DNA of 32,302 nucleotides from Anaerolineae bacterium. Its GTDB lineage: Bacteria; Chloroflexota; Anaerolineae; Anaerolineales; Villigracilaceae. Below, piece by piece: positions 1 to 32,302 of this stretch. Position 1 is the stretch's first letter, and every line of letters starts with the position of its first letter. The translations under genes and the position numbers were made by a program. Where the stretch lies: the NCBI GenBank assembly GCA_017303655.1, contig JAFLCE010000051.1:1-32302 (forward strand), written 5' to 3'. The notes under the pieces are model-generated. The model had not been told where the DNA came from. It saw only the letters and a program-made list of their open reading frames with translations, and ran no database searches.

Positions 1-56
1 TGACCGTGCGCGCCATTGGATATCTGGCGCATGGCGTGACCCGCGAAGATCAATAA
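1..56 (+). CDS. C-terminal end of an unidentified protein
   Basis: The window opens inside a reading frame whose last 17 codons (from position 3) give TVRAIGYLAHGVTREDQ followed by TAA. The next gene starts 15 bases later behind a good ribosome binding site, so the two are probably co-transcribed. Too little is visible to name the protein. By position it belongs to the same envelope or secretion-type cluster as the two following genes. Confidence 0.5.
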   Translation, partial: TVRAIGYLAHGVTREDQ

Positions 57-71
57 TTTTTTTGGAGAAGA

Positions 72-1079
72 ATGAAATCCCTTTGGAAAACAATCCTGGA
101 TGGATTGACTTATAAAGACCTTGCCGGGAAACGGCAACCCCGCATTTACACCGTTGTCACCGGGCTGATCCTGCTCCTGCTTTTTATGGCTGGAGGGATG
201 GCAGGATTGAATCGGTATCTGTTGATGAGCCGTGTACAGGCCACTCCGGAAGCAGTCGCCTTCCCGACACAGACGATGGCAACGGAAACCATTGTGACCA
301 GCCCATCGGGAGCTGTGGATTCGTTTGGCTGTCCAACAGATTCGTCGGAGTGGTCCTTCACGCCGACCATGATCAGCGAGAATTACCAAATCATCCAGCC
401 AGCTTGTGTATATCAAGGCTTGGAGAAAACCATTGCATGGGCACTAGCAATCCGTGAAGGATATAGTCGCGCCGAAGCCACAGAACTACTTGGGTTTAGC
501 GAAATGCCCATGCGCCAGATGGAAACCGTCACCCTTCCCAAGGATGCAAATGATCTTGTGGATGTGCCAGTCAGTTTCATCCCACCCAATCCCGATTTCA
601 AGGAATGGCGTCTGAATGCCAATGGCAAAGCGGCAGTAGCATATGGACTGCGCGGCTGTTTCGAGACATCCTCAGTGAAAGGCAATCGCGTCGAGATCTG
701 GGGCGGTGAATATCCGGTAATCTGTCTGGTGGTGGAGGATGCCGAGAATACGCACATCCTCTACGCGTTGAATGATCACATATACACATCGACCGCAACG
801 CCGATCCGTTCGTTTCTGCTCTTTGGGTATCTGGGTGATGGGCAGTGGGTCTGGCTGGGAACACAGACGGAACCCAAGTTGGAAATTACCGATGCAAAGG
901 AAAATGCCAGCGACCGTCTAACCGTGGCAACCCTATACGACTCCCAGCCCTGGGATGCGAAGTGGCTGAGCACAACCTATCATCTTGACATGCAAACGCT
1001 GCCGGAAAACTGGCAGTCTCTCACGGATGAAAACGATAAGCAGTACATCCTCTCCGTGTTGTCGGGAGCTGCGCCATGA
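72..1079 (+). CDS. Membrane-anchored extracytoplasmic protein of unknown function
   Basis: This is a 335-residue protein with a short basic cytoplasmic N-terminus (about residues 1-25), one transmembrane helix at about 27-47 (hydrophobic LILLLLFMAGGMAG core) and a long exported domain. The exported part has Cys residues at roughly 87, 112, 197 and 219 that could form disulfides. The ATG at 72 is preceded by GGAGAAG at good spacing. It overlaps the next gene by four bases (ATGA), which indicates translational coupling. I recognise no catalytic motif. Its topology suits a bitopic scaffold such as a VirB8-like or pilus-assembly component, but that is only inference from architecture and context. 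Confidence 0.75.
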   Translation: MKSLWKTILDGLTYKDLAGKRQPRIYTVVTGLILLLLFMAGGMAGLNRYLLMSRVQATPEAVAFPTQTMATETIVTSPSGAVDSFGCPTDSSEWSFTPTMISENYQIIQPACVYQGLEKTIAWALAIREGYSRAEATELLGFSEMPMRQMETVTLPKDANDLVDVPVSFIPPNPDFKEWRLNANGKAAVAYGLRGCFETSSVKGNRVEIWGGEYPVICLVVEDAENTHILYALNDHIYTSTATPIRSFLLFGYLGDGQWVWLGTQTEPKLEITDAKENASDRLTVATLYDSQPWDAKWLSTTYHLDMQTLPENWQSLTDENDKQYILSVLSGAAP

Positions 1080-2278
1080 AACGCGCCAGTCTATTTCTTC
1101 TGCTGATCGTCCTGATCTCCGTTCAACCTTTATCCGTCCTGGCACAGTCTGCCCCATCCTGTTCCTTTCAACCGGATGGAAGCATCATTTGCACAACAGG
1201 TGGAGGAAATGAAGGAGGCGGAGAGGAAGGCGGTGGAAATAACAATAACAACAATGGCGGTGGCGCTTGCACACCCGGCAATCATCTGGCATTCCAGGTC
1301 GTTGAATATTATTCGGAAAGCAGTTCCTGCAAGGTGTTTCCCATCCGGGTGGATAACTGCACCGGGCAGGTCCTGCATATCATCGAGCAGCCGGCAGTCA
1401 TGCCTTGTGAACTGCCCAATACCACACCGCCTCAACATCCCTGTACATCGTTCTCTGTGACGGCTGGCGGTATTACCTGTGCCAACAACGGCTGGAACGT
1501 AAGTGCGCGTGTCACGTTTCCCGAGATCTATCTGGATGTGCGCCCCTATCCTGCGACTCTTGTTCGCTGGCCTACCGTTGTCCGCAATGGCGGTATGCCT
1601 GAATCCTCCGGATCAGGTGGCGTGAACTATATTCCCAATGGCGGCGGATCGCCCAGTCATCCACAGGTGGGCGACTGGCAAAATCTACGCCTGATCCTGA
1701 CCTTGCGACCTGCTGGTCCCATGTTTGTGACTCTGCCTCTAGTTGGAGACCTGATGTTATCCAATGGCGCAAGCCAAACCATTCAATGGGAAGTACCATC
1801 CCATCCGGCTGTGGGAGCGACCACCCTCGCAGGCAGTGTCAGTGGACTGGATGAACTGCCTGGGGACATGCCCCTGTTCGTCGGCAACGGACGCGCTCCG
1901 TACAAGTTGTTCTGGGAGTTGCGTTATCAGGAGTATGAAGCCATCGAGGGCTGTCTTACCGGTCCGAATGGCAACGGAAATTACAACTGCGGCGGCGGAA
2001 CCGGACATCGCGGCATCACTGGTTATGAATGGAAAACACATTCCAGCGGAGGCGAGATTCCTCCGTCTGCAGTAGCGAACCTGCCTGCAGCAAGAGCGGC
2101 TGATATCAACAATGATGGTACGCCGGACGCCTACTGGGATACCAACCTGACCCTGCGACGCATGGATGATGCCGGCAGTATCAGCAATCCCCAATACCAG
2201 CGTTCCTGGAATTGGGGCGGGGTCATCTATTGGGCAGTGCGTGAAGGACAGGGACAGATTGGCTGGCCGGGGCAGTGA
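1076..2278 (+). CDS. Secreted protein with Gly/Asn-rich linker, unknown function
   Basis: This is a 400-residue protein with a classic Sec signal peptide (MKRASLFLLLIVLISVQPL, cleavage expected after VLAQ near residue 24). After a short Cys-containing segment comes a low-complexity Gly/Glu/Asn linker at about residues 41-63 and then a roughly 330-residue domain rich in Gly, Pro and Trp with scattered Cys. Near the C-terminus the segment DINNDGTPDAYWDTN resembles a calcium-binding Asp/Asn loop. The start codon overlaps the stop of the upstream gene. It is the last gene of its cluster and is followed by a hairpin with a short T run. It is likely a cell-surface or pilus-associated protein, but no family was recognised. 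Confidence 0.75.
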   Translation: MKRASLFLLLIVLISVQPLSVLAQSAPSCSFQPDGSIICTTGGGNEGGGEEGGGNNNNNNGGGACTPGNHLAFQVVEYYSESSSCKVFPIRVDNCTGQVLHIIEQPAVMPCELPNTTPPQHPCTSFSVTAGGITCANNGWNVSARVTFPEIYLDVRPYPATLVRWPTVVRNGGMPESSGSGGVNYIPNGGGSPSHPQVGDWQNLRLILTLRPAGPMFVTLPLVGDLMLSNGASQTIQWEVPSHPAVGATTLAGSVSGLDELPGDMPLFVGNGRAPYKLFWELRYQEYEAIEGCLTGPNGNGNYNCGGGTGHRGITGYEWKTHSSGGEIPPSAVANLPAARAADINNDGTPDAYWDTNLTLRRMDDAGSISNPQYQRSWNWGGVIYWAVREGQGQIGWPGQ

Positions 2279-2683
2279 GATGATTGTTGTCTGCCTTTTA
2301 TGGAACAGAACATTCATCAGGATAATTACACAGCCCGGTGGAAAATGATAAGATAGCCTGCGAAAATATAAAGGTTATTTGAAATTACAGATTCAGATCG
2401 TCTTGAATTTTGGTGCGCCATCAATTTGATGGCCAAGATCCAATGAACCATACCGCTCATCTCCGTTTGAGGGGCGGTATTTTGATTAATAGTTCATTGC
2501 ATTAGGTTGGAAAAATCATACCTAGGCCTGTTATGAACTGCGATTTCGATAGATTTTTTCGCTGTTTTCGAGCAAATTGCTTTGTTTTCTGCAAGTTTTA
2601 CAATCGTTCACTACGACTTTTGGCTAATTTTTGGCCAGAATTCAAGGGTTCTACCAAAGTACATAACACGCTCTAACATTTTC
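2279..2683. other. Non-coding spacer with two hairpins
   Basis: About 400 bases lie between the secreted-protein gene and the LuxR relic. I see no convincing reading frame. Two inverted repeats are visible: CCATCA/TGATGG at 2418-2432, and the longer terminator-like hairpin listed separately at 2450-2480. The remainder is AT-rich without recognisable structure. Confidence 0.5.
2450..2483 (+). terminator. Terminator-like hairpin after the secretion-type cluster
   Basis: ATACCGCTC at 2450-2458 pairs over nine positions (one G-U wobble) with the GGGCGGTAT side at 2472-2480. A loop of about 13 bases separates the arms, and TTT follows directly. It sits about 170 bases past the last stop codon of the upstream cluster, so it plausibly ends that transcript. 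The T run is short. Confidence 0.45.
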
Positions 2684-2929
2684 TTACACCAATCCTGCAT
2701 CCCTTGTACGAATGATGGACTGTGCGCGATCTGTCACTTTTAATTTGTTGAAGATATTCGAGACGTGATTGCGTACAGTTTTTTGACTGATGACGAGAGC
2801 GCCCGCGATTTCTACGTTGCTCATGCCGCGCGCCAATAGGTCAAGCACCTCGCGTTCGCGCTCGGTCAATTCAGGGAATGGATGTTGAATCTGGGGATAG
2901 GGATACTTTTTCTTTCCATACAGAAAATA
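2684..2929 (-). pseudogene. LuxR/NarL-type DNA-binding domain, N-terminally truncated
   Basis: On the minus strand a 61-residue frame starting at TTG (2869) encodes an almost complete LuxR-type helix-turn-helix: LTEREREVLDLLARGMSNVE, then IAGALVISQKTVRNHVSNIF and a short C-terminal helix. The frame stays open upstream to a stop at 2930-2932. That adds a Pro/Tyr/Gln-rich stretch typical of the linker between the receiver (or sensor) domain and the HTH in NarL-family regulators. No receiver or ligand domain lies upstream and there is no clear ribosome binding site. The simplest reading is the 3' remnant of a response regulator. A stand-alone HTH protein like GerE is the alternative. Confidence 0.65.
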
Positions 2930-3190
2930 TTATAAGATCAATTTCCCGAAAACACATTCCAACTGTTGTGACATCCTTGCGATTGAATGCTGTAACGCGG
3001 AATTCATTCCGCAACTAAAGGGCGACATAAATGTCGTGGTACAGAATCTTCGCGATTGTGATAGTTTCGCAAGGGAAATACCATAGTCAGAAACCTTTGA
3101 AATTTTTCAGATACCCCGCCTGGACCTTGACAAAGAGATGACCAATCTTGAAAAGGAAAAGCGCAATTTGTTTCTGCTTTTGTACGACAA

Positions 3191-3769
3191 TCAAGCGCGG
3201 CTAAACTGCAAATTTGCCTCCGCCAGCGGCATTATCTTTTCAACGTACTCGCCCAGAGAGTCGCAGTCTTTCTGTTCATTCCAGTACTGTGCCAGCCCGT
3301 AGATCGCCCAACTGGCGGCGGTGGCCGCGATCTCTGGAGAGGGGTTCGACCCGATTTGTTCAAGCCATGTCATCAACAGACCCTTGGTCTGTTCTTTGAT
3401 CTGCGTCTCCATGAGCGGACCAAACTGGCTGCGCGGCGATTTGCATTGAGTGTTCGCCTCTCCGATGAATTCACACACGGTCACGATTAGCGCGCGCAGA
3501 TTGTCCACACTAAAGTGACAGGCATTCAACGTGCGCTGTTCGAGTTCGGCGCGAAAGTCCTGGCGGATTTTGTAATCGAGCAAAGCAAACTTATCATGGA
3601 AGTGGGCGTAGAACGTGGCGCGGTTGATCTCAGCCATGTCAGTGATATCTTGCACAGTGATCGCGTTGAAACTCTTCTCAGCGAGGAGAGTTTCAACGGA
3701 TTGCAGGATCAGACCACGGGTCCGTTTGATGCGGGGGTCAAGTTTCTCTTCTTGAATTGAGGACAACAT
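3191..3769 (-). CDS. TetR/AcrR family transcriptional regulator
   Basis: This is a 192-residue repressor. Residues 13-60 form the TetR helix-turn-helix (LAEKSFNAITVQDITDMAEI, then NRATFYAHFHDKFALLDYKI), and the rest is the helical ligand-binding and dimerisation domain typical of the family. The ATG at 3769 has GGAGCGAAA just upstream. It is divergent from the DoxX gene and the redox block, with 139 bases between the start codons. Those bases contain a promoter-like pair and a perfect 10-bp inverted repeat. By family behaviour it probably represses itself and the rightward genes and is released by a small, possibly electrophilic or quinone-like, ligand. The ligand is not known. Confidence 0.9.
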   Translation of the reverse strand: MLSSIQEEKLDPRIKRTRGLILQSVETLLAEKSFNAITVQDITDMAEINRATFYAHFHDKFALLDYKIRQDFRAELEQRTLNACHFSVDNLRALIVTVCEFIGEANTQCKSPRSQFGPLMETQIKEQTKGLLMTWLEQIGSNPSPEIAATAASWAIYGLAQYWNEQKDCDSLGEYVEKIMPLAEANLQFSRA

Positions 3770-3814
3770 TTTCGCTCCAATGTCGCTTAGTCAACAAAAT
3801 TGCGCTTCTGGTGG

Positions 3815-3843
3815 TTGACGAAGTTAGACAATAATAGTATCTT
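3815..3843 (+). promoter_or_regulatory. Candidate sigma-70-type promoter for the redox block
   Basis: TTGACG at 3815-3820 and TATCTT at 3838-3843 are separated by 17 bases, which fits a housekeeping promoter reading rightward into the DoxX gene. The -10 match is partial. The -35 box also forms the right arm of a smaller repeat (GTCAAC at 3790-3795 and GTTGAC at 3814-3819). Confidence 0.4.
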
Positions 3844-3881
3844 ACACAACACCTGTTATTTACTCAACGAATGTTGTGTAA
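3842..3881. promoter_or_regulatory. Perfect 10-bp inverted repeat, candidate TetR operator
   Basis: TTACACAACA at 3842-3851 and TGTTGTGTAA at 3872-3881 are exact reverse complements separated by 20 bases. The repeat overlaps the end of the candidate -10 box and lies just before the DoxX ribosome binding site, between the divergent TetR gene and its presumed target. The total span is long for one TetR dimer, so two half-sites or an RNA hairpin are alternatives. Confidence 0.5.
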
Positions 3882-3908
3882 TGTACCATATTCAAAAAGG
3901 AGAGTCAA

Positions 3909-4277
3909 ATAAATATCGCATTGTGGATCGCGCAGGTTTTACTGGGAGCCATGTTTGGCATGGCAGGAGTGATGAAAACTTTTCAAACCGCAAAAGCCAA
4001 AGAGATGTTGCCTTGGGCAAAAGACCGCACGGATAGTTTTGTGCGCTTTGTAGGCATCTCGGAATTGCTCGGAACTTTAGGCATGTTTCTGCCCATCCTG
4101 ACGGGCATTCTGCCCTGGCTGACGCCGTTAGCGGCGGTGGGACTGGCAGTCATTCAGGTACTGGCGATTTTCAGCGTGCATTTGCCGAAGAAGGAATATA
4201 ACGTGCTCCCGATCAATGCTGTATTGCTGGCGATAGCGGTCTTTGTAGTGATTGGCCGCTTGCCGTTGTTCTCGTAA
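3909..4277 (+). CDS. DoxX-family small membrane protein (possible ATA start)
   Basis: This DoxX-like protein has about 118-122 residues and four hydrophobic helices (QVLLGAMFGMAGVMKTFQ at the start, later GILPWLTPLAAVGLAVIQVL). DoxX proteins are membrane proteins linked to thiol and quinone redox homeostasis. The first standard start in frame is TTG at 3921, but it lies 18 bases from the GGAG at 3899-3902. An ATA at 3909 has optimal spacing and would give INIALWIAQ, matching the usual MNIALW-type N-terminus of these proteins. The true start is therefore probably 3909, either as a rare ATA start or as a mutated ATG. It is the first gene right of the TetR operator candidate. Confidence 0.75.
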   Translation: MNIALWIAQVLLGAMFGMAGVMKTFQTAKAKEMLPWAKDRTDSFVRFVGISELLGTLGMFLPILTGILPWLTPLAAVGLAVIQVLAIFSVHLPKKEYNVLPINAVLLAIAVFVVIGRLPLFS

Positions 4278-4360
4278 AGATTTTGGGAGCGAAAAAAAGA
4301 GAGTAAGAATGTCAGTCACCCAATGTGGATGGCTGAACGTTGGCGTCCTGTGGAGGAAGC

Positions 4361-4654
4361 ATGACTGAGAACACAGAGTTTCCAAAATTGGTTCAAATCG
4401 GCGGCGAGGTCGGCAACTATTGCGACCCCGTGACCGGCGAATGTCACCCTGTTGATGAAAAGGAGAATCCCATGACTACTGCAATTGACCCCGTTTGTAA
4501 GATGGAAGTTGAAATCGAAACCGCGCAGTTTAAGAGCGAGCATGAAGGCGAAACATATTACTTCTGTTCCGCTGGCTGCCAGAGTTCCTTTGAGAAGGAC
4601 CCGCATAAATATCTGCCTGAACACGACCATGACCACGAAGGCCATCACCACTAA
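4361..4654 (+). CDS. YHS-domain protein with Cys-containing leader
   Basis: This is a 97-residue protein. From residue 38 it is a standard YHS domain: DPVCKMEVE, then GETYYFCSAGCQSSFEKDP, with conserved Cys in a metal or thiol-binding arrangement. It ends in a His-rich tail (HDHDHEGHHH). Residues 1-37 are an unusual leader with a Cys pair, NYCDPVTGECHP. Two starts are supported: ATG 4361 behind GGAGG, and ATG 4472 behind AGGAG with ideal spacing. The gene may therefore make a long form and a short YHS-only form. YHS domains occur in copper and heavy-metal handling proteins; a metal or redox chaperone role here is inference. Confidence 0.75.
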   Translation: MTENTEFPKLVQIGGEVGNYCDPVTGECHPVDEKENPMTTAIDPVCKMEVEIETAQFKSEHEGETYYFCSAGCQSSFEKDPHKYLPEHDHDHEGHHH

Positions 4655-4830
4655 ATCAGGATTCTTCTTTCTGGACATTTTGCTTGTTCCCCCGCCTTCA
4701 ATCTTTGGCATTAACTTTGACCTTTCCACCGTCAACCTTGAAGCCGCACTTCAATGTAAGCGCATGCTCTCGTTTTTCGAGACATATCTGTAACGCGAAT
4801 CTCTGATTTTATAAATATCTAAAAGGAAAA

Positions 4831-5478
4831 ATGATGACTTCTGCTACACAATCCACCCTAACCCCCAATAAGGAATTTTCCCGTCTGGCAACCGACGAAC
4901 AGATCGAGCGCGTTGCCAAGGCTCTTGAAGCCAATGGCATTCACACGTTGATCGCTGAAAATGGCGGGGATGCGAAACGCCTGTTTTTTGAATTGATTCC
5001 CGATGGCTCTGAGGTCTTTCTTGGCTCATCCGTGACTCTTGAAAAGTTAGGCATCAAGGATGAAATTGATAAATCTGGGCGCTATGACGCGCTGCGACCA
5101 AAGATGTTTGCGATGAACCGCGAGACCCAAGGCAGGGAAATTCGCAAACTGGGTGGCGCGCCTGATTATGCGGCTGGCAGTGTCCACGCGGTAACGGAGG
5201 ACGGGCAGGTCCTGATCGTCTCCAGGACAGGCAGTCAACTTGGCGGCTATGCCTCTAGCGCGGGGAAAGTCATTTGGGTGGTTGGCGCGCAGAAGATCGT
5301 CAAAGACTTGAACGAAGGCTTGCGGCGTGTTGAGGAATATTGTATGCCGCTCGAAGAGAAACACATGCAGCAACTTTATAACATGGGAACAAGCGTGGGC
5401 AAGACACTCATCATTAACAGTGAAGTCCGTCCCAACCGCATCACGATGATTATCGTTAAAGAAGAACTGGGATTCTAA
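4831..5478 (+). CDS. LUD-domain protein (LutC/YkgG-like)
   Basis: This is a 215-residue protein of the LUD superfamily. The N-terminal part (IERVAKALEANGIHTLIAEN) and the central FLGSSVTLEKLG, DYAAGSVHAVTEDGQVLI and VIWVVGAQKIVKDLNEGLRR segments match family features. LutC-type proteins take part in lactate or other hydroxyacid oxidation together with Fe-S subunits LutA and LutB. Stand-alone LUD proteins also occur and their role is poorly known. No LutA/B is visible here, so a lactate role is not assured. The ATG is preceded by AAAAGGA. About 175 bases of non-coding DNA separate it from the YHS gene. Confidence 0.85.
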   Translation: MMTSATQSTLTPNKEFSRLATDEQIERVAKALEANGIHTLIAENGGDAKRLFFELIPDGSEVFLGSSVTLEKLGIKDEIDKSGRYDALRPKMFAMNRETQGREIRKLGGAPDYAAGSVHAVTEDGQVLIVSRTGSQLGGYASSAGKVIWVVGAQKIVKDLNEGLRRVEEYCMPLEEKHMQQLYNMGTSVGKTLIINSEVRPNRITMIIVKEELGF

Positions 5479-5542
5479 GTGGATTTTTAAAATCCAGAAT
5501 TAAGATGAACAGTCACAAGAAATTACTCAATGGAGAAACTGC

Positions 5543-5968
5543 ATGTTTGGTAAATGGCTGACGAGATTGGTTATGGCGATCTATGTCTTTCTATACCGTC
5601 GAACCGGCGGGAAAGTGGGCGGTCGTCTTGGAGCAATGCCGGTGCTTCTGCTCACCACCACTGGACGCAAGTCCGGGAAGAAACATACTGTGCCGGTGAT
5701 GTACCTCCGCGAGAGTCCCAACTATATTATCACTGCATCCAACAACGGAGGGGAAAAGCCCCCGGCCTGGTGGCTGAATCTAAAAAGCAACCCGCAAGCC
5801 ACAATCGAAATTGGCGGCGATACGAGATCGGTGATAACAGAACAGGCGGGTTCGGAAGAGAAAGAACGGTTGTGGGCGCAACTGGTTGAGAAAGCCCCTG
5901 CCTTTGAAGGCTACCAGAAGCGCGCTCAACGCGAAATTCCAATGGTGATTTTGCGCCCCCAATCGTAA
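5543..5968 (+). CDS. Deazaflavin-dependent nitroreductase-family protein (DDN-like)
   Basis: This is a 141-residue protein of the F420(H2)-dependent quinone/nitroreductase family (DUF385). Diagnostic features are the LLLTTTGRKSGKKHTVPVMY segment followed by the P-A-WWLNLKSNPQATIEIGG segment, which form the split-barrel cofactor site. Family members reduce quinones or nitroaromatics with F420, and some members bind other flavins. The N-terminus has an amphipathic, membrane-associating helix (LVMAIYVFLYRRTGG). The ATG is preceded by GGAGAAACTGC. Lying between the LUD and DsbA-like genes, it fits a quinone or electrophile detoxification block. Confidence 0.9.
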   Translation: MFGKWLTRLVMAIYVFLYRRTGGKVGGRLGAMPVLLLTTTGRKSGKKHTVPVMYLRESPNYIITASNNGGEKPPAWWLNLKSNPQATIEIGGDTRSVITEQAGSEEKERLWAQLVEKAPAFEGYQKRAQREIPMVILRPQS

Positions 5969-5991
5969 AAAATTAAAGAATGGAGAGAAAC

Positions 5992-6600
5992 ATGGACCAA
6001 ATCAAACTCACAATTTTTTCCGACTATGTCTGACCCTGGTGCTATGTCGGCCAGGGTGTGGTCGCAACGCTAATTGAAAAGCACAACGCGCAAGTCGAAT
6101 GGCGCCCGTTTTACCTGCGCCCCGATACGCCACCCGAAGGTATGGAACTGCCTGATCATATTAAGTCCCGCATGGCAGAAACGAATGTCCGCCTAAAGCA
6201 AATGGCGAACGCGGTTGGGCTGGAGATGGTTTTCGCCACGTGCATTCCCAACACGCGCATCGCGCACGAAGCCACAGAGTACGCACGCCAAAAAGGCAAG
6301 GGTTTCGAGTTTCATCATGCCGTGTTCGATAAGTTCTATGGACGCGGCGAAGATGTCAGCAAATGGGATGTCCTGCGCGATGCCGCCCTGCAAGTTGGGC
6401 TGGACGCCGACGAAATGCAGCGTGAGGTAGAGGCAGGCAAGTACACAGCGACAGTAAATGCGCTGGTCAAGGAAGCCTCTCAAATCGGTGTGACGGGCGT
6501 GCCGACCTACGTTCTGAATGATCGCTACGCCATCGTCGGTGCCCAGCCGTATGAAGCCTTCCTGCAAGCGCTGGAACAAATCAAGAAGGAACAAAAATAA
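5992..6600 (+). CDS. DsbA/FrnE-like thiol oxidoreductase, putative selenoprotein (UGA at residue 14)
   Basis: The full frame from ATG 5992 (GGAG six bases upstream) to TAA 6600 gives 202 residues with one in-frame TGA at 6031-6033. The N-terminus reads KLTIFSDYV-[TGA]-PWCYVGQG, and FrnE/DsbA-family proteins have Cys-Pro-Trp-Cys at this point. The TGA therefore replaces the first, nucleophilic Cys and is best read as selenocysteine (UPWC). The rest is a complete DsbA-fold protein with a helical insert and the cis-Pro loop GVTGVPTYVLNDRYAIVGAQ. A perfect CCCTGG/CCAGGG hairpin begins right after the TGA. Without recoding, only a GTG-initiated fragment from 6058 lacking the active site would be called. 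A disrupted gene is the alternative. Confidence 0.85.
6034..6056 (+). promoter_or_regulatory. Candidate bacterial SECIS hairpin in the DsbA-like gene
   Basis: CCCTGG at 6034-6039 is exactly complementary to CCAGGG at 6051-6056, with an 11-base loop (TGCTATGTCGG) containing GU and GG. It starts directly after the in-frame TGA. Bacterial SECIS elements sit immediately 3' of the UGA within the coding region and carry an apical loop G/GU recognised by SelB. The loop here is slightly closer to the UGA than in the E. coli fdhF model. Confidence 0.6.
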
Positions 6601-6716
6601 TCCATAATAAGGAGGTAATTCCCGCCAACATCGTAGAACATTTTCCTCCCGCATGTAAGAAACTAACAGTTTCATCAACAATCAAAATTTAATCAATTCA
6701 TAAAGGAGAAGAAAAA

Positions 6717-7106
6717 ATGGATATCGTATTTCTGATCGGCAGAATCATCGTCGGCATATACTGGATTTTCGGCGGTTACGCTCACTTCGCCCAGGCGCAA
6801 GCCATGATTCCCTGGACGCAGTCCAAAGGCGTGCCGTTCCCCGGGCTGGCTGTGCGCGGCAGCGGCGCAATGATCATCGTCGGTGGACTGAGTATCATGC
6901 TGGGGCTGTACCCGCTGGTGGGAGTTGCCTTGATCGTGCTCTTCATCATCCCGGTCGCGTCAACCATGCACAATTTCTGGACGATTCAAGATCCTATGGC
7001 GCGCCAGATGGATATGACCTTCTTCATGAAGGATTTCTGTATGTTGGGCTGCACACTGATGTTCGCGGCGATCCCCCAGCCTTGGGTCTTAAGCTTGACG
7101 TTCTAA
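6717..7106 (+). CDS. DoxX-family membrane protein
   Basis: This is a 129-residue membrane protein with four predicted helices: FLIGRIIVGIYWIFGGYAHF at the N-terminus, a second helix at about 58-72, LVGVALIVLFIIPVASTMH and a C-terminal one. Its pattern (PWTQSKGVPFPGLAV after helix 1) is typical of DoxX/DoxD-like proteins. The ATG has AAAGGAGAAG upstream. It differs clearly from the first DoxX protein at 3909, so this is not a recent duplication. It follows the Sec-containing DsbA-like gene after 116 bases, which suggests membrane electron transfer or thiol homeostasis linked to that enzyme; the link is inference. Confidence 0.85.
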   Translation: MDIVFLIGRIIVGIYWIFGGYAHFAQAQAMIPWTQSKGVPFPGLAVRGSGAMIIVGGLSIMLGLYPLVGVALIVLFIIPVASTMHNFWTIQDPMARQMDMTFFMKDFCMLGCTLMFAAIPQPWVLSLTF

Positions 7107-7128
7107 AATTAAGTTCTTTAGCAAGAGC

Positions 7129-7155
7129 CAGGATATCTTATCTGCTGATGTCCTG
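7129..7155 (+). terminator. Hairpin after the second DoxX gene
   Basis: CAGGATATC at 7129-7137 pairs with GATGTCCTG at 7147-7155 over nine positions (one G-U wobble) around a nine-base loop, 22 bases past the DoxX stop codon. No T run follows, so it may be a processing or weak termination signal. Confidence 0.3.
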
Positions 7156-7212
7156 TCTCCTGCGGCGGAGGAATCACCAAATAATGAAACTGGAAACGGA
7201 AACATTCTCACA

Positions 7213-7935
7213 ATGAGCAAATTGGCTGTTTTTGACCTTGACGGCACTCTTTATAATGGAAATATTGTTGCTGGCTTTTTGAATCATCATCGCGAACATA
7301 AAGTTAATCGTTTGCGCCTGTATTCATATTTTATGTCTCACACACCTTTGATTCCATTATGGCGAATTGGATTACTGGCTGAAGAGCCTATGCGGGAATT
7401 ATGGGCGCGCAATTTGTCTTGGGCAATAACAGGGATGTCAAAACAAACTGGCAACAGTTGCTTTGAATGGATTACCGAGCATTATGTAGCGCCTTTGATT
7501 CGAAAGGATGTGCATGATATTGCTATGCAACATTTACGGGATAGCTTTCGGGTAATTCTAGTATCAGGAACACCAGCGCCATTGCTTGAAGTCATTGCAA
7601 AAAAACTTGGTATTAAGGAGTCAATTGGAACGCCAGTGAAGATGACCAACGGTAACTACAACGGCAAAGTTGAATTACCCACTTGTCAAGGCGAAGGCAA
7701 AGTAGCTCGCTTGAAATTACTTCTTGGCGAGAATATCAACAACATTGATTGGAAGGGAAGTTACGCCTATGCTGACAGTTTCACAGACAAGCCATTATTA
7801 AGTATTTTTGGTCATCCAGTTGCCGTATATCCAGACCCTAAATTGGCGGCAGAAGCAAAACACAATAACTGGGCAATTCTTGGTGATATTCGAGAACCCA
7901 AAGCGCGCAAACTGCGTGAAGGCAAGAGAGAATAA
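7213..7935 (+). CDS. HAD-superfamily hydrolase, subfamily IB (SerB-like phosphatase)
   Basis: This is a 240-residue haloacid-dehalogenase phosphatase. Motif I is FDLDGTLYNGN (residues 7-17, Asp nucleophile and second Asp), motif II is ILVSGTPAP (Ser/Thr), and the motif III and IV region is KVARLKLLLG followed by YAYADSFTDKPLL. A helical cap follows motif I, as in the IB subfamily that includes phosphoserine phosphatase and phospholipid-head-group phosphatases. The substrate cannot be told from sequence. The gene is noticeably more AT-rich than its neighbours and has only a weak ribosome binding site, so it may have been acquired separately. Confidence 0.88.
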   Translation: MSKLAVFDLDGTLYNGNIVAGFLNHHREHKVNRLRLYSYFMSHTPLIPLWRIGLLAEEPMRELWARNLSWAITGMSKQTGNSCFEWITEHYVAPLIRKDVHDIAMQHLRDSFRVILVSGTPAPLLEVIAKKLGIKESIGTPVKMTNGNYNGKVELPTCQGEGKVARLKLLLGENINNIDWKGSYAYADSFTDKPLLSIFGHPVAVYPDPKLAAEAKHNNWAILGDIREPKARKLREGKRE

Positions 7936-8074
7936 AAGGGTAAGCACGACGCCGTCTTCAACAAGCGGACGGGATGTAAAGTAGGGTCGAAAACAGCAAG
8001 TATATAACGTCTGTTAATCACTGGAATCCGAAACACAACAAAAGCCTTAGTCGTTTTAGAAAGGATTAAAAATC

Positions 8075-8572
8075 ATGGAACACACTCTCCTACCCCAACG
8101 CACACGCCCGCGCCCCCCAACAAATAAAAATATGCCGCATTCCCAGATTGGCGTACAACTTATTCCAGAAGTGAATGCGGAATTGTTTCGGCTCAGTTAT
8201 TCCCTGCCGAATGTGCGCAACGAGCCAACGCAAATCTCCGTGCGTGGGGCGCGGGCGATCTGGCTCGACGAAGACCTGCCTCTCGCTCACCCCGAATCTA
8301 TCGCCGTTGGACGCGAGTTCGCGCACATCCATCCCGATGGCAGTTTACATGTTTCGCTTTCGCCTGAACGAGCGCAGGAAGCCATCGAAATGGGCTGGGC
8401 AGAGCCGCACCCGATGGCGCACTATATGGGCAATCTCGGGATGGTGATGTTGTACACGCCGTTGGACACGCAGGAGTTGGACGTGATCTTTCAACTCATC
8501 GTAGACTCGTACAATTTTGTCACAGGGCGCACATTAAGCGCGGCAGATATAACAGCCGCCGCGAAAAGTTGA
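8075..8572 (+). CDS. Luciferase-fold domain protein (DUF5519-like)
   Basis: This is a 165-residue protein whose core (about residues 60-125) carries the EFAHIHPDGSLHVSLSPERA and MGWAEPHPMAHYM segments characteristic of the small luciferase-domain/DUF5519 family. The conserved His residues suggest metal or ligand binding, but the biochemical role of bacterial members is not established. The ATG has AAAGGAT at good spacing. It is followed after 27 bases by the UGA-containing membrane protein gene, so the two are likely co-transcribed. Confidence 0.7.
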   Translation: MEHTLLPQRTRPRPPTNKNMPHSQIGVQLIPEVNAELFRLSYSLPNVRNEPTQISVRGARAIWLDEDLPLAHPESIAVGREFAHIHPDGSLHVSLSPERAQEAIEMGWAEPHPMAHYMGNLGMVMLYTPLDTQELDVIFQLIVDSYNFVTGRTLSAADITAAAKS

Positions 8573-8599
8573 TTTAACGGAAGCAGAAACGAGGTCCAA

Positions 8600-9046
8600 A
8601 TGATGATGCGTAGCGCAGTGAACTTTTCAGGTTTTCAGAAGAATCCGTCCTTCTCAGAGTCTGAATCAGAAGAGATTGGGGAAGTCTGTATTTCAAATAT
8701 CAGCCCTGCGGAACGGCGCAAACGCCTGCTCGGCGGTGTGATTGGATTTGTGATCGCGCTTGTCGTTCTGGCGGTGTTGATTGCCATCAGCGCGGATCGT
8801 TTATGGCGACTGCCGTTGTTCCTGCTTTTTTTTGGCGCGGCAAATGGATATTTTCAATGGCGCGATAAAACCTGAGTGGGACTTGCTGCGCGCGGCGCGC
8901 GTAATTTGACTGGCAAGGTTGAGAAGATCGAGGATCAGGATGCACTCGCGCAGGTACGGCGTCAGGCGCGGCGGGTTGTCTTCAAGGCTTTTCTTGCTGC
9001 GATCCCGCTGACACTGATTGCGTTTGCTCTTCCGCAATTATGGTGA
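8600..9046 (+). CDS. Small membrane protein, putative novel selenoprotein (UGA at residue 92)
   Basis: The frame from ATG 8600 (GAGG upstream) reaches a TGA at 8873-8875 after 91 residues, but coding character continues in the same frame for 56 more residues to TGA 9044-9046. The junction reads YFQWRDKT-[TGA]-VGLAARGARNL. It follows two hydrophobic helices (about 44-63 and 70-84) and precedes a charged helix (KIEDQDALAQVRRQARRV) and a third hydrophobic helix (FLAAIPLTLIAFALP). From memory, related proteins carry Cys where the TGA lies (KTCV-LAARG pattern); this needs a search. A seven-pair hairpin sits at 8887-8903. Taken together a 148-residue selenoprotein is the best reading. Two separate small ORFs is a weaker alternative, since no start signal precedes the second half. 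Confidence 0.75.
8887..8903 (+). promoter_or_regulatory. Candidate bacterial SECIS hairpin in the membrane-protein gene
   Basis: TGCGCGC at 8887-8893 pairs with GCGCGTA at 8897-8903 (seven pairs, one G-U wobble) around a GGC loop at 8894-8896. The loop begins 19 bases after the in-frame TGA, inside the 16-37 base window usually tolerated for bacterial SECIS loops, and it contains the expected guanines. Confidence 0.6.
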
Positions 9047-9088
9047 TCAAACGAAATTTTCTCTCGAGAAGTTGATAGGAGGCACGTG

Positions 9089-9277
9089 ATGAAACAGATT
9101 CTAAACATCGTCGGAACTTTATTTGTTGTGATCGGGATTTTTTGGATCCTGCAAGGAACCAACATTGTTAAGACTGGCGCAATGGCTGGGCAGAGTCAAT
9201 GGGCGATCATTGGAGTTGTGGTTGGCCTTGTTGGAATTGGTGTGCTCGTCTTCGGCAATCGTCGACGTCCAAAGTGA
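9089..9277 (+). CDS. Small two-helix membrane protein
   Basis: This is a 62-residue protein with two hydrophobic helices (ILNIVGTLFVVIGIFWILQG and WAIIGVVVGLVGIGVLVFG) joined by a short polar loop, ending in a basic tail (NRRRPK). The ATG at 9089 is preceded by a very strong AGGAGG. It lies 42 bases after the UGA-containing membrane protein gene and is probably in the same transcript. The function is unknown, but the size and topology suit an accessory subunit. Confidence 0.8.
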   Translation: MKQILNIVGTLFVVIGIFWILQGTNIVKTGAMAGQSQWAIIGVVVGLVGIGVLVFGNRRRPK

Positions 9278-9337
9278 GATTGAAGATCCGCTTAACCGAC
9301 TTGTGCGTTACTCGAAATAGTAGACGGAGATTTTAGT

Positions 9338-9724
9338 ATGCAATTCTTGCTTGGAATCCACGCCTTTATAGCCTTGTTAATCTTGCTCGTGGGGTTTGTC
9401 CTTATTGTAAAGTTTGCGATAGGAACAGCTCGGCAAAGTCCCTTCGGCCGGTTGGATCGCATGCTGGCCGCCATCTATACCGGACTGCTCGACCTGCAGG
9501 CGCTGCTTGGGATCGTTCTGTTTTTATTGCGGCTGGATGACGGTCTGGCTTCACCCGTGGCGCTGCACGCTGCGGTCGCGCTGGCAGGCGTCGTAGTCGC
9601 ACATCTGAACGCCCGCTGGCGTAACCAACCGGATGCCGTGCGATTCCGAAACGGACTCTTGACGCTGGGCGGATCTTATATCCTCATTCTGGCCGGAGTG
9701 TACTTCGTGAACTCCTTCGCATGA
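9338..9724 (+). CDS. Four-helix membrane protein of unknown function
   Basis: This is a 128-residue integral membrane protein with about four helices: AFIALLILLVGFVLIVKFAI, then AAIYTGLLDLQALLGIVLFL, then ALHAAVALAGVVVAHLNARW, and a C-terminal LTLGGSYILILAGVYFVNSF. A His in helix 3 and another just after it could bind haem or metal, but this is speculative. The ATG is preceded by ACGGAGATTTT. It is co-directional with the small membrane protein upstream (60-base gap). I do not recognise a named family. Confidence 0.8.
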   Translation: MQFLLGIHAFIALLILLVGFVLIVKFAIGTARQSPFGRLDRMLAAIYTGLLDLQALLGIVLFLLRLDDGLASPVALHAAVALAGVVVAHLNARWRNQPDAVRFRNGLLTLGGSYILILAGVYFVNSFA

Positions 9725-9772
9725 ACCAGCGATAGCTGCCCTTTATCTTTTTGGCGTAATTACAGGAGAATA

Positions 9773-10702
9773 ATGAATACCCCACCTATCCCTCAACCCG
9801 TTGCAATATCCCCACATCGCATCCACCCGCAGACCAAACCAGGCTACGTCCATCTGAAAGTTGCCGACCTCAAGAATCAACTCGCCTTTTACCAACAAGT
9901 ATTAGGCTTGCGTCTGCACTGGAAGGATGAGAACAGCGCCGGTCTAGGCGCGGGCGGCGCAGATTTTGTGCGCCTGACCCAAATCCAAAATGGCAAACGC
10001 TATCGCGGCGTAACCGGCATCTATCACTTTGCCATTCTCTTCCCCAATCGCCGCGAATTGGCGCGCGTCGTGGCGCGCCTCTTTGCCACGCGCTGGCAGT
10101 GTTACCCCACCGATCATGTGATGACCAAAACCACTTACCTGGATGACCCCGAAGGCAACAACATCGAACTGTATTGCGAATCGCCCGAAGACGGCATTTT
10201 TGTTGTAAATGCCGACGGGAGTTTTTACGCCCGTCACGCCGATGGCAGACCCAGTGATGGGCGCGAACCACTCGACGTTGACGCGCTCCTCGCCCACCTG
10301 ACCAAAGATGACCGCCTCGATGAACCCGTCCCGCCCGAAGTGCGTATGGGACATTTCCACATGTACGTCGCCAACTTGAATGACACGCGTCGCTTCTATC
10401 ACGAGCAACTTGGCTTCGACGATATGGGTGTGGCGCGCAGCGGCTTTCGCATGGGCATGGTCTCGGCGGGCGGCTATCATCATCACATCGGTTACAACAC
10501 CTGGCAGGGCGAAGGCGCACCGCCTCCGCCTCCCGACGCGCTGGGGCTGAAAAACATCTCATTCGTCCTGCCCGACCGCGCCGCTTTGGATCAACTTCTG
10601 GCACGCATCGAGGAAGTCGAAATGCCTTACAACCAGACCAATGAAGGTATCCTGGTAGTAGACCCCGCGCAAAACAGCGTGTTGTTTTCGGTTGAAGGAT
10701 AA
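9773..10702 (+). CDS. VOC-family protein, two-domain extradiol-dioxygenase/glyoxalase type
   Basis: This is a 309-residue protein with two vicinal-oxygen-chelate modules. Domain 1 (about 24-135) begins TKPGYVHLKVADLKNQLAFY and contains YHFAILFPNRREL and GNNIELYCE. Domain 2 (about 190-305) contains MGHFHMYVANLNDTRRFYHE, GGYHHHIGYNTW and a closing DPAQNSVLFS. This duplicated layout with His/His/Glu metal ligands is typical of CatE-like catechol-2,3-dioxygenase relatives. The substrate is unknown. The ATG has ACAGGAGAAT upstream. The PIG-L gene begins one base after its stop, so the two form an operon. Confidence 0.9.
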   Translation: MNTPPIPQPVAISPHRIHPQTKPGYVHLKVADLKNQLAFYQQVLGLRLHWKDENSAGLGAGGADFVRLTQIQNGKRYRGVTGIYHFAILFPNRRELARVVARLFATRWQCYPTDHVMTKTTYLDDPEGNNIELYCESPEDGIFVVNADGSFYARHADGRPSDGREPLDVDALLAHLTKDDRLDEPVPPEVRMGHFHMYVANLNDTRRFYHEQLGFDDMGVARSGFRMGMVSAGGYHHHIGYNTWQGEGAPPPPPDALGLKNISFVLPDRAALDQLLARIEEVEMPYNQTNEGILVVDPAQNSVLFSVEG

Positions 10703-10703
10703 T

Positions 10704-11540
10704 ATGACAAACGTCTCCCGCCCCCTGTTGGCTGTCTTTGCGCATCCTGACGATGAATCCTTTGGGACAGGTGGAACTCTGTCGCGTTATGCTGCCGAAG
10801 GACATCCCATCGCCCTTGTCTGCGCTACACGTGGCGAAGTCGGCGAAATTTCCGATCCCAGCCTTGCCACGCCGCAAACGCTTGGACGGGTACGCGAGGG
10901 AGAACTGCGCGCCGCCGCCCGCGCCCTCGGAATTCAGGAAGTAATTTTGTTGGACTACCGCGACTCTGGCATGGACGGCACGCCTGAAAACCAGGATCCG
11001 CGCGCTTTCATTAATGCCCCCGAAGGCGAAGTTGTCGAACACCTGACGCGCATCATTCGTGACCTGCGACCTGAAATCGTCCTGACCTTTGAGCCGGGCG
11101 GCGGCTACGGACATCCCGACCACATCGCCATCAGCCGTTACACCACCGCCGCCTTTCACGCCGCCTCGGACCCGCAGCGCTTTCCCGAAGCGGGTCCCGC
11201 CTTCCAGCCCAGCCGCCTCTTTTACACCGCCATCCCCACGAAATTCTTCACCGAACTGCGCGACCGCATGGAAGCGCGCGGACTGGACACTTCCATGCTC
11301 GACCAAATCCTCCTACGTCCCAGTTTCAACGATGACCTGATTACCGCGCTGATGGATGTAGCCGCCTACAACGAAGCCAAGTGGAATGCCATCAACGCCC
11401 ACCGTACCCAGTTCGGACCCGATAATCTATTTCGTCGTTTGCCGGAAGACCTCGTCCGTGATTTGATGAGCCGAGAGTATTTCTCCCAGGCGCATCCGCT
11501 CGTGAACGGCGAGGGTATTTCTTCTGATTTATTTTCTTGA
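10704..11540 (+). CDS. PIG-L/LmbE-family zinc deacetylase
   Basis: This 278-residue protein opens with the hallmark AVFAHPDDESFGTGGTLSRY (His-Pro-Asp-Asp zinc and catalytic motif) and carries the third zinc ligand region GGYGHPDHIAISRYT. Family members remove acetyl groups from N-acetylglucosaminyl-linked small molecules, for example in mycothiol, bacillithiol and other thiol or glycolipid pathways, and can act as amidase-type detoxifiers. Start chosen at ATG 10704 (AAGGA five bases upstream). The upstream in-frame TTG lies within the previous gene. A low-molecular-weight thiol role would suit the neighbouring peroxiredoxin but is not shown. Confidence 0.9.
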   Translation: MTNVSRPLLAVFAHPDDESFGTGGTLSRYAAEGHPIALVCATRGEVGEISDPSLATPQTLGRVREGELRAAARALGIQEVILLDYRDSGMDGTPENQDPRAFINAPEGEVVEHLTRIIRDLRPEIVLTFEPGGGYGHPDHIAISRYTTAAFHAASDPQRFPEAGPAFQPSRLFYTAIPTKFFTELRDRMEARGLDTSMLDQILLRPSFNDDLITALMDVAAYNEAKWNAINAHRTQFGPDNLFRRLPEDLVRDLMSREYFSQAHPLVNGEGISSDLFS

Positions 11541-11600
11541 CGGAATTGGTTTCCCTATACACTACCGCATCCTCATCACCAACCGAAAAAGGAGATTCTT

Positions 11601-12077
11601 GTGAGCACTGACTTGGAAGTAGGTTCTCCCGCGCCCGATTTCAGCCTGACTGCAAACGATGGTCGGCAAATCGGGTTGGCGGAATATAAAGGCAAATCGC
11701 ACATTGTTTTGTTCTTTGTACGCGAATACAACTGAATACAATGCAGATCGCATGTCGCCCAGTTGGGGCGCTTGAATGAAGAATTTATTAAAGCAGGGGC
11801 GCAGATCCTGGTGATTTTGGGCGATTCGCCCGAACGCGCCCGCCAGTATGCGGCGACGCTCAAGACACCCTTCCCTGTATTGTCTGATCCTGACCGCGCA
11901 GTATATCAGTTATTTGGGTTGGATAAAGTGGCTTTTGTCATCCAGCGCACCGCCTCAGTGGTGGCGGATCGGGAAGGTTTGATTCAATATATCAAGCGCA
12001 GCGTCAATCCAATGACCTGGCTCCAGGAAAGCCGTGAATTATTGGAGTTCGTAAAAGGAATGGAAAGCAAACCATGA
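11601..12077 (+). CDS. Peroxiredoxin-like protein (AhpC/TSA), putative selenoprotein (UGA at residue 45)
   Basis: The frame from GTG 11601 (AGGAG six bases upstream) to TGA 12077 gives 158 residues with one in-frame TGA at 11733-11735. The N-terminus is textbook peroxiredoxin: VGSPAPDFSLTANDGRQIGL, then IVLFFVREYN-[TGA]-IQCRSHV. The TGA lies exactly where the peroxidatic Cys of Prx-like CxxC proteins sits, giving U-x-x-C. The remainder (AQLGRLNEEFIKAGAQILVI, FPVLSDPDRAVYQLFGL) is intact thioredoxin-fold sequence. A five-pair hairpin with an AGTTG loop follows 20 bases after the TGA. Standard annotation would lose the catalytic half. The role is probably peroxide reduction. The stop overlaps the start of a ferredoxin gene, suggesting an electron-transfer link. 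Confidence 0.88.
11756..11770 (+). promoter_or_regulatory. Candidate bacterial SECIS hairpin in the peroxiredoxin gene
   Basis: CGCCC at 11756-11760 pairs perfectly with GGGCG at 11766-11770, leaving an AGTTG loop with a GU. The loop lies 26-30 bases after the in-frame TGA, inside the 16-37 base window usual for bacterial SECIS loops. A weaker hairpin (ATGC/GCAT at 11741-11753) lies before it. Confidence 0.6.
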
Positions 12078-12379
12078 CGACTGCTTCAAAGTCTGTAGAT
12101 TGCAAACAGGAACGGGGCGTATTCATGCCCATCGTCAACCGCGAAAAATGCGAAGGCAAAGCCGAGTGCGTGGCAGTCTGTCCCTACAATGTATTCGAGA
12201 TGGGGATTGTTCCGCCGCAAGAGCGCGCCACGTTAAGTTTCGTGGGATGGCTCAAGGGCACGGCGCACGGCTGGAAACAAGCCTTCCCAGTCCACGCCGA
12301 AGCCTGCCGCGCCTGCGCGGAGTGCGTCGGCAGTTGCCCCGAAAAAGCCATTACCCTCAAACGGGTGGCGGTTGCGTAA
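12074..12379 (+). CDS. 2[4Fe-4S] ferredoxin-like protein
   Basis: This is a 101-residue ferredoxin. The first cluster motif is REKCEGKAECVAVCPYNVFE (C-x5-C-x3-CP), and the second is ACRACAECVGSCPEKAITLK (CxxCxxCxxxCP). About 45 residues separate them, longer than in minimal ferredoxins. The ATG at 12074 overlaps the peroxiredoxin stop by four bases (ATGA), so translation is coupled. An internal ATG at 12125 (MPIVNREKC) is an alternative start that would remove an atypical 17-residue leader. It likely passes electrons to a partner, and the UxxC peroxiredoxin is the obvious candidate from context. Confidence 0.88.
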   Translation: MTTASKSVDCKQERGVFMPIVNREKCEGKAECVAVCPYNVFEMGIVPPQERATLSFVGWLKGTAHGWKQAFPVHAEACRACAECVGSCPEKAITLKRVAVA

Positions 12380-12383
12380 ACCA

Positions 12384-14171
12384 ATGCAGATACCCAAATT
12401 CATCACCCTTGAGATTCGCTCCGACCTGCGCCGCATGATGGCGTTGGTCGCACCCCATTGGGGCAGGTTTGCGCTCGCCGCATTCCTGCTCATCGTGTCC
12501 ACGTTGATCGGGCTGGCGCTGCCCTGGGCGATTCGCATCCTCGTAGATACGGTCTTCGTGGCGGGCAACCAGCCGCAGTTGGACTTGATCGCGCTGGGTC
12601 TGCTGGCATTGTTTATCGTGCAAAGCCTGCTCTCGGTGGGAAACACCTACCTCATGGCGCAGGTCGGACAAAGGGTGATCGCCGATTTCCGTGTGCAAGT
12701 TCATACGCAACTGACGGGACTGCCCCTGCGCTTCTTCGCCGAACGGCGCACAGGTGAGATCGTCTCGCGCGTCAGCAACGATGTGACCCTCGTGCAGGAA
12801 GTCGTCACCGAAACGCCTATCAACTTCCTACGCCAGATTATCAACCTGGTGGGCGGGCTGGTTCTGATGCTCGTGATGAACTGGCAGTTGACGCTGATCA
12901 TCTTTGCCATTATTCCGCCCATTATTCTCGTCGGCGTGCTGTTCGGACGCCGCCTTCAGAGCCTTGCCACCGCCGCGCAGGATCGCATCGCCGACACCAC
13001 CGTCACGCTCGAAGAAATGCTGTCGGGCATCCGCGTCGTCAAATCCTTTGCGCGCGAAGCCTTTGAAAAGGGACGCTTCCAGCAGAACGTGGAAGCGGCG
13101 TATCAGACAGCCATGCAGCGGGTGCGCGTCCGTTCGGTTTTCATCCCGCTGATTAGTTTTCTCGGTTTCGGCGCGCTGACTTTTCTGCTCTGGTACGGCG
13201 GGCGGCAGGTCATCGCCGGGACGCTCACGCCAGGCGAACTGGTAGCGTTTCTCTTTTACATGATGATGGTCGCGGGTCCGCTCGGCGAATTTGCCGGGTT
13301 GTATGCCCGGGTGCGTGAAGCCCTCGGCGCGGGTCGACGCCTCTTTGAAATTCTGGACGCCGAATCCGAGCCGCTCGAAACCCCTGATGCAGTCGTTCCC
13401 TCCGCCCTGCGAGGTGGGGTGCGCTTCGAGAATGTTTCTTTCGGCTACCAGCCTGACCAACCCATTTTGAAGGGCATCAGTCTTGAAGTTCAACCTGGCG
13501 AGATGATTGCCATCGTCGGACCGAGCGGCGTGGGCAAGACCACCCTGGTCAACTTGCTGCCGCGCTTCTACGACGCTACCGCCGGCGTCATCGAAATAGA
13601 CAGTGTGGATGTGCGCCGCTACAACCTGCACGCCCTGCGCGAGCAAATGGGACTCGTGCCGCAGGAGACCTTCCTCTTCGGCGGGACGGTGCGCGAGAAC
13701 ATCGCCTACGGAAAAATGAACGCTTCTACCGCAGACCTCGAAGCGGCTGCCCGCGCCGCCAATGCCCACGACTTCATCCAGGCATTTCCCGAAGGCTACG
13801 AAACGCTGGTCGGCGAGAAGGGCGTCAGACTCTCGATGGGACAGCGCCAACGTGTCGCCATCGCGCGCATGTTGCTCAAAGACCCGCGCATCCTCATTTT
13901 GGACGAAGCCACCTCCTCGTTGGATTCTGAATCGGAACGTCTCGTGCAGGAGGCGCTGGAACGCCTGACGCGCGGCCGCACCTCGTTTGTCATCGCCCAC
14001 CGCCTGTCCACCATTCAGCGCGCCGACCGCATCGTCGTCCTGCAAAACGGACAGATTGTCGAGCAGGGTTCCCATGCCGCGCTGCTGGCAAAAAGCGGCG
14101 TGTACGAACATCTCTGGTCGCTGCAATTTGCCGATTTTGAAGTGCTGGAAATCGAAAACACACCTGTGTAA
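12384..14171 (+). CDS. ABC exporter, fused membrane and ATPase domains (MsbA/LmrA-like)
   Basis: This 595-residue half-transporter has an N-terminal six-helix exporter domain (about residues 20-310, including FALAAFLLIVSTLIGLALPW) and a C-terminal nucleotide-binding domain. Walker A is VGPSGVGKTTL (about 377-387), the signature is LSMGQRQRVAIAR, Walker B is ILILDEATSSLD and the H-loop is IAHRLSTI; all are intact, so it should be an active homodimeric exporter. Start chosen at ATG 12384, four bases after the ferredoxin stop; an in-frame TTG at 12372 would overlap that gene. The substrate could be lipid or drug and is not readable from sequence. Confidence 0.93.
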   Translation: MQIPKFITLEIRSDLRRMMALVAPHWGRFALAAFLLIVSTLIGLALPWAIRILVDTVFVAGNQPQLDLIALGLLALFIVQSLLSVGNTYLMAQVGQRVIADFRVQVHTQLTGLPLRFFAERRTGEIVSRVSNDVTLVQEVVTETPINFLRQIINLVGGLVLMLVMNWQLTLIIFAIIPPIILVGVLFGRRLQSLATAAQDRIADTTVTLEEMLSGIRVVKSFAREAFEKGRFQQNVEAAYQTAMQRVRVRSVFIPLISFLGFGALTFLLWYGGRQVIAGTLTPGELVAFLFYMMMVAGPLGEFAGLYARVREALGAGRRLFEILDAESEPLETPDAVVPSALRGGVRFENVSFGYQPDQPILKGISLEVQPGEMIAIVGPSGVGKTTLVNLLPRFYDATAGVIEIDSVDVRRYNLHALREQMGLVPQETFLFGGTVRENIAYGKMNASTADLEAAARAANAHDFIQAFPEGYETLVGEKGVRLSMGQRQRVAIARMLLKDPRILILDEATSSLDSESERLVQEALERLTRGRTSFVIAHRLSTIQRADRIVVLQNGQIVEQGSHAALLAKSGVYEHLWSLQFADFEVLEIENTPV

Positions 14172-14219
14172 CGCCATTCAATTCCTGAATAAATCAATCA
14201 AAATAGGAGTTTATTTTTT

Positions 14220-15287
14220 GTGTCAGCCATAAATCAACCTTTTGAAATCGGGTTATATACCTTCGTCGAATGGGAAACCAACCCAGTGACGGGCAAGAAA
14301 CTCGACTCGCTCACGCGCATGAAAAACCTGCTCGAAACCATCGAATTGGCAGATCAGGTCGGCTTGGATGTTTTCGGAATCGGCGAACATCACCGCCCCG
14401 ATTTTCTTTCATCCTCCCCGGCAGTGATTCTGGGCGCCGCCGCAACGCGCACCAAATCCATCCGCCTCAGCACGGCTGTCACTGTGTTGTCATCGGATGA
14501 TCCCGTGCGCGTCTTTCAGGATTTCGCTACCCTCGACCTGCTCTCGGAAGGACGCGCCGAAATCATGGCGGGGCGTGGTGCGTTCATCGAGTCCTTCCCT
14601 TTGTTCGGCTATGACTTGAAGGATTACGACTCGCTGTTCACCGAAAGTCTTGACCTGCTGTTGAAACTGCGCGCATCGGAAGTCATTTCATGGCGCGGCA
14701 GGCATCGTCCCGCCCTAAACAATCTGGGCGTCTATCCGCGCCCGTTGCAACGCGAAATTCCGATTTGGATTGGGGTGGGAGGCACGCCCAAATCCGCTGC
14801 GCGCGCCGGGGCATTGGGCTTGCCGATGGCGCTGGGCATCATCGGCGGAATGCCCGAACGTTTCGCCCCGTTAGCGGACTTGCACAAACAAGCCTGGCAG
14901 CAGGCTGGACACGATCCTGCCAAATTGCAGTTGAGCGTCAATTCGCGCGGCTTCATCGGGGATGATTCGCAAAACGCGGCAGATGATTACTTCCCAGCCC
15001 TGCACGCGATGATGGATAAACTGGGACGCGAGCGCGGCTTTCGTGGATTGACGCGCAATGAGTTTGAAAACTCCCGCGGTCTGCGCGGCTCTGATTACGT
15101 CGGCAATCCCGATGAGGTCATCGAAAAGATTCTCTTCCAGCAAAACATTCTGCATTACAACCGCCTGCTGCTCCAGATGGATATTGGCGCAGTGCCGCAC
15201 AAAGAACTCATGCGCTCGATTGCACTGCTCGGAACGAAGGTCGCGCCTGTTGTCCGCAAGGAAATTCAAAGCCGCGCCTCAGCATAG
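14220..15287 (+). CDS. LLM-class flavin-dependent oxidoreductase (luciferase-like monooxygenase)
   Basis: This is a 355-residue TIM-barrel protein. Family features include the N-terminal [11 protein letters not shown] strand, [28 protein letters not shown]-like [40 protein letters not shown] and [20 protein letters not shown]. Members use reduced FMN or F420; the substrate is unknown. The GTG at 14220 has AGGAG about 11 bases upstream across a T-rich run, somewhat long spacing. An F420 cofactor would link it to the nitroreductase-family gene at 5543, but this is inference. Confidence 0.9.
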
Positions 15288-15312
15288 ACTTTATAACCCG
15301 CCTTACGCGGAA

Positions 15313-15366
15313 CGTCCCGAAGGTTCTTGAAAATTGAGTTTGTTTTCTGCTCAGACCTTCGGGACG
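15313..15366. repeat. Perfect 12-bp inverted repeat
   Basis: CGTCCCGAAGGT at 15313-15324 and ACCTTCGGGACG at 15355-15366 are exact reverse complements around a 30-base AT-rich centre. It begins 25 bases after the LLM-gene stop. There is no T run directly after it. It may be a long-loop transcription end signal or one copy of a genome-wide interspersed palindromic repeat. Confidence 0.7.
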
Positions 15367-15460
15367 GTGCATAGCAAAATAGATAACAATTTCTTCAGTC
15401 AGCCTTGTTGTTCGCTGATAAAAAATTTTGATCTTCAAAAAAACAATTTAGGAGTTTCCC

Positions 15461-16141
15461 GTGAATCAAATCCCTGTTGAAGAACGCACGAACCTTTCGA
15501 TTTATCACCTCACTCGTTTCCCCGCTGGCTATGACCCCGCCGATAAAGAGACGCGCTATCCCGCCATCTTTGCTTTGCACGGTCACGGCAGTAACGAGCG
15601 CGACCTGATCGGTCTCTCGGATTCTTTGCAGGATAATCTGCTCTGGATCAGCGGGCGCGGACCCGTAGACTTCGCCCCCGGCGCCTATGACTGGTACACC
15701 GTCACGCAATTTGGCAAGCCCGACCCTGTCATTCTCGCCGCCGCGCTGGAGCGGATTGATAACTTCATCAGCGAATTGCTGGCAACCTACCCGATTGACC
15801 CTCAAAAATTCTTCCTGATGGGCTTCAGTCAGGGCAGTATGATGTCCATGTCGTTTTTGCTCACCCGCCCTCAGCGCATTGCAGGTGTTATCGCGCAATC
15901 GGGCTACATCCCCCAGCAGTCTGGACTAGTAGTAGATGAGGCTGGCGTGAAGGGCAAGCCCATCATCATGACCCACGGCTTTGAAGATTCAAGTATGCCG
16001 CTCGAATGGTCACTTCGATCGCGCGATTTCATCCTGCGTTACGGCGTAGATTTGGAATACCGCAACTTCCACATGGATCACACCATCACCGCCGAGTCGC
16101 TGGGCACGATAAGAGGCTGGCTGGATAAACAATTGTCATGA
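15461..16141 (+). CDS. Alpha/beta-hydrolase, phospholipase/carboxylesterase family
   Basis: This 226-residue serine hydrolase resembles the YpfH/COG0400 carboxylesterases. The oxyanion segment is FALHGHGSNERDL, the nucleophile elbow is MGFSQGSMMSMSF (Ser near residue 122), the acid region is IIMTHGFEDSSMPLEWSLRS and the catalytic His is in FHMDHTITAES. The triad is complete. The GTG start has TTAGGAG at good spacing. It is the last gene before the strong promoter of the exporter operon. The natural ester substrate is unknown. Confidence 0.9.
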   Translation: MNQIPVEERTNLSIYHLTRFPAGYDPADKETRYPAIFALHGHGSNERDLIGLSDSLQDNLLWISGRGPVDFAPGAYDWYTVTQFGKPDPVILAAALERIDNFISELLATYPIDPQKFFLMGFSQGSMMSMSFLLTRPQRIAGVIAQSGYIPQQSGLVVDEAGVKGKPIIMTHGFEDSSMPLEWSLRSRDFILRYGVDLEYRNFHMDHTITAESLGTIRGWLDKQLS

Positions 16142-16157
16142 TATCCCCAACTTCTCC

Positions 16158-16186
16158 TTGACATACACACGATGAGAAAGTAAAAT
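16158..16186 (+). promoter_or_regulatory. Sigma-70-type promoter of the regulator/exporter operon
   Basis: TTGACA at 16158-16163 matches the -35 consensus exactly. TAAAAT at 16181-16186 is a near-perfect -10 box, and the spacer is 17 bases. It lies in the 80-base gap before the HTH regulator gene and should drive that gene and probably the whole ABC operon. Confidence 0.7.
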
Positions 16187-16198
16187 CCCGCCTGCTTT

Positions 16199-16214
16199 TT
16201 GGTCTTTTTGGAAA
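16199..16214 (+). repeat. 16-bp leader repeat, copy 1
   Basis: TTGGTCTTTTTGGAAA lies just upstream of the HTH regulator start codon and includes its GGAA ribosome binding site. An identical copy lies at 16950-16965 before the first ABC ATPase gene. It could be a shared operator or translational control site. Confidence 0.7.
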
Positions 16215-16221
16215 AACAACT

Positions 16222-16932
16222 ATGAAACTCACCCGCCGCCAGGAAACTTTCATTCACCGTCTGCTCGACCTCTATCGTGAACTAGATGGACCGATCCATT
16301 ATTCTCTGCTCGCAGAGCGAGTTGGGGTCAGCCCATTTACCGCATACGACATGCTGCGCCTGCTCGAAGAAAAAGGTTTGGTGACCTCCGAGTATCGGCT
16401 CGATTCTGATAAACCGGTGGTTGGGCGTTCCGAAGTGGTCTTTCGGCCTACTGAGCGCACCCGCCAGTTGTTCATTGAATTGGCTGGAGATGCGGACCAA
16501 GGCAACTGGGAAAATGTAAAGTCACAAATCTTGGAGAAGATTCGAGAGGGGGGATTACATGACGATGTTTTGGCAGAGGAGATATTTGCGCGCGTGCCTC
16601 TGGATGTTCCTGATGTGCTTCGCTATTGTATTGAAGTCATGACCATCGTTATCTTGCGACTTGGCAAAGGGGCGGGACGCCAGGTCCTGGCTGAACACCT
16701 GCCTCAGATTATCGAGTGGAAGGGCACGGTTACCCGCTCTGGTCTGATGCTGCTGGGCGGTTTTACGCTGGGTTTACTGGCGAATGAAAGTAATAGTGAC
16801 GTGGAATGGAATAAACTCTTCCTGGAGCACATCCGCCGTTACCAGTCCCTTGTCATGGATATGGAACCGCGCCTCTGCCGCCGATTGGGCGATAGTATGA
16901 AAGATGTATTTGCTCCGATCTTCAAGGCATAA
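16222..16932 (+). CDS. Winged-helix transcriptional regulator of the exporter operon
   Basis: This is a 236-residue protein. Residues 1-60 form a winged helix-turn-helix (LAERVGVSPFTAYDMLRLLE followed by EKGLVTSEY). The remaining 170 residues are helical with a partly hydrophobic centre (TRSGLMLLGGFTLGLLANES) and could be a ligand or dimerisation domain. It is not a recognisable TetR, MarR or PadR protein. It is promoter-proximal to a two-ATPase ABC exporter and shares a 16-bp leader motif with the next gene, so it most likely senses the exporter's substrate and controls the operon. The ATG start is behind TTTTTGGAAAAAC. Confidence 0.75.
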   Translation: MKLTRRQETFIHRLLDLYRELDGPIHYSLLAERVGVSPFTAYDMLRLLEEKGLVTSEYRLDSDKPVVGRSEVVFRPTERTRQLFIELAGDADQGNWENVKSQILEKIREGGLHDDVLAEEIFARVPLDVPDVLRYCIEVMTIVILRLGKGAGRQVLAEHLPQIIEWKGTVTRSGLMLLGGFTLGLLANESNSDVEWNKLFLEHIRRYQSLVMDMEPRLCRRLGDSMKDVFAPIFKA

Positions 16933-16949
16933 AATTTTTGCCTAATTCT

Positions 16950-16965
16950 TTGGTCTTTTTGGAAA
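16950..16965 (+). repeat. 16-bp leader repeat, copy 2
   Basis: This is an exact copy of the TTGGTCTTTTTGGAAA motif at 16199-16214. It lies the same way round just before the start of the first ABC ATPase gene and again includes the ribosome binding site. Confidence 0.7.
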
Positions 16966-16971
16966 GGTGAC

Positions 16972-17919
16972 ATGAATATTGCTATTGAATCTCTTCAACT
17001 TGTAAAACGTTATCCCGTGCAGAAAAAAGAGGATCGCCCGGCCATTGATGCGATTGACCTGACTGTCGAGACCGGTCAACTGTATGGACTGGTCGGTCCG
17101 GATGGCGCGGGAAAAACTACTTTGCTGCGCATCCTGTCCACTGTGATGGAACCAACCTCTGGTTTTGCTCGGTTGGCAGGTTTCGATGTAATCAAACAAT
17201 CCGAAGATGTGCGGGCATTGCTGGGATACATGCCGCAAGCCTTTAGCCTGTACCCCGACTTGACTGTGATGGAAAACCTGAAATTCTTTGCTGACATCAA
17301 TGGTGTGTCTGCCCAAAAACAAAAGACACGCATTGCTGAATTGCTGGAGTTCGCGCGCCTGACGGAATTCACAACGCGGCGCAGTGAAAATCTTTCCGGT
17401 GGAATGCGCAAGAAATTGGCATTGGCTTGCGCCCTGATCCACGACCCCAAGATATTGTTGTTGGACGAGCCAACCACCGGCGTGGATCCCGTTTCGCGGC
17501 GCGAATTGTGGCGGCTGCTTTCAAAAGTCATCCAGCAGGGCGTGACAGTACTGGTCAGCACGCCGTATATGGACGAGGCGGAACGTTGCAATACAGTCAG
17601 CATCATTAATCAGGGGCGCATTTTAATCAGCGGAGCGCCAGCCGAATTGGAAGCGCAGTTGCCATTCCGCATCGTGGAGGTCAAAGCCAAGCCGCGACGC
17701 ACACTGCGCGCAGTGGCAGATCGGACGAAAGGGGTGACAAGTTGGCGCGCTGTTGGTGACCGCCTGCGCCTTTCGGTCAGCGACCCGGCTAAAATCATGC
17801 CCCGAATCGAAGATGAACTAAAAAAAGACGGAGCGGAGATCAGCATCCTGCGTGAAGCAAGCCTTTTGATGGAGGATGTCTTTATCCACCTGGTTGAAAA
17901 ACAGGAGGCACAATCGTGA
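16972..17919 (+). CDS. ABC transporter ATPase, first subunit (YbhF N-half-like)
   Basis: This 315-residue ATPase of the drug/ABC-2 class has Walker A VGPDGAGKTTLLR at about residue 43, Q-loop region LGYMPQAFSLYPDLTVMENL, signature LSGGMRKKLALACALIHDP, Walker B ILLLDEPTTGVDP and switch STPYMDEAERC. The H-loop His position is Thr-Pro-Tyr rather than the usual Thr-His-Tyr, which suggests a degenerate catalytic site in a heterodimer. It overlaps the second ATPase gene by four bases (GTGA). In Escherichia coli YbhF two such ATPase halves are fused; here they are separate genes. Confidence 0.92.
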   Translation: MNIAIESLQLVKRYPVQKKEDRPAIDAIDLTVETGQLYGLVGPDGAGKTTLLRILSTVMEPTSGFARLAGFDVIKQSEDVRALLGYMPQAFSLYPDLTVMENLKFFADINGVSAQKQKTRIAELLEFARLTEFTTRRSENLSGGMRKKLALACALIHDPKILLLDEPTTGVDPVSRRELWRLLSKVIQQGVTVLVSTPYMDEAERCNTVSIINQGRILISGAPAELEAQLPFRIVEVKAKPRRTLRAVADRTKGVTSWRAVGDRLRLSVSDPAKIMPRIEDELKKDGAEISILREASLLMEDVFIHLVEKQEAQS

Positions 17920-18869
17920 GCGCAGACAAAGCGATTGAAGTTATTCAATTAACACAGAAGTTCGGTAAGTTTACCGCTGTGGATCATGTTAGTTTTGAAA
18001 TTCCTCGGGGCGAAATTTTTGGCTTGCTCGGTCCCAATGGTGCAGGCAAGACGACCACCATTCGCATGTTGTGCGGAATCCTTACGCCCACATCGGGTGA
18101 GGCGCGGGTGATGGGGTTTGATGTTGCCCGACAGTCTGAAGAGGTCAAGCAGCGCATTGGTTACATGTCACAGAAGTTTTCGCTGTACAACGACCTGACC
18201 GTGCAGGAGAATCTGGATTTTTATGCCAATTTGTATAGCGTGCCGCGCGAGAAGTTTGCATCGCGCCTGAAGGAATTGATCGAGATGGCAGGTTTGCGTG
18301 GGCATGAAAAGCAATTGGTCGCCAGTCTTTCAGGGGCGTGGCGGCAAAGGTTGGCACTGGCTTGTGCCATCGTCCATGAGCCGCCGATGCTCTTTCTGGA
18401 TGAGCCAACTGCTGGGGTGGACCCGGTCTCACGCCGCGAGTTCTGGGACATGATCTATAACCTGGCTGGGCAGGGCGTGAGCGTGCTGGCAACGACTCAT
18501 TACATGGATGAAGCCGAATTTTGCAACGTTATCGGGATGATGTATCGCTCGCGCTTGATTGCCCTGGATGACCCCGATTCACTCAAGGAAAAAATGCGCG
18601 GCATGTTATTTGAAATAGACTGCCGTGAACCTGGGCGTGCCGAGGAAATCCTGAAAGACCTGCCTTTTACGCATGATGTGGCGCTGCATGGCGTCCTCCT
18701 GCACGTAGTAGTGAGCGCTGAAAAAGAAAAACGGGAACTGGAGAAAGCCTTACAGTCGAATGGCATTGCCATGAAACGGATAGAGCGCGTCCTGCCTTCG
18801 CTGGAGGATGTGTTCGTTTCCCTGGTGGAAGATGAAGATCGCCCGCAAATGCGGGAAGAAATTGAATAA
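17916..18869 (+). CDS. ABC transporter ATPase, second subunit (YbhF C-half-like)
   Basis: This is a 317-residue ATPase. Walker A is LGPNGAGKTTTIRML, Q-loop region is IGYMSQKFSLYNDLTVQENL, Walker B is MLFLDEPTAGVDP and switch is ATTHYMDEAEFCN with an intact His. The signature reads SLSGAWRQRLALA, so the second Gly of LSGG is replaced by Ala. The GTG start overlaps the preceding stop, and GGAGG lies upstream. Degenerate motifs in the two subunits (no switch His in the first, altered signature here) are consistent with an asymmetric heterodimer having one competent site. Confidence 0.92.
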   Translation: MSADKAIEVIQLTQKFGKFTAVDHVSFEIPRGEIFGLLGPNGAGKTTTIRMLCGILTPTSGEARVMGFDVARQSEEVKQRIGYMSQKFSLYNDLTVQENLDFYANLYSVPREKFASRLKELIEMAGLRGHEKQLVASLSGAWRQRLALACAIVHEPPMLFLDEPTAGVDPVSRREFWDMIYNLAGQGVSVLATTHYMDEAEFCNVIGMMYRSRLIALDDPDSLKEKMRGMLFEIDCREPGRAEEILKDLPFTHDVALHGVLLHVVVSAEKEKRELEKALQSNGIAMKRIERVLPSLEDVFVSLVEDEDRPQMREEIE

Positions 18870-18879
18870 GGAGATTTAC

Positions 18880-20016
18880 ATGAGTCAAGGATTTCGCCGC
18901 ATGGCGACCATTGTTCGCAAAGAATGGCTGCATATCATCCGCGACCCGCGTACTCTGGGATTGGTTATCATCATGCCTGTAATGATGCTGATCTTGATGG
19001 GCTACGCGGTTGCCAACGATGTGGAAGACATTCCCCTGGCAGTTGCGGATTTATCACACACGGACGCCAGCCGCTCCCTGGTTGATAAATTCACAGCCAG
19101 CGGATTCTACATGTTTACACACACGGCTCAAAGTGAAAATGAAATACTGGATATGCTGGACGCCGGGACAGTCAAAGCCGGATTGTATATTCCAGAGGAT
19201 TTTGGACGCAACATCAGCACTGGCGGTACAGGCACCATCCAGTTTTACATTGACGGCTCGAATCCTACGGTCGCGCAAACTGCCCAATTGGCTGCTGAAA
19301 CCATCAGCCAGTCCACATCCCAGGAGATTCTAATTCAGCGCCTGGAGCGCAGCGGCGCGGGCCTGACAATTCGGCTGCCGGTGGATGCCCGTGTGCGCTA
19401 TCTTTATAATCCGAATCTGAAGAAGATGAATTTTATGATCCCCGGATTGGTGGCGGTCATTTTGCAAATCCAAACTTTGCTGTTAACAGCATTTGCCATT
19501 GTACGGGAACGCGAGCAAGGTACGCTGGAGCAACTGATTGTCACGCCAGTGCGCTCGTGGGAATTGATGTTAGGCAAAATTTTGCCTTTCGTGCTGGTGG
19601 CACTTGTTAACGTGGCAATGACGGTAGCTGTTGGCGCGATTTGGTTTGGCGTGGAAGTAGCTGGGAGTTACATCTTGCTGTTCGGACTCAGTTTGATATT
19701 CCTGCTTGGCTCACTCGGTTTAGGCGTGCTGATTTCCAATATCTCCCAAACGCAAATGCAAGCCATGTATATGGCCTCCTTTATTATGTTGCCGTCTTTC
19801 ATTCTGTCTGGCCTGCTTTACCCGCGCGAAAATATGCCCTGGCTGGCATACTATGCAGGTTTTTTCCTGCCGGTCACGTATTTTCTGGAAATCGTGCGCG
19901 GCATCATGCTTAAAGGTGTGGGCTTTGTTACTCTGTGGAGTTGGATCTGGCCGATGGCAGTTTTCAGCATTGTCGTTTTCTTTGCCAGTGTGCTTATGTT
20001 CCGAAAACGCATATAG
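18880..20016 (+). CDS. ABC-2 type permease (YbhS/YbhR-like)
   Basis: This is a 378-residue permease. It has one N-terminal helix (LGLVIIMPVMMLILMGYAVA), a large extracytoplasmic domain of about 150 residues, then five to six helices including PGLVAVILQIQTLLLTAFAI and SFIMLPSFILSGLLYPRENM. The REREQGTLEQL segment after the second helix is the classic ABC-2 coupling motif. Start chosen at ATG 18880 behind AAGGAGATT. Typical YbhFSR systems have two permeases. Only one is encoded here, so a homodimeric channel is implied. Confidence 0.92.
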   Translation: MSQGFRRMATIVRKEWLHIIRDPRTLGLVIIMPVMMLILMGYAVANDVEDIPLAVADLSHTDASRSLVDKFTASGFYMFTHTAQSENEILDMLDAGTVKAGLYIPEDFGRNISTGGTGTIQFYIDGSNPTVAQTAQLAAETISQSTSQEILIQRLERSGAGLTIRLPVDARVRYLYNPNLKKMNFMIPGLVAVILQIQTLLLTAFAIVREREQGTLEQLIVTPVRSWELMLGKILPFVLVALVNVAMTVAVGAIWFGVEVAGSYILLFGLSLIFLLGSLGLGVLISNISQTQMQAMYMASFIMLPSFILSGLLYPRENMPWLAYYAGFFLPVTYFLEIVRGIMLKGVGFVTLWSWIWPMAVFSIVVFFASVLMFRKRI

Positions 20017-20065
20017 CACAATTTGAAAATTCTCAATATAACTATTTCCCGATAAGGAGTTCATC

Positions 20066-21367
20066 ATGAAAAAAAATCACTATTCGTTTACCTCGCTCGT
20101 TGTTGCACTCAGCCTTCTGTTGAGCGCATGTAGCGGCATTGCCATCCAAAATGGAACATCCCAACTTAAAGCCTCCGGTACAATTTCAGCTCGCGAAGTT
20201 AACATTGCTCCCCAGATTGGCGGGGAAGTAGTCTCCGTAAACGTGGAAGAAGGTGCACAGGTTATACAAGGGGACGAATTGTTCCGCCTGGATGATTCCC
20301 TCTTGAAAGCGCAGCTCAATCAGGCAAAGGCTGCGGTTGCCCTGGCAGAGGCTACGTTGAGCGCCGCCACTGCCCAGTATGATCTTGTCTTGAACGCCGC
20401 CCGCTTGCAGGATAAGCAAAACCGCGTTTCCAGTTGGAACACTTCCCAGCCTAGTCAATTCGATTTACCGGTCTGGTATTTCGACAAAGGTGAAAAACTT
20501 GTCTCGGCCCAGGTTCAAATGGAGTCTGCCACAACGGATCTCAATAAGGAAAAAGCTAATCTTGAAAAAGTACTAACCAATGTTGCCTCCCAGGAATTTT
20601 TGGACACTGAAAAGAAAGTGGCGAATGCCCAGGCAGCTTTTATCATCGCAGATCAAGTTCTCAGTCAGGCAAAAAGCGCGCAGGATAATGAGGATTTGCA
20701 AAACTTCGCCCAGGACCAATATGACGCGGTGGAAAATGAATTGAAGTCCGCCCAAACCGACTATACCCGTTTGTTGACGACGCAGGGAGCGAAGGAAGTG
20801 CTTGAAGCCCGCGCTCGTGTCAAGGTTGCGCAGGAACGCCATGATCGCGCATTGGACTATTACAACTCTTTCCTCAGTAGCGATCAGTCTTTGCAGGTCA
20901 AAGCCGCAGAAGCCGGTGTGCAACAAGCCGAAGCCGCTCTCGCCCAGGCAAATGCAGCGCTTGCTGTCCTTGAGATTCAATTAAAGAAAACGGTCATGCG
21001 CGCCCCAATGGACGGTGTGGTGTTGACCCGTAATTTGGAAGTGGGCGAAATGGCTGCTCCTGGCGGACTTGTTATGACGATTGGCCATCTTCAGGAAGTG
21101 GAACTGGTGGTTTACATTCCCGAAACCGAATATGGCACCGTACATCTAGGAGACCAGGTTACGATTGCAGTTGATTCCTTCCCAGGCGAAACGTTTAGCG
21201 GATCGGTCATCTACATCTCCGACAAGGCTGAATTCACGCCGCGCAATGTCCAAACTGTGGAAGGACGCCAGGCAACAGTCTATGCCATCAAGTTAAGCGT
21301 GCCAAATCCTGACCTGAAGCTCAAACCCGGCATGCCCGCAGATGTGATGTTTACAAATAATCAATAG
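20066..21367 (+). CDS. HlyD/EmrA-like periplasmic adaptor lipoprotein
   Basis: This is a 433-residue membrane-fusion protein. The signal peptide ends in a lipobox, LLLSACSG, with Cys at residue 22, so it is probably lipid-anchored. The biotinyl-lipoyl half-motifs are ISAREVNIAPQIGGEVVSVN near the N-terminus and VMRAPMDGVVLTRNLEVGEM near residue 315. Between them is a long coiled-coil hairpin (about 75-305) rich in Ala, Glu and Gln. The C-terminal barrel contains LGDQVTIAVDSFPGETFSGS. The ATG is behind AAGGAG. It completes the regulator-ATPase-ATPase-permease-adaptor exporter operon. Confidence 0.93.
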   Translation: MKKNHYSFTSLVVALSLLLSACSGIAIQNGTSQLKASGTISAREVNIAPQIGGEVVSVNVEEGAQVIQGDELFRLDDSLLKAQLNQAKAAVALAEATLSAATAQYDLVLNAARLQDKQNRVSSWNTSQPSQFDLPVWYFDKGEKLVSAQVQMESATTDLNKEKANLEKVLTNVASQEFLDTEKKVANAQAAFIIADQVLSQAKSAQDNEDLQNFAQDQYDAVENELKSAQTDYTRLLTTQGAKEVLEARARVKVAQERHDRALDYYNSFLSSDQSLQVKAAEAGVQQAEAALAQANAALAVLEIQLKKTVMRAPMDGVVLTRNLEVGEMAAPGGLVMTIGHLQEVELVVYIPETEYGTVHLGDQVTIAVDSFPGETFSGSVIYISDKAEFTPRNVQTVEGRQATVYAIKLSVPNPDLKLKPGMPADVMFTNNQ

Positions 21368-21376
21368 CATTTGATC

Positions 21377-21538
21377 GTGAATAACGTTATGGCTTCCCCG
21401 CCTCGCTCGCCGTTCCGCTTTCGCATGCCGCGTTTCGTTCGGCGTTTCCACCGTGTGCTCCTGCTCCTCCGCTCATTGCTCGCCATTGCAGTCGATATCA
21501 TCGTTCTTTACATCCGTAATCGTCTGCGTCCGCCGTAG
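21377..21538 (+). CDS. Possible 53-residue basic membrane peptide
   Basis: A short frame (GTG 21377, or ATG 21389) encodes a strongly basic N-terminus (SPFRFRMPRFVRRFHRV) followed by one hydrophobic helix (LLLLRSLLAIAVDIIVLYI) and a basic tail ending at TAG 21538. It lies ten bases after the adaptor gene in an otherwise empty 240-base gap. No ribosome binding site is visible. Pattern and position make it plausible but unproven. The alternative is chance open frame in GC-rich spacer. Confidence 0.25.
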   Translation: MNNVMASPPRSPFRFRMPRFVRRFHRVLLLLRSLLAIAVDIIVLYIRNRLRPP

Positions 21539-21607
21539 CCCAATGCTGACTTGATGTGGATCATCGAAACACGCGGCTCATGCAAAATTTCTTCGAGGTA
21601 ATGTTTA

Positions 21608-22078
21608 ATGCAATCTCTTCCTAAACATGGTTCCTGTTTTGTTTGTGGCTCCCCGAATTCGCCAGGAATGGGGGTGGTTTGGTATGCACTGGACGATAAC
21701 TCCATTTTTGCCGAAGTAACGCTGAACGATGCCCAGCAGGGGCCGCCCGGTTTAGCGCATGGTGGGGCATCCGCCGCTTTGCTGGATGAAGCCATGGGCG
21801 CGGCGGTCTGGCTGGCCGGGTATCGGGTAGCGTCAGTTAATCTCAACATCTCCTATCGCAAACCCGTGCCTCTCGGCCAGTCGTTCAAGGTCACGGCGCA
21901 GGTCAACGAGCGGAACGGGAAAAAGGTCACAGCGGTTGGTGAAATCCGTCTCGCAGACGGAACACTGGCGGTCAGCGGCGAGGGGATTTTTGTCGAGGCT
22001 CCGCAGTTGTTCACTGGACTGGGCGCAGGTTCAAGGTTCACGGATGAGCCGATGGAAATCCGCGAAACGGAGAAATAA
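21608..22078 (+). CDS. PaaI-family hotdog-fold thioesterase
   Basis: This 156-residue hotdog-fold protein carries GPPGLAHGGASAALLDEAMG, the helix with the catalytic HGG-x8-DE pattern of PaaI/COG2050 acyl-CoA thioesterases, followed by the strand SVNLNISYRKPVPLGQSFKV. An N-terminal CFVCG motif (residues 10-14, followed by SPNSPGMG) is common in this subgroup. It probably hydrolyses acyl- or aryl-CoA esters. It starts the run of lipid-related genes extending to DegV. Confidence 0.88.
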   Translation: MQSLPKHGSCFVCGSPNSPGMGVVWYALDDNSIFAEVTLNDAQQGPPGLAHGGASAALLDEAMGAAVWLAGYRVASVNLNISYRKPVPLGQSFKVTAQVNERNGKKVTAVGEIRLADGTLAVSGEGIFVEAPQLFTGLGAGSRFTDEPMEIRETEK

Positions 22079-22121
22079 ATATGCAGGCTAAAAAACTCTG
22101 GTATGACGAAGAAGTTTCAGA

Positions 22122-22769
22122 ATGGCCGTGAAGAGCATGAGCGAATCTGGTGTTGGGCCTCCTCGAATCTGCAAAACACAAATTTTGCTGGGTATACTCT
22201 TTCTAGCGGTCACAGGCTGGAAAGTGGCAGGTAGTGTGCCAGATATACCGAAATTTGTTTTGGTCCTTGCGCCGCATACATCCAACTGGGATCTACCTTT
22301 TATCCTGGCCGTTATGTATGGCTTGGGCCTCAAAATTAACTGGTTTGGCAAGAAGGAGCTATTCCCCTGGCCAGTTGGAGGCGTTTTCAAATGGCTTGGA
22401 GGCATCCCGATTGATCGTAGTTCTCGCTACAATGTAGTGCAACAAACAGCACAAACGATACGGGAACATGAGCAAATTGTGATGGGCATTGCACCGGAAG
22501 GGACGCGCAGTCAATCCGGACATTGGAGGACAGGCTTTTACTACATTGCCAATCTTGCGCAAGTGCCAATTGTATTTGGCTACTTGGATTACGCCCGTAA
22601 AGTTGGCGGTTTGGGTCCGGCGATGCATACCACGGGCAATATTGAGGCGGATATGATGGTAATTCGTGAGTTTTATAGCGGCATCACCGCCAAGTATCCA
22701 CATAAGGTAGGGGAGATTAATGTCAGTCAGCGCGCACGGCATCAGAACAGCCAGAATGATAAAAGGTAG
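22122..22769 (+). CDS. PlsC-like 1-acyl-glycerol-phosphate acyltransferase family protein
   Basis: This 215-residue acyltransferase has an N-terminal hydrophobic helix, the catalytic APHTSNWDLPF block (HxxxxD, residues 52-57), the GGIPIDRSS block and the MGIAPEGTRSQ block (EGTR). These are three of the classic PlsC motifs. It is most like the short lyso-acyltransferases that acylate lysophosphatidic acid or related lipids. The start is uncertain (ATG 22122, GTG 22128 or ATG 22137). A tiny preceding frame (22081-22131) ends at a TGA overlapping this start and seems to be only spacer or relic. Confidence 0.85.
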   Translation: MAVKSMSESGVGPPRICKTQILLGILFLAVTGWKVAGSVPDIPKFVLVLAPHTSNWDLPFILAVMYGLGLKINWFGKKELFPWPVGGVFKWLGGIPIDRSSRYNVVQQTAQTIREHEQIVMGIAPEGTRSQSGHWRTGFYYIANLAQVPIVFGYLDYARKVGGLGPAMHTTGNIEADMMVIREFYSGITAKYPHKVGEINVSQRARHQNSQNDKR

Positions 22770-22776
22770 TGCAGGG

Positions 22777-23442
22777 ATGCAATCAAAAAGTCTTTGGTGG
22801 GTAGGATTGTTCGCCATCGCTATGGCTTATCTGGAATCGGCGGTGGTCGTCTATCTACGGAGAATTTATGGAATTAGCGATCTCATTCTCAGTGTGCCGC
22901 AATTCGATCCGCAAATCGGAGCGATTGAACTGGGAAGGGAACTGGCAACGCTGGTCATGCTGCTGACGGTGGGTTGGGCGGCGGGAAAGAGATTTCAATC
23001 ACGCTTGGGATTTTCCGTCTTCGCCTTTGGCGTGTGGGACATCTTCTATTACATCTGGCTCAGGGTTTTCATCGGCTGGCCGCAAAGCCTGATTGATCCC
23101 GACCTCCTTTTCCTGTTGCCATTGCCCTGGTGGGGACCTGTGCTTGCGCCTGTTCTAATCGCCGCGTTGATGGTGATTGGTGGCGCGCTGGCGGTCATTA
23201 AAGACGAACACGAACTGCGTCTCATCCCGTCGTCTATGGATTGGGCCACTCTGGCTGGCGGCATACTAACCGTACTGTACACCTTCATGGCTGATGCTCT
23301 ATCTGTCCTGCCTACCAACGCGCAAACGCTCGGTCAATTACGCCCTTCCGAATTTAACTGGTCTGTTTACCTGGTTGGGCTTGCGATGTTGTGCTTATTT
23401 ATTTGGCGTATTACAAAATCCACTCAACCTATATCAACTTAA
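22777..23442 (+). CDS. Integral membrane protein of unknown function
   Basis: A roughly 221-residue protein with about six hydrophobic helices: LWWVGLFAIAMAYLESAVVV, then LATLVMLLTVGWAAGKRF, VFAFGVWDIFYYIWLRVFIG, VLAPVLIAALMVIGGALAVI, TLAGGILTVLYTFMADAL and YLVGLAMLCLFIWRI. A conserved-looking Glu in helix 1 and the FGVWDIFYY segment recall uncharacterised bacterial membrane proteins, but I cannot name the family. ATG 22777 is chosen so the first helix starts near the N-terminus. ATG 22756 or an upstream overlap with the acyltransferase gene is possible. Confidence 0.75.
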   Translation: MQSKSLWWVGLFAIAMAYLESAVVVYLRRIYGISDLILSVPQFDPQIGAIELGRELATLVMLLTVGWAAGKRFQSRLGFSVFAFGVWDIFYYIWLRVFIGWPQSLIDPDLLFLLPLPWWGPVLAPVLIAALMVIGGALAVIKDEHELRLIPSSMDWATLAGGILTVLYTFMADALSVLPTNAQTLGQLRPSEFNWSVYLVGLAMLCLFIWRITKSTQPIST

Positions 23443-23455
23443 TCTGGAGGTAGTT

Positions 23456-24121
23456 TTGAAAATTCGTTATCTTGGTCATTCCTGCGTTGAAATTACCGGC
23501 AGGCATCACATTTTGATTGACCCCGACTTCACCCGCGACCCTGAGCCGAGTGTGGAATACGTCTGCATTACCCACGCTCACAAAGACCATATTGGACGTG
23601 TGGCTGATGTTCCGAATGCAATCGTCCTCGCCGCGGCGGATGTCTGTGAGATCGCGGCCAGTCTCGGAGTCTCGCGCGAACGATTACATCCTGTCGTGCC
23701 GGGCGAGCAGGTTGCGAATGTCCAAATCCTTGCGGGCTACAGCATGGTTAACCAACCGCTTTACACATTTTTCTACATGCTATTTCGATGGCGGCGCCCC
23801 GATCCCGGCGGTACGCCTCTTTCCTTCCTGGTGCAGGATGAAGCTGACCTGTTGCATATCGGCGATGCGCACGAAGCACCGCTTTCCATCTACCCGGATA
23901 TTTTGTGCCTTCCGTGGCGCACCACGCCCTTTGGTCCCAAACGTTATAAAGATGCTTTGATTCGAATGGCAACCCGCTTCGCAGCACACTACATCCTGCC
24001 TATTCATTATGACCTGCCCGGCACCGAAGCCGACCCGCGCGAACTCACCAAACGGGTTCATGCAACTGTACTGGAAGGGAACGGATGGTATGGTTTCCAC
24101 GAAAAGAAAAAGGAGGATTGA
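23456..24121 (+). CDS. Metallo-beta-lactamase-fold metal-dependent hydrolase
   Basis: This is a 221-residue MBL-fold protein of the UlaG/YtnP-like L-ascorbate-lactonase subgroup. The N-terminus KIRYLGHSCVEITGRHHILI is diagnostic and ITHAHKDHIG (about 37-46) supplies metal-binding His/Asp; HIGDAHEAPL and LPIHYDLPGTE give later ligands. TTG 23456 is chosen as start: it places the conserved KIRYLGH motif at the extreme N-terminus, has GGAGG upstream and avoids overlap with the previous gene. The substrate is unknown. It is tightly spaced (three bases) to plsY. Confidence 0.88.
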   Translation: MKIRYLGHSCVEITGRHHILIDPDFTRDPEPSVEYVCITHAHKDHIGRVADVPNAIVLAAADVCEIAASLGVSRERLHPVVPGEQVANVQILAGYSMVNQPLYTFFYMLFRWRRPDPGGTPLSFLVQDEADLLHIGDAHEAPLSIYPDILCLPWRTTPFGPKRYKDALIRMATRFAAHYILPIHYDLPGTEADPRELTKRVHATVLEGNGWYGFHEKKKED

Positions 24122-24124
24122 ACC

Positions 24125-24766
24125 ATGCAATTGGTAACTCTTGGCTTGTCCTATCTTCTGGGTTCGCTTCCTTTTGGACTGCTGCTCGCACGCCTAACAA
24201 CCGGGCAGGATATTCGCCAGATCGGTAGTGGACGGACGGGTACCACCAACACACTGCGCGCGGCGGGCTATCCCATCGCCATCATCACCTTCATCCTGGA
24301 CATGGCAAAAAGCGCGGCGGGTGTGTGGCTGGCGCGCTGGCTCGCGCCGGGGCAAATTTGGATGGAAGTCCTTGCTCCCATCGCAGTGATCGTTGGACAT
24401 AACTATTCAATCTTCCTACTCGAACAGGATGAACGCGGGCGACTCCGCTTACGAGGCGGCGCGGGAGGCGCTTCAGCTTTGGGCGGGACGATTGGGCTGT
24501 GGCCGCCTTCCATACTGATTCTCCTCCCGGTCGGGATCCTGATCTATTTCGGCGTTGGATACGCTTCCGTAGCAACCATGAGCATCGGACTCATAGCCGC
24601 ATTGATCTTTGCTGTGCGCGCCTGGCTGGGACTGTCCTCCTGGATTTATGTCGCTTATGGATTGTTGGCAGAAATTTTGCTATTGTGGGCGCTGCGGCCC
24701 AATATCAAAAACCTGTTGAACGGCGCCGAGCGCGGCATTGGCTGGCGTGCCCGACGTAAAAAATAA
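24125..24766 (+). CDS. plsY: PlsY-family glycerol-3-phosphate acyltransferase
   Basis: This is a 213-residue polytopic membrane protein. LSYLLGSLPFGLLLARLTTG, the loop IRQIGSGRTGTTNTLRAAG and VIVGHNYSIFL match PlsY, which transfers acyl from acyl-phosphate to glycerol-3-phosphate in the first step of phospholipid synthesis. Two core motifs deviate: the usual GSGN-GATN-R is GSGRTGTTNTLR, and the glycine-rich loop is RLRGGAGGASALGG. It may therefore be a lineage-specific or paralogous enzyme. The ATG has AGGAGG upstream. Together with the PlsC-like gene at 22122 it could supply phosphatidic acid synthesis. Confidence 0.85.
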   Translation: MQLVTLGLSYLLGSLPFGLLLARLTTGQDIRQIGSGRTGTTNTLRAAGYPIAIITFILDMAKSAAGVWLARWLAPGQIWMEVLAPIAVIVGHNYSIFLLEQDERGRLRLRGGAGGASALGGTIGLWPPSILILLPVGILIYFGVGYASVATMSIGLIAALIFAVRAWLGLSSWIYVAYGLLAEILLLWALRPNIKNLLNGAERGIGWRARRKK

Positions 24767-24792
24767 CCCGCTTCACCAAAGGAGAAACAAAA

Positions 24793-25638
24793 ATGAAAAA
24801 GCAAAAGGTCGCTGTTGTCACCGATGGGGCTTGTTCTCTAACCCCCGTCATGGGAAAAGAATACGGGCTGCATGTTGCCCCTGTCCATGTAACAATCAAT
24901 GAACAGACTTATCAATCTGGTGTGAATTTGGATGCGGCGGAATTCTACCGTCTGCTGCGCGCCAATAAAAAACTGCCCACCACCGCTCAACCTACCGCAC
25001 AGGATTTTGTAGATCTATACACTAAACTGGCAGAGGAAGTAGATGAAATCGTTACGGTGGTTATTTCCCACAAGATGAGCGCCACGCTCCAGTCTGCACT
25101 GATGGCGCAGCAGCAGTTCAAGACGGTTCCTGTTCATGTCATCGACTCCGAATTTGTCTCTTTGGGGTTGGGCATGATGGCGATTGCCGCCGCCCGCGCC
25201 GCTGCGCAGGGACAGGACGCGCAGCAGGTCGTCCAACTATTGGAGAAAATCAAGCAGTCTATGAACCTAATCTTCACCGTGGATACGCTTGAATACCTGC
25301 ACAAAGGTGGTCGTATTGGAGGCGCAACGGCTTTCTTGGGATCGGCATTGAGCATTAAGCCCATTCTTTATATCAAAGATGGGCGCATCGAACCGCTGGA
25401 ACGGGTACGCACGCGCAAACGTGCGGTCGCCCGCCTCCTGGAGTTGGTGGAAGAGAAAATTGGCAAATCCGAAGCCCATTTTGCCGTCTTGCATTGTGAG
25501 GCTGATGTGGAAGCGCGTGAACTTGGAGAACAGGTCAAGGCAAAATTTAATTGCGCGGAACTGGTCGTCGCTGAGGCTGGCCCAGTCATCGGTACTCACA
25601 CCGGACCCGGCACGCTGGGCCTGGCTTTTTATGTCTGA
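24793..25638 (+). CDS. DegV-family fatty-acid-binding protein
   Basis: This 281-residue protein starts KVAVVTDGACSLTPVMGKEY and has the LPTTAQPTAQDFVDLY (family SQPS-like site, here TAQPT), VVISHKMSATLQSA and FTVDTLEYLHKGGRIGGA segments typical of DegV proteins. DegV/FakB proteins bind a fatty acid and present it for phosphorylation by FakA; acyl-phosphate is the substrate of PlsY. Adjacency to plsY therefore fits exogenous fatty-acid use, although no FakA kinase is visible here. The ATG is behind AAAGGAGAAAC, 26 bases after plsY. Confidence 0.92.
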   Translation: MKKQKVAVVTDGACSLTPVMGKEYGLHVAPVHVTINEQTYQSGVNLDAAEFYRLLRANKKLPTTAQPTAQDFVDLYTKLAEEVDEIVTVVISHKMSATLQSALMAQQQFKTVPVHVIDSEFVSLGLGMMAIAAARAAAQGQDAQQVVQLLEKIKQSMNLIFTVDTLEYLHKGGRIGGATAFLGSALSIKPILYIKDGRIEPLERVRTRKRAVARLLELVEEKIGKSEAHFAVLHCEADVEARELGEQVKAKFNCAELVVAEAGPVIGTHTGPGTLGLAFYV

Positions 25639-25646
25639 CGCAAGTG

Positions 25647-26414
25647 ATGAAAGATAGAGATCCTCGAATTCAGCAGGCAGCCAATCTGCTTACAGAGAGC
25701 CGGGCGGCAGTCGCCTTCACAGGCGCGGGGCTTTCCACGCCGTCCGGCATCCCTGATTTCCGCAGTCCTGGTACCGGGCTATGGGCGCGTCTGGAGAGTG
25801 ATGGAACGGACGAAAGCACTATTCAGGCATTCGGGCGCGACCCTCAAACCTTCTACCAGCGCATGAAGCCGCTCTTCCAGAAGATCATCACTGCCGAACC
25901 AAATGCCGCCCACTATGCTTTGGCTGAACTGGAAGCCAAAGGAAAGATTCAAGCTCTCGTCACTCAAAACGCTGACATGCTGCACCAGCGGGCTGGCTCG
26001 AAAAATGTCATCGAAATTCACGGTTCATTGACTGAAGCCACGTGCATTCAGTGTTACAGGATCGCGCCATTCCGCCCCCTGCTGGATCAATATTTGACCG
26101 ATGGAATCGTTCCGCGCTGCAAAGAATGCGGAGGGACGATGAAGCCAAACGTTATCCTAACCGGAGAACAGTTGCCAGTTCGGGCAATGCTGGCCGCCCA
26201 ACAGGCAATCCGTCAGACTGACCTTTTATTGGTTGCCGGAACATCCCTGGCAGGAGGGCCTTCTTCGGCACTGGTTGATAGCGCATATTTGAGAGGCTTG
26301 AAACTGGTTATCGTCAACCAAACGCCCACTTTGCTGGACCAGGTTGCTGATGTAATTATCCATGCGGATGTGGCGACCATCCTGCCAGCAATTAATGAGG
26401 CTTTGAGGAGTTGA
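25647..26414 (+). CDS. Sir2-family NAD-dependent deacylase
   Basis: This is a 255-residue sirtuin. The NAD-binding motifs are FTGAGLSTPSGIPDFRSPGT and TQNADMLHQRAGS, the catalytic His is in VIEIHGSLTEATC, and the zinc site is C-x2-C (CIQC) plus C-x2-C (CKEC). LVAGTSLAGGPSSALVD covers the ribose-binding region. All core residues are present, so activity on acylated lysines is expected. ATG 25647 is chosen, nine bases after DegV; a GTG directly before it is possible. Confidence 0.93.
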   Translation: MKDRDPRIQQAANLLTESRAAVAFTGAGLSTPSGIPDFRSPGTGLWARLESDGTDESTIQAFGRDPQTFYQRMKPLFQKIITAEPNAAHYALAELEAKGKIQALVTQNADMLHQRAGSKNVIEIHGSLTEATCIQCYRIAPFRPLLDQYLTDGIVPRCKECGGTMKPNVILTGEQLPVRAMLAAQQAIRQTDLLLVAGTSLAGGPSSALVDSAYLRGLKLVIVNQTPTLLDQVADVIIHADVATILPAINEALRS

Positions 26415-26425
26415 AAGGCAATCAG

Positions 26426-26950
26426 ATGTGCAGACCCATCTCAAATGAAGCATTGCATATATTGAGATATCTAAGCCGCGCCTCGATGACCATTCAGCAG
26501 TTGTCTGAATATCGAAAATACATGCCAATCCAGGCGCCGGTAGATACTAATTCTGTAGATGTAAACCGTGAGATGCAACTCCTGCAGCGTTGGGGGCTGA
26601 TCAAATGGGTGCGCCAGCCGGGTGGCTTCGAACGCATCTATCATATTACGGAAGTGGGACGCCGCTTCTTAAAGGATTGCATCTTCATAGAGTCCATCAA
26701 TTTATTCGAAGAATATCATGGTTTCGCATCGAGCCTGACGATGTTAGATGTGCTGGAAAAGGATCAGCGCAGTCAATTTATTAAAAAGCGCCGGGGTCTT
26801 GTTTATAAAATAATTGGCAAAATAAAAAAATCACAGTCTGTATTGGGGAAAAAGGAAAAGGCCCGTCAACTCTTCCTTCAGTATCACCTCCATCGCCTTC
26901 AAGGTGAACTCAGGTGGCTGGAGGATATTATCGGCTCACAGGGAGCATAA
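26426..26950 (+). CDS. Winged-helix protein of unknown role
   Basis: This is a 174-residue protein. The first 80 residues form a winged helix (ISNEALHILRYLSRASMTIQ, then REMQLLQRWGLIKWVRQPGG with wing FERIYHITEVGRRFL). The basic C-terminal half (KKRRGLVYKIIGKIKKSQSV and a closing amphipathic helix) could bind nucleic acid or mediate dimerisation. It resembles PadR/MarR-like regulators in outline only. ATG 26426 is preferred to the TTG at 26411, which lies within the end of the sirtuin gene. It is co-directional with the short Cys protein that follows. Confidence 0.65.
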   Translation: MCRPISNEALHILRYLSRASMTIQQLSEYRKYMPIQAPVDTNSVDVNREMQLLQRWGLIKWVRQPGGFERIYHITEVGRRFLKDCIFIESINLFEEYHGFASSLTMLDVLEKDQRSQFIKKRRGLVYKIIGKIKKSQSVLGKKEKARQLFLQYHLHRLQGELRWLEDIIGSQGA

Positions 26951-26951
26951 A

Positions 26952-27233
26952 ATGATCATACATAATAAAGGGAAAGTTGTATCTGCGGGTAAAACGATAA
27001 TGCCCGGAAAACCTTCTAATGATATGTGGGCATCAAAGGCATTGAATTGCTCAAATAGTTTTGATCACTATTGTGAAAAATGCCGGAAGGTGACAGTCTG
27101 GTTTCTTTTGTGGGGAAGGAACTCAACCACCCCTGGCTTTTTTACAGGAAATGCGCTGCTGGATGGCTGGGCAAGATGGGTATTCCCGCAATATAGCATA
27201 TGCTCGGAATGCGAAACCAGAATCCCGTTATAG
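26952..27233 (+). CDS. Small Cys-rich protein, probable zinc ribbon
   Basis: This 93-residue protein has two CxxC pairs: HYCEKCRKVTVW near residue 40 and YSICSECETRIPL at the C-terminus. This arrangement suits a single zinc-ribbon-like fold. The ATG follows the winged-helix gene's stop by one base and is behind GGAGCATAAA, so the pair is co-translated. I do not recognise a family. It may be a DNA- or protein-binding partner of the winged-helix protein. Confidence 0.6.
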   Translation: MIIHNKGKVVSAGKTIMPGKPSNDMWASKALNCSNSFDHYCEKCRKVTVWFLLWGRNSTTPGFFTGNALLDGWARWVFPQYSICSECETRIPL

Positions 27234-27283
27234 AAAGTGATATTATTCGCTGTTAGTTTTATATTAAAAAACAGAAGGTGTTA

Positions 27284-29206
27284 ATGAAAATATTAATCAT
27301 ACTCGCCGGGCTTTTTGTTCTCGTCTATATTGTATATTACAGGCGGGAAATCCAACCAGAGATTAACACCCAACATAACCTATCCCTCCTGGGAGGAGAA
27401 GCTCCTCTCCTGCGGGAAGACGGGATCGTATTCCGGGATTTGAACAAGAACGGAAAGCTTGATCCCTACGAAGACCCGCGCCGTCCCATTGAAGATCGGG
27501 TGGAAGATCTTCTGACACAGATGACCCTGGAAGAAAAAGCGGGCATCATGTTCCAAACCATGATCGGCATGAATAATGACGGCACTTTGCAGGAGAAAGG
27601 CGGAATCATTCCCATGCCACAATCCTCTGACCTGATCGCCAGACGGCTCATGAATCACTTCAATGTGCTCCAAACTGCTGATCCGCGTCCGATGGCAGAA
27701 TGGTATAACCGCATTCAAAAACTTGCGGAGCGAACCCGATTAGGCATCCCCATCACGATTTCCTCTGATCCCCGCCATGCTTTCACTCAGAATCCGGCGA
27801 CGAGCATGATGGCGGGGAAGTTCTCTCAATTCCCTGAGCAGACTGGACTTGCCGCTGCCCGCGATGTTGAATTGGTTCAACAATTCGCCGATATCGCCCG
27901 GCAGGAATACCTGGCGGTAGGCATTCGCCTGGCTTTACATCCGATGGCAGACCTGTCCACCGAGCCGCGCTGGGGTCGGGCAAACGGCACGTTTGGCGAA
28001 GATGCCAACCTTGCGTCCGAGATGATTGCCGCTTACATCCGCGGCTTTCAGGGCGAGCAATTGGGGGCGCAAAGCGTTGCCTGTATGACCAAGCACTTCC
28101 CGGGCGCGGGTCCGCAGAAGGATGGCGAGGACGCGCATTTCCCTTATGGCAAGGAACAGGTCTATCCGGGTGCTCAGTTTGAATATCACTTGAAACCGTT
28201 CGAAGCGGCGTTCAGGGCTGGCACGGCACAAATCATGCCCTACTATGGGATGCCGGTTGGTCTTTCATTTGAAAAAGTTGGCTTTGGTTTTAATAAGGAT
28301 GTCATCACAGGCTTGCTGCGTGAGAAATATGGTTTCGATGGCGTGGTCTGCACCGATTGGATGCTTATCAACCCTGTCAAGGTGATGGGACGCGAACTTA
28401 TCCCTGCCAAAGCCTGGGGGGTGGAGCATCTATCGGTGGCTGGGCGCATTCAAAAGGCGATTGAGGCGGGCGTGGATCAGTTTGGAGGAGAGGCATGTCC
28501 CGAAGTCATTGTGGAACTGGTTCGCAGTGGAAGGATCAGGGAGGAGCGCATCGACCAATCCATTCGCCGCCTGCTGCGAGAAAAATTCCGCCTGGGATTG
28601 TTCGACAATCCTTACGTTGATCCTGATATCGCTGAACAAACCGTTGGCAACCCCGAATTTCGAAAGGTAGGGGAACTCGCCCAGCGCAAATCCATCGTCT
28701 TGTTGAAAAATGAGGAAGGAATTCTTCCGCTCAGGGGTGAGTTGAAGATTTATGTTGAGAATATTAATCCTGAAACCGCCAGCAGGTATGGACGGGTGGT
28801 CAATAACCTGGCTAATGCAGATATTGCCATCCTACGTCTGAATGCTCCGTATGAGAAACGCAAAGGTTTATTGGAAAGTTATTTCCATGCCGGGGATCTG
28901 GATTTCCAAGGCAGGGAGAAGGAACATATCTTAGATGTAATCAGCCGCGTCCCCACGATTGTTGATATTTATCTGGAACGTCCATCAGTTATCCCTGAGA
29001 TTGCAGAACAAAGTGTTGCCTTGCTGGCGAACTTTGGCGCAAACGACAGGGCAGTGCTGGATGTAATTTTTGGCAAATTTGTGCCTCAAGGGAAACTCCC
29101 CTTTGAATTACCCGCATCGATGGAAGCTGTGCGGGAACAAAAAGAAGATGTGCCGTATGACTCTGAGAATCCGTTGTTCCCATTTGGACATGGGTTGACT
29201 TATTAG
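27284..29206 (+). CDS. Glycoside hydrolase family 3 protein, membrane-anchored
   Basis: This is a 640-residue GH3 enzyme. The N-terminal helix (KILIILAGLFVLVYIVYY) anchors or exports it. Next comes a calcium-loop-like DLNKNGKLDPYEDP and the conserved start VEDLLTQMTLEEKAGIMFQ. The TIM-barrel has KHFPGAGPQKDGEDAH near residue 270 and the nucleophile Asp358 in GFDGVVCTDW. The C-terminal alpha/beta domain ends with the typical LFPFGHGLTY. The length lacks a fibronectin-like third domain. It is likely a beta-glucosidase or related exo-glycosidase. ATG 27284 is chosen behind AGAAGG. Confidence 0.92.
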   Translation: MKILIILAGLFVLVYIVYYRREIQPEINTQHNLSLLGGEAPLLREDGIVFRDLNKNGKLDPYEDPRRPIEDRVEDLLTQMTLEEKAGIMFQTMIGMNNDGTLQEKGGIIPMPQSSDLIARRLMNHFNVLQTADPRPMAEWYNRIQKLAERTRLGIPITISSDPRHAFTQNPATSMMAGKFSQFPEQTGLAAARDVELVQQFADIARQEYLAVGIRLALHPMADLSTEPRWGRANGTFGEDANLASEMIAAYIRGFQGEQLGAQSVACMTKHFPGAGPQKDGEDAHFPYGKEQVYPGAQFEYHLKPFEAAFRAGTAQIMPYYGMPVGLSFEKVGFGFNKDVITGLLREKYGFDGVVCTDWMLINPVKVMGRELIPAKAWGVEHLSVAGRIQKAIEAGVDQFGGEACPEVIVELVRSGRIREERIDQSIRRLLREKFRLGLFDNPYVDPDIAEQTVGNPEFRKVGELAQRKSIVLLKNEEGILPLRGELKIYVENINPETASRYGRVVNNLANADIAILRLNAPYEKRKGLLESYFHAGDLDFQGREKEHILDVISRVPTIVDIYLERPSVIPEIAEQSVALLANFGANDRAVLDVIFGKFVPQGKLPFELPASMEAVREQKEDVPYDSENPLFPFGHGLTY

Positions 29207-29207
29207 G

Positions 29208-29244
29208 CTTGTATCTCCTGCTCCATGATGAAGCAGGAGACAAG
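29208..29244. terminator. Hairpin between convergent GH3 and MarR genes
   Basis: CTTGT-AT-CTCCTGCT at 29208-29222 and AGCAGGAGACAAG at 29232-29244 pair over 13 positions, with a two-base bulge on the left arm and a nine-base loop. It lies just between the stop codons of two convergent genes, where a bidirectional terminator is expected. T runs on either side are poor. Confidence 0.5.
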
Positions 29245-29247
29245 ATT

Positions 29248-29694
29248 CTATTGCCTGTCGAGGTCATGCTCCGCTGTTACCAAATCCCTTAATGATGCGG
29301 AGATTGTCTCCAGTTGCTTTTCGGAAAGTGTCACGTGCAAGCTTTCAATCCATTGGTTGCGGAACTCAATAGCCTTTTCAATCAGGGTGCGCCCTTTGGC
29401 GGTTAGCGTTAATTGTCTGACCCTTCTATCCTGGGGGGATTCCGCCCTGTCAACCAATTGTTCGTCCACCAATCTTTTTATCAGCTGACTGGCAGCCGGC
29501 ATGGTGATATCCAGATGCTCACCCATTTCTGAAATATCGTTTGGGCCGCGATAATAGAGGTGCATCAGGATACTGAAATGAGACAGGGACAATCCTGATG
29601 CTTTGACAAAGCGCATGTAATTGCGCATGGAACGGCTGATAAACCGCTCTGACCATTCTTTCAAAACCTTGTTGAATTCAATCACATCTGTCAT
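29248..29694 (-). CDS. MarR-family transcriptional regulator
   Basis: This 148-residue protein has a winged helix-turn-helix at about residues 40-100: LSHFSILMHLYYRGPNDISE, then EHLDITMPAASQLIKRLVDE and the wing VDRAESPQDRRVRQLTLTAK. Flanking helices form the dimer interface, as usual for MarR. ATG 29694 is chosen because GGAGG lies just upstream. A longer frame from 29757 adds an atypical leader. It is convergent with the GH3 gene, so that gene is not an obvious direct target. Confidence 0.9.
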   Translation of the reverse strand: MTDVIEFNKVLKEWSERFISRSMRNYMRFVKASGLSLSHFSILMHLYYRGPNDISEMGEHLDITMPAASQLIKRLVDEQLVDRAESPQDRRVRQLTLTAKGRTLIEKAIEFRNQWIESLHVTLSEKQLETISASLRDLVTAEHDLDRQ

Positions 29695-29945
29695 CCTGCC
29701 TCCAGGCTGAAAATTCATTTTTGATATGGGAATTGTACCTGATTGCAAAAGTCGCACGTATTTATTTCAGGCAACAACACAGGCACCCTTCAATACATAA
29801 ATATTCTGAGATGGGAATTACGTCATACAATTTCATCAATTTTCATCCCGCTTCTTTCCAATCTGAGAGTCGCTTCTGTTTCAATTAGTTTATTCACTCT
29901 CTTCCATAAACAAACTCCTTAATGCATTAACAATAGAGAGAATAG

Positions 29946-30145
29946 GATAGTGGTAACGGGTCTACGCTCACAAGATCGGCTGAAATACGTCGCAGTCAGA
30001 TTGTGCTGGCAAGCGCCCGTAAGGAAACAGCGCGGCGAATAGCGCGAACATTGAGCTGCGATGACCAGACAGTGCGCAATGTGATCAAAAAGTTCAACGC
30101 AATCGGCTGGATGTTTTGAAAGCAGGGTCGCACCGGAGGGGATAG
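29946..30145 (+). pseudogene. IS630-type transposase, N-terminal relic with frameshift
   Basis: Without a start codon, the frame 29961-30116 encodes the DNA-binding helix-turn-helix of IS630-family transposases: TLTRSAEIRRSQIVLASARK, then ETARRIARTLSCDDQTVRNV and IKKFNAIG. After the Gly codon at 30105 one base appears lost. The other frame continues as DVLKAGSHRRG (30110-30142), the expected next family residues, before a stop at 30145. No catalytic DDE domain follows. This is a dead fragment of about 65 codons marking old transposition. Confidence 0.7.
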
Positions 30146-30304
30146 ACGAATTTCTGTAATAATCTGTTAGGCTTGTTGGGATATGTTGAGATTCTGGCAA
30201 AGTTGGAACAACTCTGTTTCGGTTAGCATAATTTGCCTCCAATTGGATTTGAGATTGACCGATGCACCATCGATATATCCCCCGAGCATGAGCCCTTTAC
30301 TTCT

Positions 30305-30440
30305 GGCAATATTATGCTTCCAGAATTTACTAACGGCAAAATTATCCTTCCAGTCCGTCCTTCACCCCGTTACTTTTTGTCATTGACCAACGGCTGGAAG
30401 CAGCAAACTTATGCTTCCAGCCGTGGCAAACTTATGGGTT
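30305..30440 (+). repeat. Iteron-like direct repeats, four copies
   Basis: Copies start at 30305 (GGCAATATTATGCTTCCAG), 30335 (GGCAAAATTATCCTTCCAG), 30402 (AGCAAACTTATGCTTCCAG) and 30425 (GGCAAACTTATGGGTT, partial). Start-to-start spacings are 30, 67 and 23 bases. The consensus is GGCAAA-x-TTATGCTTCCAG. They are confined to this small non-coding region upstream of the prepilin-peptidase-like gene. Possible roles are protein-binding sites, recombination or replication sites, or remains of a mobile element end. Confidence 0.7.
30391..30423. repeat. Perfect 12-bp inverted repeat within the repeat cluster
   Basis: CGGCTGGAAGCA at 30391-30402 and TGCTTCCAGCCG at 30412-30423 are exact reverse complements around a nine-base loop. 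The right arm is the 3' half of the third direct-repeat copy. The structure would fold strongly in RNA or as a single-strand DNA hairpin. No T run follows, so simple termination is unlikely. Confidence 0.7.
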
Positions 30441-30548
30441 AAGTTACACAAATTACAACAAAACATCCCTTGTCAAGGTTGGCTGTCACTTTTCAAAAAC
30501 GACACATTCCTCATACCCACCCACATCCCTGTATATCATAAGCGACCA

Positions 30549-30944
30549 ATGACCTGGTTACTTTTTTATATTTTGGCTGTGAGCCTCTATGACCTGCGCA
30601 CCCACCGCATCCCGAACTGGTGTACGTATCCATTGATTCTTGCGGGCATGATCGTGCATTTCCCAGGGCATATGGATTTGTGGCTGGCATGTTTTCTGCT
30701 GCTTTCCGCCTGGGCAAGCGGATGGATGGGCGCCGGGGATGTCAAACTCTGGATGGCAGTTCTTTGGGCTTTACCCGATTCCAATATCCCATCCCTGATC
30801 CTGCTTGTATTCCTTTCCTTCCTGATCACCAGCATCATTCAGTTCTTCTGGAGATGCTTTAAGAAGCAATCCCTCACCGGCATGAAATCCCCCGCCGCCT
30901 GGCGAACGATTCCCTTTCTTCTGATGGTCTGGCATGTACACTGA
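30549..30944 (+). CDS. Prepilin peptidase-like protein (A24 family, TadV/CpaA type)
   Basis: This 131-residue polytopic membrane protein carries both Asp motifs of A24 aspartic peptidases: SLYDLRTHRIPNW near residue 15 and GWMGAGDVKLW near residue 60. It lacks the N-terminal methylase domain, as in TadV/CpaA and FlaK-like enzymes, which process prepilin signal peptides at the membrane. ATG 30549 gives a helix directly at the N-terminus; a longer frame reaches back into the repeat region and is unlikely. It overlaps the next gene by 11 bases and begins the right-hand cluster. Confidence 0.85.
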   Translation: MTWLLFYILAVSLYDLRTHRIPNWCTYPLILAGMIVHFPGHMDLWLACFLLLSAWASGWMGAGDVKLWMAVLWALPDSNIPSLILLVFLSFLITSIIQFFWRCFKKQSLTGMKSPAAWRTIPFLLMVWHVH

Positions 30945-31839
30945 TCTCTTCCTTGCCCTGCTCAACCCCAAAAACGCGCGCGGGAATCCCATCCTATCTG
31001 CGCTGGTCTACACCTTCTGCCCCGCTGCCGCACGTTGGTGGCTGGTGGGCGCCGACCCTACCCCGCCCTTCGATCCCGTCTGGAAATCCCTCGAAGATCT
31101 ATCATCCGGTGGGACTCTGCTCGAATTCTTGATCAAGTATGACTTTGACTCTTTGATCGAGGAAATTCGAACCTACATCCGCGAAGTGGAGGAATATAGA
31201 AGGCAACATAATAATCTTCGCGCCCCGGAACTTATGCCCCTCTTTCGCGGCGGGAATATCTCCATGAGTCGCCGGTATGGTTCCCAGAATGCGATCAATA
31301 ATCTCGGCGGCGATTGGCGCAACCTGTTTATTTACGTTCGCACCTGGGCGTTCCTCTCCCAGGATTGGCGCGCCGCGATGCTGATCGGACGTGACGCTGG
31401 CTACAGCCTGAATGCGGAGAAAGTCTGCCTGACCCTACCTGGAGTACGTCTGCCTGTCCAATTCGATACCTGGGTCTGGCAGATCCCTGTGGGACATGTC
31501 ACGGAAACGAAGATTGGTTCACTCGTCTCCAATGGCGCACAGGATCAACTGCGCTTTTCCCTGCTAAGTCGCTGCACCACCCTGGGAAAACAACCCTGGT
31601 CCAACACGCCTGCCATCGTTGCCCTGGATCGGGAGACCGGCGAAGCGAAGCATTTCGATCAACTCCTTGCCAACAGGGATCTGGAAAAAACAGTGGAGTC
31701 CCTATCCAACCTTGCGAAGAAAGGTCCGCACCCACCCATGAATGCCCTGCAGCAACCATCGATCTGTAAACAATGCGGATACCAGCAATTGTGCTTTACA
31801 AGGAACTATATCTCCCAACACGCTCTGAAGGATCTATGA
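30934..31839 (+). CDS. Unknown protein with C-terminal Cys cluster
   Basis: This is a 301-residue protein overlapping both neighbours (11 bases upstream, four bases downstream). No signal peptide is obvious. Near the C-terminus SICKQCGYQQLCFTRNY gives C-x2-C-x5-C, reminiscent of the Cys cluster of Cas4/AddB-type PD-(D/E)XK nucleases that hold an iron-sulfur cluster. An earlier Cys (about residue 27 or 168) could supply a fourth ligand. I do not see a clear nuclease core, so the resemblance is weak. Its tight coupling implies a shared role with the prepilin peptidase and the secreted/TM protein. Confidence 0.7.
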   Translation: MYTDLFLALLNPKNARGNPILSALVYTFCPAAARWWLVGADPTPPFDPVWKSLEDLSSGGTLLEFLIKYDFDSLIEEIRTYIREVEEYRRQHNNLRAPELMPLFRGGNISMSRRYGSQNAINNLGGDWRNLFIYVRTWAFLSQDWRAAMLIGRDAGYSLNAEKVCLTLPGVRLPVQFDTWVWQIPVGHVTETKIGSLVSNGAQDQLRFSLLSRCTTLGKQPWSNTPAIVALDRETGEAKHFDQLLANRDLEKTVESLSNLAKKGPHPPMNALQQPSICKQCGYQQLCFTRNYISQHALKDL

Positions 31840-32302
31840 AAAAACTTCGCGTCCTTATCATCCTGACAATCTTCCTTGCCTTCCTGCTCCTGAGTGGAAT
31901 GACAATGTCTGCCACGCCAGTATATGCCTCCAACGCAGACCTGCTCCTGACTCCCACACCCACTGTGACGGTCACAGTCACGCCCACTCCACCCACGGGA
32001 GGTGGAGGAAATACCACAACCACCATCTCGCAGATCTTCAATCACCTGATCTTCCCCGCCGAAACCATCTCCGAAGCCCTGGCGGGCATCTTCGACAAAG
32101 CCGCCGACAAGGAAGTGCGTGCCATGAGCGAGGAGGTCGCTCGTTGGACACAGGTGGTCGGCGAGATCGTGCAGGCTCCGAGTCAGGGCGATTACAGCAA
32201 GGTGGCACAATCCAGTTTGCCAGTCGCCGCGGCATTGGCACCTGCGTTGTTCTTATTGAGATTGGCGCTGTATCACTGGGGAAGGCTACTCGGTGATGAT
32301 GA
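31836..32302 (+). CDS. Exported/membrane protein, VirB6/TrbL-like in outline, cut by window end
   Basis: About 155 residues are visible. A signal peptide (LRVLIILTIFLAFLLLSGMT) is followed by a Thr/Pro/Val-rich linker (LLLTPTPTVTVTVTPTPPTG), a soluble helical section (PAETISEALAGIFDKAADKE) and the beginning of a hydrophobic region (VAAALAPALFLLRLALYHW). Signal-plus-linker-plus-helices recalls TrbL/VirB6-type channel proteins of conjugation systems, but the decisive membrane part lies beyond the window. The ATG overlaps the previous stop (ATGA). Confidence 0.65.
   Translation, partial: MKKLRVLIILTIFLAFLLLSGMTMSATPVYASNADLLLTPTPTVTVTVTPTPPTGGGGNTTTTISQIFNHLIFPAETISEALAGIFDKAADKEVRAMSEEVARWTQVVGEIVQAPSQGDYSKVAQSSLPVAAALAPALFLLRLALYHWGRLLGDD

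Follow-up and report, generated by a model that had tools for sequence, protein, structure and literature searches.

Two kinds of described gene set come closest to the locus reported here. One is that of quinone-stress genes, among which CatD is a DoxX-type protein and to which the Mhq genes belong. In Bacillus subtilis, catDE is described in the relevant part of PMC6212828 as a catechol 2,3-dioxygenase operon. The other is that of selenoprotein operons, of which the operon passages of a 2026 review (PMC13188914) name SAO, Tso, grd, prd, and frhA-frhD-hdrA. The tabulated part of that review lists 119 prokaryotic selenoprotein families and subfamilies, and its Table 1 contains both a DsbA-like selenoprotein, form 1 (PF01323, UxxC), and a Prx-like thiol:disulfide oxidoreductase (PF00578, UxxC).

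The window, which is the whole stretch of DNA analyzed here, comprises 32,302 nucleotides of an Anaerolineae bacterium from the order Anaerolineales (assembly GCA_017303655.1, contig JAFLCE010000051.1). It carries three candidate selenocysteine (Sec) genes in one same-strand block:

5992..6600, + strand: predicted FrnE/DsbA-like selenoprotein with a UPWC motif; TGA at codon 14 (6031-6033), Sec14
8600..9046, + strand: predicted small membrane selenoprotein of 148 aa with 2-3 TM segments, Cys30 and Sec92; TGA at codon 92 (8873-8875)
11601..12077, + strand: predicted AhpC/TSA (Prx-like) selenoprotein with a UIQC motif and a GTG start; TGA at codon 45 (11733-11735), Sec45

As in the operons named above, selenoprotein genes stand side by side at this locus, but only close relatives retain the trio, and none of the operons named in those passages of PMC13188914 joins a FrnE-like gene, a Prx-like gene, and this membrane protein gene. 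The explanation that best accounts for the data, to which we give a probability of roughly 80%, is that all three are true Sec genes with SECIS-guided decoding of their UGAs, that they encode two types of thiol oxidoreductase and a membrane protein, and that they may share a role in electrophile defence.

An earlier note on this DNA had claimed that three proteins each carry one in-frame TGA while TGA serves as an ordinary stop for other genes, and both claims hold. Each frame contains a single internal TGA and no other stop before its end, and, of 16 window genes checked, 7 end in TGA, among them the membrane and Prx-like genes themselves. By eye, no other TGA read-through frame on the + strand encodes a plausible protein. 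The genes for the Sec machinery, which the note had proposed to look for, are all present in the same genome (selA, selB, the tRNA-Sec gene selC, and selD); they lie on contigs other than that of the window, in a metagenome-assembled genome with 5.8% contamination, and a tRNA search of the window itself returned none. The selD gene itself carries Sec, in a CAGU motif, and the Sec genes identified in this genome number at least 7.

The in-frame UGA recurs in homologues. In the class sample, one TGA is present in 11/11 near-full-length matches to the FrnE-like protein at ≥46% identity (one G027 gene being entered twice) and in 9/13 matches to the Prx-like protein at ≥48% identity. In other homologues a Cys aligns with the UGA, and the host genome encodes a Prx-like paralogue, at C93, with a TGC codon at the Sec site. 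Since the sel genes are present, the UGA is common to homologues, and Cys versions exist, Sec recoding of the three genes is strongly supported by these comparisons. Downstream of the TGA, dN/dS calculated with hand-picked sets of relatives is 0.07-0.36 where unsaturated, indicating purifying selection; it is 0.07-0.09 for the FrnE-like gene (three closest relatives) and 0.07-0.13 for the membrane gene (two closest relatives). The membrane set holds TGA forms only, so its 8/8 TGA is no measure of conservation. It could be argued that the three genes are pseudogenes, or that they truly end at the TGA and yield short products, given that TGA is a working stop in the window and closes two of the three. 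This is very improbable in view of the selection acting beyond the TGA, the Cys found at that position in homologues, the lack of any further in-frame stop, the Sec machinery and SECIS-like hairpins of the genome, and the mere 13 residues that the FrnE-like product would have.

The note had also placed a hairpin near each TGA, and all three genes do possess one that fits the published bacterial SECIS (bSECIS) rule, namely a G in the first two loop positions, a distance of 16-37 nt from the UGA, and an energy of ≤ -7.5 kcal/mol:

6031..6066, + strand: UGA and SECIS-like hairpin (6045-6066) of the FrnE-like gene; loop GGGUG, 20 nt after the UGA, -8.4 kcal/mol
8873..8903, + strand: UGA and SECIS-like hairpin (8887-8903) of the membrane gene; GC-rich stem, loop GGC, 18 nt, -9.2 kcal/mol
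11733..11770, + strand: UGA and SECIS-like hairpin (11756-11770) of the Prx-like gene; CGCCC-AGUUG-GGGCG, 25 nt, -8.1 kcal/mol

In the register common to relatives, the loop of the membrane hairpin is GCG instead. Codon-shuffled sequences equal the FrnE-like, membrane, and Prx-like hairpins in 4, 5.5, and 1.5% of 200 shuffles, respectively, and a repeat run with 100 shuffles gave fractions of 0.04, 0.11, and 0.05. When these stretches are folded by minimum free energy alone, they do no better than shuffles (z from -1.14 to +0.18), so that the hairpins are supported by the model-specific test together with comparison among relatives. An Rfam scan of the window returned nothing at gathering score. 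For that comparison we used fetched loci only (best matches), dropping truncated rows and those whose match did not cover the codon. With the window included, 44/64 TGA rows follow the bSECIS rule. The energy threshold of -7.5 kcal/mol is reached by 13/27 FrnE-like, 5/9 membrane, and 26/28 Prx-like TGA rows and missed by 14/27, 4/9, and 2/28, respectively; among the few Cys rows that serve as controls, it is reached by 1/3, 0/7, and 0/2. Across 9 sequences, the Prx-like stem has both sides changed in 4 of 7 pairs, a result reached by 0/500 shuffles. The membrane hairpin is paired in 97.8% of cells in Sec forms versus 80% in Cys forms, and it overlaps conserved Arg codons that pair anyway. SECIS hairpins after the three UGAs are supported by these data.

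Two of the proteins are of kinds already catalogued. The FrnE-like protein matches PF01323 (E 2.5e-38) and has UxxC, as in DsbA-like selenoprotein form 1; its nearest solved structure is FrnE (5cnw, E 3e-28), with U14 aligned to the first Cys of CPWC. It is predicted to be a UxxC thiol oxidoreductase, with UxxC where FrnE has CxxC, and it differs from form 1 as a FrnE-like subgroup in Anaerolineae. A literature search combining selenoprotein and FrnE returned no paper on such a Sec subgroup, judged by titles and the beginnings of abstracts. The Prx-like protein (PF00578, E 2.7e-25) joins an AhpC/TSA domain to UxxC, as does the catalogued Prx-like thiol:disulfide oxidoreductase, and is predicted to be a UxxC thiol oxidoreductase or peroxidase of that kind. 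We rejected its assignment as a TxxU selenoperoxiredoxin on the basis of its motif, as Sec opens the UxxC and does not occupy the peroxidatic position of PxxxTxxU. In the PrxQ-type TPGC motif (5enu), Thr aligns with U45 and Cys with C48. The note's claim that two TGAs lie exactly at the catalytic Cys is thus borne out for the FrnE-like protein and applies to the Prx-like protein only if the first Cys of a CxxC is meant.

For the membrane protein, neither Pfam nor NCBIfam has a family that scores above cut-off, and no solved relative was found. When 13 family members were scanned against the same libraries, the first again had no match above cut-off and the others had only weak ones. Because no model exceeds its cut-off, the protein falls outside the 119 families tabulated in PMC13188914 as far as these are defined by Pfam or NCBIfam models, the scan covering those rows and not the rows with cd-, PTHR-, or no model. 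It therefore looks like a candidate new selenoprotein family. In an alignment of 37 rows, the Cys before TM1 (before an NI motif) is kept in 37/37, and the UGA column after TM2 holds Sec in 14 and Cys in 23; this alignment omits L035 (a weak match, E 7.7e-4), two loci that nearly duplicate L023 (L038 and L039), second fetches of a place already included, and 9 matches without a locus. Cys30 and Sec92 probably lie on the same, cytosolic face. SelA is present in 5/6 of the Sec-form genomes tested, the sixth (G047) being 81% complete. The suggestion that Cys versions would occur in Sec-lacking relatives is borne out in part: Cys forms were found in G003 and G073, where no SelA was found, and in G156, which has only a sub-threshold SelA fragment, but also in the SelA-containing genomes G228, G138, G041, and G208. 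This test left aside Sec-form genomes G255, G585, G270, G336, and G291 and 16 more distant Cys-form genomes.

The membrane protein might be no redox enzyme at all, its Cys and Sec/Cys instead binding a metal or sulfur/selenium species, as in a transporter or sensor distantly like YgaP. The YgaP-like TM domain (PF11127/DUF2892) is the commonest weak Pfam match among the members (5/13, best E 0.026, below the gathering cut-off), and it too belongs to a short membrane protein with an N..R..R start and a Cys after a TM segment. However, the membrane protein has no significant profile match to PF11127, and we rejected kinship with the YgaP TM domain since profile-profile comparison gives a probability of 2.6% over 21 columns. 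In addition, the invariant columns of a 13-row alignment offer only the two Cys/Sec sites and no His. We consider a binding role unlikely, though some likelihood attaches to it.

The surroundings of the trio are as follows:

3191..3769, - strand: TetR-family regulator upstream of the cluster (PF00440, E 6e-8); kept in L038, L040, L101, and L109
3900..4277, + strand: second DoxX-like frame, labelled by eye, between the TetR and YHS genes; 64% identical to an L040 DoxX-like protein and kept in the same four loci
4831..5478, + strand: LUD-domain protein (PF02589, E 7.2e-20)
5543..5968, + strand: F420H2-dependent quinone reductase family protein (PF04075, E 7.9e-37; TIGR00026, 98.9 bits, above cut-off)
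6717..7106, + strand: DoxX-family membrane protein (PF07681, E 6.7e-7, above cut-off)
9773..10702, + strand: two-domain VOC/glyoxalase protein, extradiol-dioxygenase-like (PF00903 in two stretches, E 7.3e-16); HpaD scores best among NCBIfam models but is far below its cut-off
10692..11540, + strand: PIG-L deacetylase; among NCBIfam models it comes closest to MshB (194 bits, with the cut-off at 224) and Mca
12074..12379, + strand: ferredoxin-type protein with two clusters (PF13237 and PF12838, both above cut-off); its frame overlaps the end of the Prx-like gene

The locus resembles catDE/Mhq, as far as the described part of those systems goes, in grouping genes for a VOC protein, a membrane protein of the DoxX type, a quinone reductase, and an esterase, but it has TetR rather than CatR/YodB and adds F420-linked and selenoprotein genes. 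We rejected its identification as an Mhq/cat quinone system, the VOC protein and esterase scoring far below the HpaD and MhqD cut-offs and not reaching that for catechol dioxygenase. A mycothiol or bacillithiol pathway was likewise rejected, given the PIG-L score below the MshB/Mca cut-off and the failure to find BshC in the genome. Of 11 further loci examined, 6 have a two-domain VOC gene close to the membrane gene, and several of these also carry TetR, DoxX-like, LUD, or F420-linked genes; no VOC gene was seen near it in L104, L111, L112, L113, or L114. Outside the window block, SurE is an equally constant neighbour (L040, L103, and L109; 4 kb away in L104).

Synteny of all three Sec genes is seen in L037 and in L038/L101; L038 and L101 have nearly the same identities and are probably one species. 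These loci retain the gene order FrnE-DoxX-luciferase-membrane-VOC-PIGL-Prx-ferredoxin, with identities of 80-98%. In G027 (L102) the order is the same without the membrane gene, which lies elsewhere, so that only the FrnE-like and Prx-like genes of the trio remain in the block. The three best-matching genes of G213 (63, 53, and 47-49% identical, possibly paralogues) all have TGA but lie apart, the Prx-like and membrane genes by 17 kb. The trio is not kept together across the genus, and the dedicated selenium module that the note proposed is supported only in part, the three genes standing together in L037 and L038/L101 but not in G027 and G213. These arrangements also fit three ordinary independent selenoproteins in a Sec-rich genome, adjacent by chance or by a lineage-specific rearrangement and forming no module. 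The TGA forms of the Prx-like and FrnE-like genes also occur across many sampled Anaerolineae, and about 2-7% of uniform placements bring three such genes within 5.8 kb if the genome has 30-45 selenoprotein genes. That assumption stands against the at least 7 found here, and gene order is nonetheless held in the close relatives and, the membrane gene apart, in G027. We put this alternative at a little under even odds.

With the three genes taken as true Sec genes, a SECIS hairpin with its loop 18-25 nt downstream would direct SelB and tRNA-Sec to insert Sec at each internal UGA; sequence comparison supports the recoding as well as the hairpins and the Sec/Cys pairs. All three proteins would then cycle between selenol/thiol and selenenylsulfide. 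The neighbouring VOC, TetR, DoxX-like, LUD, and F420-linked genes, some of which fit a putative quinone/electrophile defence, suggest that the trio may protect against quinones, peroxides, or other electrophiles, acting alongside the F420-dependent quinone reductase and the DoxX, VOC, and LUD proteins, with the TetR regulator perhaps controlling the set. Most speculatively, the Cys30-Sec92 pair may act at the surface of the membrane to reduce oxidants of the quinone or peroxide type. We offer only tentatively the fuller proposal of a new membrane family whose cytosolic-surface Cys30-Sec92 pair is the redox center of a Sec-dependent quinone/lipid-peroxide defence with VOC, DoxX, LUD, and F420H2 reductases, joined at this locus by Sec-FrnE and a Sec-Prx-like protein.

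Annotation of UGA as a stop would shorten all three proteins. What is gained is a candidate new family of membrane selenoproteins, clearly partitioned between Sec and Cys forms across the phylum, and the VOC, DoxX-like, and TetR neighbours that recur in several related loci provide a testable hint as to its function.

Each of three clustered genes was found to contain a single in-frame TGA very likely read as selenocysteine (Sec), and the genes with their internal TGA codons were confirmed as the earlier note had described them.

Genes of the window with one internal TGA
5992-6600, FrnE/DsbA-like gene, internal TGA at codon 14
8600-9046, membrane protein gene, internal TGA at codon 92
11601-12077, AhpC/TSA-like (Prx-like) gene, GTG start, internal TGA at codon 45

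As also claimed, TGA is a normal stop elsewhere in the window, where it terminates 5 of the 14 other genes checked, and it is the terminal stop of the membrane protein and Prx-like genes. On present evidence, the three selenoproteins are very likely real. Downstream of the TGA, dN/dS is 0.07-0.09 for the FrnE-like gene (three closest relatives), 0.07-0.13 for the membrane protein gene (two closest) and 0.22-0.36 for the Prx-like gene (four relatives); these sets were chosen by hand, that of the membrane protein holds TGA forms only, and pairs farther apart are mostly saturated. With the window counted, TGA is present in 7/7 FrnE-like and 5/6 Prx-like sequences of the hand-chosen sets, the sixth being a paralogue with TGC on contig C93 of the same genome. 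In the class sample, one TGA occurs in 11 of 11 near-full-length FrnE-like matches at 46% identity or more (one gene of relative G027 being entered twice) and in 9 of 13 Prx-like matches at 48% or more.

A hairpin near each gene's TGA had been noted, and all three hairpins fit the bacterial SECIS rules as outlined in the review PMC13188914. Among the loci examined, window included, hairpins within the energy rule (-7.5 kcal/mol or lower) were found in 13/27 TGA forms and 1/3 Cys forms of the FrnE-like gene, 5/9 and 0/7 of the membrane protein gene, and 26/28 and 0/2 of the Prx-like gene; one Prx-like sequence with Thr at the UGA site falls outside it. The Prx-like stem has two-sided changes at four of seven pairs across nine sequences, which none of 500 shuffles matched, but the outermost two pairs fail to form in four and five of the nine. 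Pairing in the membrane-gene stem is 97.8% in nine Sec forms versus 80% in seven Cys forms, which is weaker evidence because the stem overlaps conserved Arg codons. Plain folding energies of the three stretches showed nothing unusual.

The whole selenocysteine machinery is present in the window's genome, a MAG of 93.55% completeness and 5.82% contamination, in every case on contigs other than the window's: selA (443 bits), selB (343 bits), selD (361 bits) and tRNA-Sec (selC; anticodon tca, 68.5 bits). Since selD (L020, C129:40505-41434) has one in-frame TGA, inside its CAGU motif, SelD is itself a selenoprotein; the U of this motif stands at the catalytic place. With selD, two FrnE-like, two membrane protein and two Prx-like genes, the genome has at least seven Sec genes, each with TGA at the expected motif. 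If 7 to 60 such genes are placed uniformly, three fall within 5.8 kb of one another with a probability of 0 to 14%.

The FrnE-like protein belongs to PF01323 (E 2.5e-38); among solved structures FrnE (5cnw) is the closest, with U14 on the first Cys of CPWC. The Prx-like protein belongs to PF00578 (E 2.7e-25); against the TPGC motif of 5enu, U45 lies on Thr and C48 on Cys, so it is of the UxxC kind, and a TxxU selenoperoxiredoxin is ruled out. The proposal that Sec sits exactly at the catalytic Cys stands for the FrnE-like protein; for the Prx-like one it holds only in the sense of the first Cys of a CxxC. Both kinds already appear in the 2026 catalogue (PMC13188914). Of the 249 class-sample genomes, 203 have a FrnE-like and 240 a Prx-like match at E 0.001, a threshold that lets in distant thioredoxin-fold proteins. 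The window's genome has a second FrnE-like gene (C99, L108:9131-9739), 64% identical, with TGA at the same codon (UPWC), and a further Prx-like gene (C98:35457-35858, L179) whose single in-frame TGA falls within a UPHC motif.

For the membrane protein, neither Pfam nor NCBIfam gave a match above cut-off, and no solved relative was found; a Pfam scan of five members of its family, one close and four distant, likewise gave nothing above cut-off. Relatives were found in 14/249 genomes of the class and 39/400 of the phylum. All 37 aligned sequences have a Cys 1-3 residues N-terminal to an invariant Asn that precedes TM1; in the column after TM2, 14 have Sec and 23 Cys. Positive residues precede TM1 and trail TM2, suggesting that both sites lie on the cytosolic side; the TM count is 2 or 3, since TM2 of the window protein is below the hydropathy cut-off. 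One change separates Sec from Cys sequences on the unrooted tree (support 85/89), as in 87% of bootstrap trees. As to whether Cys versions occur in Sec-lacking relatives, SelA was not found in Cys-form genomes G003 and G073, and G156 gave a sub-threshold fragment only; Cys forms also occur in SelA-bearing G228, G138, G041 and G208. SelA is present in Sec-form genomes G000, G061, G213, G027 and G218 and was not found in G047, which is 81% complete. Separately, a YgaP-like TM domain gene (L139, genome G285) has one in-frame TGA away from any Cys position and is possibly a broken gene or a sequencing error.

On the same strand as the trio lie genes for LUD, F420H2-dependent quinone reductase, DoxX, luciferase-domain and two-domain VOC proteins and, further, PIG-L, ferredoxin, ABC exporter, LLM oxidoreductase and esterase. 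The order FrnE-DoxX-luciferase-membrane-VOC-PIGL-Prx-ferredoxin-LLM-esterase is conserved in three relatives' loci (L037, L038, L101), of which L038 and L101 give nearly equal identities and are probably one species. No match to HAD, the ABC exporter or the pair of small membrane frames that come after the membrane gene was found in these loci, nor to LUD and the F420 gene in L037. The three UGA genes travel together there. In G027 the block (L102) is kept along with ABC but lacks the membrane gene, found instead at another place (L103) beside another VOC gene. The trio thus characterizes the window's close lineage.

A VOC gene lies within about 1.3 kb of the membrane gene in 6 of 11 other loci, upstream in L040, L103 and L109 and downstream in L037, L038 and L101; none was found nearby in L104, L111 (a 4.6 kb contig), L112, L113 or L114. 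L109 (C3, 3789-4202) is a second Sec form in the window's own genome, near VOC, F420-reductase-like, DoxX-like, TetR and SurE genes. With SurE, DoxX-like and F420-reductase-like labels assigned by eye in these loci, TetR plus a DoxX-like gene recurs in the window, L038, L040, L101 and L109, and SurE comes after the membrane gene in L040, L103 and L109 and is 4 kb off in L104.

By title and opening of abstract, literature pairing selenoproteins or selenocysteine with Anaerolineae, Chloroflexi/Chloroflexota or FrnE, a search mostly outside subscription papers and preprints, does not describe the cluster or the membrane family; Chloroflexi are named in a survey from 2006 on how bacteria use selenocysteine (PMC1794560). 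The PIG-L gene (10692-11540) is closest, under cut-off, to MshB/Mca of mycothiol metabolism, and a search of the genome for BshC found none. As a functional precedent, the catDE operon of B. subtilis has a dioxygenase in catechol detoxification (PMC6212828). Judging from their neighbours, the three proteins may jointly defend the cell against quinones, peroxides or electrophiles.
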